NCBI GenBank assembly: GCA_025449735.1 | Contig: JANWIV010000003.1 | Location: forward strand, 248,001 to 312,000 | Length of the DNA: 64,000 nucleotides | Direction: 5' to 3' | Source of the DNA: Candidatus Microgenomates bacterium | Lineage (GTDB): Bacteria; Patescibacteriota; Microgenomatia; UBA1406; HO2-37-13b | Translations under genes and position numbers: made by a program | Part shown: positions 1 to 64,000 of the stretch, piece by piece | Layout: each line of letters opens with the position of its first letter | How positions within the stretch are numbered: the stretch's first letter is position 1 | Notes under the pieces: model-generated | What the model saw: only the letters and a program-made list of their open reading frames with translations | What the model was told of the DNA's origin: nothing | Database searches by the model: none

Positions 1-1087
1 GACCTCCTGTCATCCATTCTATACCCTTTCCTAATAAATCAAAACTTAGTGTATATCCTAGATCGTCAGGATCTTCATAAGTATAAAAAGGGCGTTTCTC
101 AACTGGATAATGAGTGATAAAAACAAGGTCAGATGCTTTTTCTTCTTTTGCCCATTCACAGATTTCTCTCTCATCTTCAGGATCAAGATCTGGCTCATGT
201 CGATTATCTCGACCGGTGCGTTTAAATATTATTTCTTGCGCTTCTCTAAGCTTTAGATAAGGAATTTTTTCTGGTAAAATAATTCTTTCTACGCCGTAAT
301 CAGCAACAATATCAGCGCAATTTTTGTAAACCTCTTCAAGCATGAACCGAATTGTATATTCGGCCATATTCATCACCTCTAACCAAGAATCAATAAATCC
401 AAATTCTGCGTCAAGTGTCGTTGCTTCGGTCAAATGTCGAGTTGTCACCGAAGGCTCGGCTCGAAGGGTTTTGTTTACGGTAAAAACACGCTCAAAAACA
501 GCCACCATTATTTGTTTATAAAATTGCGGACTTTGTGCTAAATATGCTTTATGATCAAAATATTTAATTTCAAAAACTTCTGCACCACCTTCTGCAGCTT
601 GAGAAATAATTACTGGGGCTTGAAATTCGATAAAATCTTTATTCTTGAGTGCGTTTCTAAACGAATCAATTACTACTTCCTGAACTTTAAAAATTGGACT
701 AATAGATGGATGACGCAACGTCAAACCTCTATTATCAAGAAGCACCGGCAATGTTAAATCGAGTTTATCTTTACCAAAATCAAATGGTAATGTTTTGGCT
801 TTTGTTAGCACTTCAAAATCAGTCGCAGCAATTTCAACAGTTCCGGTTTTTATTTTTGGATTGATAAAATTTTCAGATCTTTTTTTAACAATTCCTTTGA
901 TCGCGACGACATCCTCCGAGTTAAGTATTGCCATTTTTTCGTCCCCAACTACCTGGACAATACCAGAGCGATCTCGAAGATCAATAAAAACCACTTTCTT
1001 ATGATCTCGCTTGATATGAACCCAGCCATATAACATCACTTCTTGTCCTTCTAATTCAGGAACGTCTTTGATATAGATTGTTTTCAC
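1..1087 (-). CDS. aspS: Aspartyl-tRNA synthetase, archaeal-type (3' end cut by window edge)
   Basis: Charges tRNA-Asp with aspartate in the cytoplasm. The frame reads open from a GTG at 1087 to the window edge, about 362 residues. An N-terminal OB-fold tRNA-binding domain (GWVHIKRD near residue 21, then a DLRD segment) is followed by the class II core: EGGAEVF near 166, QSPQFYKQ near 185, motif 2 RAEPSVTTRHLTEAT near 208, and THYPVEKRPFY further on. These match the short archaeal/eukaryotic AspRS-AsnRS branch; the bacterial GAD insertion is not seen. His24 and perhaps Pro77 sit where non-discriminating archaeal enzymes carry His/Pro, so it may also charge tRNA-Asn (inference). The C-terminal motif 3 lies outside the window. 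An AsnRS identity is less likely but not excluded. Confidence 0.88.
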   Translation of the reverse strand, partial: MKTIYIKDVPELEGQEVMLYGWVHIKRDHKKVVFIDLRDRSGIVQVVGDEKMAILNSEDVVAIKGIVKKRSENFINPKIKTGTVEIAATDFEVLTKAKTLPFDFGKDKLDLTLPVLLDNRGLTLRHPSISPIFKVQEVVIDSFRNALKNKDFIEFQAPVIISQAAEGGAEVFEIKYFDHKAYLAQSPQFYKQIMVAVFERVFTVNKTLRAEPSVTTRHLTEATTLDAEFGFIDSWLEVMNMAEYTIRFMLEEVYKNCADIVADYGVERIILPEKIPYLKLREAQEIIFKRTGRDNRHEPDLDPEDEREICEWAKEEKASDLVFITHYPVEKRPFYTYEDPDDLGYTLSFDLLGKGIEWMTGG

Positions 1088-1125
1088 AATGTTTATTATA
1101 ACGACATCAACTCAACTTAACAATA

Positions 1126-2787
1126 TTAAAAGATATATTTACCAATCTTTCGCGCTCTTACTTTGGAGTTCCACTCATCGCGCTCTAGAAAATATACGAC
1201 TTTAATTTTCTTCTCTTTTGGCAATAGAGCCAATTCCTCTGCTTTGCCAAAAAACATTATTTCATGTAGCTTGTTCATTTCATCTCTTATGTATGCTCTG
1301 GCATGGCTGCCATCACCTATTTTATCGAAATGAGAAATAACGCCTTCGGACATTAGTAGTGGAGTTTTATTGCCGACCCCGAATGGCGTTAGTGGCATCA
1401 TAGCAAGTGCCAATTCGAGATTGGCTTGCGATAAAGATAGCTTTAAATCCACGGTCAATTTTTTTTCTAAATCACTATCAGACAATAATTTGTCAGCTTT
1501 TTTCTCGACTTGGTTTTTAAATTCTTTGAACTTTGAGCTACTAATGCTAAAGCCGGCGGCAGCCGGATGACCACCAACAGAGATAAGTGAATTGCGAAAG
1601 GAACGCAAAAAAGAAGTAATATTAAAACCAGAGATTGATCTTGCGGAGGCTTTTGAAAGTTTGTCGGACATGGATAGAGCAATAGTCGGTCGGTGATATT
1701 TTTCAGTCAACTTGCCTGCGATTAGACCAATTATTCCCTCATGCCAATCTTGGGATCGAACTATTAATATTTTTTTTGACAAATCAACCATTGATTCTGC
1801 TTCTAAGATCGCTCGCTCAACTAACTCCTGACGCTGTCGATTGACCACTCCAGCCTTTTTGGCAAGAAGAGCCGCCTTTTCAACGCTTCTTGAGCAAAGT
1901 AGTCGCAATGCCTCTTTGGGATCATCAATCCTGCCAAAAGCATTAATGCGCGGGGCAATCAAATATCCCAGTTCATAAACACCAATTGGTCGAGTTATTT
2001 GTGCTTCTTTAATTAGAGCGATTAGACCGGGTTTGTTTAATTTTGAAAAGCTCTTCAGACCATGCTTTACTAAGGCTCGATTTTTATCAAGCAGCGGCAC
2101 TAAATCAGCCACCGCACCAATAGCGGCAATCGCTGCAAAATCATTTTCAAAATAATTTTTAAGCAAAATTGAATTAGCAGGTGAGGCAGGAAGGTTATTA
2201 AATAATTCCTTGGCAAAAAAGTATGCCACGCCACTACCAGAAAGCTCACTGGTATGAAAAATGGCCAGTGCCGCTGGATCAGTTTTGTCTTTGGTGTGGT
2301 GGTCAGTGACAATAACTGGTATTTTAAGCTTTGAGGCATATTTAATACTCTCATGGCCGACGATACCATGATCGACGCTGATAATTAGCGCTGGATCAAA
2401 CTCATCCTTTATATTGTCAATTCCTACCTTAGAAAAACCGTAGCCTTCTTTTTTTCTATTAGGCACATAAGGAAGCACCTTAAAACCGAGTCTATTAAGC
2501 GTCTCCCACAAAATCGCACCGCCGGTGAGCCCGTCAGCATCATAGTCGGTATAGACCACTACCGTTCCTTCCTTTCTCTTAATCTCTTTAAGCAATTTCA
2601 GGACCTTATCAAGCTTACTCTGGTAGACATCTTTATCCTCAAAAAAAGCACTGAAATCAATATCCTTGGGATGAACCGGGTTATAAAATTCTTCTTGATT
2701 GGTGATTTTTCTATCTTTAAGCAAGGTCTTAATAATTGCTTCTGAATTCTCGTTTGGTTTGATACGTCTTTTAATGGACAGTTTCAT
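1126..2787 (-). CDS. recJ: Single-stranded-DNA-specific exonuclease RecJ
   Basis: 5'-3' ssDNA exonuclease of recombination and mismatch repair. The DHH-family phosphoesterase core is clear: YTDYDADGLTGG near residue 80 (metal-binding Asp), SVDHG, VTDHH, then the DHHA1 part with GRIDDP and the GGHPAAAGFS motif, and a C-terminal OB-like region. At about 553 aa it has the usual length. An open frame extends to 2826, but the start at 2787 (MKLSIKRRI) is preferred because a longer start would overlap the divergent cca gene and its promoter. Only 14 bp separate the two start codons, so the -10 regions of both genes must overlap. Confidence 0.93.
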   Translation of the reverse strand: MKLSIKRRIKPNENSEAIIKTLLKDRKITNQEEFYNPVHPKDIDFSAFFEDKDVYQSKLDKVLKLLKEIKRKEGTVVVYTDYDADGLTGGAILWETLNRLGFKVLPYVPNRKKEGYGFSKVGIDNIKDEFDPALIISVDHGIVGHESIKYASKLKIPVIVTDHHTKDKTDPAALAIFHTSELSGSGVAYFFAKELFNNLPASPANSILLKNYFENDFAAIAAIGAVADLVPLLDKNRALVKHGLKSFSKLNKPGLIALIKEAQITRPIGVYELGYLIAPRINAFGRIDDPKEALRLLCSRSVEKAALLAKKAGVVNRQRQELVERAILEAESMVDLSKKILIVRSQDWHEGIIGLIAGKLTEKYHRPTIALSMSDKLSKASARSISGFNITSFLRSFRNSLISVGGHPAAAGFSISSSKFKEFKNQVEKKADKLLSDSDLEKKLTVDLKLSLSQANLELALAMMPLTPFGVGNKTPLLMSEGVISHFDKIGDGSHARAYIRDEMNKLHEIMFFGKAEELALLPKEKKIKVVYFLERDEWNSKVRARKIGKYIF

Positions 2788-2789
2788 AG

Positions 2790-2800
2790 TAAAATATAAA
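2790..2800. promoter_or_regulatory. Overlapping divergent -10 region between recJ and cca
   Basis: The 14 bp between the recJ start (2787, minus) and the cca start (2802, plus) hold TAAAAT on the plus strand (2790-2795, six bases before the cca ATG) and a TATATT-like box on the minus strand a few bases before the recJ ATG. There is no room for a leader or Shine-Dalgarno on either side, so both mRNAs would be leaderless or nearly so. Confidence 0.5.
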
Positions 2801-2801
2801 T

Positions 2802-4157
2802 ATGGAAAGTCTTCCCATTCTACCAAAGCCGGTCACTGAGTTTATGGATAAGTTTCGTCAGGTAAATTACGAAATTGCTGTCGTTGGTGGTGCGGTGAGA
2901 CATTTACTTCTCGCTCAACCAGTCTCTGATTGGGACTTTACTACCTCAGCAACACCAGAGGCTATTCGCGATATTTATAAAGACAATTTTTACAACAATG
3001 AATTTGGAACGGTAACGATACCAATCAAAGTAAAAGGGGAAGAACAACTTTTTGAAGTGACCCCATATCGCCATGAAGGCATTTATGTTGATTTTCGTCG
3101 TCCAGAGACAGTAGAGTGGGCCCAAAATATTGAAGAGGATCTGAAGCGACGGGACTTTACCATTAACGCCATTGCCTATGATGGGGAGCGCCTAATAGAT
3201 CTTTTCGATGGTAAAGGCGATATTAAGCGAAAACTCGTCCGAGCAGTAGGAAACCCAGATACACGTTTTGCCGAAGATGCTTTGCGACTGATGCGAGCGG
3301 TTCGTTTTGCGACCCAGCTTGGGTTTACTATTGAAGAAGAAACCGAGTTGTCAATTAAACGCAATGCTGAACTTATAAGCAAAATTTCATCAGAAAGAAT
3401 CCGTGATGAACTCTTAAAAATCCTTTCCTCTGAGCGAGCCGCTGACGGTATTTTATTGTTAAAAGATACCTCACTTCTTAAACATATCCTCCCTGAACTT
3501 GAGGATTGTTTTGGAGTGGAACAAAAAAGCCCTGGTCGACACCATATTCATGATGTCGGCACTCACCTGATCGAAGCGCTTCGTCACTGCCCAAGCACGG
3601 ATCCGATTGTACGACTATCAACCTTACTCCATGATATTGGCAAACCAAAAACCGCTGACAAAATTGATGAGACCGGCACAATCACTTTTTATAATCATGA
3701 GATTATCGGCGCTGAGATGGTCAGCGCTGTTGCCGATAGATTGCGACTGTCTAATGAACAAAAAAATAAACTTGTCACTTTAGTTCGTCATCATATGTTT
3801 TCGGTGTCTGAAGAACAAACCGACAAAGCGGTAAGAAGATTTTTGCGAAATATAGGACTGGAAAATGTGGACTCAATGCTCGCTCTTCGCACTGGCGACA
3901 GACTAGGGAGCGGAGCGACCGAAACTAGCTGGCGCACTGAAGATTTTAAAAAACGAATTCTTGAGGTTCAAAAAATGCCTTTCTCAATAAAAGACCTTAA
4001 GATCAACGGCACCGACGTCATGAAGGAGCTTGGAATAAAACCCGGTCCTAGGATCGGCGAAATCCTAAAAGAAATTTTTGAGGAAGTTGATGATGGAAAG
4101 ATAAAAAATGAACGCGAAGCTTTGATTGAAAGAGTTAAACAAGCTATGCAATCCTGA
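2802..4157 (+). CDS. cca: CCA-adding tRNA nucleotidyltransferase with HD domain
   Basis: Adds or repairs the 3'-CCA end of tRNAs. The class II nucleotidyltransferase head has GGAVRHLL near residue 28 and the catalytic DWDFTT at about 46. RRDFTINAIAYD (near 117) and the RFAEDALRLMRAVRFA segment follow. The second half carries a metal-dependent phosphohydrolase domain with LLHDIGKPKTA. The gene fits this genome: both tRNAs and the tmRNA in the window lack an encoded CCA. The start has TAAAAT six bases upstream and no Shine-Dalgarno. Confidence 0.93.
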   Translation: MESLPILPKPVTEFMDKFRQVNYEIAVVGGAVRHLLLAQPVSDWDFTTSATPEAIRDIYKDNFYNNEFGTVTIPIKVKGEEQLFEVTPYRHEGIYVDFRRPETVEWAQNIEEDLKRRDFTINAIAYDGERLIDLFDGKGDIKRKLVRAVGNPDTRFAEDALRLMRAVRFATQLGFTIEEETELSIKRNAELISKISSERIRDELLKILSSERAADGILLLKDTSLLKHILPELEDCFGVEQKSPGRHHIHDVGTHLIEALRHCPSTDPIVRLSTLLHDIGKPKTADKIDETGTITFYNHEIIGAEMVSAVADRLRLSNEQKNKLVTLVRHHMFSVSEEQTDKAVRRFLRNIGLENVDSMLALRTGDRLGSGATETSWRTEDFKKRILEVQKMPFSIKDLKINGTDVMKELGIKPGPRIGEILKEIFEEVDDGKIKNEREALIERVKQAMQS

Positions 4158-4163
4158 AATAAT

Positions 4164-4382
4164 ATGAAGGAACAATATACTAGATTAATCGATCCTCAAA
4201 CTAGTGAAGAAATATTAACCGATCGACCTCTTGAACCGATTCATAACCATTTCACTATAACTACAAATCCTTGGACGGGGAGGGCTGTAAGAACAGGGAT
4301 TACATGCACAGACGAGAGTTGTGAATTGTCATTTAATGAAATCCGTAAACAAAAATTGCTCGACCGATTATCTGGGAAATAA
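4164..4382 (+). CDS. Hypothetical 72-aa protein
   Basis: A small open frame begins six bases after the cca stop, on the same strand, so it could be co-transcribed. It has two cysteines (CTDESC), no membrane segment and a basic C-terminus. Its last 15 bases overlap the 3' end of the convergent hydrolase gene. I recognise no family. Support is positional (tight spacing, otherwise unexplained 200 bp) and the composition is protein-like. Confidence 0.4.
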   Translation: MKEQYTRLIDPQTSEEILTDRPLEPIHNHFTITTNPWTGRAVRTGITCTDESCELSFNEIRKQKLLDRLSGK

Positions 4383-5012
4383 TTTCTCCTCCTCAATCGT
4401 TGTCATCTCTCCGTGGCCGGAATATACAATGGTATCTTTTGGTAGTTTGAATAATTTCGCCAGTGACTCGTCGAGAAGTTTTTTATCGCTGTATGAAAAA
4501 TCCGATCGGCCAATGTCACCTTTGAATAAGGTGTCACCCGTAAAGATTAAGGATTGAGGTTGTAAGTTGTTGGCAGGAAAATAGAAACAACATGAGCCAG
4601 GCGTATGCCCTGGTGAGTAAATAATCTCGAAATCAAACGGTTCAATAGTCATTCTGAAATGCACAGAATCTTTATCAAATTCAAAAAACTCGATTCGTTG
4701 CGGTGGTAAAACGCCAGGATCAAATCCTAAGAAATGCTTCGCTGTCTCTCCCATTCGATCAACTAAAAACATATCCTCTTTGTGAATGTAAAAAGGGACA
4801 TCAAATGAAAGCTGGATTCCACCCGCCGCCATAATATGATCAAAATGACCATGAGTGGCAACCATGCCGACGAGCTCTAACTTTTCTCGTTGCAACTTCT
4901 CAAGAATAAAGCTGGCTTCGTCTGCCGGATCGATAATCAGACACTGATTGTCCGAAACAATAAAGTAACAATTGGCCTGCATTTGCCCTAGTTCGTATTT
5001 GAAAATATTCAT
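4368..5012 (-). CDS. MBL-fold metallo-hydrolase (glyoxalase II-like)
   Basis: Metallo-beta-lactamase-fold hydrolase of 214 aa, probably cytoplasmic. The metal ligands are visible: THGHFDH near residue 54, SPGHTPGSC (third His), TGDTLF (bridging Asp) and a late SGHGEMTT. The overall pattern matches the YcbL/GloB-like branch that hydrolyses thioesters such as S-lactoylglutathione. The real substrate cannot be read from sequence. A TAAAAT box (5019-5024, minus strand) ends six bases before the ATG, a near-leaderless arrangement. Confidence 0.88.
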   Translation of the reverse strand: MNIFKYELGQMQANCYFIVSDNQCLIIDPADEASFILEKLQREKLELVGMVATHGHFDHIMAAGGIQLSFDVPFYIHKEDMFLVDRMGETAKHFLGFDPGVLPPQRIEFFEFDKDSVHFRMTIEPFDFEIIYSPGHTPGSCCFYFPANNLQPQSLIFTGDTLFKGDIGRSDFSYSDKKLLDESLAKLFKLPKDTIVYSGHGEMTTIEEEKLFPR

Positions 5013-5065
5013 AAAAATATTTTACTCTTTACATAAAGGGAACAAAGATGTTAAAGTGATTTTAG

Positions 5066-5353
5066 ATGCAAGAAAGAAATAACCGCGAAAAACCAATTGA
5101 TACTAGTACATTAATTTTAATTTTCGCTGTAGCATCAATCGCTTTTGCGAGCAGTCTGTCCGATGACGCTGTTTCCGGCGCTGAAAAAACGAGTACGTAT
5201 GAAATGATCGATCCAACCATCGCCGCAATTGAAATAGAAATGCTACCAACACAAACTCCAGAAGCTGACAAAAGCTATGCTCCTCTCCCTCTTCTCTTCC
5301 CTAATTTTTCAAAACCCACCAGTACCGGAGTGGCAATAAATGGCGAAGAATAA
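5066..5353 (+). CDS. Hypothetical small exported or membrane-anchored protein
   Basis: Open frame of 95 codons with a charged N-terminus, one hydrophobic segment (residues about 14-30, LILIFAVASIAFASS) and a polar tail rich in Thr, Pro and Glu. This looks like a signal peptide or anchor with a short extracytoplasmic tail. The last 26 codons run antisense to the 3' end of secF. A weak TAAAGT box lies eight bases before the ATG. I recognise no family. An opposite-strand frame also covers the region, so this is tentative. Confidence 0.35.
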   Translation: MQERNNREKPIDTSTLILIFAVASIAFASSLSDDAVSGAEKTSTYEMIDPTIAAIEIEMLPTQTPEADKSYAPLPLLFPNFSKPTSTGVAINGEE

Positions 5354-6156
5354 GTCCCTGAGATGGTACCGATTAGCAATGCCGCTGCAAAAAAACGAAT
5401 TGTCTCTCCACCAAAAATAGCGAGTGGGATAAGCATCAAGATGATTGTTAATGAATTATTCACTGATCGTACCATTGTCTCGGTTAATGCTTTATTCGCC
5501 AATATCCCGATATCCTCTCCGCTATGCTTTTGCAACTCTCGAATCTTATCAAAAACAACAATCGTATCATGGACCGAAAAAGCCGCGGTAGTTAAAACCG
5601 CAGTGACAAATAAGGTGTCTATTTGGGCCCCAAACAAACCGGTGAGCAATACATACATCCCAAATAGAATCAAAGTGTCATGAAGCATAGCAATAACCGC
5701 CGACAATCCATGAGTAATTTTTTTGAAAGCAAACAACATATATAAAAGTATTCCGATTGCTGAGATAAGAGCGGCAATAGCGGTTTTTTGCAATTTTTCA
5801 GTTCCTAATGTGGCGCCGACCGACTCGAATCGTTTAAGTTCGATTTTTTTTAAACCCAATTCATTTTTTAATTCTTCTCTCAACGCCAACTCTTGCTTCT
5901 CATCGATAGGGCCCGTTTGGATTTTATAATCTTGCCCTTCCGACTGAAGAAGGACTAAATTAATATTTTGTTTGCGAACAATCGCTTCAACTTTTGAATT
6001 CTCAATATTCTTATCAAATTGATATTCGCTGACACTGCCGCCAGTAAAATCAATTGAGAGGACCAGTCCATATCGCCAAATAGCAAAAACGCCAATCGAA
6101 ATAATAAGACACGAGGTAATTAAGTATATCGGCCAATATTTCAAAAAATTTATCAT
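5275..6156 (-). CDS. secF: Protein translocase subunit SecF
   Basis: Inner-membrane RND-type subunit that uses the proton gradient to help proteins leave the Sec channel. It has an N-terminal membrane helix, a periplasmic domain starting at SIDFTGGS (near residue 34), then five helices including the ALISAIGILLYM, VHDTIVVFDKIRE and NNSLTIILMLIPLAIFGG segments typical of SecF. At 293 aa it has the normal length. Its ATG overlaps the secD stop by four bases (ATGA), so the two are translationally coupled. Confidence 0.95.
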   Translation of the reverse strand: MINFLKYWPIYLITSCLIISIGVFAIWRYGLVLSIDFTGGSVSEYQFDKNIENSKVEAIVRKQNINLVLLQSEGQDYKIQTGPIDEKQELALREELKNELGLKKIELKRFESVGATLGTEKLQKTAIAALISAIGILLYMLFAFKKITHGLSAVIAMLHDTLILFGMYVLLTGLFGAQIDTLFVTAVLTTAAFSVHDTIVVFDKIRELQKHSGEDIGILANKALTETMVRSVNNSLTIILMLIPLAIFGGETIRFFAAALLIGTISGTYSSPFIATPVLVGFEKLGKRRGRGA

Positions 6157-7460
6157 GATGTTTTATAAAAAGTATTAATTAGGCGCCGGGTAATAAAAAC
6201 GCCGGTAAACAAACTCACCGCAACCCCAATTGCCAAAGTCAGTGCAAATCCTTTGACCAAACTAAATTGTGGCAAAAATGTCCAATTGAGCGGATTGAAT
6301 AAAACAAATGCCACTATCAACGTGGTGACATTAGCGTCTTTAATCGCATCAATTGCCCGACCAAAGCCAAGAGTCACTGCCACCTCATGGTCACGCCCGG
6401 CCCGCCTTTCTTCTTTAATGCGCTCAAATATTAAAATGTTGGCGTCCACTGCCATTCCAATTGATAAAATGAATCCAGCGACACCAGGCAGGGTCAACGT
6501 CACCGGAACGGTTCGGAAAATAGCAAATGTAGTCAGCGCATAAAAAGTTAACCCTAGGCCGGCGATGATTCCCAATCTTCCATAATAAATCATCATAAAT
6601 AAAATAACTGAAAGCAATCCCAATGAGCCGGCAAATATACTTTGATTCACCTGCTCTGCTCCCAAAGTCGGACCGATGGTTCGCTGTTCAATTAATTTAA
6701 TCGGCACTGGTAAGGCTCCGGAATTAATTGCAATTGATAGTTGCCTGGCCCCCTCCGGAGTAAAACTTCCTGTGATAATCGCCGTTCCACCAGTAATTTT
6801 TTGCTGCACTACTGGAGCTGACAAAAGTTGACTGTCAATAAAAATTCCTACTGGTTTACCGACGTTTTTCTCAGTTACATTTTCAAATAACTTTGCTCCC
6901 TCATTGGTAAAACTAATTTCAACCGCCGGTTGCCCGGTTGAATCGAATGTGGTTTGTGCCTTCTTAATGTGTTTACCTGACAGTCCCGTATCAACGGTAA
7001 GACTTTCCAACTGGACGCTGTCAGTAGCAATTTTTTTCTTATCTTGACTCATAAAACTCAGCTTGGCAGTAGTACCAAGAAGGTTTATCGCGTCTCTTGT
7101 ATTGTCAAGTCCGGGAAGCTCAATGACAATTCGCTCACTATTTTGCCCCGACACCGTTTGCACCGAAGATTCCGAAACTCCAAAAAAATTCACCCTCCGC
7201 TCAATAATATCTCTTGTTGATTCAAGAGCACTCTCCCGATCGGAATCTTTTATTTTGCTTAAATCAGCTTCAAAAACTAGCTGTGAACCACCTTTTAAAT
7301 CAAGTCCCAATTTTGTCGTGAATTCTTTTTCTATATGTCGAGAAAGCACGGTGGTATCGATACGTGGAGCTGGTATGTATTTATTTTCTGGTAGATTGAT
7401 CCAAACAACAATAAACAATCCTAATAATAATAGCGTTGTTGACGCTTTAATCCTTTTCAT
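6153..7460 (-). CDS. secD: Protein translocase subunit SecD
   Basis: Partner of SecF. It has an N-terminal helix, the LGLDLKGGSQLVFEAD D1 motif near residue 52, the first periplasmic domain with RRVNFFGVSE, then the six-helix transporter part with LPGVAGFILSIGMAVDANILIFERIKEE. At 435 aa it is compact, as in streamlined genomes. It lies between a winged-helix gene and secF, with four-base overlaps at both ends, forming one wHTH-secD-secF transcript. Confidence 0.95.
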   Translation of the reverse strand: MKRIKASTTLLLLGLFIVVWINLPENKYIPAPRIDTTVLSRHIEKEFTTKLGLDLKGGSQLVFEADLSKIKDSDRESALESTRDIIERRVNFFGVSESSVQTVSGQNSERIVIELPGLDNTRDAINLLGTTAKLSFMSQDKKKIATDSVQLESLTVDTGLSGKHIKKAQTTFDSTGQPAVEISFTNEGAKLFENVTEKNVGKPVGIFIDSQLLSAPVVQQKITGGTAIITGSFTPEGARQLSIAINSGALPVPIKLIEQRTIGPTLGAEQVNQSIFAGSLGLLSVILFMMIYYGRLGIIAGLGLTFYALTTFAIFRTVPVTLTLPGVAGFILSIGMAVDANILIFERIKEERRAGRDHEVAVTLGFGRAIDAIKDANVTTLIVAFVLFNPLNWTFLPQFSLVKGFALTLAIGVAVSLFTGVFITRRLINTFYKTS

Positions 7461-8032
7461 GATAACAGTCCTCCTTCGTTGCCAACTAACATTATTTTGG
7501 GTTCATGTAAAAATGTCCAAATGAAAGGATCACGATTTTTTTTGCGATAGGCAAATTCTTCTTCAGTCAATATTGTGTAGTTTAATTCGAATGGATATTT
7601 TTTTTGTTCCGTCGCAATTATTTCTTCAATTTCAGCTGATGGAATACTGCCTACAAACAAAAGGTAAATTTCAGACTCAGCAATTGGTTTTTTAAGGGCT
7701 AATTTGTTAGAGATAGCAATAAACTTTACTTTGCCTAATTTGGGAAGATTTTTGACTATTGATCCAGATAGCGTCGATTCTTTCATAAATAATCGCAAGA
7801 ATTCATCAAACAGTAAGTAGTGAGAGTTAAGAGTATAAATTGATTTATTAAGTCTTTTTTCTTTAGTGAGAATTTTAGCCCCCTCAAGAATATCTAATTC
7901 TCGTTTTACGGCATTGACTTCTTCATCCACCTCACGACAGACCCGTCGCAAGTGATAGGTTTTATCAATATTGTGAAAAAAAAGGGCCAGAATCTTACGA
8001 CGAGTTTTTGATGGAATTATTGCTTGGAGCAT
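7457..8032 (-). CDS. Winged-helix DNA-binding protein
   Basis: 191-aa protein whose first 65 residues (SKTRRKILALFF, then RRVCREVDEEVNAVKRELDILEGAKIL) form a winged helix-turn-helix of ArsR/MarR type with the recognition helix around residues 30-48. The remainder resembles the small nucleotidyltransferase-like module often fused to such regulators, but the catalytic Gly-Ser/Asp pattern is absent. It overlaps secD by four bases, so it is the first gene of the SecDF operon and may regulate it (inference). Confidence 0.7.
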   Translation of the reverse strand: MLQAIIPSKTRRKILALFFHNIDKTYHLRRVCREVDEEVNAVKRELDILEGAKILTKEKRLNKSIYTLNSHYLLFDEFLRLFMKESTLSGSIVKNLPKLGKVKFIAISNKLALKKPIAESEIYLLFVGSIPSAEIEEIIATEQKKYPFELNYTILTEEEFAYRKKNRDPFIWTFLHEPKIMLVGNEGGLLS

Positions 8033-8050
8033 ACTTGAACTTAAAGGCCT

Positions 8051-9211
8051 CTAAAATTCAACCTCATTCCCTGTTGGTAAGATTGAAATCCAAGTTAAGC
8101 CTCGGTTTAATGAGATTTCTTTCCCCGAGGAATCTTTAAAGGTGATTGTTGACTCTTCATCTTTTTTACTCCAAGTGCCGCCTTCAATGGACGCTCCGTC
8201 TTGGAACACGATCGCTTTACCTGTGCCGATAGTGCCATATAATAAATGTCCACCCGAATAACCGTCTCTCGCTGGTGATTCTTTCATAAAAACAACGACG
8301 ACATTCTTGGCAGTAATTGCCTTTCCAGTATTTTTATCAATGTGTGGTCCCCCTTGTTTATGCGAACGAGTATAACTATTTGTAGTCGCGTCATAACTCC
8401 AGGAGACCCCAAATGCCGGACGATTATCCCAAAAATCATAAGCGATACTACTCACACTACCGCTACTCTTTTCATCATCTTTAAATTCCCAAGGGCTAAA
8501 ATTGTCATCCCAACTATCGCCATCTTCATCTTTGTCAGTTAAATCTCTTTTTTTTGCAGCGAAATCCCACAATTTTTGAGTTGAAGAATACATCGTATGC
8601 TCAGTGGCCACTCCAGGATTACGCTCATAATCTCGATAATAATAAGGGAAAGCAATTGAGAATTGATTAAGGTCATTGTATCCATCCCAACCTTTTTTTC
8701 GAAGATAACCCAAGGCATCAGCGGGACCTGGAGTATTGGCCCCACCGACATGAGCATATAGCGGATTCTTGCCATATCCTTGCAACATATTAATAAAATA
8801 CATTCTCGCTGATCTTACCGGACCGATATATTTCGCATCTTGACAATAAAAAATTGCTAAAAATCTGGTTATCCCTCCTTCGGCCACTGCTTCATAGACA
8901 ACATCAGCCGATGACAAACCTGATTGGGGTCTGGCATCGGTGTGATTTTCAATCATTACCCCTAATGGTCGGCGTGACTCCCAAAGTCTTTTGTGACCTT
9001 TTGTAAGCATTTTTCCGTTAATTGGGCACTCTTCATTGGCCGGGCCGGTCAACTCCTCTTCTGAGACCCCATTGCCAAGGGGAGTTTGATATTGCTTGCT
9101 TGGTGACACCAGACGGGTCACTGATCCTCCAGCGGAAAAATAGGCGTAAGAAAAATAAGCGGTAATACCCCACAAAAGCAGGGCAGTTATCATAACTATT
9201 TTTTTATCCAT
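8051..9211 (-). CDS. DUF3048 (YerB-like) exported protein
   Basis: 386 aa with an N-terminal membrane anchor or signal (VMITALLLWGITAYFSYAYF), so the body is extracytoplasmic. From residue about 80 it carries the DUF3048 hallmark PLGVMIENHTDARPQSGLSSADVVYEA, followed by GGITRFLAIF and GPVRSARMYF. The C-terminal half ends with RGLTWISILP. YerB-family proteins are lipoprotein-like and of unknown biochemical role; here no lipobox cysteine is seen. It follows the DUF4446 gene on the same strand with 32 bp between. Confidence 0.88.
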   Translation of the reverse strand: MDKKIVMITALLLWGITAYFSYAYFSAGGSVTRLVSPSKQYQTPLGNGVSEEELTGPANEECPINGKMLTKGHKRLWESRRPLGVMIENHTDARPQSGLSSADVVYEAVAEGGITRFLAIFYCQDAKYIGPVRSARMYFINMLQGYGKNPLYAHVGGANTPGPADALGYLRKKGWDGYNDLNQFSIAFPYYYRDYERNPGVATEHTMYSSTQKLWDFAAKKRDLTDKDEDGDSWDDNFSPWEFKDDEKSSGSVSSIAYDFWDNRPAFGVSWSYDATTNSYTRSHKQGGPHIDKNTGKAITAKNVVVVFMKESPARDGYSGGHLLYGTIGTGKAIVFQDGASIEGGTWSKKDEESTITFKDSSGKEISLNRGLTWISILPTGNEVEF

Positions 9212-9243
9212 TTGATTATTATTGTAAAAAAAATAATAACAAT

Positions 9244-9702
9244 TTACACGGCATTTTTAACTGCTTCTTTTTCTTCAGCAGAAAGCTCATATTCATCTGC
9301 CTTCCCCTGACTTACTCGCTTGGCTAACACCCTCACTCCTTCTCGAGTATGTAAGAATGTCAGCACGATTCCATTTTCTAAACTATCAAGTAAGCTTACT
9401 ACAAAACTTTGCTCTCCGCCAGTACGATCAAAGGCGTTAAATCGCAAAAAGCCAATTTTATGAAGATGACTTTGATCCTCTTCTTTCTTTTCTTGCAAAT
9501 CTTTTTTTAATTCTTTAATTGATTTGTCGGCAATATCTAAATTATTAAGTAATTGCTCCAAAATAGTGTCAATACTACCTGATTTGGTCCGAGTTGATAA
9601 TTGATAATAATGTCGTCTAGCGCGAAGAGTTAATATTGTTAGAATAGAAAGCCATAATAAGACAGCACCGATTATTATATTGATATACACAATGAATGTC
9701 AT
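9244..9702 (-). CDS. DUF4446 family membrane protein
   Basis: 152 aa: one N-terminal helix (IIIGAVLLWLSILTIL), a coiled-coil segment with many Lys/Glu, then the conserved DUF4446 core GFLRFNAFDRTGGEQSFVVSLL and a C-terminal LSAEEKEAV. Function unknown; the family often sits near chromosome-partition genes elsewhere. A TACAAT box overlaps the annotated ATG, so translation could instead start at an in-frame GTG near 9690. Confidence 0.82.
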   Translation of the reverse strand: MTFIVYINIIIGAVLLWLSILTILTLRARRHYYQLSTRTKSGSIDTILEQLLNNLDIADKSIKELKKDLQEKKEEDQSHLHKIGFLRFNAFDRTGGEQSFVVSLLDSLENGIVLTFLHTREGVRVLAKRVSQGKADEYELSAEEKEAVKNAV

Positions 9703-9768
9703 TGTACTTCAGTTGCAGGAGAACTGTCAATGGAGTAGACTTACGTATTACTTATTCTTGCTCATTAT

Positions 9769-9948
9769 ATGGGAAAGAAAAAGAAAAAAATTAAAATCAA
9801 ATCCCGACCTGCTGAGGCGATAAGTACTATTTCATCAATTAAACCTGAAGTACATTTTTTTAAACGCGACTTGACTAAGACGGTACTCGTGACTAGTTTG
9901 ATAATTCTATTTCAAGCAGTGGTTTTCTATGTCACTAGTAGATTCTAG
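9769..9948 (+). CDS. Small basic single-pass membrane protein (59 aa)
   Basis: Short open frame with a strikingly basic start (MGKKKKKIKIKSR), a polar middle and one C-terminal helix (TVLVTSLIILFQAVVFYV, about residues 39-56) ending in TSRF. The shape fits a positive-inside, C-tail-anchored small protein. It fills the otherwise empty gap between two divergent or convergent genes and ends eight bases before the nucleotidyltransferase stop codon. A TATTCT box lies ten bases upstream. No known family recognised; the coding call rests on composition and topology. Confidence 0.5.
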   Translation: MGKKKKKIKIKSRPAEAISTISSIKPEVHFFKRDLTKTVLVTSLIILFQAVVFYVTSRF

Positions 9949-9955
9949 ATAAAAA

Positions 9956-10447
9956 TTAGCTTAAATCCTCGATTGACTCTTTATCCAAGCTGCTAATAAT
10001 TTTACTCGTCGATAAGTCTTTAAATAACGGGACTACTTCAATTACTTTTGCTCCGACTGATTCCGCTTGTCTTTTTTTGGAAATCAGTTGACTATCCATC
10101 TCGGTGACAGCAACGATCTGTGGAGAAACCGTCTTCACTAATTCAAGATAATCTTCGTATGTTGAAAGCAGTGGAAGAGGAATGATAAAATCGACAAATT
10201 CAATTGCTGACAAAACTTCGGCTCGCTCTGTTTGATGGTGAAATGGTTCTCGTTTCTTATGAAGTCTTATAAACTCATCACTCTCCAGGGCGACTATAAG
10301 GCAATTACCTTGACTGGCGGCTTGTTTTAAAAAACGAATGTGACCAATATGAAGGACGTCAAAGCAACCGCCGACAAGGACTTTCTTTCCTTTATAATCT
10401 TTAAGGTGTTGTACAACCGATTCAATCTCAATAATCTGAGCCGCCAT
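9956..10447 (-). CDS. Cytidylyltransferase-like nucleotidyltransferase
   Basis: 163-aa HIGH-motif nucleotidyltransferase. The N-terminus has GGCFDVLHIGHIRFL (residues about 27-41, the CTP/ATP-binding motif). A C-terminal STSKIISSL replaces the usual ISST[ST]. Layout and length resemble RfaE C-terminal (ADP-heptose synthase), glycerol-3-phosphate cytidylyltransferase and FAD-synthetase-like enzymes; I cannot choose between them. A role in activating a sugar or polyol phosphate for the cell envelope is plausible. Its promoter is shared with the divergent DUF4012 gene. Confidence 0.82.
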   Translation of the reverse strand: MAAQIIEIESVVQHLKDYKGKKVLVGGCFDVLHIGHIRFLKQAASQGNCLIVALESDEFIRLHKKREPFHHQTERAEVLSAIEFVDFIIPLPLLSTYEDYLELVKTVSPQIVAVTEMDSQLISKKRQAESVGAKVIEVVPLFKDLSTSKIISSLDKESIEDLS

Positions 10448-10453
10448 GAGCGG

Positions 10454-10463
10454 TATTATAATC
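10454..10463. promoter_or_regulatory. Symmetric bidirectional -10 box
   Basis: A nearly palindromic TATTATAAT segment gives TATAAT on the plus strand (10457-10462, eight bases before the ATG at 10471) and TATAAT on the minus strand (10455-10460, seven bases before the ATG at 10447). One 8-10 bp element therefore seems to serve both divergent genes, and neither has room for a ribosome-binding site. Confidence 0.6.
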
Positions 10464-10470
10464 TATATAT

Positions 10471-12396
10471 ATGAAACTTATCGTTGAGGAAGTAGAGGAA
10501 AAAATCAATGAGGAGTCTAGAGCAGTAGAAATTGCGCCAAGCAATGCAAAACCCGCCCTAACAATGCAATTTCCACATTTCAATCTAAATACCAGGAGAA
10601 AGAAGATTTTTCTTATAATCTTTGCTTTTATTATCTTTGAATCATTATTCCTTTTGCCCCTCTTTGCCTCGACAGGATTTTTTATAAAATCAGGTTCACT
10701 TGTTGCTGATCAAAAAATAGAAGAGGCTAAAACCTATCATGAATTTGGCAATTCATTTCTTAGTATTTCCAAAGCTTTGTATTTAATAAGTCGCCCCGCA
10801 CTGTCATTTTTTTATTTAGCCAGATTCCCTGATAATTTAATCAGCCTACATGATGATATCGCTATTTTTATTGATAATGCTATTAATGCATCAAAAAGTT
10901 TGAAAATTGTATCTGAAGCCATCTTTTCAACCCAAACAGAAAGCAGTAGCCTTCAAATCGTTCCACCCGAACTTGAAAAGTTAAAATTTCAAGTTAATAC
11001 CTTGGCCAAACATTCCCGACGCATAGAGCAAAAATTGGATAGCACATTGCCTTTCCTTGATAACGCACACGAAAAAGTCGATTCAATCGCTGGATTCATG
11101 GAAGATGAAGCCGAAATTATTGAGCATTTGGAGTCGATCCTAGGAAAAGGTAAAAAAGCGCAATATATCGTTTTCTTTTACAATAACATGGAGCTTCGTC
11201 CTGGTGGCGGTTTTATCGGTTCATTCGCCTTGCTTACTTTTGACAAGTATTCGCTCTCTGAGTTTACTGTTTTTGATGTTTATGATGCCGATGGTCAGCT
11301 GAAAAATCATGTCAAGCCCCCTCAACCAATAAGTCAATACCTACATCAACCGCATTATTATTTAAGGGATTCTAATTTCACCCCAGATTTCCCTGAAAAT
11401 GTCAAAACCGCAGAGTATTTCCTAGAGCGTGAGCTTGGAATTACCAATATTGACGGCGCCATCGGTCTTACGACAACGGGATTGTCATATATACTTGAAG
11501 CCTTTGAACCAATCTTTATTCCTGACTTGAATGAAAACATTACCAAAGATAACTTTTATCTCAAAACACAAAGTGGCGCCGAAGCAGAATTCTTTCCAGG
11601 ATCGAAAAAGAAGAAAAATTATTTAAGTTCTCTGTCACAACAGATGATCTTATCTATTAATAAAGCGGATCAAGGAAAATTGTCACTATCAATACTTCAA
11701 GCCCTGCAAGAAAAACAACTGATTATTTTTAGTAAAAACGATCAAGTAGAAAAAAGCTTATCGGTCTTAAGATGGGGTGGTAGTTTAGTAACTCCTGTTT
11801 GTGTCCAAGCAGAGGTAAAATGTCAACTTAATCACATCTTTCCAGTGGACGCTAATTTGGGTGTCAACAAGGCTAATGCGTTTATAAGTCGGCTTATTAA
11901 ACAATCAATCTCCATCGACTCAACCGGGCAGGTCAGGAGCAAAATAAGCGTCATATTTAATAACAAATCTCCTGGTGAAGTTTATCCTGGCGGTGACTAC
12001 CTTAACTATTTTCAAATATATCTCCCGAGTGATGCCCATGATATGACTCTTGTTGTCGATGGCAAAGTTAAGCCCGAATTTGATATTAAAAGGAGCGGTA
12101 ATTTCCAAGTTGTCGGCATACCAATTACAATTCCTGCCCTAAAACAAGGAATCATCGAGATAGAATATATTGAAGGTGGCACTATAAGTACTGGTAAATC
12201 AATTTACCAACTATTAGTACAAAAACAAATTGGGCTCATAAATACTGATTTTGCTCTGCAGATTAGCTTGCCTTCTAATATACATGTTATTGATACAAAT
12301 TTTACTCGTCTTGCAAAAGGTAACCGTATCATATACAATACAGTGCTATCAAGCGATAAATTATTTCTCATCGAACTTGAAAGAAATTCCCAATGA
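10471..12396 (+). CDS. DUF4012 domain-containing membrane protein
   Basis: 641 aa, N-terminal cytoplasmic segment of about 45 residues, one helix (IFLIIFAFIIFESLFLLPLFAS) and a large extracytoplasmic part. The DUF4012 signature IVFFYNNMELRPGGGFIGSFALL is near residue 230, followed by FTPDFPENVKTAEYFLERE. The family is common in CPR bacteria and Actinobacteria and is of unknown function, possibly linked to cell-surface polysaccharide. It shares a bidirectional promoter with the nucleotidyltransferase and overlaps rplY by four bases. Confidence 0.88.
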   Translation: MKLIVEEVEEKINEESRAVEIAPSNAKPALTMQFPHFNLNTRRKKIFLIIFAFIIFESLFLLPLFASTGFFIKSGSLVADQKIEEAKTYHEFGNSFLSISKALYLISRPALSFFYLARFPDNLISLHDDIAIFIDNAINASKSLKIVSEAIFSTQTESSSLQIVPPELEKLKFQVNTLAKHSRRIEQKLDSTLPFLDNAHEKVDSIAGFMEDEAEIIEHLESILGKGKKAQYIVFFYNNMELRPGGGFIGSFALLTFDKYSLSEFTVFDVYDADGQLKNHVKPPQPISQYLHQPHYYLRDSNFTPDFPENVKTAEYFLERELGITNIDGAIGLTTTGLSYILEAFEPIFIPDLNENITKDNFYLKTQSGAEAEFFPGSKKKKNYLSSLSQQMILSINKADQGKLSLSILQALQEKQLIIFSKNDQVEKSLSVLRWGGSLVTPVCVQAEVKCQLNHIFPVDANLGVNKANAFISRLIKQSISIDSTGQVRSKISVIFNNKSPGEVYPGGDYLNYFQIYLPSDAHDMTLVVDGKVKPEFDIKRSGNFQVVGIPITIPALKQGIIEIEYIEGGTISTGKSIYQLLVQKQIGLINTDFALQISLPSNIHVIDTNFTRLAKGNRIIYNTVLSSDKLFLIELERNSQ

Positions 12397-13148
12397 CAAA
12401 AAAAGAAAGTGATAAAATCGTGTTAAAAGTAGAAGGTCGCGAAATTGTCGGCAAAGGGGTTAAAAAATTACGTCGCCAAAATCTTCTTCCTGGCAATATT
12501 TACGGTGAAGGCTTTAAATCTACGGCGATTCAGATTGACGCTCACGAATTTTCTTTAGCTCATCGTGCCGCTGGAGAAACCCAAGTTATTCATCTGATGC
12601 TTGGTAGCGATGATATCCCGACCATGATTCATCAAGTCCAGTATCATCCAGTGACTGACAAAACCCTTCATGTTGATCTGCGTAAGGTTGACCTTAATAA
12701 GAAAATTCAAACTGAAGTGCCATTGAAGCAAGTTGGTGAGTCGCCAGCAATTGAAGGAAAGAAGGGAGATCTTATTGCTGATAGAGAAACCATTATGGTT
12801 GAAGCCCTCCCCGATAATGTGCCGCTCGAAATTGAGGTTGATATTTCCGTACTAGCCTCTCCTGGAGATGAAATAAAAGTAAAAGATCTTAAGCAAACAG
12901 GCGATTTTACTATCATCTCTGAACCAGACAAAACTATACTTCGAATTATTGAGCATAAAGAAGAAGAACTTGAAGCACAAATCCCAGAAGAAGAAGTACC
13001 AGCCGAAGGTGAGGCTAGTGGTGAAACTGAAACGGAAGCACCTGCCGAAGGCGAAGAAAAGGCCGATGAATCAGGAGATGCAACTGCAGATAAAAATCCT
13101 GATGAAAAAAAAGGACCTAGTGACGAGAAGCAGACCGAGTCGAGTTGA
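12393..13148 (+). CDS. rplY: Large ribosomal subunit protein bL25 (CTC form)
   Basis: Binds 5S rRNA in the large subunit. The 5S-binding domain spans residues about 8-95 (VEGREIVGKGVKKLRRQNLLPGNIYG, then VHHQVQYHPVTDK-like HQVQYHPVTDKTLHVDL). The beta domain of general-stress CTC proteins follows (PLKQVGESPAIEGKKGD, EIEVDISVL). The last 60 residues are a low-complexity tail of Glu, Ala and Gly, longer than usual and probably disordered. The start codon overlaps the DUF4012 stop (ATGA). Confidence 0.93.
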   Translation: MTKKESDKIVLKVEGREIVGKGVKKLRRQNLLPGNIYGEGFKSTAIQIDAHEFSLAHRAAGETQVIHLMLGSDDIPTMIHQVQYHPVTDKTLHVDLRKVDLNKKIQTEVPLKQVGESPAIEGKKGDLIADRETIMVEALPDNVPLEIEVDISVLASPGDEIKVKDLKQTGDFTIISEPDKTILRIIEHKEEELEAQIPEEEVPAEGEASGETETEAPAEGEEKADESGDATADKNPDEKKGPSDEKQTESS

Positions 13149-13181
13149 TTTCTCTCTTGATTTCCCTCATAATCTTTATGT

Positions 13182-14195
13182 ATGAAGTCTATTCGTGTTG
13201 GTATAAATGGATTTGGTAGAATCGGTCGTGCTTTTACTCGAATTGCGATCGAGCGAGAGACTTTTGAAATTGTTCATATCAATACTGGTAGTACTCCTCC
13301 CGAAATGCTTGCTTACTTATTAAAATATGACTCAACCTATCGCACTTTTAAAAAATCCATTAATCATAATGATAGCGGTATTGAAGTTGATGGTAAATCC
13401 ATAACCAGCTCGATTTATCGAGAGCCAGAGGCAATCCCCTGGGGACAACGCGGTGTTGATGTCGTCATTGATGCCACCGGAGCGTTCAAAACTCGAGAGG
13501 AGCTAAAAAAACATCTTCATGATGGAGTCAAAAAAGTTATACTTACTGCTCCCACGAGCGACGAAACGCTTCCTCATATTGTACTTGGTGCTAATGATGA
13601 TAGGTTTGATTTTGGGAATGCCGACATCATCTCTAATGCTTCTTGCACTACCAATTGCGCTTCACTTATGACTAGAGTGCTCGATGATCATTTCAAGATC
13701 AACTCTCTCTACCTCACCACGGTTCATGCCTATACCAGTAGTCAACAATTACTCGATAATTCCGCTGACAAACCGACTCGAGCTCGCTCCGCTGGATTAT
13801 CGATTATCCCAACCACTACCGGAGCGGCTGATGCTATCTGCAAAACCACCGCCTGTGAGATAGGGAATATTGGTGGTATGGCGCTTCGGGTACCAGTCCC
13901 GGTTGGCTCAATTTCCGATATAACGGCAGTGGTCGAGCGACATACTAATATTGAGGAAATTCATCAAGCTTTCAAGTCAGAGGCTGAAGGTCGGCTTAAG
14001 AGTCTGCTTTCTTATGAAGAGTCCCCCATTGTCTCTTCAGACTGCATCGGCACTCCTTATTCCTGCATATATGATGCTAATTACACTCAGGTATTGAATG
14101 GTAACTTTATCAAAATATTTGGCTGGTATGATAATGAATGGGGTTATTCAACTCGTCTCGTTGATCTTACGGAAATATTATCCGATCATGTATAA
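13182..14195 (+). CDS. gap: Glyceraldehyde-3-phosphate dehydrogenase, type I
   Basis: Glycolytic oxidation and phosphorylation of glyceraldehyde 3-phosphate. The Rossmann motif INGFGRIGRAF opens the protein, the catalytic cysteine is in SNASCTTNCAS (about Cys154) with its His partner in the following TTVHAYTSSQQLLD, and the C-terminal NGNFIKIFGWYDNEWGYSTR is conserved. 337 aa, full length. A CATAAT box ends eight bases before the ATG. The stop codon overlaps TATAAT (14191-14196), a possible -10 for the downstream glmS leader. Confidence 0.96.
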   Translation: MKSIRVGINGFGRIGRAFTRIAIERETFEIVHINTGSTPPEMLAYLLKYDSTYRTFKKSINHNDSGIEVDGKSITSSIYREPEAIPWGQRGVDVVIDATGAFKTREELKKHLHDGVKKVILTAPTSDETLPHIVLGANDDRFDFGNADIISNASCTTNCASLMTRVLDDHFKINSLYLTTVHAYTSSQQLLDNSADKPTRARSAGLSIIPTTTGAADAICKTTACEIGNIGGMALRVPVPVGSISDITAVVERHTNIEEIHQAFKSEAEGRLKSLLSYEESPIVSSDCIGTPYSCIYDANYTQVLNGNFIKIFGWYDNEWGYSTRLVDLTEILSDHV

Positions 14196-14196
14196 T
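14191..14196 (+). promoter_or_regulatory. Candidate -10 box for the glmS leader
   Basis: TATAAT overlaps the gap stop codon. A start site about seven bases later (near 14203) would put roughly 45 nt before the ribozyme cleavage site and about 315 nt of leader before glmS. No good -35 at 17 bp is visible, so this is tentative. Confidence 0.35.
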
Positions 14197-14247
14197 AAAT
14201 GTAAGCGGTGTTTTTAGTTTTCGTCAGTTGACGGATTGAAAAACAAA

Positions 14248-14397
14248 GCGTGTGGTCCTCTATAGCTAAGTGCGAAGGAGGAATACGAGGAGAGGGTTTA
14301 TCGAAATAATCTGCGGGTGCCCTCAAGGGATTAAGTACTTTTCCCTTATTTAAGCACCTCTTGAAAAATTTGAAGTAATTCAAATCACAAAAGAGGC
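14248..14397 (+). ncRNA. glmS ribozyme (glucosamine-6-phosphate-activated self-cleaving riboswitch)
   Basis: The 324-bp gap before glmS contains the full glmS ribozyme fold. The predicted cleavage is between A14247 and G14248, just before GCGTG. The P2 stem pairs TCCTC with GAGGA. The conserved core TACGAGG, then GGGTTTATCGAAAT, then GCGGGTGCCCTC runs from 14284 to 14324. P3 is GAGGG/CCCTC. P4 is AAGGGA/TCCCTT (14325-14346). P4.1 is CCTCTT/AAGAGG, enclosing ATTTGAA-GTAA-TTCAAAT with a GNRA tetraloop. All match the Bacillus-type ribozyme, where GlcN6P triggers self-cleavage and mRNA decay. The P2.2 pairing (CGTG with TGCG) would use two G-U wobbles. The remaining 120 bp up to glmS is AT-rich with no further structure that I see. 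Confidence 0.95.
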
Positions 14398-14519
14398 GCA
14401 ATAAGTATAAAACCGCTTCATTATTCTTAAATATGCTGTAATTACAGTTCACTTCTATTTTTGATATTTTTGTAGAGTTTAATTTTTAATCTTTACTTTT
14501 TAAATTTTAAATTGACCTT

Positions 14520-16283
14520 ATGTGTGGCATATTTGGTATTGTTGGGAATAAATCATTTAGTTCAAAAGCAATTCTAGAAGGTTTGCGTACTCTTGAATAT
14601 CGAGGGTATGACAGCTGGGGGGTTGCTGTTGTTTGTAACAATAAAATCGTCGTTGACCGAGAAGTCGGTAAGATCGGCAAGGCAACAATTGATCAATCGA
14701 TGACGAGCGTTGGAATTGGTCATACTCGTTGGGCGACTCATGGTGGAGTAACTAAGCAAAATGCTCATCCTCATCTTGATTGCAAGGCTCGAGTTGCAGT
14801 TGTTCACAATGGCATCATTGAAAATTATCGCTTGCTTAAATCCGGACTTAAAAATACCACTCATCAATTTAAATCAGAGACTGATACTGAAATCATTGCT
14901 CATTTGATTGAATATGAGCTTGATAAAAAGCAGGAATTCAAAGAAGCAGTACGACTTTCCTTTAATAAACTGGAAGGATCAAATGCAATCGTCGTCCTCG
15001 ATAAGTATTCCGGCCAACTAGCAATTTGTCGAAACGGCTCACCGCTTGTCATTGGACTGGGGCGAAATGCTAGTTATATAAGTAGCGATGTTACTCCTTT
15101 TCTTAAATATACAAAAAGAGTGATATTCCTTGATGACAATCAAGGAGCCGTTATTGACTCTCAACATGTATCAGTTTTCAATGTCAAAAATGGCAGGAAT
15201 GTGAAATATAAAAGTGAAATTATTAAATTAAAAAAAAGTAGCATTAACAAGGGTAAATTTCCTCATTTTCTAATCAAGGAAATATATGATCAAAATCGTA
15301 CCATTGGACAGCTAAATTCAATCAACATTAAGGAATTGGAAAAGATCATTCATCTGATTCAAAATGGCTATCGAGTAGTAATCACTGGTTGCGGCACGGC
15401 CGCTTATTGTGCTATGGCGGCAAAGTATTTTTTTGCCTCATATAACATCCCAGTAGATGTATATAGTGCTTATGAATTTGCCCCATTTGCGGACTTTATT
15501 AATGATAAAACCTTGTTTGTCGCCATTTCTCAAAGTGGTGAAACTGCCGATACTTTGCTCGCCGTAAAAACGGCAAAAAAAAGAGGGGCTCATATTGTCG
15601 CCATCGTCAATGCCGAAAGCTCAACTTTGGGTCGTCTCGCTAATACCGTAATTGCGGTGTCGGCAGGGCCAGAAATTGCGGTTGTCTCCACCAAAGCTTT
15701 CACTGCTCAACTCACTTTTTTATATCTTCTTGCCGGAGGCGTAGCAAAAAAACTCAACAAAACTCATCAGGAGATTAAAAATCTGGATATTGCTCTCAAT
15801 AAATGGCTTAATCCCAAACTTGAAGCAGAAGTGCGCAAAATTGCTAAAATAATCGCCAAGCAAAAAAGTATTTATTTGATTGGCAAAAATCTTTCTTTCA
15901 CTGCCGCCCTTGAAACCGCACTTAAAATCAAGGAAGTCAGCTATATTCATGCCGAAGCTTTTGCCTCAGGCGAACTCAAACATGGTCCAATCGCTTTGAT
16001 TGAACCGGGCACTATCTGCTTATGTCTCCTCGAAAATAACGAAGTCACCCGGGAAGTGCTTTTATCTTGTGCTGAGCTTATAAGCCGAGGAGCCATTATA
16101 ATCGGGGTCTCCCCACTCAAGAGCGAGGAATTTGATTTTTATCTGCCTGTACCAGATCTTGCTGAGCTGACAATCATCGCTCAAGTTGTGATTGGTCAAC
16201 TTTTAGGCTATTATTGTAGTGTGGAACTAAAAAATGATCCTGATAAACCAAGAAATTTAGCCAAATCAGTTACTGTCAAATAA
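14520..16283 (+). CDS. glmS: Glutamine-fructose-6-phosphate aminotransferase
   Basis: Makes glucosamine-6-phosphate from fructose-6-phosphate and glutamine, the first step to UDP-GlcNAc and peptidoglycan. The N-terminal Ntn glutaminase begins directly with catalytic Cys2 (MCGIFGIVG) and has YRGYDSWGVA, GHTRWATHG and HNGIIENY. Two SIS isomerase domains follow (VITGCGTAAYCAM, SQSGETADT, STKAFTAQL; EVSYIHAEAFASGELKHGPIALIE). The C-terminus PRNLAKSVTVK is the canonical end. 587 aa, complete. Expression is very probably feedback-controlled by the ribozyme just upstream. Confidence 0.97.
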   Translation: MCGIFGIVGNKSFSSKAILEGLRTLEYRGYDSWGVAVVCNNKIVVDREVGKIGKATIDQSMTSVGIGHTRWATHGGVTKQNAHPHLDCKARVAVVHNGIIENYRLLKSGLKNTTHQFKSETDTEIIAHLIEYELDKKQEFKEAVRLSFNKLEGSNAIVVLDKYSGQLAICRNGSPLVIGLGRNASYISSDVTPFLKYTKRVIFLDDNQGAVIDSQHVSVFNVKNGRNVKYKSEIIKLKKSSINKGKFPHFLIKEIYDQNRTIGQLNSINIKELEKIIHLIQNGYRVVITGCGTAAYCAMAAKYFFASYNIPVDVYSAYEFAPFADFINDKTLFVAISQSGETADTLLAVKTAKKRGAHIVAIVNAESSTLGRLANTVIAVSAGPEIAVVSTKAFTAQLTFLYLLAGGVAKKLNKTHQEIKNLDIALNKWLNPKLEAEVRKIAKIIAKQKSIYLIGKNLSFTAALETALKIKEVSYIHAEAFASGELKHGPIALIEPGTICLCLLENNEVTREVLLSCAELISRGAIIIGVSPLKSEEFDFYLPVPDLAELTIIAQVVIGQLLGYYCSVELKNDPDKPRNLAKSVTVK

Positions 16284-16284
16284 T

Positions 16285-16818
16285 ATGCACAATTTCTTTA
16301 TCGCCCACCCGGTAGAACAAAAAGTGAAATCAAAGGTCAAGCTAATCCAGGATCGACTTAGTAGTTTTATTCCTGAGGCAAAACTCACTAATCCAAATAA
16401 TACCCATGTGACGCTGACATTTTTCCCGCAAGTCAACCCCAAACAATTAAAAAAATTAAGGCAAATTATTAATGATCATAAAAAGGAACTGTTGAAAGTA
16501 AAGCTATACTTTGATCGAATTGACGGCTTTCCTGATATAAAAAAGGCCCAAGTACTTTATATTCATCTCGGTGGCGAGATTGGAAAATTAATGACGACCG
16601 CGGAGTCGATTCGCAATAAAGCACACTTAAATGGAATCGTCTTTGACCCCAAAACGCTAATTCCTCATTTGACTATCGCTCGACTCAAAACAAAACAAAA
16701 TTTGAGTAATTTTTCAGAATTATTTAAGCTCCCAAAAGTGGAATTTAATCTTGGAGAGCTGATCCTTTACCAAAGTTTATATACCGGTCCTGCCTCACTC
16801 TATCTCCCGATCGCCTGA
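16285..16818 (+). CDS. thpR: RNA 2',3'-cyclic phosphodiesterase (2'-5' RNA ligase family)
   Basis: 2H-phosphoesterase of 177 aa with the paired HxT motifs: HVTLTFF near residue 40 and HLTIARLK near residue 130. Family members hydrolyse 2',3'-cyclic phosphates at RNA ends. It starts one base after the glmS stop, so it is in the glmS transcript. Its 3' end overlaps the convergent 589-aa gene by 24 bases. Confidence 0.88.
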   Translation: MHNFFIAHPVEQKVKSKVKLIQDRLSSFIPEAKLTNPNNTHVTLTFFPQVNPKQLKKLRQIINDHKKELLKVKLYFDRIDGFPDIKKAQVLYIHLGGEIGKLMTTAESIRNKAHLNGIVFDPKTLIPHLTIARLKTKQNLSNFSELFKLPKVEFNLGELILYQSLYTGPASLYLPIA

Positions 16819-18564
16819 TAGCGACAAGGAATATATTTTATCCCCGGTCAAGATAAGTACCCCTTTTTCCGAAGAAACTACAAAATCAACTGTCTTTTTA
16901 AGTATCCCAGAGGATAGTTGCCTCTCATACTCGCCTTCCTTGTTGAAAATAAATAGACGTCCTGAATCCTTATCAATTAAATAAAGGCTTTCAACGTCAG
17001 CGTCAGTAAAGAGAAACTCAAACTCAACTGACGGCTCAGGCGACGCAAGAGTAAAACCATCGTTTAGTCCAGAGGTAAATCGAGACACTCCTGAGCTTGA
17101 TAGCACATAGACTGATGAATCAATTGATAGCTGTTTAGCTCCTGATAAATCAGCGTCACTTGACTTAAGATAGGCAGAAGGGGAAGAGAAACCATCCTCG
17201 GCCCCGGTATATTTATTTATCGCTCCACCCTGGTCAAGCAAATAAATATTACCATTGTACATTGCCATATCAATTGCGGTTTTGAAATGGTCATCACTCC
17301 CTGCTTTGCGCATCAGGCTTCCCTTACCATCTTCAATTTTATAAATACCATCTTTGGTATTGATATAAAAAATATCTCCTTGAGAAAGAACCGCATGGGA
17401 GGCATTTTTTATTGTTGAGCCAGCGACCGTATCAGTGGCCTTTTTTTCAATTGAAAGGCTATAAATTGCACTATCTTTTTTACTAAGCATAACCATTTCA
17501 TCTTGCTCCTTATAAATCTCACTTGCGGTTGCCCCTTTCTTGACAAGATCGAGGTCAAAAAATTCTTCTGCCTTGACTTCTTTTTCTCGCTTAATCTCAG
17601 ACGCCTTACTCTCGACTTTATGGGCGATTTCATCAACTCCTTTTATGTCTTCGCCTTCGGTTTTCTTTTTCAACTCCTCAACTGAAGCCTTTGCTTCTTC
17701 AAGCAGTGAAAGCGATTTGTCAGTATTTAAGCCAAATAGTCCCTCTGCTTCTTCCAACTTATTTTCAATTGCGACTATTTGAGTATCAACTTCTTCTTGC
17801 AACTTATCATGCCGGCGCCTTTCAACTCCAAAAACTACACTGTAAAGCAGAACCACAACAAGAATAACAAGAATACCGCCAGTTAACATTTTGTTTCCTT
17901 CGTTCAATGGTTTGAGACGATTCGTTAGGCTTGAGAAAGTGTCTTTACTAAGTTTTGACTGAGACTCTTCATAAACTCCCGACTCATCGCTAGCCTCTTC
18001 AGAAACAATAGCATTGATCTCTTTTTCCGCGTTTACCGTTACTAGTATAGCGATGATCCCCGCATCATCATTCTTTTTTAATTCTGCAGCCAACATTTCC
18101 ACCGATGCTTTTGGAGATGGGTTATCGAGAGATAAAAGTAGTGCTTCTTGATCAATATTTTCCTCAAGACTACTATTGGTAAAAATATAAAAGTCACCAT
18201 CTTTTACCTCTCCTGACGCTGATGAATCTTGAGAAATTATTTGTTTAATTTGGTCTCCTCGTTTTAACAAAATTACCCCTGAACCACGCGTCAACAAATA
18301 CATAACGCCGTCGACAAAAAAACCAGCGGCACAAGTGGTATCCAATGACTCAAGATTATTATCAATAAGCTCGATACACTGCTCTAAAGTCTGAGGGGGA
18401 TCTTGTGCCAGCGTTTCCTTGATCGATTTTAAAGTGCTCACTATTGCCTCTTTATTCTCCTTTAAGCCAGAAATGCTTAAGAAAAATCTGTCTTGCATGA
18501 TAAATTCATCGGAAATTTTTTCTGTTTCCTTACCTAAATAGATGGCGTAGTCAGTCTTTAACAT
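16795..18564 (-). CDS. Membrane protein: degenerate PPM/PP2C-like domain, TM helix, coiled coil, beta-propeller-like domain
   Basis: 589 aa. The N-terminal 190 residues resemble a PP2C-type phosphatase (ISGLKENKEAIV, LTRGSGVILLKRGD, VKDGDFYIFTNSSLEENI, DDAGIIAILV), but most metal-binding aspartates are missing, so catalysis is doubtful. One helix (GGILVILVVVLLYSVVFG, about residue 230) follows, then a Glu/Lys-rich coiled coil to about 340. The C-terminal 240 residues have repeated short hydrophobic strands with Asp/Gly turns (for example NGNIYLLDQGG, SVYVLSSSGVSRF, SLYLIDKDSGRLFIF) resembling beta-propeller blades. The topology suggests a cytoplasmic sensing head and an outside propeller. It lies with two membrane genes downstream of the 5S rRNA gene. 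No specific family assigned. Confidence 0.72.
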   Translation of the reverse strand: MLKTDYAIYLGKETEKISDEFIMQDRFFLSISGLKENKEAIVSTLKSIKETLAQDPPQTLEQCIELIDNNLESLDTTCAAGFFVDGVMYLLTRGSGVILLKRGDQIKQIISQDSSASGEVKDGDFYIFTNSSLEENIDQEALLLSLDNPSPKASVEMLAAELKKNDDAGIIAILVTVNAEKEINAIVSEEASDESGVYEESQSKLSKDTFSSLTNRLKPLNEGNKMLTGGILVILVVVLLYSVVFGVERRRHDKLQEEVDTQIVAIENKLEEAEGLFGLNTDKSLSLLEEAKASVEELKKKTEGEDIKGVDEIAHKVESKASEIKREKEVKAEEFFDLDLVKKGATASEIYKEQDEMVMLSKKDSAIYSLSIEKKATDTVAGSTIKNASHAVLSQGDIFYINTKDGIYKIEDGKGSLMRKAGSDDHFKTAIDMAMYNGNIYLLDQGGAINKYTGAEDGFSSPSAYLKSSDADLSGAKQLSIDSSVYVLSSSGVSRFTSGLNDGFTLASPEPSVEFEFLFTDADVESLYLIDKDSGRLFIFNKEGEYERQLSSGILKKTVDFVVSSEKGVLILTGDKIYSLSLSGDREIE

Positions 18565-18570
18565 TTATGT

Positions 18571-18810
18571 TTACAAAATTAGTAACGCATAAATAAATAC
18601 GATTGCAGCAAAAAAAGTTTGCAAATAAGATAGGGTCAAAAGAATCCCCTGATCATGGACGTTTATGGCATTTTTTAAAATTTCAATTTGCCTTATCATA
18701 ATAATAGCAAATAAAAGATAAAGACCGCCAAAAATAATGCCAAAGAGTTTAATAAACAATGAAAATAAAGAGAGAGAAGTGAAAAAATTAAAAATATCGT
18801 TAATAGACAT
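18571..18810 (-). CDS. Small two-helix membrane protein
   Basis: 79 aa with two hydrophobic stretches (LFSLFIKLFGIIFGGLYLLFAIIMI and LLTLSYLQTFFAAIVFIYALLI) separated by a short polar turn with an NVHDQG segment. It resembles the DUF5657-type small membrane proteins seen in CPR genomes, function unknown. It lies six bases from both same-strand neighbours, consistent with one transcript with the PH-domain and 589-aa proteins. Confidence 0.6.
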   Translation of the reverse strand: MSINDIFNFFTSLSLFSLFIKLFGIIFGGLYLLFAIIMIRQIEILKNAINVHDQGILLTLSYLQTFFAAIVFIYALLIL

Positions 18811-18815
18811 ATTGA

Positions 18816-19370
18816 TTATTTTTCAGCCAGTTCATTAATAATTGTCACTACTTCATTAGGCATCGGCACTCTTAGAAATTCGATATTTTGTTCGGTACCG
18901 GCAGTTTGGACAAAAACATTACCAAAATTAAAATAAGATGGAATAAATCCTGCTTCTTTGACTGTGACATCAGAGACATCATTAAATGCCGCCGCTGATA
19001 TTTCCTTATATAAAACTAGACTAAAGTCAAAATCCAGCACCCTTTTATTAGTGACAATCCCGACATTGAATAACCAACTCAAGAAACTTAAGAAGGAATA
19101 GCTAAATATCAGTGAATACCATAAGAGGATAACAAAAATTAGTTCAAGTCCGCTAACGAAAGAGGAGACAATAAACACCCCAAAAAAGGGAATTAGCGAA
19201 AAAATGATAGCCGTTATTATCCAAGGTAGTTGTGTTAGCGGATGAGCCCGCAACAACAATACAACTTCTTCATCGGAGCTTTGAGTCTCAAATTTCATCT
19301 TTGGATACAGACAATAGGAATGAAACATATGATAAGAAGGTTTACCTGAAGGTTCCTCTGGATGCGGCAT
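18816..19370 (-). CDS. PH-domain (YdbS/DUF304-like) membrane protein
   Basis: 184 aa. After a polar N-terminus and DEEVVLLLRAHPLTQLPW come two helices (IITAIIFSLIPFFGVFIVSSFV and IFVILLWYSLIFSYSFLSFLSWLF). A bacterial PH-like module follows (NVGIVTNKRVLDFDFSLVLYKEISAAAFNDVSDVTVKEAG), ending in VEFLRVPMPNEVV-type sequence. A longer frame begins at 19403, but that lies inside the 5S rRNA gene. The ATG at 19370 has TACAAT (19377-19382) six bases upstream, so it is preferred. Confidence 0.78.
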   Translation of the reverse strand: MPHPEEPSGKPSYHMFHSYCLYPKMKFETQSSDEEVVLLLRAHPLTQLPWIITAIIFSLIPFFGVFIVSSFVSGLELIFVILLWYSLIFSYSFLSFLSWLFNVGIVTNKRVLDFDFSLVLYKEISAAAFNDVSDVTVKEAGFIPSYFNFGNVFVQTAGTEQNIEFLRVPMPNEVVTIINELAEK

Positions 19371-19392
19371 TAATTTATTGTAGCAAAAAAAA

Positions 19393-19515
19393 TGCCCTGG
19401 CAACGACCTATTGTCCCCTCCGCTTTTTGCAAGGAGTATCGTCGGCGCTGGTTTGTTTCACGACTCTGTTCGAAATGATAAGAGGTGGTTCCAAACCGCT
19501 CTAGCCACCAAGGCA
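19393..19515 (-). rRNA. rrf: 5S ribosomal RNA, solitary gene
   Basis: The minus strand begins TGCCTTGGTGGCTAGAGCG and ends GGTCGTTGCCAGGGCA. The terminal 8-bp helix I forms (TGCCTTGG with CCAGGGCA, one G-U pair). The internal landmarks GGAACCACC, CATTTCGAACAG, GTGAAAC and CAGCGCCGACGATACTCC match 5S loops B, C and E. Length about 123 nt. A run of eight T follows the 3' end, giving helix I plus T-run a terminator look. No 23S or 16S sequence is adjacent; rpsA lies upstream. Confidence 0.93.
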
Positions 19516-19652
19516 AGTTATATTGTAATACAAAAAGGCTCAATATTCAACACTCAAAATTAAAGAAACATTCAATTATTCAATCACCAATTGATTATTG
19601 ATACATTGAACATACATTGATCGTTGATTATTGGAAGTTGTGTGTTTTGAAG
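19516..19652. other. AT-rich spacer with reiterated ATTGAT/ATTCAAT words
   Basis: Between the 5S promoter and the rpsA stop the spacer is built of near-repeats (TTCAATTATTCAATC, ATTGATTATTGATAC, ATTGAACATACATTGATCG). It is the same kind of short AT-rich reiteration seen in other spacers and inside some genes of this window. No coding potential that I see. Confidence 0.5.
19522..19550 (-). promoter_or_regulatory. Promoter of the 5S rRNA gene
   Basis: On the minus strand TTGAAT (19550-19545), a 17-bp spacer and TACAAT (19527-19522) form a near-consensus sigma70 promoter. The expected start falls at the 5' end of the 5S rRNA (about 19515). This supports an independently transcribed 5S gene. Confidence 0.7.
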
Positions 19653-20735
19653 CTATCGATACATTACTGGTTTTTCGAATTGAGCGAGGACCAAGCTGAT
19701 TCGGCGCGCTTTGGTATCTATTTTTTCGATGTAGACAGAAACTGGTTTCCCCACTTCAAGCTCAGTGCCTTGAGTCAGTTTGGAAATATGGATGAGCCCC
19801 TCAATCCCTTCATCAAGCTTGACAATATAACCATACCTTTCTTTTCTCATTATCTCTCCCTTGATCTCGCGGTCAGCTGGGAATTTCTTCTCAACTTCCT
19901 TCCATGGATCGCCGCTCAATCGTTTGATTGACAAATTGAGCTTAAGATTATCATCATTTTTCTCAACGACAACTACTCTCACTGTCTGGCCAATCTGAAG
20001 ATGACTTCTAGCATCAGTAATTTTACTCCAAGAGATTTCTGAGATATGAATCAAGCCTTCAATTTTATCAATCTCACAAAAAGCGCCAAAGTCAGAAAAA
20101 CCGATAACTTTAGCGGTATATTCTTCGCCAAGCTTAATTTTTTTGAAGCGAGTGGTAAGTTCTTTTTGAGACAATCCCATGACTGATGCTTTCTGTGAAA
20201 CCACTAGGCGATTTTTTTCCGGATCAACCTCAAGCACTCGAACTTTTATTTTTTGCCCTTTGAGCTTCTCTGGCTTATCAATAAATTGCTGAGTCAGTTG
20301 AATCTTAGGGATAACTCCCCTGATCCCCATAAATTCAATGAAGACCCCACCTTTACCATAATCACCGCAAACCACCTCAATATCTTTTTCCGCTTGCCAT
20401 TTTTCTTTCAAAATCTGCCATTTGCCTCGCTCAAAAAAGAGTCGCATCGATACCACCGGATAACCCTCTTTGGCTTCCTCAACAACAACCTTTACTGGGA
20501 TTTTATCGCCTTCTTTAAGATAAGGGAGATATGAAGTTAGCTGATTGGTTTCAAGCTCACCAAGGACAGCATAGGATTTCCAGCCGATATCAAACCTCAC
20601 CGTGCGGCGAGATAGCTCAACAATTGTCGCTTCCATTTCTTGGCCCTTTTTTGGGGGAGAAATCGGTTTCTTTGCAAGCAGTTCCTCCATGTTTGTAGAA
20701 TGGGAAACAGGACTCTTAGTAGTTTTTGTAGGCAC
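19653..20735 (-). CDS. rpsA: Ribosomal protein S1-type protein, four S1 domains
   Basis: 360 aa with four OB-fold S1 repeats: MEATIVELSRRTVRFDIG (about 35), VVCGDYGKGGVFIEFMGIRGVIP (about 122), YTAKVIGFSDFGAFCEIDKIEGLIHISEIS (about 204) and GEIMRKERYGYIVKLDEGIEGLIHISKL (about 290). The last two are closest to consensus. This is the short S1 form. The start is a GTG with a strong AGGAGG nine bases upstream, one of the few clear Shine-Dalgarno sites here, which is notable for the protein that itself helps mRNAs bind the ribosome. Confidence 0.9.
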   Translation of the reverse strand: MPTKTTKSPVSHSTNMEELLAKKPISPPKKGQEMEATIVELSRRTVRFDIGWKSYAVLGELETNQLTSYLPYLKEGDKIPVKVVVEEAKEGYPVVSMRLFFERGKWQILKEKWQAEKDIEVVCGDYGKGGVFIEFMGIRGVIPKIQLTQQFIDKPEKLKGQKIKVRVLEVDPEKNRLVVSQKASVMGLSQKELTTRFKKIKLGEEYTAKVIGFSDFGAFCEIDKIEGLIHISEISWSKITDARSHLQIGQTVRVVVVEKNDDNLKLNLSIKRLSGDPWKEVEKKFPADREIKGEIMRKERYGYIVKLDEGIEGLIHISKLTQGTELEVGKPVSVYIEKIDTKARRISLVLAQFEKPVMYR

Positions 20736-20876
20736 CGGTAATATCCTCCTTTTTTTGCGTCATGAAGCATATTCTAGCATACAGTCTTGGTTTTGACAAT
20801 ATCTTATTTAATATTCTCCAAATATAAATTAAATTATTTTAGATACCATTAGTGATCATTTATTGGATATATAAAA

Positions 20877-21644
20877 TTATCTCGGGGGCAAAGGGGTGTT
20901 ATCTAAACAATAACCACAATAAAATTCGGGTTTCCCATTATTATCAGTGTCTCTGTACCAACAAGTTGGTTGTTTTCCAGCTTGGAGCCAGGCTCGAGCT
21001 TCTACTTCCTGCATTTCCCAACTTGCATTTTCATATCGATTACCACTATCACTCGATATTTGGAAAATCTCGCAACCTTGTGGTGCTGAGATCGGTGAAA
21101 ATTGTGTACAACAAATATTGTATGCCCACAAATTAGGATCTACCCATTTTGCTGAATTTGGATCTACCTGACAAAACGTATCTGAAACACCACAGGTAAG
21201 TCCAGGCGCCGGATATAATGGGTAGTTAATTTTAAAATTCTGGCCATTGCTACAACTAACAGTTCTTGAAGGATTATTACTTGCATCTCCAGGTGAACAA
21301 GTACTAGACCCGCTGCATGATCCTGATATGCCTTGGTTAGGAACTGTATACGTGGTCGGTGGAGTAAGAACTGATTTATCTTGACTAACACCTTCGCTCC
21401 TTTGAACTATCGTGCTCCCAGCCCCTTGCATTTTTTTTATCATTTCTCGTGCCTTACTATAAGTAACATTAGGAGAAGAAGCTTCTGACATTGAGGTAAA
21501 CGCTTGTTCACTGCTAATCCTCTGTGAGAAACTTATCATCAATACGGTGATAAAAGCAAGAAAGCCAACAATAGCGAAAATCACAATCTTGCTTCGTTTT
21601 AGGCTGGATCGAAATTCATCAAGTTCGCTTGTCATCTTATTCAA
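20877..21644 (-). CDS. Cys-rich exported or anchored protein, unknown
   Basis: 255 aa. A short cytoplasmic start is followed by one helix (IVIFAIVGFLAFITVLMISF, residues about 20-39) and an outside region rich in Ser, Asn, Pro and cysteine (about 14 Cys, including CSGSSTC, NICC and CGYC near the end). WYRDTDNNGKPEFYCGYC has a calcium-loop-like D-rich stretch. Disulfide-bonded surface protein is a fair guess; no family recognised. Confidence 0.6.
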   Translation of the reverse strand: MNKMTSELDEFRSSLKRSKIVIFAIVGFLAFITVLMISFSQRISSEQAFTSMSEASSPNVTYSKAREMIKKMQGAGSTIVQRSEGVSQDKSVLTPPTTYTVPNQGISGSCSGSSTCSPGDASNNPSRTVSCSNGQNFKINYPLYPAPGLTCGVSDTFCQVDPNSAKWVDPNLWAYNICCTQFSPISAPQGCEIFQISSDSGNRYENASWEMQEVEARAWLQAGKQPTCWYRDTDNNGKPEFYCGYCLDNTPLPPR

Positions 21645-21704
21645 TAGTAGTTGAGAGAATAAATCTTGTCAATAACATCATCTTATTGACTCCTTTTTGT
21701 ATTC

Positions 21705-23228
21705 CTATTTGTCTTGAGCACGAAATTGCAGCGCTTCCGAAATCGAAGCAGCTGAAATTATCTGCTCATTTTTTAGATCGGTGATTGTCATTGCTAATTT
21801 AATAATTTTAAAATAGGAACGAGCCGATAAAGACAGACGAGCAAAAGCTAGTTTAAGTATTTCTGTTGCTTGTGGTGATAATTGACAATATTTTTTAATA
21901 TCGGCCGTGCTCATTTCCGCATTAGTTTTAATCACCGTCTTGGCAAATCTCTTTGCTTGAAGTCTGCGAGCATGACTGACTCGTTCTTGCACTTTTTTAC
22001 TTGACTCACTGCTACTTTTTTCATCGGTTAATTTTGAATAACTGACAACTGGCACATCTACATGTATATCAATACGATCGAGAATTGGGCCGCTGACACG
22101 CTTTTTATAACGCATTATCTGATTCATCGAACAAATACAAGCGCGCTTGGGGTGTCCTAGATAGCCACAGGGGCAGGGATTTGAAGCGGCCACCAAGATG
22201 AACCTGGCAGGAAAAGTCACCGTGCCAGCAGCACGAGTGACGGTAACGACACCATCTTCCATTGGTTGGCGCAAAGCCTCGAGCACCGATCGAGGGAACT
22301 CAGGGAATTCGTCTAAAAATAACACTCCTCGATGTGCCAAAGATATCTCCCCGGGAGACAATTTATTCCCACCACCGATCAAACCCACTCTTGAGATAGT
22401 ATGGTGAGGAGCGCGAAAAGGGCGTTTAATGACAAAACCCCCTTCTTTAAATTCGTGGTTCACCGAATGAATTTTTGATACTTGAATAATCTCTTCCTCA
22501 TCCATTGCTGGCATTATTCCCGGAAAAGCCCTCGCCAGCATGGTTTTTCCGGTTCCAGGAGGACCTTTCATGTGGAGATTGTGACCTCCGGCGGCGGCGA
22601 TTGTGAGGGCTCTTTTGGTTTGTTCTTGACCGGCCACGTCTTTAAAATCAATTTCATATTCCTCTTTTTTGAGTAGTTGCGAAAGAACAATGGGAGGTTG
22701 TCTCTTTATAAATTTCAAGCCATTGAGATGAAGAATTAAGTCAACAAGATTTTGCACTGGATAGATATTAACATCGCGCACCACGGCCGCTTCGCTAGCA
22801 TTGTCCGAAGGCACATAAAACGATTTTATTTTCTTATCCCGGGCCAGTATTGCAATCGGCAACATCCCTCCAACCGGCCTTATTTTACCGTCCAAAGAAA
22901 GCTCGCCAACAAACATCGACTGTTTTAAGCTTCCCCTCTCGATCCCTCCTGATGAAGCGAGAATGCCTACCGCTATTGGCAAGTCAAAAAGTGAACCTTC
23001 TTTTGGAATGTCCGCTGGAGCCAGATTGACAACAATCTTTGATTCTGGCATTGAAAAGTCGGAGTTATGAATTGCAGTACGGACTCGTTCTTTGGCTTCT
23101 TCAATGGCTTTGCTAGGCAGTCCAACAATTGTAAAAGTAGGCAATCCTCTCGAGGCCACATCAACCTCAACATTTATAGGGACACCGTCAAGTCCAAGAA
23201 CGGTACTGGACAATATTTTTGAAAGCAC
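21705..23228 (-). CDS. comM: YifB/ComM family AAA+ ATPase
   Basis: 507-aa Mg-chelatase-like AAA+ protein. The N-terminal ChlI/Lon-like domain (VDVASRGLPTFTIVGLPSKAIEEAKERVR, then DLPIAVGILASSG) precedes Walker A GPPGTGKTMLARAFPG (near 220), sensor and LFLDEFPEF Walker B, and the Cys cluster CPCGYLGHPKRACICS. In other bacteria ComM is a branch-migration helicase that helps integrate DNA taken up by transformation. With the ComF homolog nearby this hints at retained competence functions. Confidence 0.92.
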   Translation of the reverse strand: MLSKILSSTVLGLDGVPINVEVDVASRGLPTFTIVGLPSKAIEEAKERVRTAIHNSDFSMPESKIVVNLAPADIPKEGSLFDLPIAVGILASSGGIERGSLKQSMFVGELSLDGKIRPVGGMLPIAILARDKKIKSFYVPSDNASEAAVVRDVNIYPVQNLVDLILHLNGLKFIKRQPPIVLSQLLKKEEYEIDFKDVAGQEQTKRALTIAAAGGHNLHMKGPPGTGKTMLARAFPGIMPAMDEEEIIQVSKIHSVNHEFKEGGFVIKRPFRAPHHTISRVGLIGGGNKLSPGEISLAHRGVLFLDEFPEFPRSVLEALRQPMEDGVVTVTRAAGTVTFPARFILVAASNPCPCGYLGHPKRACICSMNQIMRYKKRVSGPILDRIDIHVDVPVVSYSKLTDEKSSSESSKKVQERVSHARRLQAKRFAKTVIKTNAEMSTADIKKYCQLSPQATEILKLAFARLSLSARSYFKIIKLAMTITDLKNEQIISAASISEALQFRAQDK

Positions 23229-23230
23229 AA

Positions 23231-24208
23231 TTATTCCTTATTTTGAAAAAATTCAGCAATAACAGTCTCGATCAGAAGTGCTGCAGGGACTGCCAAAACT
23301 GCACCGGATAAACCTCCTAGCTTAGTTCCAACTGACAAGGCGATAAGAGTGGTTATCGGATTTAAACCCGTGGTTTTTTTCATCACCACCGGGACTATAA
23401 TATTGCTTTCAATTTGTTGGATGACAAGATATAAGAGCGCCACCGCCCCTCCTAAGGCAAGCGAATCTGATGAGGCGACAAGAAATGCCGGAACAAGAGA
23501 AATAGTTGGCCCGATTATTGGCACCACCTCAAGGAGACCGGCAACAAAAGCGAGTGACAAGGCAAATTTGACATTGAGTAGCTGCAATCCAAAATAGGTT
23601 GAGAAGCCAATAATACTCATCAAAACTACCATAGACCACATCCACGCCCCCATTCGCTTTTCAACCCGGTCAACCAGCTGCGCCAGTTGTGTCGCTCGCT
23701 GAGATTCAAAAAAACGATTAAGAAATTTTTTAAAAAATTTCTCTTCGAGAAGAAAATAGAATGTGAAAAATAAAATTGAAACAATAAAAATAAAATGAGA
23801 GAAAAGATCGCCAGCGAAACGAACGAAATTCTTTGAAATATCGGGGAGGAATTGAATCAAAGAATTGTTATTGCTCATCTGACTCTTTAGAAGCGGGAAG
23901 CTATCAAGGACTAAAACGGGCAAACTCTTCAAAAAGAAAACGCTCTCACTAACCAAAGGAGGAACAAAAAATACTAACGCGAAAATAATTGAAATTATCG
24001 TTGTCAAAAAGACAAGCAAGGCCGCAATTAATCGAGGGATTTTATATTTCTCCAAACTATTTACTGCTGGCTTTAGTGCGCTCATTAAAATAAAAGCTAA
24101 GAAAAGAGCATAGAAAACCTCTCTCACTTGCCAAACGACTCGAAGTCCGATGAGGAAAAAAACTGTAAAGATAATTGTCCGAGAAGAAATTTCTATTTTC
24201 TGAGGCAT
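23231..24208 (-). CDS. AI-2E family transporter
   Basis: 325-aa polytopic membrane protein with the AI-2E/PerM pattern: VREVFYALFLAFILMSALKPAV at the start, a large middle loop, and the C-terminal LLEVVPIIGPTISLVPAFLVAS and GLSGAVLAVPAALLIETV segments. Family members export diverse small molecules or ions; the substrate here is unknown. It starts two bases after its operon partner ends and is followed by comM. Confidence 0.88.
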   Translation of the reverse strand: MPQKIEISSRTIIFTVFFLIGLRVVWQVREVFYALFLAFILMSALKPAVNSLEKYKIPRLIAALLVFLTTIISIIFALVFFVPPLVSESVFFLKSLPVLVLDSFPLLKSQMSNNNSLIQFLPDISKNFVRFAGDLFSHFIFIVSILFFTFYFLLEEKFFKKFLNRFFESQRATQLAQLVDRVEKRMGAWMWSMVVLMSIIGFSTYFGLQLLNVKFALSLAFVAGLLEVVPIIGPTISLVPAFLVASSDSLALGGAVALLYLVIQQIESNIIVPVVMKKTTGLNPITTLIALSVGTKLGGLSGAVLAVPAALLIETVIAEFFQNKE

Positions 24209-24223
24209 ATCAAAAATTATACA

Positions 24224-24922
24224 CTATCGAGTTATTGAAATTGCGTAAACATGCATAGCTCCGGCTCTCTTAAGAATACGAGATAGTTCCTTTAGAGTAC
24301 TGCCGCTAGACCAGACATCATCGATCAAAAAAAGATCATGATTAGTGAGCACGCTTTTATCTCCCATCACTTTAAAAGCGCCATTAATATTTCGATATCT
24401 AGCTAATCGCGACAGTTGCGCTTGAGGTTTGGTTTTCTTAATCCGGCTGACTAAATTAATATTAACTGGGACATTACTAATTTGGGATAAGCTTAAAGCA
24501 AACTCCTCTGCTTGATTGAAACCGCGTCTGGCGAATCTTGACGGATGAAGCGGCACTGGTATAAATATCGGTCTTTTAGAAAGCCTGATTAACTCACTCA
24601 ATTGATTTATTTTTTCAATCTCAATAACCGAAATTAGCTCTTCAATTGCTGACTTAACTAATCGATATTTTATTTGTTTTATTATTCGCTGGGTGAGTGG
24701 CACATAGCGGAAAAAAGAAAATAAACCATCAATGCCATTTTCCCGTCGACAACCCGGATGAGTCAGCCCAAGATGGCTAGCTTGCCGGCAATAAGGACAG
24801 TATTGATTCTTGATCGATTCAATTTTAGAGCGACAGTTATTGCAGATATAGCTCCCAAGCCGAGAACAAGAGTAGCATTGTTTTGGAAATAATAAGTCAA
24901 GTATGACTTGAATAAAGCTCAC
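24224..24922 (-). CDS. comF: ComF family amidophosphoribosyltransferase-like protein
   Basis: 232 aa with an N-terminal four-cysteine zinc finger (CYSCSRLGSYICNNC, then CPYC) and a C-terminal type I phosphoribosyltransferase PRPP loop LFLIDDVWSSGSTLKEL near residue 200. ComF takes part in DNA uptake in naturally competent bacteria. FARRGFNQAEEFA is the typical middle motif. Lies between trmD and the AI-2E gene on the same strand. Confidence 0.9.
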   Translation of the reverse strand: MSFIQVILDLLFPKQCYSCSRLGSYICNNCRSKIESIKNQYCPYCRQASHLGLTHPGCRRENGIDGLFSFFRYVPLTQRIIKQIKYRLVKSAIEELISVIEIEKINQLSELIRLSKRPIFIPVPLHPSRFARRGFNQAEEFALSLSQISNVPVNINLVSRIKKTKPQAQLSRLARYRNINGAFKVMGDKSVLTNHDLFLIDDVWSSGSTLKELSRILKRAGAMHVYAISITR

Positions 24923-24926
24923 AATT

Positions 24927-25712
24927 TTATTTTATCATTAGTCCTTCTATCAAGTCTGGGCGACGTTTTTTGGTTATCTCCCAAGACTCTTTAAGTCGCC
25001 AGTTAGATATTTTTTGATGATCTCCGGATAAAAGAATTTCAGGGACGGAAGTCCCTTCAAATTTCTCGGGACGAGTATATTGAGGATATTCCAACAAAGA
25101 AACTTTCTTGACATTATTTTCTTGAAGTTTGTCAATAAGGCTATCCGTCCCGACTGCGGTTTTAAGTTTGTCAACATCGACTTCAATAAAACTTTCATCA
25201 ACTGGCGAGGATTCATTTAGGACCCCTGGTAAAAGTCTGACAACCGAATCAATTATCGCGATCGCCCCAATCTCACCACCAGTCATCACAAAGTCTCCAA
25301 CCGACAACTCTTCGTCAACGTATTCACTCACTCTCTCATCCACTCCCTCGTAGTGCCCACAAACAAGAATCATATGCTCCAGATTGGAGTACTCTTTGGC
25401 TTTTTTTTGGTTGTAAACATTTCCGCGAGGCGAGGTCAAAATCACTTTTGAACCCTGTCTTACATTTTTGACATTTGGCATTTGGCTTTTGACATTGTCG
25501 ATTGCTTTTTTGATGCAATCGACTTTTAGTACCATCCCTGCCCCTCCCCCGAAAGGGCGATCATCAACAGTATGACGCGCGCCTTGGCCAAAATCACGTA
25601 GATTAATAATATTGATAGTTACCTTATTTTCTTTTTGTGCTTTCCCAATAATGCTATGACTAATAGCGTCGGCAATCATCTCAGGAAAGATCGTTATGAC
25701 AGTTATTTTCAT
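24927..25712 (-). CDS. trmD: tRNA (guanine-37-N1)-methyltransferase
   Basis: Methylates G37 of tRNAs reading CNN codons. The SPOUT knot is clear: TIFPEM at the start, DDRPFGGGAGMVLK, LTSPRG, CGHYEGVDERV and SVGDFVMTGGE. The open frame extends to 25721, but that upstream ATG is inside a TATAAT box (25720-25725), so the ATG at 25712, seven bases after the box, is the likely start. Around residues 80-90 (VKSQMPNVKNVRQ) there is a small insertion encoded by a repeat-like DNA segment. Confidence 0.95.
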   Translation of the reverse strand: MKITVITIFPEMIADAISHSIIGKAQKENKVTINIINLRDFGQGARHTVDDRPFGGGAGMVLKVDCIKKAIDNVKSQMPNVKNVRQGSKVILTSPRGNVYNQKKAKEYSNLEHMILVCGHYEGVDERVSEYVDEELSVGDFVMTGGEIGAIAIIDSVVRLLPGVLNESSPVDESFIEVDVDKLKTAVGTDSLIDKLQENNVKKVSLLEYPQYTRPEKFEGTSVPEILLSGDHQKISNWRLKESWEITKKRRPDLIEGLMIK

Positions 25713-25747
25713 GATCTCCATTATACCTCAAGAGTCGTCTCCTCCGG

Positions 25748-25753
25748 TATAAT
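25748..25753 (+). promoter_or_regulatory. -10 box of yidD
   Basis: TATAAT ends nine bases before the yidD ATG. The divergent trmD TATAAT is at 25720-25725 on the other strand. Both give near-leaderless messages. Confidence 0.55.
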
Positions 25754-25762
25754 ACTATCACG

Positions 25763-25999
25763 ATGAAAAAAGTTATCATGAGGCTCATTCGCCTCTATCA
25801 GAAAAGCGGCGTTTATCGCAATGAAATATTCAGAGCCCTTTGGCTGTCCGACAGTGTTTGTCGTTTTACCCCCACTTGCGCAGAATATACTTATCTGGCG
25901 GTTGAAAAATATGGCGCCGGCAAAGGCTTAGTTTTAGGTCTGAAAAGAATTGTCCGTTGTCATCCTTGGTCAGCCGGTGGATATGATCCAGTAAAATAA
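25763..25999 (+). CDS. yidD: Membrane protein insertion efficiency factor YidD
   Basis: 78 aa with the YidD signature: [48 protein letters not shown]. It aids insertion of membrane proteins with YidC. In most bacteria it lies in the rpmH-rnpA-yidD-yidC cluster next to dnaA; here it stands alone, about 25 kb from dnaA, beside trmD. Confidence 0.92.
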
Positions 26000-26023
26000 A
26001 ATATACTAGTTTTATTACAAACT

Positions 26024-27949
26024 ATGTCTGAAGGATCAAGCGCAATCGAATTACCAAACCAAGGAATTCAAACTGGGGTTAATCTGCCCCTGACTCAAGA
26101 TGGACCACAAGATCAAAAAATCCTACCTATTCTTTCGCGCCTAGAGAGGCATATTGAGCCAATAGATAATTCACTTGAGTCTCAAATAAAAGAACAGCTT
26201 AGCTTATTAAAACCAGAAATTATAATTACCGATGATGGCATTACAAGACACATCTATACCTTTACGCGTGAAGGAAGAGAGATAAAAGTTATGTTTTATC
26301 CGTCTAATGAACTTCCAGTGTCGGAGGCTTTTTTTCGAGGAAAAAGATTGCATGTAATTGGTGATAAACCAGGTTGGCGGACTGATGATGATTGGGATGC
26401 TTACGTTACAAGATTGCAAGAACTTAATTCCCCAACAGCTCGTAGACCCGGAGAAGACTTAATAAATCCAACTAACTTTTACGCTGATGATCCTGCTCGA
26501 GTAGAGGAAACACTGATACTTGTCGAGCAAAATCCTCGTGCCTTAGTTGATCTAGCTCTTGCCACTGCAAACGGCGACACAAAAGATTTAGAGCAAACTC
26601 GCAAATTACTTGCCGATCATAAAACCACATCTGAAATAGATCTTCTCATTGATAGCATAATCGCAAGTAAAATACTTGATAATGATGGTCATTACCGCCA
26701 ACCTGACCCTTCAGACACCTCTGGCGAAGCGCTTGCAGTATTGGCGCTTCAAGGAGAAATAGAAGCCCGAAAAGTTTTAGATTTGAAACAAAAACAACTG
26801 GCGACATATGATAATGAACAACAAATAGTAGAGAATAACCAACTAGTGGAACTTAATCCTGATGATAAAAAAGTCCTTAATGTTTTGTCATCAATACATG
26901 TTACGCGATATTTACCAACAGAAAGCGCTGATGGAGATTACTGGGAGATCCCGACCACATTCGATGCCAATCCGAATGATAGAATCCCTCGATTGACGTG
27001 GCATACTACCTTACAGCAAAGAACCGGAGAAAATGCAATGGCTATGGGTAGCACTAAATTTGCCGGTACCCCCTATGCTTTAATTACACGATTTGGCTCA
27101 CTAATCGAAGCCAATGGCAAACCACTTTCATCATCGCCTGAAGATACTTTTTTTGAGATTTCTCCAGGAAGAAAAGTGAGAATCCCCAAAGAAGACGCGG
27201 TTTTGGTCAGACCCGGGAATCCAACAGAACTAGGAGCAATATTTGAGCGTCGAGGTGAGCAACATGAAGTCGTATATAAACATACCGAATTTACCCCACA
27301 GGATATAAAGAAAATTTACGGGGCTGGAGATAATTATCACGATGACATAAAATTAAAAGAAGCTTTTTTTCGTGCATTACGTGGTAAAGACAATCAATTT
27401 GAAATTCCCAATGAAGATGTTCGCACAATTGTTGAGCAAATGGGAGGTCTGATGTTTGACGAAAACGGGCAGCCGCCACAAGTTAGTTTTGATAATGGTA
27501 AACGGGTTGATAGTCGCAGCTTGATTAGCGAGTTAAGTACATCAACTTTAGAAGACGTTATAGAGACTTATTTGCCCAAAGCTAAATTTCCTGGGTCAAA
27601 TGGTGAACAATTAAGAGGAAGATTAACTGAAATCTTACAAGGTAAAATCGGCTCTAAAGCAAAAGATCTGGCGATGGATTCAGTTGTTGAAGAATATAGA
27701 AATGGAACTGATATTACCAATGATCCTAGTTTGAAAAGAGCCTTTAACCAACTTCATGTAGAAAATTTAGGAACGCCAGGACACTCGAACAGCGATTGGG
27801 GACACCTTGAGTCAGCAATGATAAGAGAACTTAATTCTTTACTTGAAGGAATAGTTGATCAACAAGTTTTTCATAATGATAAAAGCAATGATATAAATAG
27901 ACTAAGTCCTGCAATGCGTAAGATGTATTACTATTTGGGACTTTTATAA
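26024..27949 (+). CDS. Hypothetical 641-aa protein
   Basis: Large soluble protein with no signal peptide or membrane helix. It is rich in charged residues, Asp, Glu, Asn and Pro. Some stretches suggest alpha-helical repeats (ARVEETLILVEQNPRALVDLALATANGD) and a compact beta region (TRLTWHTTLQQRTGENAMAMGSTKFAGTPYALITRFG). No catalytic signature or family recognised. A TATACT box lies 16 bases before the ATG. The gene is followed by a hairpin terminator. Confidence 0.65.
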   Translation: MSEGSSAIELPNQGIQTGVNLPLTQDGPQDQKILPILSRLERHIEPIDNSLESQIKEQLSLLKPEIIITDDGITRHIYTFTREGREIKVMFYPSNELPVSEAFFRGKRLHVIGDKPGWRTDDDWDAYVTRLQELNSPTARRPGEDLINPTNFYADDPARVEETLILVEQNPRALVDLALATANGDTKDLEQTRKLLADHKTTSEIDLLIDSIIASKILDNDGHYRQPDPSDTSGEALAVLALQGEIEARKVLDLKQKQLATYDNEQQIVENNQLVELNPDDKKVLNVLSSIHVTRYLPTESADGDYWEIPTTFDANPNDRIPRLTWHTTLQQRTGENAMAMGSTKFAGTPYALITRFGSLIEANGKPLSSSPEDTFFEISPGRKVRIPKEDAVLVRPGNPTELGAIFERRGEQHEVVYKHTEFTPQDIKKIYGAGDNYHDDIKLKEAFFRALRGKDNQFEIPNEDVRTIVEQMGGLMFDENGQPPQVSFDNGKRVDSRSLISELSTSTLEDVIETYLPKAKFPGSNGEQLRGRLTEILQGKIGSKAKDLAMDSVVEEYRNGTDITNDPSLKRAFNQLHVENLGTPGHSNSDWGHLESAMIRELNSLLEGIVDQQVFHNDKSNDINRLSPAMRKMYYYLGLL

Positions 27950-27994
27950 AAGTAGGATTACCCCAACCTATAAGGCCGTATAAAAACACCACTT

Positions 27995-28024
27995 AACAAA
28001 TCATGAAGTAATTTGTTTTCTTTG
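27995..28024 (+). terminator. Possible intrinsic terminator
   Basis: AACAAAT (27995-28001) pairs with ATTTGTT (28011-28017) around a nine-base loop and is followed by a T-rich stretch. It lies between two convergent genes. The stem is AT-only, so termination strength is uncertain. Confidence 0.4.
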
Positions 28025-28027
28025 GTC

Positions 28028-28483
28028 CTATTCAACAATCAATTTGCCTACCATTCCCTTTGCTCGATGGTCCATCACGCTACAATAATATTCAAATGTC
28101 CCCGTTTTGTCAGCGACAAACTCAACTGATGTCACCTCACCTGGGTTCACTTTTTTAGTAGCAGTATCAAATTCATCAATGACAAAATCATGAAAGCCAC
28201 CAGTGCTTTGGAAATTAATTTTTACAGTGTCTCCCTTTTTAACCCGGATTTCGGTTTGAGAAAATTCAAAGGATTCACCGGTAATATCAACAGTGACGAC
28301 ATTGTCTATTGACTCGCCAGTCGCTACCGGAATCGGTGTTGACTCTCCCACCTCCTCTACGACTTCCATTGCTTCCTGTTGCTCTGACTCGCCATTATCT
28401 CCGGCTGGCTTCATGGTATACCAAAGCCCACCAAGACCCAAGATAACAATCGCAATTACCGCACCAATTATTTTATTATTCAT
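28028..28483 (-). CDS. Cupredoxin-domain protein (plastocyanin-like), membrane-anchored
   Basis: 151 aa: an N-terminal helix (IIGAVIAIVILGLGGLWYTM), an acidic linker, then a cupredoxin fold. Type I copper ligands are all visible: His in GGFHDFVI, then Cys, His and Met in YYCSVMDHRAKGMVGKL. Likely an outside copper or electron-transfer protein. The frame is open to a GTG at 28492, but the ATG at 28483 is preferred since it has a strong GGGGGTGAT Shine-Dalgarno a few bases upstream, which contains that GTG. Confidence 0.88.
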   Translation of the reverse strand: MNNKIIGAVIAIVILGLGGLWYTMKPAGDNGESEQQEAMEVVEEVGESTPIPVATGESIDNVVTVDITGESFEFSQTEIRVKKGDTVKINFQSTGGFHDFVIDEFDTATKKVNPGEVTSVEFVADKTGTFEYYCSVMDHRAKGMVGKLIVE

Positions 28484-28673
28484 ATTTATCACCCCCTTTA
28501 GAGTTTGTTAACGAATTAAGAATGAGTTTTTACAAACTCTTAAGCCCGACTGTAAAACGAACATGAGCCGCAGCGGGAATATGCTAAGGCGAAAGTTCAT
28601 TTACGGCGTGCCTCTTGATATCCTATCACACTATGAAAGGATTTGTTTTCAAAAAAATCGTTATAATTTGAAT
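28484..28673. other. Divergent intergenic region with a hairpin
   Basis: 190 bp between the divergent cupredoxin and eight-cysteine genes. GAGTTTGT (about 28501) can pair with ACAAACTC (about 28532), giving a stem with a loop of about 24 bases. The only other site I see is TATAAT (28662-28667), six bases before the ATG at 28674. Confidence 0.4.
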
Positions 28674-29027
28674 ATGGTGAAAAAAACACCGAAAGATAAA
28701 CATCTTGTCCTCCCAATAATTGGCGCCGGAGTGGTCGCTTTTATAATTATTGCAATCATTCTTGCCATTATTCCGAAATATAAAAATCCTCCAATTGATG
28801 ACCTCTCTCCAACGCCATCGATTGCGACAGATAAAGACTGCGCCATTGCCGGTTGTAGTGGTGAGCTTTGTGTTGGTAAGGATAAAGCTGATATTGCTGG
28901 CATTTGCATTTGGAGTGATAAATTTGCATGTGTCAAATATTCAACCTGTGAGAAACAAAAAAATGGCCAGTGCGGTTGGACTGAAAATGAAGAATATTCA
29001 GCCTGTCTTAACAAAATTCCTCAATGA
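28674..29027 (+). CDS. Eight-cysteine-cluster domain protein, membrane-anchored
   Basis: 117 aa with one N-terminal helix (VLPIIGAGVVAFIIIAIILAIIP) and an outside domain with exactly eight cysteines in the pattern CAIAGC, CV, GICIW, FACVKYSTCE, GQCGW, SACL, matching the eight-cysteine-cluster domain known from archaea and some bacteria. Function unknown. The frame continues upstream, but TATAAT six bases before this ATG sets the start here. It overlaps the convergent glycosyltransferase gene by seven bases. Confidence 0.75.
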   Translation: MVKKTPKDKHLVLPIIGAGVVAFIIIAIILAIIPKYKNPPIDDLSPTPSIATDKDCAIAGCSGELCVGKDKADIAGICIWSDKFACVKYSTCEKQKNGQCGWTENEEYSACLNKIPQ

Positions 29028-30313
29028 TGTTTGCTTACGTTAAAATTCTTCATCAATAAAATATAAACTGCGATATTAATGATCGAAAATATTATCACAA
29101 TTGGATTTGAAGATAAAAACTCTTGCCCACCGGCAATTCCCGGCACGGCAAAACTCTTATATAAATTGATAAAGCTGACTATCGACAATATTATCCAGAG
29201 CTTAAACAAAGTCTTATTTTTTAGCGCCGGGACAAGCAAAAACGGTACCATCAGCAGCAGATAGCGCTCATGCATTCTAGTCATAAACAAAAAAGCGGTG
29301 TAAGCCATGAGTGACATTGAAAATAAAATGTTTTTGGCGTCCAATTTTTTTGTTAGCATTCGCTTCAAAATAAATAGCGACAGTACCCCGGTAATGATAA
29401 GCCCAATAATTTGGTAGGTCAGAGTAAAAATAATTTGAGTCGAATCTTGTGTATGTAATAGATAAGGATTGATTGTCCAGGCAGTATAAGCCGCATTTGA
29501 GACAGAAGAAAGGCTTTGGGCTTGCAAAATATCATGATAATATTTGTCGAAAGGAAAACTCAAAAAATTACCCGATTTATAAAAAGGGACAAAGGACAGA
29601 AAAAAAATGCTGATTGCAAACAGTGAAAGTAAGAAACGCTCCTGAAGTTGAAAATTTTTATAAATCAACAGAATATAAACCGGCAAGAAAATCAAAGCCT
29701 GGGGTTTTATAAGAATTGCAGACATCATAGTAAATACTGACAATAAAGGTCGTTTTGAATATATCAATAAATAAGTGGCGACTAAGGTAAACAGTATTGG
29801 AAGTCCATCAATTTGCCCCCAAAGACTACTGTTATAAAAAACTGTCGGGTGAAATAGAATCAAAATCGGAGTCAACAGCTGCAGTTTCTTTTTATGAGGA
29901 TAAATTCTTTTTGTAAACAGATACAAAATATAAGCCAGTGCCATATCTCCAAGTACTCCAGGGAGTTTAAATACCGCGGCGAGCGCGTGCCTCGTCTCAA
30001 GGAAAGGCACTATATTTGAAGGAAAGATTAGGATGGCTAAATTGATCTGCCAGAATATCTCATGAATTATTTTGTATAAAGCCGGCAACGGGAAAAAAAT
30101 AAAAAGCGAAAATGGCGGATAATTGGGATAAGCATGACCAAAGACCTCTCTTGATGATGTCTCATAAAAACCCGACAGTCCTCGAGAGATCATATCTTGT
30201 GCCCAGGAAATGTGATTATTGACGTCAAATCCAAAATCGATAAATAATAAAGAAAGCCTTAGTATAAATCCAAGAAATAAAATGATAAGAAGTGGTTTTT
30301 TAAGGAAAATCAT
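29021..30313 (-). CDS. GT-C fold polytopic glycosyltransferase
   Basis: 430 aa with about ten hydrophobic helices. A D-containing first loop (FGFDVNNHISWAQDM), the FGHAYPNYPPFSLF segment, SSLWGQIDGLPILFTLVATYLL and the late TRMHERYLLLMVPF match the GT87/ALG-like GT-C family that uses polyprenyl-phosphate sugars outside the membrane. It probably decorates surface glycan or protein. It shares a symmetric -10 element with the next, divergent glycosyltransferase gene. Confidence 0.8.
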   Translation of the reverse strand: MIFLKKPLLIILFLGFILRLSLLFIDFGFDVNNHISWAQDMISRGLSGFYETSSREVFGHAYPNYPPFSLFIFFPLPALYKIIHEIFWQINLAILIFPSNIVPFLETRHALAAVFKLPGVLGDMALAYILYLFTKRIYPHKKKLQLLTPILILFHPTVFYNSSLWGQIDGLPILFTLVATYLLIYSKRPLLSVFTMMSAILIKPQALIFLPVYILLIYKNFQLQERFLLSLFAISIFFLSFVPFYKSGNFLSFPFDKYYHDILQAQSLSSVSNAAYTAWTINPYLLHTQDSTQIIFTLTYQIIGLIITGVLSLFILKRMLTKKLDAKNILFSMSLMAYTAFLFMTRMHERYLLLMVPFLLVPALKNKTLFKLWIILSIVSFINLYKSFAVPGIAGGQEFLSSNPIVIIFSIINIAVYILLMKNFNVSKHH

Positions 30314-30318
30314 AGTTG

Positions 30319-30328
30319 TATTATAATA
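30319..30328. promoter_or_regulatory. Symmetric bidirectional -10 box
   Basis: TATTATAATA is self-complementary. Plus-strand TATAAT (30322-30327) ends six bases before the GTG at 30334; minus-strand TATAAT (30320-30325) ends six bases before the ATG at 30313. This is the second such element in the window. Confidence 0.6.
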
Positions 30329-30333
30329 TTTAA

Positions 30334-31764
30334 GTGGCGACTAAAAAAGAATTCCTCCTAATTATCTCGGTCATTATCTTAGCGGTATTTTTACGTTTTT
30401 ATAACTTAAAAGAACTGGCTGTTTTTTTGGCCGATCAGGCATCTGATTCAAGTGCAGTTTTGGCAATGACTCGTGGCCAATTCACTTTATTGGGGCCTAT
30501 TACCTCAGTTGGTGGTTTTCATAATGGTCCTATCGTTTATTATTTAATGTTACCGTTTTACTTATTCTTTAAAGGGGCGGCAATTTCTGGTACGATCTTC
30601 CAATCTGTCTTGCAAATATTGACCATTCCAGTTATTTTTGTACTGGGTAAAAAGATAAGAAATATTGAGACTGGGCTTTTGGCTAGCTTCCTATTTGCAA
30701 TTTCACCTTTAATGGTTGACTATTCACGTGCTGCTTTTAATTCTTATCCAGCAATCTTTTTTTCGAGCGTGATTTTGTACTTGTATTTAAAAACTCGAGA
30801 AAAATTTTCCGCTCTCGTCACGCTTTTGTTGGGGATTTCTTTGGGTTTTATTTTACAAATGCATTATTTCTCGATTTCGATAATTCTACTTACTATTATT
30901 GCTCCATTGTTATTGGATAAAAATATCCCAAAAGTAAAATATTATTTGTCCTTATTAATCGGCGCTCTAATAGGGTTTTCGCCATTTATTTTATTTGAGA
31001 TTCGTCATCAATTTCTGAATAGTAAATTATTCTGGGAGTACTTGGGCATTGAACAAGGACAAAATTCAATTGGCTATGCTCTGGAAATTTGGCCTAATTT
31101 GATAGGGCGTTTGCTTATGGGGGAAAATACGTGGGGTGGTGTGGCTATTTTTGTATTTACTGCAATCATCACTATTTATTTACTTAAAAAGCAAGATCTT
31201 AAAAATAATTACCTGCAGCTGCTGACATTGTTTTTTTTGATTATCAATGTAATAAATATAATTTATGGCCATGAGCTCCAAACTCATTACTTAGTGGTAT
31301 TTCATATCCCACTAATAATTCTTTTTGCGTTAGCGCTTACTCTTATTTTTGACAAAAATAAATCCGCTCTTATAGGAGTGGCTGTCATTCTTTTATTACT
31401 AAATAGTCATAGCTACAATTTGGGCAAAAAGACTCACCCGTTGCAAGATGGTCTCTCCATTACCGACTTTGAAAAAGCGGCGGAGATTATTCATAATGAT
31501 AAAAATGGCGACTTCAATGTCGCCATGCATGCGCAAGGCGATAATCGGGCGATGCCGCTCAGATATACACTCAATCTTCTAAATGAGACTCCTCGGCACT
31601 ATGATAACTATAGTAATGTTGAGACTCTTTATTTTATCTCCCGACTTTCCGACCCTCCCAAAAAGCAGAAAATGTGGGAATATACTTCATTTGGAAAATC
31701 AAAAATAGTAAGCACCTGGGCTTTGAATGATGAATACAATTTGTATAAGTTAAATCACTTTTAA
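30334..31764 (+). CDS. PMT/ArnT-like (GT39/GT83) glycosyltransferase
   Basis: 476 aa polytopic protein. The first outside loop LADQASDSSAVLAMTRGQ carries the acidic residues typical of PMT-type GT-C enzymes, followed by GGFHNGPIVYYLMLPFY. About ten helices and a C-terminal soluble segment (GDFNVAMHAQGDNRAMPLRYTL) follow. It starts at a GTG six bases after TATAAT. Likely transfers a sugar from a polyprenyl-phosphate carrier. Confidence 0.82.
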   Translation: MATKKEFLLIISVIILAVFLRFYNLKELAVFLADQASDSSAVLAMTRGQFTLLGPITSVGGFHNGPIVYYLMLPFYLFFKGAAISGTIFQSVLQILTIPVIFVLGKKIRNIETGLLASFLFAISPLMVDYSRAAFNSYPAIFFSSVILYLYLKTREKFSALVTLLLGISLGFILQMHYFSISIILLTIIAPLLLDKNIPKVKYYLSLLIGALIGFSPFILFEIRHQFLNSKLFWEYLGIEQGQNSIGYALEIWPNLIGRLLMGENTWGGVAIFVFTAIITIYLLKKQDLKNNYLQLLTLFFLIINVINIIYGHELQTHYLVVFHIPLIILFALALTLIFDKNKSALIGVAVILLLLNSHSYNLGKKTHPLQDGLSITDFEKAAEIIHNDKNGDFNVAMHAQGDNRAMPLRYTLNLLNETPRHYDNYSNVETLYFISRLSDPPKKQKMWEYTSFGKSKIVSTWALNDEYNLYKLNHF

Positions 31765-31832
31765 TAGTCATGCACTAAGAAAACCTTGACCACGGTTATT
31801 TTACTTATGATATACTGTCTTAATAATTGAAT

Positions 31833-32453
31833 ATGGCTGATACTAAAGAATCAAAAGGATATCTCGGTTCGTTACTTCTCTTACTTGCGGTCATTATTGG
31901 TATTAGCGTCATCGGCACCCTAATTTATAATTCCAATAAAAGCCGCATTGCTCCACCAGCCCCTGGAGTAGAGGTGCCAACTGAAACACCGGTGCCAATT
32001 GCCATGGTGACGATTGAGATTGAAGTGCCAGATGATTCCCTCGCCTTCCGCGATAATCAATACCGCACCTTTTTCACTTATCCAAAAAACTGGCGAAAAA
32101 CAGAAGGAGAATATATTTTTGTGCAGGGTGATTTAGCACAATATTCATTTTCGGGTAGTAGTGTTTTTGCCGCTGGAATCCCAGTTGTCACCGATAAAGA
32201 TCCACTAACTATTGCCAAGGAAGTCAATGGCATAAAATCAGTGGAGTCTGGCAAACCCCTCGCTTACTCAAAAGTGACCATTGGACGTAATAAATATGAC
32301 AAAGTCGTCGATTGCGATGAGATTTGTATGACGCGCTATTATACTTATCATAACGGCAATGTCTATATGTTTTATACCGGCATCTCAAAAGCAAATACAG
32401 AAGCTCATGAAGAAATTGTGAATGAAGTCCTCAAAACCGTAATTTTGTTTTAA
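31833..32453 (+). CDS. Membrane-anchored hypothetical protein, PsbP/Mog1-like fold possible
   Basis: 206 aa: an N-terminal helix (LGSLLLLLAVIIGISVIGTLIY), a Pro/Thr-rich linker and an outside domain with FFTYPKNWRKTEGEYIFVQGD, resembling the FxYPxxW pattern of PsbP-like lipoproteins. Two cysteines (CDEIC) are close. The frame extends to a TTG at 31827, but the ATG is preferred. Upstream TTGACC and TATACT suggest a promoter, with a leader of about ten bases. Function unknown. Confidence 0.65.
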   Translation: MADTKESKGYLGSLLLLLAVIIGISVIGTLIYNSNKSRIAPPAPGVEVPTETPVPIAMVTIEIEVPDDSLAFRDNQYRTFFTYPKNWRKTEGEYIFVQGDLAQYSFSGSSVFAAGIPVVTDKDPLTIAKEVNGIKSVESGKPLAYSKVTIGRNKYDKVVDCDEICMTRYYTYHNGNVYMFYTGISKANTEAHEEIVNEVLKTVILF

Positions 32454-32560
32454 AGGTGAAAGGTTGTTGAATCCTTCATCGAGTCGAAATTCCACAAATC
32501 ACCGCCATACGAGTACAAACTGCACGATATAGTATGTATTTCTTTGATAAAATGAGCTGT

Positions 32561-33004
32561 ATGAAAATCATTAATAAACACTTTATCCGTGAGTTTGAGG
32601 CTGTTGATAAGCTTGAGGCGGGCATTATGCTTACTGGAGCTGAGGTCAAATCAGTTAAAAATGGCGGGATCAAGCTCGAAGGGGCTTTTGTCAAGCTTCG
32701 TGATGATGGAGCCTACCTCACTAATGCCGAGATAGCTCCCTATAAATATGCTAAAAGTGATAGTTATGAGGCTAAACGCTCTCGCAAGCTCTTACTTAAT
32801 AAAAAAGAGCTTTTGAGGTTAAAAGTCAAGCTTAATAGTGGCGGCAAACTTGCGATTGTGCCTGTTTCATGTTATAATAAAGCCTCTCTTGTAAAGGTCG
32901 AAATCGCGATCTCTAAGAGTAAAAAATCTTGGGAAGCGAAGAAGATTGATAAAGAAAGAGACGAGAAAAGAAGAGTAGCTAAAGAGATAAAAGAGCACTT
33001 TTAA
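32561..33004 (+). CDS. smpB: SsrA-binding protein SmpB
   Basis: 147 aa. It binds tmRNA and brings it to stalled ribosomes. Typical motifs: IREFEAVDKLEAGIMLTGAEVKSVKNG, LEGAFVKL, ALLTNAEI-like AYLTNAEIAPYKYA, and KRSRKLLLNKKEL. The basic C-terminal tail (KERDEKRRVAKEIKEHF) enters the mRNA channel. The frame runs from 32534, but TAAAAT (32548-32553) seven bases before the ATG at 32561 and the family N-terminus fix the start. tmRNA follows five bases after the stop. Confidence 0.96.
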   Translation: MKIINKHFIREFEAVDKLEAGIMLTGAEVKSVKNGGIKLEGAFVKLRDDGAYLTNAEIAPYKYAKSDSYEAKRSRKLLLNKKELLRLKVKLNSGGKLAIVPVSCYNKASLVKVEIAISKSKKSWEAKKIDKERDEKRRVAKEIKEHF

Positions 33005-33008
33005 AATT

Positions 33009-33377
33009 GGGGGTGATGGGTATCGACAGGATGCACATCTTTTAAATGGTGAGAGCGGACCTATCCGAGAAATAGGAAAAAATAAAAGCAAGAAATAAAC
33101 TTGCCTTTGCTCCACAGCTTGCGTATTCGTACGTAAACTAAGGACGCTCTGTCAAATAAGTTTTGCTCAGTTCAACTTTACTGACGGAATAAACCAACCG
33201 TGTCCGACAGACGAAAGAAAGAACGATCGTTTTTTGTCCGTCGTTAAAAAAATAGGATCGATATTCTAGATGAGAGTCCGATTGTTACTCGTCTAGAGCA
33301 CAAAAAAACAATCTAACTCTTACTAAACATTTTCAAGATAACCATTTTGGACGGGGGTTCAACTCCCCCCACCTCCA
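33009..33377 (+). ncRNA. ssrA: Transfer-messenger RNA
   Basis: Rescues stalled ribosomes together with SmpB. The 5' end GGGGGTGATGGGTATCGACAGG and the 3' end (T-arm GGGGGTTCAACTCCCCC, then CACCTCC and discriminator A) form the tRNA-like domain; the acceptor pairs GGGGGTG with CACCTCC, one G-U pair. CCA is not encoded. A resume codon GCA at 33088 would open the frame ARNKLAFAPQLAYSYVN ending at TAA 33139-33141, partly within a UUCG-loop hairpin. This tag is tentative since it lacks the usual hydrophobic Ala-Ala end. One-piece form, about 369 nt. Confidence 0.95.
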
Positions 33378-33396
33378 CATGGATTATTATAACAAT

Positions 33397-34170
33397 CTAA
33401 AGTGATTGACACGAAGCTTTTGGAATAATTAGTGTATTCGGAACAATCGTATTCCCTTCGTTAATTCCATGAATAAAATGTGTTTGTAAGCCAGTCTCAT
33501 CAAATAATCTTTTTGCTACAGAAAACGTACCACCATCAGACGTAACAACCAGATTGCCACCATCTTTCAATGCTTTTCCACTCGCTTGAGCCAAACGTCG
33601 CATTAAGTCGCCACTTAGGTCTGGTCCCAGCATGAAAGCAGTTACTAAATCATAGCCAGTCTCATCTTTCTGGACACCGTTAAGAAAAGCCAGCCCGTCA
33701 CCAATATGCACCCTCTCTTGGGGAAGTATTCCTGTCTCCGATATCTCCCCACCAAGTTGGGCATTTTGCTCAACCGCTTCTACTTCTGCACCGATGGCTT
33801 CGCCTATTCTAACAAGTCCGAAGGTTGGCCCACCCCCCCCAGCACCAAAGTCCATAATTCGTTTTACCCTGGCAGGGTCAATGTAATCCATTCCGACAGC
33901 CAACTGTAAGGCGGTTGTTGCCCATTTTGCACCAGACCGTTGCAAAACATTAAGTCCCTGGAAATCAGGATGTGCTTCAACATCAATCCTTCGAACAGCA
34001 TCTTTTAAAGGACTACCTACTTGAGCAGCTCTCTCTGAGAGATCTAGTGGTTTATATGGAAAGGCTGACGGATTTGGAGCAAAAGGGTTTTTCCCACCTT
34101 TTATAAAGCCCGGGTCCTTTAAATCTTTAAATATTAATGACCAATCGATATCTTTTGGTTCGTCACTCAT
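33397..34170 (-). CDS. Class I SAM-dependent methyltransferase-like protein
   Basis: 257 aa. A Rossmann-type glycine motif (IMDFGAGGGGPTFG, about residue 105), EAVEQNAQLGGEIS (acidic residue at the end of beta2) and RVHIGDGLAFL (motif post-II), followed by KALKDGGNLVVTSDGG, point to a class I methyltransferase; the substrate is unknown. Base composition is somewhat higher in GC than neighbours. It lies just downstream of the tmRNA 3' end in opposite orientation. TATAAT ends six bases before its ATG. Confidence 0.72.
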   Translation of the reverse strand: MSDEPKDIDWSLIFKDLKDPGFIKGGKNPFAPNPSAFPYKPLDLSERAAQVGSPLKDAVRRIDVEAHPDFQGLNVLQRSGAKWATTALQLAVGMDYIDPARVKRIMDFGAGGGGPTFGLVRIGEAIGAEVEAVEQNAQLGGEISETGILPQERVHIGDGLAFLNGVQKDETGYDLVTAFMLGPDLSGDLMRRLAQASGKALKDGGNLVVTSDGGTFSVAKRLFDETGLQTHFIHGINEGNTIVPNTLIIPKASCQSL

Positions 34171-34350
34171 AACTAGATTATATCATCAGTTCAAATCCCT
34201 TCATGTGATTAAGAAAAAGAGTTTATATAGTAGCTATCTGGCTATACTGTAGTCGATTGCTCCAGTGGAATATGTACTCCTGTATTTGGTTCCAGTTCTG
34301 ACGGGCTGTGTCCACCAATTTTTATCCCCTTGTGCTACAATAGGGCCATT
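34171..34350. other. Intergenic region before the EndoQ gene
   Basis: 180 bp between two divergent genes. It holds TATAAT (34177-34182, minus) for the methyltransferase gene and TACAAT (34336-34341) nine bases before the EndoQ start. A T-arm-like GTTCAAATCCC near 34192 and a GGTTCCAGTTC near 34299 were seen, but no tRNA folds. Confidence 0.4.
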
Positions 34351-35682
34351 ATGCAGATAATTGCCGACCTGCAACTCCACTCCAAATATGCTCGAGCCAC
34401 GTCCCCCAAAATGGATTTATTTGAAATTGCCCGCTGGAGCGCAAAAAAAGGCATTGATGTCATCGCCACTGGCGATTGGACCCACCCCTTGTGGTTTCGC
34501 GAAATCACCACCCATCTAAAAGAAGTCAGTGAGGGTCTGTACTCCTTAAAAAAACCCGCTTCGGACCAAGATCGAGAGGTAAAATTTTTATTATCAACCG
34601 AGATAAGCAGTATTTATAGCCAAAATGGTCGCGGCTATCGGGTCCATAATCTGATTTTTTCTCCTAGCATTGAGGTTTGCAAAAAAATTATTGCGGAGCT
34701 AATGCGTCGTGGTGCTAAGTTGATGAGCGATGGCCGACCGATTGTCGGCATTTCCAGTCATGATCTCTTAGAGCTGATTTTGACGATAGATGAAAATTGC
34801 CTGCTTATCCCCGCTCATGCTTGGACGCCTTGGTTTGCCCTTTATGGATCAAAAAGTGGCTTTGATTCGATCGATGATTGTTTTTTGGAGTTGTCGAAAC
34901 ATATTTATGCCATTGAAACCGGTCTATCGAGTGACCCGAGAATGAATTGGCAGGTCAAAGAGCTAGATAATCGCTCAATCCTCTCTTTTTCTGATGCCCA
35001 TTCAGGGCCAAAACTAGGGAGAGAAGCGACTGTATTCACATGTAACATGAAGCATGAAGCATGTAACATTTCATATGCAGATATTGTGGCGGCAATAAGA
35101 CAAAAACCAAAAAGTCATTTAAAGATTGGCTATACAATTGAATTTTTTCCTGAAGAAGGCAAATATCACTATTCAGGCCATCGAGTCTGCAACATTCGTA
35201 TGTCGCCACAGGAGGTCAAAAAAAACGGTAAAATCTGCCCCGTTTGTAAACGGGAGATGACGATTGGCGTCGAAAACCGAGTGCTTGATCTTTCTACTCG
35301 CGATATCGCGGAAACTGATGTCTTGCACAAACAAAACAAAAATGGCTTGACATTTGTTGGTGACCGCGAGGGTAAGCGTCGCCCATTTGTATCACTTATT
35401 CCCTTGCTTGAAATTCTCCTTCATCTCACCGGCTCACCCACCGGGGCTACCAGATTATATGATTCAGCTTTGAATAATCTCGGCACTGAATTTGATATCC
35501 TAATGAGCCTCCCCATCGAACAAATCCAAAGCCGGCAAGGCCCAGAGCTGGCCAATGCAATCGCTAAACTGCGCCGTCGAGAAGTATCAATTGAGCCGGG
35601 ATATGATGGGGTTTTTGGAAAAATTGCCATTGATATTTCCGAGCCGAAAGAGAAAAATGAAAAACAAGATCTCCTTTTCTGA
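34351..35682 (+). CDS. Endonuclease Q-like PHP-domain protein
   Basis: 443 aa. A PHP metallophosphoesterase begins at once (IADLQLHSKYARATSPKMDL, then VIATGDWTHPLW) with further His/Asp ligands (SSHDLLEL, PAHAWTPW, SFSDAHSG). A zinc finger follows (HYSGHRVCNIRM, then ICPVCKREM) and a C-terminal region. This is the EndoQ architecture; EndoQ nicks DNA 5' of deaminated bases such as uracil and hypoxanthine in Thermococcales and some bacteria. The frame extends upstream, but TACAAT sets the ATG at 34351. Around residues 230-243 a repeat-like DNA patch codes CNMKHEACN. It overlaps the next gene by 26 bases. Confidence 0.85.
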   Translation: MQIIADLQLHSKYARATSPKMDLFEIARWSAKKGIDVIATGDWTHPLWFREITTHLKEVSEGLYSLKKPASDQDREVKFLLSTEISSIYSQNGRGYRVHNLIFSPSIEVCKKIIAELMRRGAKLMSDGRPIVGISSHDLLELILTIDENCLLIPAHAWTPWFALYGSKSGFDSIDDCFLELSKHIYAIETGLSSDPRMNWQVKELDNRSILSFSDAHSGPKLGREATVFTCNMKHEACNISYADIVAAIRQKPKSHLKIGYTIEFFPEEGKYHYSGHRVCNIRMSPQEVKKNGKICPVCKREMTIGVENRVLDLSTRDIAETDVLHKQNKNGLTFVGDREGKRRPFVSLIPLLEILLHLTGSPTGATRLYDSALNNLGTEFDILMSLPIEQIQSRQGPELANAIAKLRRREVSIEPGYDGVFGKIAIDISEPKEKNEKQDLLF

Positions 35683-36856
35683 TTTATTAATCTACTTCCT
35701 ACTCTTCCTCTTGCCAACGCAATTGGGTAAACACTTTTTTTTGGGCTTCTCTTATATTAATGGCCTTCGAGTTGATTATTTGGCACCAGCGATATATTTG
35801 ACTGATATCTTGGTTGTTGGTCTTGTTTTGCTATATAGAAAAGAGATTGTTGAGGTAATTAAAAAACATTCAAAAATAATCGCTTTGTTGTTTGGGTTTT
35901 TTATCGTAAACACATTTTTTTCAAAAGAACCGGTGCTTTCGCTTTATTATGGATTGAGGATTTTTGAACTTTTTGCTGTTTTTATTATTTTTAGTAAAAC
36001 AAGATTGTCCAAGCAAAATATATTTAGAACTTTATTATTGGGTGGCCTGATGACACTTTTTCTTTCGCTTTATCAACTAAGTAGTACTCACTCATTCCAG
36101 GGCATTTTTTACTTCTTAGGTGAGCGAAATATAAACCTTTCGACGCCAGGCGTCGCTACAATTGGTTTTTATGGTCGAGAATTGCTTCGACCTTATGCGA
36201 CCTTTTCCCATCCCAACAGCCTCGCTGGCTTTTACCTCTTGCTTTATTCTTTAGTTCTTTTTTCCAAACTATCTAAGAATATTTTGTTTTATATCCTACA
36301 TTTTACATTCGCCATGCTTGTCTTCCTCTCTTTTTCAAAGATTGCCATTATCACTTTGTTTTTTATTACTATGCTTTATGCGATTTTTGAGAGACATGGC
36401 TGCCTACCTTGTCGAGTGGCCTCAATATTTATCTTTCTTAGCGTTTCGCTTATATTTTTGCAAGGTTCAGGAGACCCAGAAAGCTTGAGCAAAAGACTAG
36501 TGCTCAATAGCGATGCTATAACAATCATAAAAAGCAATCTCCTTTGGGGTGTCGGCATGGGGCAATATGTCATTTCACAAGCCAAAATCCCCAGCAATTA
36601 TCCTTATTTTTTCATGCAACCGGTTCATAACATTTTTTTTCTGTTGTTAGCTGAAGCAGGAATTTTATTGTCAGGAATTGTTTTCTATTTGATGAGCAGA
36701 TTTGCCTGGATAAATCGCGCCAATAAAACCTTTATGGCTTGTTTATTAATAGTGATTTTTACTGGACTCTTCGACCACTACTGGCTGACCCTTCAACAAA
36801 ACATGCTACTTTTAGGAGTGGTCTTTGGACTTACTGCTTCCTCACAATCACAATAG
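35657..36856 (+). CDS. O-antigen ligase/polymerase family membrane protein
   Basis: 399 aa with about ten helices and the Wzy_C landmark RPYATFSHPNSLAGFYLLL in the large central loop, as in WaaL, Wzy and related ligases that transfer lipid-linked glycans. GVGMGQYV and HNIFFLLLAEAGILL near the end agree. The frame continues upstream within the EndoQ gene, but the ATG at 35657 (MKNKISFSDLL) fits the first helix. The final residues SSQSQ are encoded by the first copy of a 28-bp direct repeat. Confidence 0.85.
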   Translation: MKNKISFSDLLIYFLLFLLPTQLGKHFFLGFSYINGLRVDYLAPAIYLTDILVVGLVLLYRKEIVEVIKKHSKIIALLFGFFIVNTFFSKEPVLSLYYGLRIFELFAVFIIFSKTRLSKQNIFRTLLLGGLMTLFLSLYQLSSTHSFQGIFYFLGERNINLSTPGVATIGFYGRELLRPYATFSHPNSLAGFYLLLYSLVLFSKLSKNILFYILHFTFAMLVFLSFSKIAIITLFFITMLYAIFERHGCLPCRVASIFIFLSVSLIFLQGSGDPESLSKRLVLNSDAITIIKSNLLWGVGMGQYVISQAKIPSNYPYFFMQPVHNIFFLLLAEAGILLSGIVFYLMSRFAWINRANKTFMACLLIVIFTGLFDHYWLTLQQNMLLLGVVFGLTASSQSQ

Positions 36857-36857
36857 G
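36830..36857. repeat. 28-bp direct repeat, copy 1
   Basis: Begins CTTACTGCTTCC and ends CACAATAGG; identical over 28 bp to 38334-38361. This copy encodes the last residues and TAG stop of the O-antigen ligase gene. The two copies bracket a 1.5-kb segment carrying one gene. Confidence 0.85.
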
Positions 36858-36919
36858 GGTTTATTGATAATTAAAACCTCAGGTCTGTTAATTAATAGAA
36901 GAGATAACTTTTTTAAACC

Positions 36920-38239
36920 CTATCGCTCAACATCTATTTTTGGCATAAAACTCGACCAAGGCAACTGACGCTCCATAACAACAATTCCTTCCTGTGCCCA
37001 AGGATATATTACTAAATAACGCCCTTCAGCTTTTGCTCCCATAAAGTCTACCCAGTCAAAATCAGCCACGTAGCGCAATGAGAGCGGTTCGGGCTCGGCA
37101 TCAGTCTTTTTATCGACCCCCTGTAACTCGTATACGGCACCAAACTTACCACTCTCTGTTGGTTCAGCAAGTTTGACAACGGCAACCAAACTATCTCCCC
37201 AGTTGAGAAGTTTCGCCACGCCCGATGGAGCAATCAACGACTCATACTCAGCTTCTCCGTCTAGTTTTAGAGTATAGCGCCGAATCTCTTTTCCAAGAGC
37301 TCCATAAAGATCTCCATTATGAAGCTCTATGTGACCACTAAAGTCCTTTATCCGCCAAACTTGTTCAACAGCACCGTTATTATCAATGGAGGATACAACA
37401 GTTTGTCTTGGACGATAAACACCAGTACTACTCCCGCTTACTGCTACGAGAGACCTCTCTGTGGCAAAAGAAAAAGTCGGTTTCCAATTCCTAGTATCAT
37501 CGTAGACCGCTTCATACCACCATAGCGGAGTTTCGGTAATGCGAATGGGTGGAGCTGGTGGCTTTAAGGAATCAAAGGCTAGCGTTGGATGCTCACAACA
37601 TCCATTTTCTCCATCATAATAAGACCACTTATCCGAAGCTCCAACATAATATACTCTCGACTCATTAATTGCCCCTCCAATGATAAATTCTTTCCAATCA
37701 TTTCCAAATGCTGCAAGCATTTCTGGTGTATTCTCTGATTGGCACCTTATTGTATTTAAGGTTTCCGGCGGGATGTGAAGATTGTCGCGTCGCGGGCGAT
37801 CTGGTGGATATTCTCGCGATCCCTCAACGGCAATACCAAATCTTGGACCGGACATTAGCTGAACCCAATCGCGGGTTGAATCTGTCTCCACCGGTACCGG
37901 GTCTATCGCCTCCTCACCTTGTTCGAGATGATAACGATATAGCTCCCATTGGTTGATAGCAAGCAGGCAAGAGCCTGCCCAACCGATATCATCAACAGTG
38001 CCATTTAACTTATAAGTTCGCTCGACAATCAATTTTTGAGTCTCAGCAGTATTTTGAGTTTCGGCAGTTTGGTTTGTAGATTGGTTGGGGTCAACCGCCG
38101 CGTCTAGTTGAGGTGGAGCGTATCTTGTGCCCGCAAGAGCAATGCTTGCCACGGCAATTGCTTTAACCAGATTTCGAATCTTGCTCTCCGGCCTTTTCAC
38201 TTCCTCAAAAGATGCAAAATGTCGAGCTTCTAGATTCAT
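36920..38239 (-). CDS. Exported hypothetical protein on a repeat-flanked cassette
   Basis: 439 aa with a hydrophobic N-terminal segment (LVKAIAVASIALAGTRYAPP, residues about 24-43) that fits a signal peptide or anchor. The rest is rich in Trp, Gly and Asp with strand-turn patterns (GPRFGIAVEGSREY, RSLVAVSGSSTGVY, LHNGDLYGALGKEIRRYTL), perhaps a beta-propeller. No family recognised. Codons are more GC-rich than in neighbours. It lies between the two 28-bp direct repeats, so it probably arrived as an insertion between two convergent genes. It has its own canonical promoter and a leadered mRNA. Confidence 0.65.
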   Translation of the reverse strand: MNLEARHFASFEEVKRPESKIRNLVKAIAVASIALAGTRYAPPQLDAAVDPNQSTNQTAETQNTAETQKLIVERTYKLNGTVDDIGWAGSCLLAINQWELYRYHLEQGEEAIDPVPVETDSTRDWVQLMSGPRFGIAVEGSREYPPDRPRRDNLHIPPETLNTIRCQSENTPEMLAAFGNDWKEFIIGGAINESRVYYVGASDKWSYYDGENGCCEHPTLAFDSLKPPAPPIRITETPLWWYEAVYDDTRNWKPTFSFATERSLVAVSGSSTGVYRPRQTVVSSIDNNGAVEQVWRIKDFSGHIELHNGDLYGALGKEIRRYTLKLDGEAEYESLIAPSGVAKLLNWGDSLVAVVKLAEPTESGKFGAVYELQGVDKKTDAEPEPLSLRYVADFDWVDFMGAKAEGRYLVIYPWAQEGIVVMERQLPWSSFMPKIDVER

Positions 38240-38267
38240 AAAATATTCGCGCTTTCGCGATTACAAC

Positions 38268-38296
38268 AGTATAACACCGTGGTGATTTTATATCAA
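38268..38296 (-). promoter_or_regulatory. Canonical promoter of the cassette gene
   Basis: Minus-strand TTGATA (38296-38291), 17-bp spacer, TATACT (38273-38268). The transcript would start near 38260 and include a TCGCG-CTTT-CGCGA hairpin before the ATG at 38239. This leadered layout differs from most genes here. Confidence 0.6.
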
Positions 38297-38333
38297 TGAA
38301 AGCGCATTTTGTTTTTTTGAAAAGATGTAAAAT

Positions 38334-38361
38334 CTTACTGCTTCCTCACAATCACAATAGG
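38334..38361. repeat. 28-bp direct repeat, copy 2
   Basis: Identical over 28 bp to 36830-36857. In this copy the minus strand encodes the end of the CofE-like gene (PIVIVRKQ and its stop). Confidence 0.85.
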
Positions 38362-39024
38362 AGTTTGCTCTTGGGCTTGGCCCATGGGATTATCGGCAAA
38401 AATTTTAGCGAGCAATTTTTTGTCGACATTTTTTGAGCTGGCAATGATGCGGACGCCAAAGTCATTGGCATCTATGATTGCCACTGGATACCCTAGTTTG
38501 CGCTCCATGTTCGCTACCACTTTCTTTGGGTCCTTAGGACCTAAGGTGACACTGGTGTTGCCAGGCGGCAAGGTATAAGGAGTGGGGCCATCAATGGCAT
38601 TGACGCCATTGCCAGCAAGATGATAAAAAATACCTCTTACTTTAAATGGCTTGAGAAATCCAGCAATACCAGCCGCAATCAGAATTCTTATTCCCCCGGC
38701 CTCGCGAATCGCCATCTCCATTGTATGAGGATCACGCAAACCAATGCCTCCCGGATGATTATAGACATATCGGTATAGTTTTTTAGCGAGCCATGAAGGT
38801 TTTATTTTGTCTATGGCAATACTTCTCCCCTGAGTAATTGCCACCACCCGCTCTGAAATAACGACAATATCGCTTAGTTCAAGTTGAGCTTTGGTGTATT
38901 TATCAACTAAGGCGACAATACTGTCATGACTGGAAATTCGATGGGTTTTAATTGGTAGGCGGTCGAAGGTGACTTGGTCTATTTCGATACTTAATTTTTT
39001 ACCTTTATTTGGAGTGCTACCCAT
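38335..39024 (-). CDS. Coenzyme F420-0:L-glutamate ligase-like (CofE/FbiB) protein
   Basis: 229 aa matching the F420 gamma-glutamyl ligase fold: DIVVISERVVAITQGR near residue 55, GIGLRDPHTMEMAIREAGG, LAGNGVNAIDGPTPYTLPPG and VAIIDANDFGVRIIASS. In F420-using organisms it adds glutamates to F420. No other F420 gene is in the window and CPR bacteria are not known to make F420, so it may act on another acid-amine pair (inference). Confidence 0.85.
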   Translation of the reverse strand: MGSTPNKGKKLSIEIDQVTFDRLPIKTHRISSHDSIVALVDKYTKAQLELSDIVVISERVVAITQGRSIAIDKIKPSWLAKKLYRYVYNHPGGIGLRDPHTMEMAIREAGGIRILIAAGIAGFLKPFKVRGIFYHLAGNGVNAIDGPTPYTLPPGNTSVTLGPKDPKKVVANMERKLGYPVAIIDANDFGVRIIASSKNVDKKLLAKIFADNPMGQAQEQTPIVIVRKQ

Positions 39025-39036
39025 ACTTCAATAATA

Positions 39037-39576
39037 TCAGAAGCGGCTCAAGCGATCTTTAAGCGAAATATTTGTTTTTAATGCTGATTCAACCTCAGTC
39101 CTATTGCCGGCAGGTGAATCTTTAAGAAGTGACTCAATTATCTGACGATGTTTGGCGTTGGAAAGCTTTAACGTTTGGATAAAATCTGATCCAGGAGGGG
39201 CTCCTTGTTTCCTGGCATTATCAATCGCATCAATGGCGGAGGAAAATTTTGATTCGCTGCCCGTCAAGGCAATTCCGGCTTCTTCCCACTTGCCTTTTTT
39301 GGACAAAGAGATTGCCATCCCGGCTCTTTTATCTGAAAATAGCAGTAAAAGCTCAGCTTTTTTAATATTGTCGCGGCTTAAAAACAACCATAAATTATCC
39401 CGGGTGTTTTTTAAGAAAAATAAAGGATGATCTGGCAAAATCCCATGATAGGGGAGGGTATATTCCACTTGCTCCGCACTCACCGATACTTCCTGAGGAG
39501 AAGCTGGTAAGACAATGGTCGCAAAGGCGAAAAAAAATAGCGTTGCCATCAGACTGGCGAGTCTCAATCTTGTCAT
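39037..39576 (-). CDS. DUF5667 domain exported protein
   Basis: 179 aa with a signal peptide (RLASLMATLFFFAFATIVLPASP) and the DUF5667 pattern: YHGILPDHPLFFLKNTRDNLWLFLSRDNIKKAELLLLFSDKRAGMA, helical and charged. The domain is common in CPR genomes, role unknown. Thirteen bases separate it from the CofE-like gene on the same strand. Confidence 0.78.
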   Translation of the reverse strand: MTRLRLASLMATLFFFAFATIVLPASPQEVSVSAEQVEYTLPYHGILPDHPLFFLKNTRDNLWLFLSRDNIKKAELLLLFSDKRAGMAISLSKKGKWEEAGIALTGSESKFSSAIDAIDNARKQGAPPGSDFIQTLKLSNAKHRQIIESLLKDSPAGNRTEVESALKTNISLKDRLSRF

Positions 39577-39660
39577 AAATTTTAAGTATACTTAAAAACA
39601 AACCCACCGTCAAAACCAATTATGGCCTTGCTGTGGGCTTGTCTACACCTTATAACTAAT

Positions 39661-39933
39661 TCATTTGACCATTCTCTTCAAAGATTTACCGGCGGTAAAT
39701 CCTGGTGTTTTGGTCGCTGGAATTTGAATTTCAGCACCAGTTTGTGGATTGCGTCCCTTTCGAGCCGCTCTTTTTCTTACCAAAAAGGTTCCAAATCCGG
39801 TAACTACTACTTTTTCTCCACGCTTCATTGCGTCTGAGATGGTGGTGAAAATTACGCTTACAGAGTCTTTTGATGCTTTATTGGTCAAGTTGGTTTTTTT
39901 AGCCACTTGAGCGATTAGATCTGCTTTTGTCAT
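39661..39933 (-). CDS. hup: HU-family DNA-binding protein
   Basis: 90-aa nucleoid protein. [19 protein letters not shown] opens the helical dimerisation part; [48 protein letters not shown] contains the DNA-binding arms with the conserved NPQTG. A strong GGGAGGTG lies eight bases before the ATG, one of the rare clear Shine-Dalgarno sites, fitting a highly expressed protein. Confidence 0.95.
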
Positions 39934-40057
39934 TTTTTTTCACCTCCCTTCTTAAAGTATTTTGTTCTTCAAAGAATAGATACCTGTAGATCAATCATAG
40001 AAGTTTTTGCCTTTCCTGTCAACCCATATTAAAACGGTCCTATTATAACAATCTAGA

Positions 40058-41536
40058 TCAAGAGTGGCTTGTCGCAGTGGCCCGAACTTCGCGGATGACA
40101 GTTATATTGACTTGTCCTGGGAAAGTCGGGAATTTTTCTTCAATGCGAGACCGAATACGCTCGGCGAGTGCGGTCGCTTCATCATCACTTACCTGATCCG
40201 GTTTGACGATCACTCGAAGCTCACGACCTGCCTGAAGCGCATAGGCTTCAGCAACCCCTGGCTCTTTGGTCGCCGATTCCTCAATATCCTTTAGTCGCTT
40301 CAAATATTGCTCAAAATCTTCATGTCTGGCCCCTGGCCGACTCCCTGAGATGGCATCAGCAATATAAACAATCACTGCCTCAACCGACTCAAAGGGAATA
40401 TCTTCATGATGAGCTTCAACACAATGAATTACTGATTGAGAAATGTTGTATTTTTTAAGTAGATCGACTCCTAAGGTCACGTGACTGCCCTCCTTGTCAG
40501 CCACAATCTTGCCGATATCATGAAGCAGACAGCCGATCTTGACGGTATTGACATCAGCACCGATTTCATGGGCAATAGCAATGCCAATCTTTGTCTCCTC
40601 AAGAGTGTGAAGAATCATATTCTGACCATAAGAATAGCGGTATTTAAATCGCCCTAGCATGCGAACTAACTCAATTGGCAAATTATAAACGCCTACTGAC
40701 TGACAAAGCTCTACTCCAGCTTTTTCCATCAAGCGATCTACGTCGGAACTGGTTTTTTTAACAATTTCTTCAATGCGCGCTGGCTGAATTCTCCCATCTT
40801 TGATCAATTGTTCAAGAGAGACTCTGGCAATTTCACGTTTAACGGCATCAAAAGATGATAATTTAATTACTCCTTCCTCTTCCAAATCAACATCAACTCC
40901 AGTCGCAATCTCAAAGGCACGAATATTACGCCCTTCTTTGCCAATTATGCGACCTTTGAATGAATCATTGGGAATTTGTATTGTTGACAAGGTATATTCG
41001 GCGGTATAATCAACCGCGCCATATCGCATCGCATCAACCAAAATCTCTCGACTCCTAACTTCTGATTCTTCCTTAATTCGATCATTAGATTGACGGACAC
41101 GCTCGGCGATCTCTTTTTCAAGATGGGTTTCCAGATTTTTTAAAATTAGTTCCTTTGCTTGAGTTTGATTAAGGCCGGAGATTTTTTCCAGTTTAGTGAC
41201 GAGCTCGTCACGTTTACTCTCAATTTCTTGTTTTATGCGATCTAGCGACTCTCGATCTTTTTCAATCGTATCTTCTCGTAACGCTAGTTGAGTTTGCAGT
41301 TCTTGCAGCTTACGCTCCAGTGCCATCGCTTGGGTCGTCATTTGACTGGCCTTCTCCTCGGCTTCACGTTTTATCACTAAAGCTTCTTCTTGAGCCTGAA
41401 GAATTATTTCTCTTTGTTTATTTTCTGATAAGTCTTCTTGGGGCTTGCTTTCTTTGACTTCTTTTTCGATCTCAATCCCTTCATCTTGAACTTTTTTTAA
41501 GAACTCTATAAGCTCGGAGACGTTATTAATTTTCAT
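40058..41536 (-). CDS. rny: Ribonuclease Y lacking the membrane anchor
   Basis: Endoribonuclease starting mRNA decay. A long coiled coil (residues about 25-150, many Glu/Lys/Gln) precedes the KH domain (GRIIGKEGRNIRAFEIATGVDVDLE) and the HD domain (GCLLHDIGKIVADKEGSHVTLGVDLL, later EAHHEDIPFES). The C-terminal PGQVNITVIRE is conserved. At 492 aa it is about 30 residues shorter than the Bacillus enzyme because the N-terminal transmembrane helix is absent; the protein begins MKINNVSELIEFLKK. No upstream in-frame start adds a helix. Confidence 0.93.
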   Translation of the reverse strand: MKINNVSELIEFLKKVQDEGIEIEKEVKESKPQEDLSENKQREIILQAQEEALVIKREAEEKASQMTTQAMALERKLQELQTQLALREDTIEKDRESLDRIKQEIESKRDELVTKLEKISGLNQTQAKELILKNLETHLEKEIAERVRQSNDRIKEESEVRSREILVDAMRYGAVDYTAEYTLSTIQIPNDSFKGRIIGKEGRNIRAFEIATGVDVDLEEEGVIKLSSFDAVKREIARVSLEQLIKDGRIQPARIEEIVKKTSSDVDRLMEKAGVELCQSVGVYNLPIELVRMLGRFKYRYSYGQNMILHTLEETKIGIAIAHEIGADVNTVKIGCLLHDIGKIVADKEGSHVTLGVDLLKKYNISQSVIHCVEAHHEDIPFESVEAVIVYIADAISGSRPGARHEDFEQYLKRLKDIEESATKEPGVAEAYALQAGRELRVIVKPDQVSDDEATALAERIRSRIEEKFPTFPGQVNITVIREVRATATSHS

Positions 41537-41707
41537 AACTTTTTTGAGCCTAAAGAATGCTAGAAGTCGAAAAATCGATTACCCGTTTCAAGCGGTATTG
41601 AAACAAAGAGAGAAGAACTGCGTGGTAATTGATTTTGCGGTCAGCATAATAAAGGCTTTTTGTATAACGGTAAATAGTAATGTTTTTTGACAACCGTGAC
41701 TCCTATT

Positions 41708-42208
41708 TTACTCCATGATGTCGATTTCTTCAATTGCTTTTTTTATTGCCTCATAAGTGAAGCCGCGACGAGAGAGAAGTTTACGAATTTGCTCTTGGCG
41801 CAAGTTTTTATCAAGTCTTTCAAAGACAAGCCTTTTTTTATTAAGAATTGCTTTTGCCAGCTCAACCTCACTCAGATCCAATTTATCGAGAACCGCTTCA
41901 ATTACTTCTTTTGCTACTCCTTTTGCTCTCAATTCAAATATTAGCGCCCGCTTGCCACGAGGCTTGAAATAAGATCTATCCTCAATCCACCAAGTGGCAA
42001 AACTTTCATCATTTATTAGCTCCTGATCTTCTAGCTCTTTAACAACTTTGTCAATTAGATAAGTTTTTTTATCATCTGGAATTATTTTTTTATAGAGTCT
42101 TCTGCCTAAATATTCCTTTATTTCATGTCGACTCCGTGGCCGACGGGCAAGATATCGATTAGCGGCATAAAGGAGTGTCTCTATAAAAGATTCATCAGTT
42201 TTAGTCAT
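41708..42208 (-). CDS. recX: RecA regulator RecX
   Basis: 166 aa. Modulates RecA filaments. The three-helix repeats are visible: [71 protein letters not shown] and a fourth C-terminal repeat ([21 protein letters not shown]). The open frame runs upstream to 42265, but ATG 42208, overlapping the recA stop by eight bases (ATGACTAA), gives the family N-terminus and normal coupling. Confidence 0.9.
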
Positions 42209-43250
42209 GAGGCGAGAAGGCTTTATCAAGGACTTCTTTGATGATTTTCTGCCGTAGCTTAGCATCTTCAGATAGTGCTGCCTTAGTTTGTTCCTTCCCC
42301 TGACCTAAAACCTTGTCCTCATACTTCAAAAAGGCCCCACTTTTATCAATTATCCCCAGCTGTATTGCTGCCTCAACCACTGCTTCACCTTTGTCAATCC
42401 CCATTTTATCGACAACGAAAGTGGCTTGTTTAAATGGTGGTGCCACTTTGTTTTTGACTACTTTCACCCGATGACGCGATGCAACGACTTCATCCCCCTT
42501 TTTAATGCTTTCGATTTTGCGGATATCAAGTCTGAGTGACGCATAAAACTTCAGTGCTAAGCCTCCCGGAGTAGTCTCGGGGTTGCCAAACATGATGCCG
42601 ATTTTTTGTCTGAGTTGATTGGTGAAAATAATTGTGGTTTTTGACTTAGAGACAACGCTTGTCAACTTTCTCAGGGCTTGACTCATCAAGCGGGCTTGAA
42701 GACCCATATGAGAGTCTCCCATCTCTCCTTCAATCTCGGCTCTTGGCACGAGCGCCGCGACCGAGTCGATGACAACCAAATCAATACCTCCGGAGCGGAT
42801 CAGCTGCTCGGCAATTTCAAGGGCTTGTTCACCAGTGTCGGGCTGAGAAATAAGCAGGTTGTCAAGATCAACTCCAATAATCTTTGCCCAGGTGGGGTCA
42901 AGAGCGTGCTCGGCATCAATAAAAGCGGCAATACCCCCTTCTTTTTGAATTTGTGAAATAAGAGTCAGGCAAAGGGTTGTTTTTCCCGATGCTTCTGGCC
43001 CATAAATCTCAATTATTCTCCCTTTTGGTACCCCACCAACACCAAGAGCGATATCGAGGGGCAAAATATCTGTTTTGATGACGTCGACTTTGATAGCACT
43101 CGCCTCGCCAAGTCTCATTATCGAGCCAGCACCAAATTGCTTTTGAATCCCTTCCATTGCCATGGCGACTGCCTGATTTTTCGGTGAAATATTATTGACT
43201 GACGTAGGAGCAGAATTTTCAGAATGATTGTTAGTTTTTTTCTTTGGCAT
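42201..43250 (-). CDS. recA: Recombinase RecA
   Basis: 349 aa. Walker [11 protein letters not shown] near residue 80, the MAW region, Walker [11 protein letters not shown], loop L1 [24 protein letters not shown]2 with [28 protein letters not shown]. Core of homologous recombination and, in other bacteria, SOS induction. I see no LexA-type operator upstream. It is followed directly by recX. Confidence 0.97.
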
Positions 43251-43314
43251 GGGAAGTATAAGTCATGATAGAATATATTATAGGGATTTGCAAGAGGGAA
43301 AGTTCGCTTTCTTT

Positions 43315-43388
43315 CGGGGATTGGCGCAGTTGGCTAGCGCGCACGGCTGGGGGCCGTGAGGTCGCCGGTTCAAGTCCGGCATCCCCGA
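43315..43388 (+). tRNA. tRNA-Pro (GGG)
   Basis: Cloverleaf: acceptor CGGGGAT with ATCCCCG, D-arm GCGC..GCGC, anticodon stem CACGG/CCGTG around loop CTGGGGG (anticodon GGG), T-arm GCCGG-TTCAAGT-CCGGC, discriminator A. C1-G72 fits bacterial tRNA-Pro. CCA is not encoded. A 13-bp piece starting in its 3' end is repeated 143 bp downstream. Confidence 0.95.
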
Positions 43389-43395
43389 CAAAACT
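43383..43395. repeat. 13-bp direct repeat at tRNA-Pro 3' end, copy 1
   Basis: CCCCGACAAAACT, of which the first six bases belong to the tRNA 3' end. Copy 2 is at 43526-43538. The segment between is filled by two hairpin elements. Confidence 0.6.
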
Positions 43396-43440
43396 GTCAC
43401 TTGCAAAGTTGTCGGTTCCCCGATGAAAACATCTCTGATT

Positions 43441-43480
43441 AACTGGCAGTAACTACTCATTAGTTCGCAGACTGCCAGTT
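43441..43480. repeat. Perfect nested inverted repeat
   Basis: AACTGGCAGT (43441-43450) pairs perfectly with ACTGCCAGTT (43471-43480); inside it AACTA pairs with TAGTT. No T-run follows, so it is not a classical terminator, though it lies between a tRNA gene and a convergent gene. Confidence 0.6.
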
Positions 43481-43489
43481 TAACAAGTC

Positions 43490-43515
43490 CCCGCCTTCGC
43501 TAAAGCTATGGCGGG
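43490..43515. repeat. REP-like GC-rich palindrome
   Basis: CCCGCC (43490-43495) pairs with GGCGGG (43510-43515) around a 14-base loop; the element continues to about 43522 (CAGGCGG). Its GC content is far above the surroundings. From memory, similar GCC/GGC palindromes recur in spacers of CPR genomes. Confidence 0.5.
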
Positions 43516-43525
43516 CAGGCGGCCA

Positions 43526-43538
43526 CCCCGACAAAACT
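43526..43538. repeat. 13-bp direct repeat, copy 2
   Basis: Second exact copy of CCCCGACAAAACT, six bases before the trxB stop codon region. Confidence 0.6.
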
Positions 43539-43544
43539 TTCGAT

Positions 43545-44558
43545 TCAAGCGTTGTCTTGCTCTCCAAGCCAGCGCTCAACCTCCAAGGCGGCGGCAATCC
43601 CCATACCAACAGCGGTCCCTGCCTGGCGATATTCATGGTCAACACAGTCTCCAGCAGCAAAAACACCGTCGATTGTTGTTGAATATTGATATTGAAAATC
43701 AAACTTTAGGTTGTCAGTTTTAAACTCCGGATTATTTTTTGCTTCCCAAAGCGCCCAAATCGAAGTCTTGATATAACCATGAGCATCTAAATAGACTCCA
43801 GAATTTATTAAGAAATCGGTCTCTGGTTTATGACCGATTGCTAAAAAAAGGCCTTGAACTGGCAACCTATCATCATTAATGAGGCTTTTTGATTTGTCAC
43901 TATTGAATTTTATTTGTAAGCCTTCAACGACATTTTCGCCAAAAACATCCGCAACTTCGGTATCCCAAAGAACCGTGATTTTGGGATGTTTTAACACTCG
44001 ATCCTGCATAATTTGACTGGCTCGAAAACTCGATCCGCGAGCCAGCACATATACTTTGCTAGCAAAATTGGTGAGCGTCAACGCCTCTTCCATCGCTGTA
44101 TCCCCACCGCCGATGACAGCAACTACTTTTTCCTTAAAGAAAAACCCATCACAAACAGCACATGCAGAAACACCTCGTCCTCTCAGTCGTTGTTCATTTG
44201 GTAAATTCAGCCATTGCGCTGAAGCGCCAGTAGCAACAAGAATTGATTTGGATTTGAGCTCCGAGCCAGAGCTGGTTTTTACCGTAAATGGCTGCTTGCT
44301 TAGATCAACGCTGACGACATTGTCATCGATAAATTTCGTCTCAAAATGAGCCGCATGTTCTCGAAAATTAGTAATCAGATCAGGTCCTAGTATTGATTTG
44401 AAACCAGGGTAATTTTCGACATCGCTGGTATTTAAAAGCTGCCCACCTGGAGGAGAGCCGGCAATGACTAAAGGATTGAGATAGGCTCGAGCCATATAAA
44501 CTGCTGCCGCTAACCCAGCTGGCCCACCCCCAATAATGATTGCTTTTTCGATTTCCAT
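43545..44558 (-). CDS. trxB: Thioredoxin reductase (NAD(P)/FAD-dependent)
   Basis: 337 aa. FAD site IIGGGPAGLAAAVYMARA at residue 7, redox-active CAVC with the following DG (SACAVCDGFFFKEK), NADPH site VAVIGGGDTAMEEALTLT and the C-terminal FAD motif DGVFAAGDCVDHEYRQAGTAVGMG. Full length. Keeps thioredoxin-type proteins reduced; no thioredoxin gene lies nearby. Confidence 0.95.
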   Translation of the reverse strand: MEIEKAIIIGGGPAGLAAAVYMARAYLNPLVIAGSPPGGQLLNTSDVENYPGFKSILGPDLITNFREHAAHFETKFIDDNVVSVDLSKQPFTVKTSSGSELKSKSILVATGASAQWLNLPNEQRLRGRGVSACAVCDGFFFKEKVVAVIGGGDTAMEEALTLTNFASKVYVLARGSSFRASQIMQDRVLKHPKITVLWDTEVADVFGENVVEGLQIKFNSDKSKSLINDDRLPVQGLFLAIGHKPETDFLINSGVYLDAHGYIKTSIWALWEAKNNPEFKTDNLKFDFQYQYSTTIDGVFAAGDCVDHEYRQAGTAVGMGIAAALEVERWLGEQDNA

Positions 44559-44619
44559 GAGTTTTTTATTTTAACAAGAAAAATGAGCAGATGACAACAA
44601 ACTGATATAATAGCTCTAT

Positions 44620-45012
44620 ATGGAAGATTGTTTATTTTGCAATATTGTCAAAGGAGAGCTCCCTACTTTTAAGATTTATGAAGATGATCACTATCTCGCA
44701 TTTCTTGATATTAGCCCTCGTACTCCAGGTCATACTCTGGTGATTCCAAAAGCACATTTTCGCTGGGTATATGATGTCACCGAGTTTGGTGAATATTGGG
44801 AAGTAGCTAAAAAAATCACCCAGGCGATGCAAAAAAGCTTGTCCCCAAAATACGTTGCCTATCTCACATTTGGCACCGAAATCTCTCACGCGCATATCCA
44901 TATTGTCCCAATGTATGAATTTTCAGAAGATATCTCGGAAAGGAACAAGTATGATGATGATTTTATGAATAGTACCGCTGAAAAGATTGTCAAGGCAATA
45001 AAAAAATCCTAA
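44620..45012 (+). CDS. HIT family nucleotide hydrolase
   Basis: 130 aa. CLFCNIVKGELPTFKIYEDDHYLAFLDISPRTPGHTLVIPKAH is the histidine-triad opening and HAHIHIVPMY the HxHxH catalytic motif. Such proteins split adenosine phosphoramidates or dinucleotides. TATAAT (44606-44611) ends eight bases before the ATG. Confidence 0.93.
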   Translation: MEDCLFCNIVKGELPTFKIYEDDHYLAFLDISPRTPGHTLVIPKAHFRWVYDVTEFGEYWEVAKKITQAMQKSLSPKYVAYLTFGTEISHAHIHIVPMYEFSEDISERNKYDDDFMNSTAEKIVKAIKKS

Positions 45013-45061
45013 CCCTTTTATCCCTTTATACTCAGTCCTTTATACTTTATACTAGTTTTAT

Positions 45062-45865
45062 ATGGACCGCCATCCAATTCCTAGGCAAATCACTACTTTT
45101 CAGTTTAAACTGATTGGTTTTTTAACCGTTAAGCAATTCGCTTATCTCTTGGCAACAACTGGGCTGACAATAACTATCTATTTCCTAATTCCAGTGCCAA
45201 TTATTAATATTGTCTTTGCCGGTCTTATTGGGGCGATTGGAGCGGCATTTTCTTTGTTGACTTATAATGACCGCTCTTTTGATATTTGGCTTAAAAATCT
45301 GGCATTGGCCATTCTCAACCCGTCACAATATCATTATATTAAAAAAAATCTACCTCCCGCTTTTTTGCAGGGAGTTTTTATTTATTCACCGGCTGTCGTC
45401 AGCACCCATGTCGATGCTAATAATAAGTTGGCTTCGTACATCGGGCAAAGCGCTACAGGGAGTGTTTCTAACGAAGGAGATAGAATTCACCAGCTTTTTT
45501 CAGAGCCGAATGAGCCAATGATGAAAATGACTACTCCTGGCCTAAATATCAATGCCGACGCCACGTCTCCAACAAGCGCTGTCTCAAATTTGCCTCAAGC
45601 CTTTATTTCCGGCATTGTGTCAGGAAATGAGGGGAAAACACTACCAGGAATTATGATTTATATAAAGACCGACTTGGGAAATGTTACTAGAATACTAAAA
45701 ACCAATACTCATGGTGTTTTTGCTTCATTTCATAGCTTAAGCAATGGCAACTACACAATCGAAAGCAAGGATTTAAGCGGTAAATATTTATTTGATACAA
45801 TGAAAGTTACGCTAACTGGTCAAAAAAATGAGCCATTTTATATAAACGCCAAAAAATCATTATGA
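45062..45865 (+). CDS. PrgI family membrane protein with C-terminal carboxypeptidase-regulatory-like domain
   Basis: 267 aa. The N-terminal half (MDRHPIPRQITTFQFKLIGFLTVKQFAYLLA, two helices, then SFDIWLKNLALAILNPSQYHY) is PrgI-like, a component of conjugative type IV secretion found in Gram-positives and CPR bacteria. The C-terminal part (AFISGIVSGNEGKTLPGIMIYIKTD, NGNYTIESKD) looks like a carboxypeptidase-regulatory (transthyretin-like) beta domain. First gene of a three-gene operon with the next two; a TATACT box ends eight bases upstream. Confidence 0.82.
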   Translation: MDRHPIPRQITTFQFKLIGFLTVKQFAYLLATTGLTITIYFLIPVPIINIVFAGLIGAIGAAFSLLTYNDRSFDIWLKNLALAILNPSQYHYIKKNLPPAFLQGVFIYSPAVVSTHVDANNKLASYIGQSATGSVSNEGDRIHQLFSEPNEPMMKMTTPGLNINADATSPTSAVSNLPQAFISGIVSGNEGKTLPGIMIYIKTDLGNVTRILKTNTHGVFASFHSLSNGNYTIESKDLSGKYLFDTMKVTLTGQKNEPFYINAKKSL

Positions 45866-46515
45866 AAAAAGCTAGTCCTAAAACACCAGTAAAATCCTCT
45901 ACTCAAAATTTCACCGAAATTGAACTGGTTAAAGATGATATTGTGGTATTCTCTGACAATTCCTGTTGTCTTATTATCGAATCTGGTGCGGTAAACTTTA
46001 TGTTGCTCTCAGAAGAAGAGCAACAAGCAATGATTTATTCGTTTGCGGCGCTTTTGAATTCCCTTTCTTTTCCAGTACAAATGTCAATATTGTCGCGCAA
46101 AATGGATATTTCCTCTTATATCGACTATGTTGACGAAAAAATAAAAAACCAACCCGATCCGGTTTTGTCCAAACGACTTGTCGAGTATCGAGAATTTATT
46201 CGCAATATCGTCACTCGCAATACTATTTTGGAAAAATCATTTTATTTTGTATTGCCTTTTTCCCCTCTTGAGATGGGCATTAAAGGTGGCACGAGTAAAG
46301 GGATTTCTAAAGAATACGTACTATCTCGAGCACGTGCTGCCCTTTATCCTAAACGTGATCACCTCATGCGACTGCTCTCAAAAACAGGCCTCGGTGGCAA
46401 AAGCTTATTCGAACAAGAGGTGGTTGAGCTTTTTTATAATATCTACAATCCTTCTGTTACTGGGAAAAAACTGGCCCCAATCAAAAACTATACCGATATT
46501 ATTCTAACTACATAA
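45862..46515 (+). CDS. Hypothetical protein of the PrgI/VirB4-like cluster
   Basis: 217 aa, soluble, with no membrane helix. FTEIELVKDDIVVFSDNSCCLIIESGAVNFMLLSEEEQQAMIYSFAALLNSLSFPVQMSILSRKMD resembles the N-terminal domain of TraC/VirB4-type proteins, here encoded separately from the ATPase. Its ATG overlaps the PrgI stop by four bases and the VirB4-like gene starts three bases after its end. Confidence 0.7.
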   Translation: MKKASPKTPVKSSTQNFTEIELVKDDIVVFSDNSCCLIIESGAVNFMLLSEEEQQAMIYSFAALLNSLSFPVQMSILSRKMDISSYIDYVDEKIKNQPDPVLSKRLVEYREFIRNIVTRNTILEKSFYFVLPFSPLEMGIKGGTSKGISKEYVLSRARAALYPKRDHLMRLLSKTGLGGKSLFEQEVVELFYNIYNPSVTGKKLAPIKNYTDIILTT

Positions 46516-46518
46516 CAT

Positions 46519-48267
46519 ATGGCTTTATTCGGAGGCAAACAGAAACAAAATGCTAAACAAGGGCAGGAAAGCGCCGGTTCATTACTGTCGCCGGGAATGG
46601 TTTCGATTCGCGATTTGATCGCGCCTTCTTATATCGAGGTTGATTTTAATCATATAAAAATTGACGACCGGCTTTACCGGACTTTTTTTGTTGTAGGTTA
46701 TCCGAGGTTTGTTTCTTCAAATTGGCTTGCCCCACTGATAACTTTTGACCATCCTCTTTTTATCTCGATGTACGTCTATCCAACACAATCAAATAAAATT
46801 TTGCATGATTTAAAACAGAAAATTGCTGAAATGGAGGCAACGATTGAGACCGATATTAAAGCAGGAAAAGTCGTTGATCCAACGGTGCAGGTCTCACTTG
46901 ATGATGCTTTAATGCTCCAGGCAGAGCTTGCCGCTGGCTCAGAAAGGTTCTTCCAATTTGGATTATATGTGACAGTCCCGGCCGATACCCAACAAGAACT
47001 CGACACCGCTTCAAAAGAAGTTGAGTCGCTACTTTCCTCTTTGCTTATTGTTAGCAAAAAGGCGTCGCTTGAGATGGAGAGTGGTTTCAAGTCGACATTG
47101 CCGATGTTTAAAGACAATCTTAAAGTGTGGCGCAATATGGACACCACCAGTCTCGCCACCACCTTTCCTTTTATCACCGCTTCGCTGTCAGCTAATGAAG
47201 GGATTCTCTATGGTGTCAATCAACATGATGGCAGTCTAGTTATTTTTGACCGTTTTGGACTGGAATCAGCTAATTCAATAATTTTGGGTAAATCAGGTGG
47301 TGGGAAAAGTTTTTTTGTGAAGATGGAGACTTTGCGCTTGCTCTTGATGGATATTGATGTCCTTATTATCGATCCTGAGAATGAGTATAAAAATATCACC
47401 AAAGCGGTCGGTGGCGAGTTTGTCTCTTTTTCTCTCTCATCGGAATTTAAAATTAACCCTTTCGAGCTGGCGGTGGAGAATCCTGAGCCTGATGAGCTAG
47501 CAAACAAAATCCTAAGCCTCCACTCACTAATGAAGGTGATTATGGGAGAACTCTCCCCGTCACAAGAAGCCCTACTCGACAGAGCGCTCGTTGCTGCATA
47601 TAAATCAAGGGGGATCACCCCGGATCCGAAAACATTTGTTAATGCCCCACCACTTCTTGAGGATTTGTATAAGGTATTTTTGGGCTTTGAGACTGAAGAG
47701 GCGGCGGAGTTAGCCGCACGACTAGAAACTTTTGTTAAGGGCTCAGCCGCTGGAGTCTTCAATCAGCAATCTAATTTTGATATTACTAACAAATTTACGG
47801 TTTTTGGCATTCGCGATGTTGAGGAAAGCCTTCGCCCGGTAGTCATGTATATTGTTCTTGATTATGTTTGGAACCGGATCAGAAGAGATCGAAAAAAGCG
47901 AGTACTTGTGGTTGATGAGGCATGGTATCTAATCAAGCATAAAGACTCCGCTAAATATCTCTATGGATTTGCTAAAAGGGCTCGAAAATATCAACTAGGA
48001 CTAACAACAATAACCCAGGACGTTGAAGACTTCTTAAATGTAGAAGAAGGTCGAGCGATTCTTACCAATTCTAGTTTGCAGATATTATTAAAACAATCAA
48101 CAGCAGCAATTGATAAAATTGCCGAAATCTTCAATATTACTGGTGGCGAAAAACACTTCCTTCTCTCCTCAGGTGTTGGTGAAGGGCTTTTTTTTGCCGG
48201 TCACTCTCATGTCGCTATAAAAATTATTGCCAGTGAAGAAGAGCACGGTCTTATAACCCAGGTTTGA
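46519..48267 (+). CDS. VirB4/TraC-like secretion ATPase
   Basis: 582 aa. An N-terminal VirB4-like domain (LIAPSYIEVDFNHIKIDDRLYRTFFVVGYP) precedes the HerA-FtsK type motor: Walker A ILGKSGGGKSFFVKM near residue 255, DVLIIDPENEY, Walker B RVLVVDEAWYLIKH and ITQDVEDFL. It powers type IV secretion or conjugative pili elsewhere. With PrgI it forms a minimal core. No relaxase, coupling protein or VirB6-like gene lies in the window. Confidence 0.88.
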   Translation: MALFGGKQKQNAKQGQESAGSLLSPGMVSIRDLIAPSYIEVDFNHIKIDDRLYRTFFVVGYPRFVSSNWLAPLITFDHPLFISMYVYPTQSNKILHDLKQKIAEMEATIETDIKAGKVVDPTVQVSLDDALMLQAELAAGSERFFQFGLYVTVPADTQQELDTASKEVESLLSSLLIVSKKASLEMESGFKSTLPMFKDNLKVWRNMDTTSLATTFPFITASLSANEGILYGVNQHDGSLVIFDRFGLESANSIILGKSGGGKSFFVKMETLRLLLMDIDVLIIDPENEYKNITKAVGGEFVSFSLSSEFKINPFELAVENPEPDELANKILSLHSLMKVIMGELSPSQEALLDRALVAAYKSRGITPDPKTFVNAPPLLEDLYKVFLGFETEEAAELAARLETFVKGSAAGVFNQQSNFDITNKFTVFGIRDVEESLRPVVMYIVLDYVWNRIRRDRKKRVLVVDEAWYLIKHKDSAKYLYGFAKRARKYQLGLTTITQDVEDFLNVEEGRAILTNSSLQILLKQSTAAIDKIAEIFNITGGEKHFLLSSGVGEGLFFAGHSHVAIKIIASEEEHGLITQV

Positions 48268-48270
48268 GAT

Positions 48271-49374
48271 TTATGCCGTTTCTTCGGTGCGAAGTGGCAT
48301 GATTATATGCAAAAAACTGTCGTCGCCTTCTATTTTAAACACACAAGGAGATGTTGGTCCAGCCGATTCAAAAACTATCAATTTTTCTTTAGAAATTGAT
48401 AGGAACTCGGCTAAAAACCTATAATTGAAAGCAATTTTAAAACTTTCACCCTCCATTTTTTCAGTGGTCACAAATGAGGTCGTTTCTTGATTATTAGTTA
48501 GTTTTGGTCTGATATAAAGCCCATCTTTTTGTGGATCGAGGATTACCACATTAGACTCTTTACTTAGTACTACTGAGGTTAGTTTAAGAGCGCGTAGGGC
48601 CTCCTCTCGGGAAAAAACAATGTTAATTTTTTGACTCTCGGGAATTACTTTCTCAAAAGGGGGGAACTCACCTTCAATTAATCTTGTTGTTAGACTTGTG
48701 TCTACTGTTTTAAATGAAGCGTTATGATTATTTTCATCGAAAATAACTTTTATATTATTATCAATATTAAAAAGACGAACCAACTCAAACAAAGCATTGC
48801 TTGAAATTGTCGCTGTTGGAATATCAAAACTCTTCTTTCTCTTAACAACTGAGAGTCTGAAGCCGTCTGTTGTCACTAAAAACATCTCGTTGTTTTTAAT
48901 AGAAAAGTTAACACCAGTTAAATGAGGCCTGGCTTCTTCTTTTGAAACAGAAAAGAGAACCTTTTCAATGTCTTTGATTGTTTGTTTATTTAGTGATTGG
49001 GGGTTGCCACTAACCTCTGGTTCCTTGGGGAAATCTTTTGAAGAGAGGGTTGGAAAAGAGGCTTTGTTTTTGCCTTCTATTATGGTGAGGTGAGATCCGT
49101 CAATCTCGAGTTCTACCTCTTGAGCCTCAAGGATGTTTAGATATTCTCCAATTTCTCTTGTGTCTACTACAAATTCTACTTCTTCACTTGTCTTGCATAT
49201 TAATTCGGTGGTGAAATAGTCATTAAGATTGGTTGATTGGAATGTAATTTTTTCTTTACTTATTGCTAATTTGATTGATTGTATTAATTGAGGAGCTGAT
49301 GATTTTTGAGAAGAAAAATGACTAGTTGCAAGAATTGCGCTCTTAAACAATTCACGATTAATTTTTATTTTCAT
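48271..49374 (-). CDS. dnaN: DNA polymerase III beta sliding clamp
   Basis: 367 aa, three clamp domains. Family landmarks: LEAQEVELEIDGSHLTIIEGKNKASFPTLSSKDFP, RPHLTGVNFSIKNNEMFLVTTDGFRLSVVKRK, and at the end the clamp C-terminus HIIMPLRTEE (usual MPMRL). It lies downstream of dnaA on the same strand, the classical origin-region order. Confidence 0.95.
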   Translation of the reverse strand: MKIKINRELFKSAILATSHFSSQKSSAPQLIQSIKLAISKEKITFQSTNLNDYFTTELICKTSEEVEFVVDTREIGEYLNILEAQEVELEIDGSHLTIIEGKNKASFPTLSSKDFPKEPEVSGNPQSLNKQTIKDIEKVLFSVSKEEARPHLTGVNFSIKNNEMFLVTTDGFRLSVVKRKKSFDIPTATISSNALFELVRLFNIDNNIKVIFDENNHNASFKTVDTSLTTRLIEGEFPPFEKVIPESQKINIVFSREEALRALKLTSVVLSKESNVVILDPQKDGLYIRPKLTNNQETTSFVTTEKMEGESFKIAFNYRFLAEFLSISKEKLIVFESAGPTSPCVFKIEGDDSFLHIIMPLRTEETA

Positions 49375-49510
49375 AGTTATATTAATAAGTAGTATTAGTG
49401 TGGTGTGGATTAGTTTATATCAAGCGCTCGTTATTTGCAACTATCGCAACATATCAATTAAACCACCAATTATTTTTCTGTGGACAACCACACACAAATA
49501 ATGAACATTA
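49375..49510. promoter_or_regulatory. dnaA-dnaN spacer with one DnaA-box-like site
   Basis: 136 bp, AT-rich. It holds TGTGGACAA (49479-49487), one mismatch from the consensus box on the minus strand, and further CACA/TGTG words. It might be part of a bipartite origin or autoregulation, but only one good box is visible. Confidence 0.4.
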
Positions 49511-50830
49511 TTAACCATCATTAACAATCCTAATGATCTTATCAAAATCATTTTTAATCCCAGGGTTATTCATTAACAAAGAACTAAGTTTGTCAACTCC
49601 ATGCATAATAGTAGTATGATCCCTCCTTTTTAATATAAAAGCAATATCAACCAATCTTAAATCTAGATGGTGTCGAAGGATATACATTGCCATTTGACGC
49701 GCTCTAACAATTTCGGTTTTCCTTGAAGCACCCTTCATTTGTAGTGGTGACATATTATAATAACTGGCGACTAAACGGACGATTTCATTGGGAGGGATGT
49801 TAGTGTGATTTGATTTTTTAACATTATTTATCTCTAGTTTTATAAAATCAGGAGAAAGCGCTTGATTGTCATGTTCTCCTTTGGCAAAAAGACGAAGCAA
49901 CTCCCCTTCAAGCTCTCTCGTATCTCTTACTTGCTCGGCTATAAGGCGCGCTGAGTCAATAGAAACCTCAATATTCCTCTCTGCTGCCTTGATCAGGATA
50001 ATTGCAGTTCTTAGTTCAAAGTCTGGGTTTTGGATATCAATCATTAGTCCTCCTGAGAAACGAGAACGCAGCCGGTCTTCAAGTTTTTCGATATGCCTCG
50101 GAGCGCGATCAGAAGTCAATATTATTTGTCCACCAGACCCAACTATTGAGTTAAAGGTGTGATAAAATTCCTCCTGGACATAGATTTTACCTGCGATAAA
50201 TTGAACATCATCAACTACTAAAAGATCGAGGCCTCGGTATTTTTTTCGGAGCGAATCAGTGCGTTTTTTGCGAATAAGTTCAATCAAGTCATTGGTGAAT
50301 TCTTCAGAAGTGCAAACTAATACTTTTGCTTCGGGTTTTGAAGAGATGATGCTGTGGGCAATTGCATGGGCGAGATGGGTTTTGCCGACCCCTACTCCTC
50401 CATAGACAAGAAACGGATTATATGTTTTTCCCGGATTTTCAGCGACTGTTTGTGCGGCAGAATAAGCCACCTGATTTGTTGAGGAAACAGCAAAGTTTTC
50501 AAAAGTGTTGCGAGGGTTAATTCCAGCATCGCGCACGGCGACTTCTTTACTCTCCTGAAACTCAATAAGAGGCAGTGTCTCTGTTGCTACGCGCCCCTTG
50601 CCTTCCCGGATGATGAATATTAACTCAACTTCTTTTTTTAAGTATTGACTAAGGTATTTCTTTATCACCTCACGCTTTCCTTCAAGAAACATCCTAGAAC
50701 CATAATTAGGACAGGCAATAACAAAAGCATTTTCTTTTTGTTCAATAAACTGTGTAGTGCGAAGCAGCGACCCAAGCATTGGGGAAGCATCAGTTGTCTC
50801 TAAGTTTGCGATAAAATCACGCCATTTCAT
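49511..50830 (-). CDS. dnaA: Chromosomal replication initiator DnaA
   Basis: 439 aa. Short domain I, then the AAA+ core: Walker A YGGVGVGKTHLAHAIAH near residue 145, Walker B LLVVDDVQFIAGK, sensor TSDRAPRHIEKLEDRLRSRFSGGL. The domain IV helix-turn-helix has the signature LRLVDIAFILKRRDHTTIMHGVDKL. TAATAT ends six bases before the ATG. Perfect DnaA boxes lie directly upstream. Confidence 0.97.
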   Translation of the reverse strand: MKWRDFIANLETTDASPMLGSLLRTTQFIEQKENAFVIACPNYGSRMFLEGKREVIKKYLSQYLKKEVELIFIIREGKGRVATETLPLIEFQESKEVAVRDAGINPRNTFENFAVSSTNQVAYSAAQTVAENPGKTYNPFLVYGGVGVGKTHLAHAIAHSIISSKPEAKVLVCTSEEFTNDLIELIRKKRTDSLRKKYRGLDLLVVDDVQFIAGKIYVQEEFYHTFNSIVGSGGQIILTSDRAPRHIEKLEDRLRSRFSGGLMIDIQNPDFELRTAIILIKAAERNIEVSIDSARLIAEQVRDTRELEGELLRLFAKGEHDNQALSPDFIKLEINNVKKSNHTNIPPNEIVRLVASYYNMSPLQMKGASRKTEIVRARQMAMYILRHHLDLRLVDIAFILKRRDHTTIMHGVDKLSSLLMNNPGIKNDFDKIIRIVNDG

Positions 50831-51010
50831 CTTAGAATATTAGCATAAAACTATGTGGATAATTTATCCACAATATTATGACAAAGTTATCCACAATGCA
50901 AGCAGTATTTTATCCACATACAGTTTAGATTGCCAAATCAATGTAATATTTATTTTAAATCAAATAAAGACAGTCGCAGGAGAAAAAAAGTTTTATTGAG
51001 AGGGCGAAGT
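50831..51010. other. Probable replication origin (oriC)
   Basis: Directly upstream of dnaA are four perfect TTATCCACA boxes: one on the minus strand (50854-50862) and three on the plus strand (50864-50872, 50887-50895, 50910-50918). The three plus boxes are exactly 23 bp apart. An AT-rich stretch without boxes (about 50925-50970) could be the unwinding element. Adjacent dnaA and dnaN support the call. Confidence 0.88.
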
Positions 51011-51011
51011 G

Positions 51012-51085
51012 TGGACCGGAGGGGACTTGAACCCCTGACCTCTTCACTGCCAGCGAAGCGCTCTAGCCAACTGAGCTACCGGCCC
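51012..51085 (-). tRNA. tRNA-Ala (GGC)
   Basis: Minus-strand cloverleaf: acceptor GGGCCGG with CCGGTCC including the G3-U70 identity pair of tRNA-Ala, D-arm AGCTCAGTTGGCTAGAGC, anticodon stem CTTCG/TGAAG around CTGGCAG (anticodon GGC), T-arm CAGGGGTTCAAGTCCCCTC, discriminator A. CCA is not encoded. Confidence 0.95.
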
Positions 51086-51118
51086 TAATTTACATTTTAG
51101 CTTGAGGTCTATTATACA

Positions 51119-52228
51119 TTATTGAACGTGCAGATAGAAGCTAATAACCCCACCACCATGTTCGATATATTTAATATTGATGACGGCACCGCTGCAATTT
51201 TGAGACGAGGTAAACAATGTCCCATCGGCTGGGGCGCGAATAACATTGCTACTGTCTGAGACCATATCATAGCCAGTATGGATGCCGCCACTGTAGGTGT
51301 AGCGCCACGAATAAGGAGTAACTCCAAATCCTTGCGTCAGGGTCACCGGATCTTGCAAAGGATGTGACCAGCCACCGCCATTAATATATTTCCCTGGATC
51401 GACCCAGACATTATTTTCTCTGACTTCAAAATGAAGGTGGGCACCAGTAGAACAATAAGGGAAACCAGTGTTACCCACGAGCGCGATTGGATCACCACGC
51501 TTGACCGGCCCAATCTCAGACCCAGCTGCTAAAGCATTTTGAACTGCTTGGTATTCCGCCAAAGCCTGAGATAACAATTGTCTATATTTGGTTTCATCTT
51601 GACTGGTCTGGGTGAGTAGGGTTTGTTTTTGTGTCTTTTGGGTTCCAAGTGAAGACTTTTGAGTGCCTAGGGCGGTTTTTAACTCTTCAAGCTCGGTTTT
51701 CTTCTCTTCCCGGAGATTTTTTTGTTCTTCAAAGCTCTGTTTCGTCCTTTCGAGCTTAACCGCGAGGAAATGATCACTGTTTTGGGCGGCACGCATGTAT
51801 TTCAGACGCCCTAGTAGCGTTGTCGCGCTCTCAGGATCGAGCAACAGATCAAAAACCGAGACGCTCCTCTGCTTGTATCCCTCAGTGATTTTAAGCAAAA
51901 GCACTTGACTCAGATGATCAAGAGATGTATTCAGCTTACCAATTTGCCCAGTTAGCGATTCAATTTCTTCTTCGGTGAGTACAATGTTATTTTCGGTGTG
52001 GGTGATTTTGGCGGTAGTTAGATTGATCTGAGAATCCATGTATTTGATCTGAGTTGATAAGGTGGCGGCTTGTTTGGAAAGGGTGGCGACCTGAGCCTCA
52101 AGCTCATTGATCTTTTTCTTGCAGTCTTCGTGTGAAAGCCCATCACAAACACCGGCGTAGCTTATGGTCGCAAAACTACCAATTAATATGAGCAAGAAAA
52201 CAGCAATTATTAATCGAAATTTTTTCAT
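51119..52228 (-). CDS. M23-family (LytM) peptidase with circularly permuted catalytic domain
   Basis: 369 aa. Signal peptide (FRLIIAVFLLILIGSFATISYAG), a long EnvC-like coiled coil (residues about 30-230), then an M23 domain in unusual order. The C-terminal M23 piece (GDPIALVGNTG, GAHLHFEVRENNVWVDPGKYI, residues 245-282) comes first. The N-terminal piece (TQGFGVTPY, HTGYD metal ligands at 317-321, RAPADG, GGVISFYLHVQ) ends the protein, with His367 three residues from the stop. All catalytic elements are present, so it is probably an active murein hydrolase or activator. Start at ATG 52228; the frame upstream lacks a signal-like start. Confidence 0.85.
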   Translation of the reverse strand: MKKFRLIIAVFLLILIGSFATISYAGVCDGLSHEDCKKKINELEAQVATLSKQAATLSTQIKYMDSQINLTTAKITHTENNIVLTEEEIESLTGQIGKLNTSLDHLSQVLLLKITEGYKQRSVSVFDLLLDPESATTLLGRLKYMRAAQNSDHFLAVKLERTKQSFEEQKNLREEKKTELEELKTALGTQKSSLGTQKTQKQTLLTQTSQDETKYRQLLSQALAEYQAVQNALAAGSEIGPVKRGDPIALVGNTGFPYCSTGAHLHFEVRENNVWVDPGKYINGGGWSHPLQDPVTLTQGFGVTPYSWRYTYSGGIHTGYDMVSDSSNVIRAPADGTLFTSSQNCSGAVINIKYIEHGGGVISFYLHVQ

Positions 52229-52277
52229 AAAAACAATTTTAAACTGACCACAACTACTTAAATGATACAATAGTAGG

Positions 52278-52826
52278 ATGGATTATTATAGAGAGGAAAT
52301 ATTCATTCCCCATGTCAACGAGAGTGATGAATTTATCGGTCCTATCGAGCGTTGGGAAGCACATAAAAAAGGCATTCTTCATCGAGCTTTTACAATTGCA
52401 ATGTTTATTAATGATGACATTTTACTTCAACATCGCCGCCATCCCGTTTTTGATGGCGTATATGATTTGACATGCTCTTCTCATCCAACCGTAAAAAATG
52501 GCAATATTCAAGATATGACTGATGCGGTTTATGAAACGCTAGCTCGAGAATGGGGAGTTCCTCACTCCAAAATATCGCCGCCAGAGCATAAAGGGTCAAT
52601 TCTCTACTCCGCAAAAGATAATGGGAGCGTCTATAAAGAACATGAAGTTTGCCATCTATACACTGTTGAATCAAGCTCATTGCCAAAAATAAATTATGAA
52701 TTCTCTTATGGATATTCACTAGTTAATAAGAAAAAGTTGATAAACCAAAAAGAAGGTAAAGAGTTACCGATAAGCCATGCTTTTGCTCCTTGGGTACCAA
52801 AACTTCTTGGCCTTTTAGAGCGTTGA
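52278..52826 (+). CDS. IPP isomerase-like Nudix protein
   Basis: 182 aa. HRAFTIAMFINDDILLQHRRHPVFDGVYDLTCSSHPTVKNG matches type 1 isopentenyl-diphosphate isomerases: the catalytic Cys is in TCSSHP, followed by a degenerate Nudix box (AVYETLAREWGV). The later YKEHEVCHLY region holds the second catalytic acid. It would supply DMAPP for the polyprenyl carriers used by the UbiA and GT-C enzymes and for MiaB-linked i6A, though no other isoprenoid gene is here. TACAAT ends six bases before the ATG. Confidence 0.78.
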   Translation: MDYYREEIFIPHVNESDEFIGPIERWEAHKKGILHRAFTIAMFINDDILLQHRRHPVFDGVYDLTCSSHPTVKNGNIQDMTDAVYETLAREWGVPHSKISPPEHKGSILYSAKDNGSVYKEHEVCHLYTVESSSLPKINYEFSYGYSLVNKKKLINQKEGKELPISHAFAPWVPKLLGLLER

Positions 52827-52959
52827 TAAAGCTGATGCGGATATTATGCGTTAATAATGCGGGGAAAATCATGAGTCCTGAAACATGAACCGTGAAACAT
52901 GCCCATCTGTTTTAGACTCGAGGTCGAGTAATTGATATTTATACTCTATAATAAGCTCA
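52827..52959. other. Spacer with ATGCG and AACATGAA reiterations
   Basis: Three ATGCG words near 52838-52862 and a CCTGAAACATGAACCGTGAAACATG reiteration in 52876-52900, the same word family (GAAACATGAA, GAAGCATGAA) seen before nrdR and inside the EndoQ gene. TATAAT (52947-52952) ends seven bases before the next ATG. Confidence 0.4.
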
Positions 52960-54225
52960 ATGAAAGTAGCAATATTAGGCGGCGGTATCACGGGGCTAGC
53001 AGCGGCATACGACTTGTCTAAGCAAGGTTATGAGGTGTCGCTTTATGAAAAATCAGCGCATCTTGGAGGTCTCGCTTCGGGATTTAAGAAAGAAGGCTGG
53101 GACTGGGCGCTAGACTTTGCTTATCATCATCTATTCGAAAGCGACACTGACATTATGGGGTTTGCCGAGACCATTGGATTTGACGGTATATTTAAGACTT
53201 CGCCACAAACCGCCTCGCTTTATGAGGTTGACGGTAAATTAGTCATTTATCCGCTCGAGAGCCCAACGGATTTGCTACGCTTCCCGCGACTTGGCATAGT
53301 CTCTAAGCTTCGTGCCGGCCTTACATTGACAATTTTGAAATACGGTCCTCATTTGTCGATTTATGACAAGGTCTCAGCGATGAGGTTCCTCAAGCTGACA
53401 ATGGGTGAGCCAGCATGGAAAGTATTGTGGCAAGCGCTTTTTCGGAAAAAGTTCGGTAAATATGCGGATAATATTCTAGCCTGGTTTATTTGGTCTCGAG
53501 TGAAAAAAAGGAGCCAAAAATTATGCTACGTCCGGGGCGGCTTCCAGGCACTAACTGATCATATTGAGCGTGTTTGCATTGAGAATGGCGCCATTATTAA
53601 TAAGGGAGTAGAGGTGGCGACATTAAAGCGAAAAGGCAAGCAATTCATAGTCAATAAAAAAGCATTTGATATTGTCATCTCAACCTTACCGACTCAAGCC
53701 TTGGTTAAAGTGGGGGAGGAAATACTACCAGCGACATATGTGAGTAATCTTACAAAGATAAAATATTTGCATGCAACCAATTTGATAATCGAGACCGAGA
53801 GCCCAATTTTTGAAAAAGCCTATTGGGTCAACGTTTCTGAAGAGAGCATCCCAATAATGGTATTGGTACAACATACTAATCTTACCGATAAAAAACATTA
53901 TGGGAATAAACACCTTCTTTATATAGGTAATTACGTCGATGGTGATAGTAAACTTCTCAAAATGGATAAAGAGGAGGCGCTAAAATACTTTCTTCCTCAT
54001 GTTGAGAGAATTGCTGGGAAGAAGATCAAGCCGACTGACTCTTGGTATTTCAAAGCCGGGTTTGCACAACCCATTTATGACGAGAATTACATGAAATACC
54101 GACCGAAATTTGTGTCTCCAGTAAAGAATTTATACATTGCCAACCTTGATATGACCTATCCTCATGATAGGGGGACCAACTATGCCGTCAAACTCGGCCG
54201 TGAAGTAGCAAGGTTGATTGCTTAA
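52960..54225 (+). CDS. FAD-dependent amine oxidase/protoporphyrinogen-oxidase-like protein
   Basis: 421 aa. The dinucleotide-binding motif AILGGGITGLAAAYDLSKQGYEVSLYEKSAHLGGLASGF opens the protein. The body resembles NAD(P)/FAD-dependent oxidoreductases of the flavin amine oxidase superfamily (UDP-galactopyranose mutase-like and desaturase-like members included), ending with LYIANLDMTYPHDRGTNYAVKLGREVA. Substrate unknown. It overlaps miaB by four bases at its 3' end (convergent). Confidence 0.82.
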   Translation: MKVAILGGGITGLAAAYDLSKQGYEVSLYEKSAHLGGLASGFKKEGWDWALDFAYHHLFESDTDIMGFAETIGFDGIFKTSPQTASLYEVDGKLVIYPLESPTDLLRFPRLGIVSKLRAGLTLTILKYGPHLSIYDKVSAMRFLKLTMGEPAWKVLWQALFRKKFGKYADNILAWFIWSRVKKRSQKLCYVRGGFQALTDHIERVCIENGAIINKGVEVATLKRKGKQFIVNKKAFDIVISTLPTQALVKVGEEILPATYVSNLTKIKYLHATNLIIETESPIFEKAYWVNVSEESIPIMVLVQHTNLTDKKHYGNKHLLYIGNYVDGDSKLLKMDKEEALKYFLPHVERIAGKKIKPTDSWYFKAGFAQPIYDENYMKYRPKFVSPVKNLYIANLDMTYPHDRGTNYAVKLGREVARLIA

Positions 54226-55562
54226 GCAAAAATTGGCTCATTCTTGAAGCTTTGGACATTGGGCTTATTAATCAAGTCTTCTAGGACCTGCCAACGCTGT
54301 TTCTTGATCACGTGAGGGACATCATCGGCCATCACCTTGGTGGCGGCAGTCATTGGTCGAGACGAATAAATAGAAATATATGCTTTATAAAAACCGGCTT
54401 TTTTACAAAGTGCCACGGTATTTTCAAATTCCTCATCAGTTTCACCACAAAAACCAACAATTATGTCGGTGGTAATTCTTAAGTTTGGGATTTTAGATTT
54501 AAGTTTTGCTATCAAATCAAGATATTCGTCCGTGCTATACCAGCGGTTCATTCGTTTCAAGACCTGATCATCGCCTGACTGGAGGGCGAAATGAAGCGTT
54601 CGAGAAATATTTTTGTTCCTCGCGATTACTTCTATTAGTTCATTGCTAAAATCCCAAGGATTGCTGGAGATGAAATTAACCTCCTCAAATCCCATTTCGG
54701 CAACCTCTTTTAAGAGGTGTGGAAATAATGTCGGGATGCGCATGCGGCCTAAATGTTTGACGAAAACAGGCTTGAGCCTAGAATTTCGAATTTCGAATTT
54801 CGAATTTCTAAACAAATCCGAATTTTCAAAATCCGAATGTTTTAAACGTTTTCCATTTAGACCATTTGAATTTTGATATTGTTTCGTATTTCGGACTTCG
54901 GATTTCGGATTTTCAGAAAAGTAATCTTTTCCTGGTAAGTCGCGCATTACCTGAATATTATCAGCACCAACAATAAGATCAGCGCCATAGGAGTTGACGT
55001 TCATCCCAAGAAGCGTCACTTTTTTATAACCCTTCTCTTTAAGCTCAAGACATTCAGCGATAATACTTTCATAAGGCCGACTGATCTCTCGCCCGCGGGT
55101 AAAAGGAACAATGCAAAAGGTGCAAAAATTATTGCAACCATTGGAAATCGGCACCCAAGCTTCGGTGTCACTGGTTCTTACCGGAGCAAAATCAAAACCA
55201 ATCTCCTCAATTGGAAGGAATTCATCGGCTGAGGGCATGGCCCGTTTTATTTTTTGTAAAAATTTACCTGAGCTATCACGAAAAGCAATGCCGACCATAC
55301 AACCAGTGACAATTATTTTATATTCTTGCCCTCGAGACTGTTTATCAGATTTGATGGTCGAGAGATTGTTGAGTAGTCCATAAACACGGTTCTCCGCTGT
55401 CTCACGGACCATACAGGTGTTGACAACGACATAGTTGGCATCCTTATATCCTCGGGCGCGCCTCATACCGCGCCCCTCTAGGGTGGCGCGAACCCGCTCT
55501 GAGTCAGCATGATTTTGTTGACAGCCAAATGTTTTAATATAGTACTTTGCCGGGTTACTCAT
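54222..55562 (-). CDS. miaB: tRNA-2-methylthio-N6-dimethylallyladenosine synthase MiaB, with a repeat-encoded insertion
   Basis: 446 aa. The UPF0004 domain (YYIKTFGCQQNHADSERV, NTCMVRETAENRVYG, VTGCMVG) carries three Cys for one Fe-S cluster. The radical SAM motif CNNFCTFCIVPFTRGRE follows and the C-terminal part is conserved, but shortened: the TRAM domain seems missing. About 48 residues between GKDYFSENPK and FVKHLGRMRIP are encoded by AT-rich reiterated DNA (54772-54918, GAATTTC repeats) and read FEIRNSK-like, in frame. The open frame begins at a GTG at 55568; ATG 55562 is preferred. Confidence 0.9.
   Translation of the reverse strand: MSNPAKYYIKTFGCQQNHADSERVRATLEGRGMRRARGYKDANYVVVNTCMVRETAENRVYGLLNNLSTIKSDKQSRGQEYKIIVTGCMVGIAFRDSSGKFLQKIKRAMPSADEFLPIEEIGFDFAPVRTSDTEAWVPISNGCNNFCTFCIVPFTRGREISRPYESIIAECLELKEKGYKKVTLLGMNVNSYGADLIVGADNIQVMRDLPGKDYFSENPKSEVRNTKQYQNSNGLNGKRLKHSDFENSDLFRNSKFEIRNSRLKPVFVKHLGRMRIPTLFPHLLKEVAEMGFEEVNFISSNPWDFSNELIEVIARNKNISRTLHFALQSGDDQVLKRMNRWYSTDEYLDLIAKLKSKIPNLRITTDIIVGFCGETDEEFENTVALCKKAGFYKAYISIYSSRPMTAATKVMADDVPHVIKKQRWQVLEDLINKPNVQSFKNEPIFA
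54772..54918. repeat. Reiterated AT-rich microrepeat inside miaB
   Basis: Near-tandem copies of GAATTTC (with TCCGAATTTTC and CGGATTTCGGATTTTC variants on the plus strand) fill about 147 bp and stay in frame. The encoded stretch has no counterpart in other MiaB proteins. Confidence 0.7.
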
Positions 55563-55656
55563 TATCACTAAAAATTGTAACTTTTAAGCCAGCTCGCCCC
55601 TCGAAGCTCGTCAGAGCGAAGTGGGGACAACCAAATGTTTTAATAAAATATTTCAT
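55555..55656 (-). pseudogene. Duplicated 5' fragment of miaB with inserted GC-rich element
   Basis: The minus strand reads ATG at 55656, then MKYFIKTFGC, closely matching the true MiaB start AKYYIKTFGC; 24 of 28 bases are identical. Directly after the TGT the match stops and a GC-rich CCCCACTTCGCTCTGACG-type element (about 55589-55627) follows, and the frame ends at 55555 after 33 codons, out of frame with miaB. Confidence 0.55.
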
Positions 55657-55720
55657 TAGAACATATTGTAACAAAAGGCCAATCAATTCTTAACTCTGAA
55701 TTTTACATTCTAAATTTTCC

Positions 55721-56503
55721 TTACCCTCCCCAACTTTGGTATTTTTTGAGAGCGCGGTTCCAAAGTGCAAGTGAAAAGATCAAGAGCACTGCACAAACCA
55801 CAAAAGAAAATATAATAAGCCCCGGTTGAAGCAAGGAAAACAACGCCTGGGCGGGAAAACTGACCATAACCCCAACGGGAATGATAAAAGTAAAAATTGA
55901 GCGGAAAGGATCGCGATAGATATCAATTGGAAATCGGCCAATGGTGAAAACATCTCGATAGATCATAATCGCATGGTCAACTTGAGTGGTTAAGACGGCC
56001 AAAGCTAAAACCAAAATATGAAAGGCGGCAGCGATCAGAAATGCATTAAAAATCAAAATCAAATAAGTTGTTAATCCGGCACTAGAAATCTCGCCACTGC
56101 GCGAAATGACAAAAGCGGTGAGTGGCACATAAAACAAAAGCATCCCCAGATCCATCAGGTCCATACCGCCAAAAAGAATTCTAACGAATGGGTGGTATGG
56201 TTTGACCAAAATCGTATCAAAGTCGCCAGATACGAGGAGAGGTCGAAAGCGATAGACTTCGCGGAAAAGGAATTGGGTCACGGTATCAACTAAATTAAAA
56301 GTCAAAAAAAACACCAAAGCTTGGTTGGTGTTGTAGCCTTTGATAGCGCCAGTTTCATTTACCAAAAGCAAAATCAAGCCTAGAAACATCCCAAACCGGA
56401 TGAGTTTTCCAAAAGTAAAAAGAAGCGCCCCAAACCAGTTTGAGAGCGAAGTCTTGGCACTATAAATTGAAAGCAATAGAATTATTCTTAAATTTCTTTT
56501 CAT
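55721..56503 (-). CDS. ABC-2 type permease subunit
   Basis: 260 aa, six helices. KTSLSNWFGALLFTFGKLIRFGMFLGLILLL and VSGDFDTILVKPYHPFVRIL match DUF990-type ABC-2 permeases, which export polysaccharide or drugs with a separate ATPase. The last residues (ALWNRALKKYQSWGG) are typical. It pairs with the similar next gene, nine bases away. No ATPase gene is in the window. Confidence 0.85.
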   Translation of the reverse strand: MKRNLRIILLLSIYSAKTSLSNWFGALLFTFGKLIRFGMFLGLILLLVNETGAIKGYNTNQALVFFLTFNLVDTVTQFLFREVYRFRPLLVSGDFDTILVKPYHPFVRILFGGMDLMDLGMLLFYVPLTAFVISRSGEISSAGLTTYLILIFNAFLIAAAFHILVLALAVLTTQVDHAIMIYRDVFTIGRFPIDIYRDPFRSIFTFIIPVGVMVSFPAQALFSLLQPGLIIFSFVVCAVLLIFSLALWNRALKKYQSWGG

Positions 56504-56512
56504 AAATTTACT

Positions 56513-57304
56513 TCACCGACCATAATAGGAATAACCTCTCAAGCCTTTGCGCCAAAGTAGGGCGCATAAATAATAAGTTATGAAAAACCATGAGAGACTA
56601 GCAATCAAATAAAAAGGTATAAGGTGAGTTGAAATTCCTAAATAGGCTCGAGTTGGCAAATAGTAGAGATATGGGAAAGGAGTTAGTAACAAAAGGTTGT
56701 AAAACCTTTCAGGCAATATATCTAGTGGGAAATAGGCGCCAGAAAGAAAAAAAACAATCATGAAAAAGATAAACCTTGGTGCCCAGACTTCTGGAGTCCA
56801 GAAACCTATGAAAGAAATCGTCAGATTGATAAAAAAAGCGGTGCCAATACCAAGTAATAAAAAAATGTCGAATAATAAGTAGTTCACCAAACCTGTTTGA
56901 ACAAATAGGAGTGGTTTTAGAAGTAGCACAATTAACCCGATTTCAACTATTGTAAAGCTGAGATTGATTAATTTATCCGCTAAATCCCGAGTTGCTATAT
57001 AGCGGAAAAAAGATACCGGACGCAAGACATAATTAATCAGACTGCCGTTTAATATCTCTCCGGCGACATCCTGGGTGCGCGAAGCTAAAACAAAATTGGA
57101 AGTGAGACCAGCAAGCAAAATGTAGGTGAGCATTTGTTCTTGGCTATAGCCAAGGATGATTTTAGTGTTTTCAAAAAAAGATGACCATAGAAAGTAGATC
57201 ACAAGCAGCGACAAAACTACTCTAAACCTCCAGAGGATAAAATTAAGACGATAAACAAGATATTCCAAAATGGTGATTTTAAACACCTGGAGGTAAGGTT
57301 GCAT
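56513..57304 (-). CDS. ABC-2 type permease subunit
   Basis: 263 aa, six helices, paralogous in layout to its neighbour: YLVYRLNFILWRFRVVLSLLVIYFLW, DVAGEILNGSLINYVLRPVSFFRYIATRDLADKL, GAYFPLDILPERFYNLLLLTPFPYLYYLPTRAYLG and a C-terminal LLWRKGLRGYSYYGR. DUF990 family. Together they form the heteromeric membrane part of an exporter; the ATP-binding subunit must be encoded elsewhere. Confidence 0.86.
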   Translation of the reverse strand: MQPYLQVFKITILEYLVYRLNFILWRFRVVLSLLVIYFLWSSFFENTKIILGYSQEQMLTYILLAGLTSNFVLASRTQDVAGEILNGSLINYVLRPVSFFRYIATRDLADKLINLSFTIVEIGLIVLLLKPLLFVQTGLVNYLLFDIFLLLGIGTAFFINLTISFIGFWTPEVWAPRFIFFMIVFFLSGAYFPLDILPERFYNLLLLTPFPYLYYLPTRAYLGISTHLIPFYLIASLSWFFITYYLCALLWRKGLRGYSYYGR

Positions 57305-57328
57305 AGGATTATTTTAACACGCACAGCA

Positions 57329-57380
57329 GTGTCATTTTGAGGAGGAATCCGCCAACTGGCGGATGACGACGTGAGAATCT
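57329..57380. repeat. REP-like element with hairpin
   Basis: GTGTCATTTTGAGGAGG opens it, ATCCGCCA (57347-57354) pairs with TGGCGGAT (57357-57364), then GACGACGTGAGAATCTC. I recall very similar TCATTCTGAGG...GAGAATCTC elements in many bacterial genomes. It lies in the 316-bp gap before rnhB. Confidence 0.5.
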
Positions 57381-57392
57381 CAAATAAACTCT

Positions 57393-57545
57393 TTACTTTT
57401 ACAGTTTTTTGTTCCGAGCTTCGGGTCTAGAATTCGTATTCCTGATCAATATACGTGGGAACCCATCCCATTCGGGATCACCCACTATTGATCAGTAACG
57501 ACTTCTACGCTGCCTTTCGCAAGTCACAAAAAACTGCAAAAGTAA
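57393..57545. repeat. 150-bp fully nested inverted-repeat structure
   Basis: Five concentric stems. Outer: TACTTTTACAGTTTTTTGT (57394-57412) with 57526-57544, 18 of 19 paired. Next: TAGAATTCGT (57428-57437) with ACGACTTCTA (57498-57507), one mismatch. Then CTGATCAATA (57442-57451) with TATTGATCAG (57486-57495), perfect. GTGGG/CCCAC. Inner ATCCC/GGGAT closing an ATTC loop. A side hairpin CCGA-GCT-TCGG lies on the left arm. No open frame. Could be a structured RNA or a mobile hairpin element. Confidence 0.7.
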
Positions 57546-57620
57546 GCAAAAAAGCTTATTGTTGGTACAAAGAAATAAACGGGGGATTTTTGTAAATGTA
57601 ATTTCCTATACAATAAGACT

Positions 57621-58277
57621 ATGCAAAATCTCCAAAATCTGGAACTGGAAAACAAACTTTGGTCAGAGGACAATATTGTCATAGGGGTTGATGAGGTGGG
57701 ACGAGGGCCGTTGGCAGGGCCGATCGTTGCCGCTGCATACGCAGCGACTCCTCAAATGAAAAATGAAAAATTTAAAATGAAAAATGAGAAGATCATCGTC
57801 GACGATTCAAAAAAACTTAGTGCCAGGCAAAGAGAGGAGAGTAATAAGTGGTTAATAAAAAATTGTTTCGGCTATTCATTAGGCATCGTTGGGGTTGAGA
57901 CAATAAACAAAATTGGCATCGGCAAAGCTAATATTCTTGCCATGGAGACAGCAGTAACGCAGCTAATTCCTAAACTAAACAAACTTGGTCGTCTTGCTGT
58001 TCTAACAGACTTTTTTCATTTGCCGAATTTAAAGAAACACGGCATTTCTCATCAAGAAAATATAGTAGGTGGGGACCAAAGATCTTTTTCAATCGCCGCC
58101 GCTTCAATTATTGCTAAAGTCTATCGCGATAATTTGATGACCAGCCTGTCGGTCAAATTCCCAGGGTATGGTTGGGAGCGAAATAAGGGATATGGGACGC
58201 GTGAGCATTTGAAGTCATTGAAGCAAAACGGCAAGACAAAACATCATCGAGAGATGTTCATTAGGAATTTTGTGTGA
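57621..58277 (+). CDS. rnhB: Ribonuclease HII
   Basis: 218 aa. Removes ribonucleotides and RNA primers from DNA. VIGVDEVGRGPLAGPIVAAA holds the DEG-type acidic residues; DDSKKLSARQREE, AASIIAKVYRDNLM and YGWERNKGYGTREH complete the fold. Between residues 52 and 67 an insertion MKNEKFKMKNEK is encoded by reiterated AAAATGA words. The 3' end overlaps the convergent yqeY by 17 bases. Confidence 0.95.
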   Translation: MQNLQNLELENKLWSEDNIVIGVDEVGRGPLAGPIVAAAYAATPQMKNEKFKMKNEKIIVDDSKKLSARQREESNKWLIKNCFGYSLGIVGVETINKIGIGKANILAMETAVTQLIPKLNKLGRLAVLTDFFHLPNLKKHGISHQENIVGGDQRSFSIAAASIIAKVYRDNLMTSLSVKFPGYGWERNKGYGTREHLKSLKQNGKTKHHREMFIRNFV

Positions 58278-58704
58278 GGTTGCGGACCATTTCAGAGACT
58301 CTTGCGGGACTGGCTTTCCCTTTGAGCTCTGCCATAGATTTGCCAATAAGCGCCCCGACATTTTCTTTAAGGGCGGCGTTATTCTCTATTACTTGCGAGA
58401 CAATTTTTTTCAATTCCTGCTCACCAATCTCCTCAGGAAGATATGTTTGGAGTATCGATACCTGATTTTTATACTGTTCTACCAATTCTTGTCTCCCCGC
58501 TGTCTCAAATTGAGAAATTGAATCGTTGAGCTTCTTAATCATTGTCGAGATGGCTGAGATTGCTTCACTATCATCAAGCTCACTTTGTTTCTCAATCGCT
58601 TTATTTTTTAGTTCCGCTAAGGCAAATCGAAGAGTGTCGACTTTTTCTTTTTTTCCAGCCTTAAGAGCCACTGTCACCTCTTCTTGCATTTTTGAGATTA
58701 TCAT
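58261..58704 (-). CDS. GatB/YqeY domain-containing protein
   Basis: 147 aa, all helical, matching YqeY: MQEEVTVALKAGKKEKVDTLRFALAELKNKAIEK, ETAGRQELVEQYKNQVSILQTYLPEEIGEQEL, VGALIGKSMAELKGKASPARVSEMVRN. It is related to the tail of the tRNA amidotransferase GatB and may bind tRNA; role unclear. The frame extends far upstream, but ATG 58704 six bases after TATAAT (58711-58716, minus) is the likely start. Confidence 0.9.
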   Translation of the reverse strand: MIISKMQEEVTVALKAGKKEKVDTLRFALAELKNKAIEKQSELDDSEAISAISTMIKKLNDSISQFETAGRQELVEQYKNQVSILQTYLPEEIGEQELKKIVSQVIENNAALKENVGALIGKSMAELKGKASPARVSEMVRNLTQNS

Positions 58705-58720
58705 ATTAAGATTATACCCT

Positions 58721-59101
58721 ATGCGACGCGGATTGAAAGCCATTGAAATCATTGAAGAAATCGTCAAGACCATTGACGATTTGCCTTTGACAGACACTGA
58801 TGTGGTCAAAGATATTGCCACCATGCGATTCAAAATCCGTTCTCTTTCAGGAAACTTTGCGGCGCCTTCAATGTTTCACCGAAATATTTTACGAAGCCTT
58901 TGGAAGATTGGTAAGATCGATGAAATTGTCTCAAAATCTTTTGATAAGCTCGCTACAACGGAAAAAGAGAAACTAATAAACTACTTAGATAGTCTTGAGG
59001 ACTTGGAGCCCTTTTTGGGAGAAACAACTGATGGGACAAGCAAAGAAATTTTTGCTCTTGAGGTTTTCCGCGACGCGGCTGCCGATCGAAGTATCAATTA
59101 A
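58721..59101 (+). CDS. Hypothetical protein (126 aa)
   Basis: Starts at MRRGLKAIEIIEEIVKTIDDLPL, only 16 bases from the divergent yqeY start, within a shared -10 region. It is helical, acidic and soluble, with no motif I recognise. The frame reads further upstream in the antisense of yqeY, but the promoter position favours this ATG. Followed by the exonuclease-like gene 13 bases later. Confidence 0.65.
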   Translation: MRRGLKAIEIIEEIVKTIDDLPLTDTDVVKDIATMRFKIRSLSGNFAAPSMFHRNILRSLWKIGKIDEIVSKSFDKLATTEKEKLINYLDSLEDLEPFLGETTDGTSKEIFALEVFRDAAADRSIN

Positions 59102-59114
59102 ATAATTCTTTTCT

Positions 59115-59690
59115 ATGCGATATCCACTAGTGCTTGATTTGGAAACTAAATATACTTTCCGCGAATTTAGACAACCCGAAAAACTGGAGATTACTGTCGT
59201 TGGTGTCTATGATTATCGAGAGAAAAGCCTGAAAGGTTATCTTGAGAGTGATTTGCCCAAGCTTTATCCGATTCTAGAGAGCGCCTCTTTGATTATTGGC
59301 TACAACATCGACCATTTTGATATGCCGGTTTTATCGGCTTATTACCCTGGAGATATTAATCAACTTAAGACTTTTGATCTTTTAAAAAGTGTCAAAGAGG
59401 AAGTAGGGAGGCGATTTAGTCTTAATGATTTATCTAGAGTGACCCTAGACAAGAAAAAAAGTGGCCATGGGCTTCAAGCAATCGAGTTTTATAAAGAAGG
59501 AAAAATTGAAGAATTGACAAAATATTGTCTAGATGACGTTGAGATTACCAAGGAACTATTCGAATATGGTGCGGAGAAAGGAGAAATATTTTATCCAAGT
59601 AGTCCAAAAACAGCAGTAAAAGTCGATTGGAAAAAGTACATGACCTATCAGGGGGATAATGAAGATTTAAGTCTGACCTTACCGTTTTAA
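59115..59690 (+). CDS. Ribonuclease H-like 3'-5' exonuclease domain protein (YprB-like)
   Basis: 191 aa. DEDD-type acidic residues: LVLDLETK (DxE) at the start, GYNIDHFDMPVL (second Asp), and YCLDDVEITKELF (last Asp pair). It corresponds to the YprB/RNase_H_2 family, close to the exonuclease part of B-family polymerases. Probably a DNA or RNA repair nuclease. No helicase domain is attached. Confidence 0.82.
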   Translation: MRYPLVLDLETKYTFREFRQPEKLEITVVGVYDYREKSLKGYLESDLPKLYPILESASLIIGYNIDHFDMPVLSAYYPGDINQLKTFDLLKSVKEEVGRRFSLNDLSRVTLDKKKSGHGLQAIEFYKEGKIEELTKYCLDDVEITKELFEYGAEKGEIFYPSSPKTAVKVDWKKYMTYQGDNEDLSLTLPF

Positions 59691-59721
59691 CAAGTTCGAC
59701 TTCTGTTATAATAGGTAAACA

Positions 59722-60645
59722 ATGAAACTCTCATCGAAACTTCGCTATATAATTATTGCCGCGCGTCCTAATCAATGGGTTAAAAATTTGGTGATTTATA
59801 CCTCACTTGTTTTCTCCGGGACCTTATTTAATGTTCATCTATTTGTCCAAGTCAGTATCGGGTTTTTAATGTTTTGTCTCCTCTCCTCAATCTCATATAT
59901 TCTTAACGACATTATTGATTATCCATATGACAGGAAGCATCCTTCCAAAAAAAATCGGCCTATTGCCGCCGGCAACCTGTCGATTCCAGATGCCACTTTT
60001 GTCGTCTTTTTACTTTCATTGACTGTTTTGACAATGTCGCTTTTTTTCTCAATTCCCTTTTTTACAGTCGCCTTTTTATTCTTACTGCTCCACTTTTTTT
60101 ATTCACTCTTTTTCAAAATGCAGCCGGTCTTGGATATTTTTGCGATCTCTTTTTCTTTTATGCTTCGCGCCGTCGCCGGGCAAGTTTTGACTGGATTTCA
60201 TATCCAGATTTGGCTCATGTTGACAATATTTTTCATCTCACTTTTCTTGGCTTCGGTTAAACGCCATGCGGAGCTGGTCACCCATGGTAGTCAGACCAGA
60301 TCAAGCCTATCTTTTTATCGGGAGCATTTTTTGAATTTTCTCTCCACTACCTTTGCTACTCTTACCATCACCACATATTCGCTCTATACCTTTCTTGAGC
60401 AGCCGCCTCTCATCGACAGTCGATTTTCAATTGATTTGTCGCTCTTGCTACCTAGTTTTGAAGCAAGAAAATGGTTTATGGTGACGATCCCACTGGTTGT
60501 CTATGGGATTGCTCGTTATGCTCAACTGCTTTATACTCGAGACCAGGGTGAGGCGCCAGAAAGCATCATGACCCATGACAAGCCACTAATGATCGCCATC
60601 TTCCTATGGGGATTGATTGTAGTCGGGTTGATCTACGTTTTTTAA
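59722..60645 (+). CDS. UbiA prenyltransferase, decaprenyl-phosphate phosphoribosyltransferase-like
   Basis: 307-aa polytopic protein. First Asp motif NDIIDYPYDRKHPSKKNRPIAAG, preceded by RPNQWVKNLVIY; the second is LFLASVKRHAEL with the KRHAEL form typical of DPPR synthase (UbiA of arabinan synthesis). Product would be decaprenylphosphoryl-5-phosphoribose, a donor for cell-wall arabinose. No partner epimerase is in the window. TATAAT ends nine bases before the ATG. Confidence 0.85.
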   Translation: MKLSSKLRYIIIAARPNQWVKNLVIYTSLVFSGTLFNVHLFVQVSIGFLMFCLLSSISYILNDIIDYPYDRKHPSKKNRPIAAGNLSIPDATFVVFLLSLTVLTMSLFFSIPFFTVAFLFLLLHFFYSLFFKMQPVLDIFAISFSFMLRAVAGQVLTGFHIQIWLMLTIFFISLFLASVKRHAELVTHGSQTRSSLSFYREHFLNFLSTTFATLTITTYSLYTFLEQPPLIDSRFSIDLSLLLPSFEARKWFMVTIPLVVYGIARYAQLLYTRDQGEAPESIMTHDKPLMIAIFLWGLIVVGLIYVF

Positions 60646-60666
60646 GAGGCTTAAAACTGCTTGTTT

Positions 60667-61446
60667 TTAATTTCTTATGCGGGTTTCTTGAAGACCCCGA
60701 GGTTCAGGTAATGAAGAGGTTGTTGCATTTGGATTTTCAAGGTGATATCTAACAATTGAACTGAATGCGCTGTCGATTATCCCGGCTAAAGTTTCATTTC
60801 CTAGAGTTGATGTTTCAGGTAGTTGCAATAGGTCTCGTATATATTCATCCTTGGCAACACTGCCGCTAGCGGCTAGATAAACTTTTTTATCACCAAGGGT
60901 GACTGATCCTGCCTCAGATCCCGTAAAAATATGCTCATAAAAATTGACCTTTGCTTTTCCCGTCCCTCGATCTCTCACTATATGACGCATATTATCAAGA
61001 TTATCTAAGCCCCCTGACATACCAGCGTCGTCAAGATAAGCCTCACAAAGTGCTTTTGTCAGTGCGTATGGAGTGGTATCGCCGTATTCTTTCAATTGCT
61101 CAGATTGTACAAAGCGAGCCGCTAGAAGAGCGCCATCAGCTCCGAGAATGACGATAGAGTGACCACCTTTCCAAGGTGCTTCTACTTCGTTGTTAGTTAA
61201 TGGGTTTTCAAGGGAAGTTTGTAAAGTTTTTTCAACCGAAGAATCAAGAGCAGTTTGCATCTCAGGATCAACGAGTTCCGCAGCAACATCAATTGTAAAA
61301 TTAGCAATTACAAATTGAACCAAATCAGGCAACATTTTATCTTTTGCTAAAGCATCTGCCTCAGCATATGAATGGAGCCGCTCTGATAGTTCTTGAGCTA
61401 TAGCTCCTTGCTCTTTATGAGCATCAGGATCACCATTTTCTGTCAT
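60667..61446 (-). CDS. Hypothetical protein (259 aa)
   Basis: Soluble, acidic, no signal or helix. Segments such as HSIVILGADGALLAARFVQ and YALTKALCEAYLDDAGMSGG suggest an alpha/beta fold, but no known motif. DNA is slightly more GC-rich than neighbours. TATAAT (61454-61459, minus strand) ends seven bases before the ATG. Function cannot be assigned. Confidence 0.6.
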   Translation of the reverse strand: MTENGDPDAHKEQGAIAQELSERLHSYAEADALAKDKMLPDLVQFVIANFTIDVAAELVDPEMQTALDSSVEKTLQTSLENPLTNNEVEAPWKGGHSIVILGADGALLAARFVQSEQLKEYGDTTPYALTKALCEAYLDDAGMSGGLDNLDNMRHIVRDRGTGKAKVNFYEHIFTGSEAGSVTLGDKKVYLAASGSVAKDEYIRDLLQLPETSTLGNETLAGIIDSAFSSIVRYHLENPNATTSSLPEPRGLQETRIRN

Positions 61447-61514
61447 ATTGGTTATTATATCAATCTGTTATAGATTAAACAAGTTGCTCACTTTGATGAT
61501 ATAATTCTTATCAT

Positions 61515-62135
61515 ATGCAAAAGTTTGTCATCGATACCAATTTTTTCTTTAACCTACAGATTAAGACTGGATTTGGGGAGAGCCCCAAAGAGGTCATCAG
61601 CGGTTTTACTCTGCTCGCTCGTGAGCTAAAAACAGCTAAAAAAGCGGAGTTTTTTATGCCACCTCGGGTTGTTGATGAGCTCTATACCTTCATTCCTCCT
61701 GATGATAAAATCGTCACGGAGCTTTTGACGGTGATGACAATAAAATCCCCAGACATTAATAAAGTTAATTTTCCTTCAAGCATTTTTTATAAGCTCATCG
61801 AGGATATAAGAGAGCGGTCCTATCGGGGGATGAAGGTGGCGGAGGAAATCATTGATCAGACCGCGAGCTCAATGATGGGAAAAGAGACCATATCAAAAAC
61901 AGATTATCAGAAAGCCGTTGGCGAGCATTTGACTAGGCTTCGTGATCGATATCGCCAAGCGACGCGAGTCAAGTTTATTGATTCTTTGGCTGATCTTGAT
62001 CTTATCGTCTTATCTCAAGAGTTGGATGCAGTATTGGTCAGCGCGGATGAGGGAGTACTTTTGTGGGGGCGCGAGTTTGGCGTCCGTGAAATTGATCCTA
62101 AACTAGTCCGTCAGACACTACAACAACTTGGATAA
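61515..62135 (+). CDS. RNA ligase partner protein (PIN-like, UPF0278)
   Basis: 206 aa. FVIDTNFFFNLQIKTGFGESPKEVI opens a PIN-type domain with VSADEGVLLWGREFGVREIDP near the end; the whole protein matches the RNA-ligase-partner family that in archaea accompanies an Rnl3-type RNA ligase. No such ligase is in the window. TATAAT ends nine bases before the ATG. Confidence 0.82.
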   Translation: MQKFVIDTNFFFNLQIKTGFGESPKEVISGFTLLARELKTAKKAEFFMPPRVVDELYTFIPPDDKIVTELLTVMTIKSPDINKVNFPSSIFYKLIEDIRERSYRGMKVAEEIIDQTASSMMGKETISKTDYQKAVGEHLTRLRDRYRQATRVKFIDSLADLDLIVLSQELDAVLVSADEGVLLWGREFGVREIDPKLVRQTLQQLG

Positions 62136-62158
62136 CTGTCAATCTTTTCGACTTTATT

Positions 62159-62289
62159 GATGTGAGATGTGAGAGGCTTTTGATCTAGATAGCTTGACTA
62201 TTTGATTATAGTGAAGTGAGATCGATCTCATCTCAAGAATATCAAGACTTCAAAATGTCTCTAATCAAGAATTTCCCACATCTCACATC
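62159..62289. repeat. 131-bp element with 13-bp terminal inverted repeats
   Basis: GATGTGAGATGTG (62159-62171) is the exact reverse complement of 62277-62289. Inside lie the perfect 14-bp palindrome TGAGATCGATCTCA (62217-62230) and ACTAT/ATAGT. It sits between two convergent genes. It looks like a small non-autonomous element or structured region. Confidence 0.55.
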
Positions 62290-62307
62290 CGGCCTTTTCA
62301 AATGTCG

Positions 62308-62859
62308 TTAAATTGATGGGTTAGGGGTTGATGTTTGCACATTTGATTCCTCTTCATCATCGGGCATGAGCTTGGTGAGTGTTTCGGCGAGCCTATCGGT
62401 AAAAGTTTTGTGGGGTTTCTCTTGGAAAATAATATATTCAGATAGCAGTTTGATAAGCCGCAACTTAGTCTCATCTCCCTCAACAACTAGATAAATATGT
62501 GAATAGTATGGTGCGGAAGCCACAACTACCAATACATGGTAATCAAATTTTTTGACAAAATAAAAGTGAGATAAAGTCTCCCAACGATAGGTATTGCCTG
62601 CTGCCTCGATTCCAAATTTAGTGATGCGGTTGTCAATCGTCCCTGGAGGGGTAATGGTTAAGACATAAACCAAAAATAACGTTGCCCAGATAGGCAATAT
62701 AAGAATCAGTTCCCCAAAGAAAAAAGCGACCAAGGAAAGCAAAATTGCCAGCGCAATATAAAATCTCAGCACCCCGGCCGACTTTTTTTTATAAGCGCGT
62801 AAAGGCGCATGCCAAGCAAAGAGCACCTGTGGATTTTCATGGGTGGGGTTATTATCCAT
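62308..62859 (-). CDS. Membrane protein with two helices, unknown
   Basis: 183 aa. Two helices (VLRFYIALAILLSLVAFFFG and LILILPIWATLFLVYVLT) precede a soluble part (TKFGIEAAGNTYRWETLSHFYFVKKFDYHVLVVV) that resembles small PH-like domains of the YdbT/DUF5673 kind. The frame starts at 62895, but GATAAT seven bases before the ATG at 62859 favours the shorter MDNNPTHENP form. Function unknown. Confidence 0.65.
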   Translation of the reverse strand: MDNNPTHENPQVLFAWHAPLRAYKKKSAGVLRFYIALAILLSLVAFFFGELILILPIWATLFLVYVLTITPPGTIDNRITKFGIEAAGNTYRWETLSHFYFVKKFDYHVLVVVASAPYYSHIYLVVEGDETKLRLIKLLSEYIIFQEKPHKTFTDRLAETLTKLMPDDEEESNVQTSTPNPSI

Positions 62860-63136
62860 AGAAGTCATTATCATTAAAAATAGGCTAGATGTCAATGAAC
62901 GACTCCCCTTGGTTGAGATAGCAGCCTAAATTGTAACAAGAAGCATTTATTTCAGTTAAAAACTGAGATATTCAAATATAGGCCATATAGAAAATATAAA
63001 TATCACTATCCGTTCAATTTATTTCAGGTATATGGTGTAAATGGAGAGGGGAGCATATTCTTCACGCTCAAAACAAAAAGTTGATATAGTTTAATACTAT
63101 TTAGACCGCTTGACAGTCGCCAATTAGTGTACTAAA
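62860..63136. other. Gene-free upstream region of nrdR
   Basis: About 280 bp, AT-rich. TAGGCT (62881-62886) can pair with AGCCTA (62923-62928). TTGACA-17-TAAATT (63110-63138) is a possible second promoter. No open frame or recognised RNA. Confidence 0.4.
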
Positions 63137-63165
63137 TTGTCAGTAGACACAACATATGGTATGAT
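63137..63165 (+). promoter_or_regulatory. nrdR promoter with candidate NrdR box
   Basis: TTGTCA (63137-63142), 17 bp, TATGAT (63160-63165) is a good promoter. ACACAACATATGGTAT (63147-63162) matches 13 of 16 positions of the NrdR box consensus as I remember it and overlaps the -10, a placement that would give autorepression and co-regulation of the reductase gene. A second, helically spaced box was not convincing. Confidence 0.5.
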
Positions 63166-63219
63166 ATCTAGATCATGAATCATAAAGCATGAAGCATAAT
63201 GACTCATGTATTAAGAAGT

Positions 63220-63666
63220 ATGAGATGTATATTTTGCAGTAACCCTGATACCGATGTGGTTGAAACGCGCACCTCAGAGGATGGGGCGACAGTAAGACGT
63301 CGCCGCGAGTGTGGCAAATGTGTTAAGCGGTTTACAACCTATGAACGAGTCGAGCAGCTGCCGATAACAGTGATCAAGCGTGATGATCGGCGCGAGCGGT
63401 TTGACAGAGAAAAACTAATGCGAGGGCTTTTGAAATCAATCGAGAAGACAACAGTAACCTTAGAACAAGTAGAGCATCTTGCAGACGAGATTGAAGAGGC
63501 ATTGAAACAAGAAGAGACAACCGAAGTGGCCTCGGCCAAGATTGGGGAGCTAGTCGCGAAGAAGCTAAAGAAATTGGATAAGCTAGCTTATATCAGATTT
63601 GCATCGGTATTTCGCCGATTTGTCGATGTTGAAGATTTCGAGCGTGAACTTAAGAAATTATTATAA
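63220..63666 (+). CDS. nrdR: Transcriptional regulator NrdR
   Basis: 148 aa. Zinc ribbon CIFCSNPDTDVVETR and CGKCVKRFTTYERVE (two CxxC pairs), then an ATP-cone (VIKRDDRRERFDREKLMRGLLKSIEKT). It represses ribonucleotide reductase genes when dATP is bound. The frame starts at 63199, but the family begins at MRC, so ATG 63220 is preferred. It is followed 20 bp later by the reductase gene. Confidence 0.95.
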   Translation: MRCIFCSNPDTDVVETRTSEDGATVRRRRECGKCVKRFTTYERVEQLPITVIKRDDRRERFDREKLMRGLLKSIEKTTVTLEQVEHLADEIEEALKQEETTEVASAKIGELVAKKLKKLDKLAYIRFASVFRRFVDVEDFERELKKLL

Positions 63667-63685
63667 ATTAACTATTTAAATAAAT

Positions 63686-64000
63686 ATGCAACTTAGCGGC
63701 GTCTCAGAAAAAGTTTTTCTTGATCGTTATTCACAAAAAGATAAAAAAGGAAATCCTATTGAGAAAACTCCAAATGAGATGTGGGAGCGAGTGGCTAATG
63801 CAACGGCTGAAATCGAAAATGATGGTAGAAAGCGTCGAAAATGGTCGCGAATTTTCAACGAGGCGTTAGCAGACTTTAAATATGTCCCAGGAGGCAGAAT
63901 TTTAGCCGGCGCCGGCACAGGTTACAGCGTCACCTACTATAATTGTTTTGTCATCCCTTCTCCTAAAGACGATCGTGGTGGGATTATTGAGACTTTAAAG
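63686..64000 (+). CDS. nrdJ: Adenosylcobalamin-dependent ribonucleotide reductase (3' end cut by window edge)
   Basis: First 105 residues. KTPNEMWERVANATAEIE, then FKYVPGGRILAGAGTGYSVTYYNCFVIP, match the start of class II (B12-type) reductases rather than NrdA. Supplies deoxynucleotides. It lies directly after nrdR. The active-site region lies outside the window. Confidence 0.9.
   Translation, partial: MQLSGVSEKVFLDRYSQKDKKGNPIEKTPNEMWERVANATAEIENDGRKRRKWSRIFNEALADFKYVPGGRILAGAGTGYSVTYYNCFVIPSPKDDRGGIIETLK

Follow-up and report, generated by a model that had tools for sequence, protein, structure and literature searches.

The window, a stretch of 64,000 nucleotides from the reduced, 0.82-Mb genome of a candidate Microgenomates bacterium, contains a run of forward-strand features around the gene glmS. 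From 5' to 3', these are gap (encoding GAPDH; 13182-14195, +), a glmS ribozyme (14236-14409, +), glmS itself (14520-16283, +), which codes for a glutamine--fructose-6-phosphate transaminase (isomerizing) of 587 aa (TIGR01135, 607 bits; cut-off 418), and, directly after it, thpR (16285-16818, +; TIGR02258, 81.8 bits), a gene for an RNA 2',3'-cyclic phosphodiesterase. The gap-ribozyme-glmS order is also found in a relative from the same family (G004), and a search for a promoter-like site between gap and the ribozyme found none. As a 2',3'-cyclic phosphate is expected on the 5' cleavage product, thpR was considered as a functional partner of the ribozyme; it does not adjoin glmS in the relatives checked, and we regard its position here as a coincidence. 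The assignment of the host to the CPR, made earlier from the letters of the sequence, was borne out by its classification: the class includes Gottesmanbacteria, which NCBI places in the Patescibacteria group, Microgenomates group. The organism is a tiny, probably host-dependent bacterium.

Elsewhere in the window, a gene for a PrgI-family protein (45062-45865, +) is followed by one further ORF and then by a VirB4-like conjugal-transfer ATPase (46519-48267, +; NF045971, over the cut-off). A tmRNA gene lies at 33009-33380 (+), for which ARAGORN gives the tag ERKNDRFLSVVKKIGSIF; this is unlike the usual tags, and the reading frame may be miscalled. The window also holds a 5S rRNA gene (19395-19512, -), with no match to 16S or 23S rRNA anywhere along its length, and two large ORFs without a Pfam or NCBIfam match (16795-18564, -, 589 aa; 26024-27949, +, 641 aa).

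An Infernal search with the RF00234 (glmS ribozyme) model, which the initial annotation had proposed as a check, gave a match over the full length of the model (positions 1-167 of 167; cmscan, Rfam 15) at 14236-14409 (+), scoring 75.1 bits (E 2e-15) against a curated gathering score of 37. It is the only RF00234 match in the whole genome. The active-site letters are present, including A(-1), G1, C2, the general-base G of ACGAGG and the C2-G56 pair, and the element was rightly called a complete glmS ribozyme. It sits in the 5' leader of glmS, whose start lies 110 nt after the end of the model match and 122 nt after the end given in the initial annotation, in keeping with the spacing of about 120 bp reported there. 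A chance or convergent resemblance to the model is already refuted by the E-value of a full-length match, found before glmS in dozens of relatives, and its probability is negligible.

All parts of the known fold can be drawn on the window copy (forward strand throughout; position numbering after PMC7125110 and PMC11602151). Alignment to the RF00234 model puts the predicted cleavage site between A(-1) and G1, at 14247/14248. The 5' strand of P2.2 (C2 G3 U4 G5; 14249-14252) pairs with the 3' strand U53 G54 C55 G56 (14312-14315) through two Watson-Crick pairs, C14249-G14315 and G14250-C14314, and two wobbles, T14251.G14313 and G14252.T14312, with T14253 (U6) bulged. The P1 hairpin follows at 14256-14282 (14256-14261 with 14277-14282), as seen from the sequence and the Rfam alignment. 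The three core words listed initially were all located, TACGAGG at 14284-14290, GGGTTTATCGAAA at 14294-14306 and GCGGGTGCCC at 14313-14322; the first T of TACGAGG does not belong to the invariant part, as 59 of 62 Bacillota ribozymes have G before ACGAGG, and 41 of 70 from Patescibacteria have T. Within ACGAGG (14285-14290), mapping from PMC11602151 identifies A27, the 5' strand of P2.1 (C28-A30; 14286-14288) and G14290, the homologue of the general base known as G40 in Tte and G42 in Bsu (PMC11602151). The 3' strand of P2.1, UCG (43-45; 14301-14303), placed from the sequence and PMC7125110, completes the double pseudoknot with P2.2 through the pairs C14286-G14303 (C28-G45), G14287-C14302 (G29-C44) and A14288-T14301 (A30-U43). 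P2 is formed by GAGGG (14292-14296) and CCCUC (14320-14324).

Downstream of this core, the P3 hairpin occupies 14325-14347 (14325-14330 with 14342-14347; Rfam alignment, with most of P3 also in the MFE fold). P4 (14354-14399) contains a purine (A-rich) internal loop (14363-14367 / 14386-14390) and a distal stem (14368-14374/14379-14385) capped by the GNRA loop GUAA (14375-14378), all three seen in both the Rfam alignment and the MFE fold. P1, P2, P2.1, P2.2, P3, P4 and the GUAA-capped stem can be drawn, and to these we add P3.1, a pseudoknot that the initial annotation had left unlisted, in which GUACUU in L3 (14335-14340) pairs with AAGUAU (14403-14408). When own and cross pairings were compared, the complementarity of each L3 to its own 3' tail exceeded that in all 2000 permutations, in Patescibacteria and Bacillota alike. 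Because P3.1 reaches to 14408, the ribozyme ends at about 14409 and not at 14397. The fold z-score of the RNA is -3.66, a value from a single-strand MFE fold, by a method blind to pseudoknots.

We then compared 70 patescibacterial with 62 Bacillota ribozymes. The script used to align the patescibacterial rows requires a GCG start and a CGA...CGG core; G1C2G3 is found in 70/70 of these rows, and, because the script asks for these letters, the conservation of GCG and of CGA...CGG is partly by construction. ACGAGG as a whole is present in 69 of the 70, and A(-1) in 65. Two ribozymes from separate lineages, L005 (G004) and L241 (G660), have AGCGA in place of AUCGA in the 3' strand of P2.1, so that A30 would face G43.

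The patescibacterial ribozymes depart from those of the Bacillota in P2.2. C4-G54 and C5-G53 are both present in 59 of the 62 Bacillota ribozymes, whereas C5-G53 occurs in 0/70 from Patescibacteria; the window copy, with U4.G54 and G5.U53, falls outside this Bacillota-type subfamily. Its two G-U wobbles had been noticed earlier and are real, but they are not the unusual variant they were taken for: the same double wobble is the commonest state in the phylum (33/70). Other patescibacterial ribozymes combine U4-A54 with G5.U53 or A5-U53, and a further 23 of the 70 cannot pair in the canonical register and could do so only when the bulge sits at position 5 (U4.G54 with U6-A53, for example) or at position 4 (C5-G54 with U6-A53). 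Because position 6 is nearly always U, the U6-A53 pairing by itself is weak evidence. Taken over the whole set, a P2.2 of four pairs and one bulge can be formed in 68/70, compared with 57.8/70 expected, and a maximum of 65 in 5000 trials, when 5' letters are shuffled against 3' letters. Among the distinct combinations of P2.2 letters, 14/16 can pair where 9.3 are expected (p 0.0012). To handle relatedness, changes were followed on the GlmS tree, which shows 11 U/A switches at position 53. Of 10 independent pairs, 5-7 (mean 6.5) have G at position 5 changing in step with position 53, and none has it changing in the opposite direction (median p 0.031). The pairing covaries across the phylum.

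A second patescibacterial feature is a long core joint, seen in 41/70 ribozymes; the joint of the window copy is short. Two extra covarying stems surround P2.1 in the 24 long-core ribozymes that were aligned, and neither is present in the window copy. For the long-core type, RNAalifold recovered P2.2, P1 and both extra stems unaided, with two-sided changes at 17/21 pairs. The covariation was 0.658, whereas shuffled versions gave 0.224 and slid versions no more than 0.36. A link between core length and the state of position 53 was sought on the GlmS tree and none was seen.

Andreasson et al. inferred P2.2 helices with a shifted bulge from in-vitro double-mutant rescue and proposed that positions 4, 5, 6 and 53 covary (PMC7125110). 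The patescibacterial set follows this proposal in nature, and its phylum-wide exchange of P2.2 pairs offers natural variants for the moving-bulge hypothesis at these positions (PMC7125110). We give an even chance to the proposal that Patescibacteria share a glmS ribozyme subfamily of their own, in which G5.U53 (or A-U) takes the place of C5-G53, or the helix has its bulge at position 5 or 4 and not at 6, often together with the two extra core stems; this would be a natural version of the shifted bulge.

In the consensus core construct, a change at position 5 or 53 costs about 1000-fold on average (PMC7125110), and a double-wobble P2.2 could therefore be slow unless other letters compensate. 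This cost, together with the two wobbles in a row in the window copy, would fit a relic or a non-cleaving GlcN6P aptamer, in which the fold is kept and a weak P2.2 makes cleavage too slow to matter. We consider this unlikely, since the double wobble is kept in so many relatives and covaries across the phylum, and since C2, G3, ACGAGG and A(-1) are conserved, letters that decay would not hold across divergent families.

The re-paired version is widespread in the group to which the host belongs. With the Rfam model, ribozymes were found in 21/57 of the nearest genomes, 25/83 genomes of the order, 51/373 of the class (43 over the cut-off) and 23/380 of the phylum, and in 78/119 genomes of a Bacillota sample. 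With a model of our own (R1), derived from long-core ribozymes of Patescibacteria, the count for the class rose to 61/373, with the proviso that the ribozymes used to train R1 and a further model, R2, include members of genomes later searched and that their E-values are rough. In 69 of the 70 alignable patescibacterial cases, glmS starts 15-159 nt after the Rfam match. Ten R1 matches unlisted by Rfam were examined, and all ten have glmS 92-191 nt after the match; one, from Candidatus Gottesmanbacteria RBG_16_52_11 (L109), scores 36.8 bits with the Rfam model, just below the cut-off, and we therefore conclude that Rfam undercounts patescibacterial ribozymes. L109, L079 (G020) and L026 (G031) are all clear ribozymes before glmS that lie below or outside the Rfam threshold. 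A sub-threshold match in G191, with no glmS start after it, and the single new match found by R2 only, in G859 and likewise without glmS, were dropped. In G003, which has the GlmS closest to that of the window, the contig begins inside glmS; some absences of the ribozyme are assembly breaks or missed ribozymes.

One ribozyme-less glmS, in a member of the same family (L045 of G002), has right before its ATG a purine-rich and then a pyrimidine-rich, roughly complementary stretch (1320-1490). It is matched by miRNA-precursor models on both strands and is possibly a long imperfect hairpin; a search within it for an inverted repeat of at least 20 bases found none.

The initial annotation had allowed for a transfer of the ribozyme together with glmS, and the high frequency of the ribozyme in Bacillota, from which it is best known, and its patchy occurrence in the window's class would suit a recent horizontal gain of both from that phylum. 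A tree of 165 GlmS proteins (FastTree, local supports) does not support such a gain: the window GlmS groups with those of two members of its family, G003 and G004, in a starred patescibacterial clade of 32 rows, which mixes ribozyme-bearing and ribozyme-lacking members, while the Bacillota proteins lie elsewhere. With a P2.2 unlike that of every Bacillota ribozyme compared, and a gap-ribozyme-glmS order common to the window and its same-family relative, we hold a recent Bacillota origin to be very improbable. The history of the ribozyme in Patescibacteria may instead be one of an old gain with many losses, or of exchange within the phylum.

Taking these lines of evidence together, we propose, with a probability of roughly 0.87, that the window element would act as a patescibacterial glmS ribozyme-riboswitch, turning glmS down through GlcN6P-dependent cleavage and RNase J decay. 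In this bacterium, GlcN6P would bind a preformed pocket and serve as cofactor for a cut between A14247 and G14248. The helix holding this site, P2.2, is predicted to consist of C2-G56, G3-C55, U4.G54 and G5.U53, the last two being wobbles, and to leave U6 bulged. The 3' product, bearing a 5'-OH, would be degraded by RNase J, so that high GlcN6P would lower glmS expression; in B. subtilis, the glmS fragment left with a 5'-OH by GlcN6P-driven cleavage is broken down by RNase J1 (PMC3997798). An RNase J gene is present in the same genome (G000:C4:16627-18270; 464.8 bits, cut-off 400), although control genomes show that such genes are likewise common among organisms lacking the ribozyme. By this route the cell would sense its own GlcN6P.

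These findings place a metabolite-sensing ribozyme in a phylum with very small genomes, and suggest that such cells regulate an amino-sugar supply of their own and do not depend solely on uptake from a host. If the proposed subfamily is real, its re-paired P2.2 could give a different response to GlcN6P in cells that perhaps obtain amino sugars from a host. Riboswitches have been proposed as gene-control tools for Patescibacteria (PMC11665869), and a native, ligand-driven switch could serve as one. A search of the open-access literature found no account of glmS ribozymes in Patescibacteria or CPR bacteria; most subscription journals lie outside that search, and the Rfam full set may list members.

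Among known systems, glmS ribozymes whose core carries additional stems were reportedly described by McCown et al. in 2011 from Deinococcus-Thermus. The patescibacterial long-core copies, with their extra core stems, may be akin to these, and the window copy, with its short joint and no such stems, differs from them. Another counterpart is the Bacillota glmS ribozyme (RF00234; B. subtilis, T. tengcongensis), with which the window copy shares the core double pseudoknot P2/P2.1/P2.2, the A(-1)/G1 site, ACGAGG with its general base, P3/P3.1, P4 with a GNRA loop and the position before glmS. The two differ in the letter before ACGAGG, which is G there and U in the window, and in P2.2, where C4-G54 and C5-G53 of the Bacillota ribozyme give way to U4.G54 and G5.U53.
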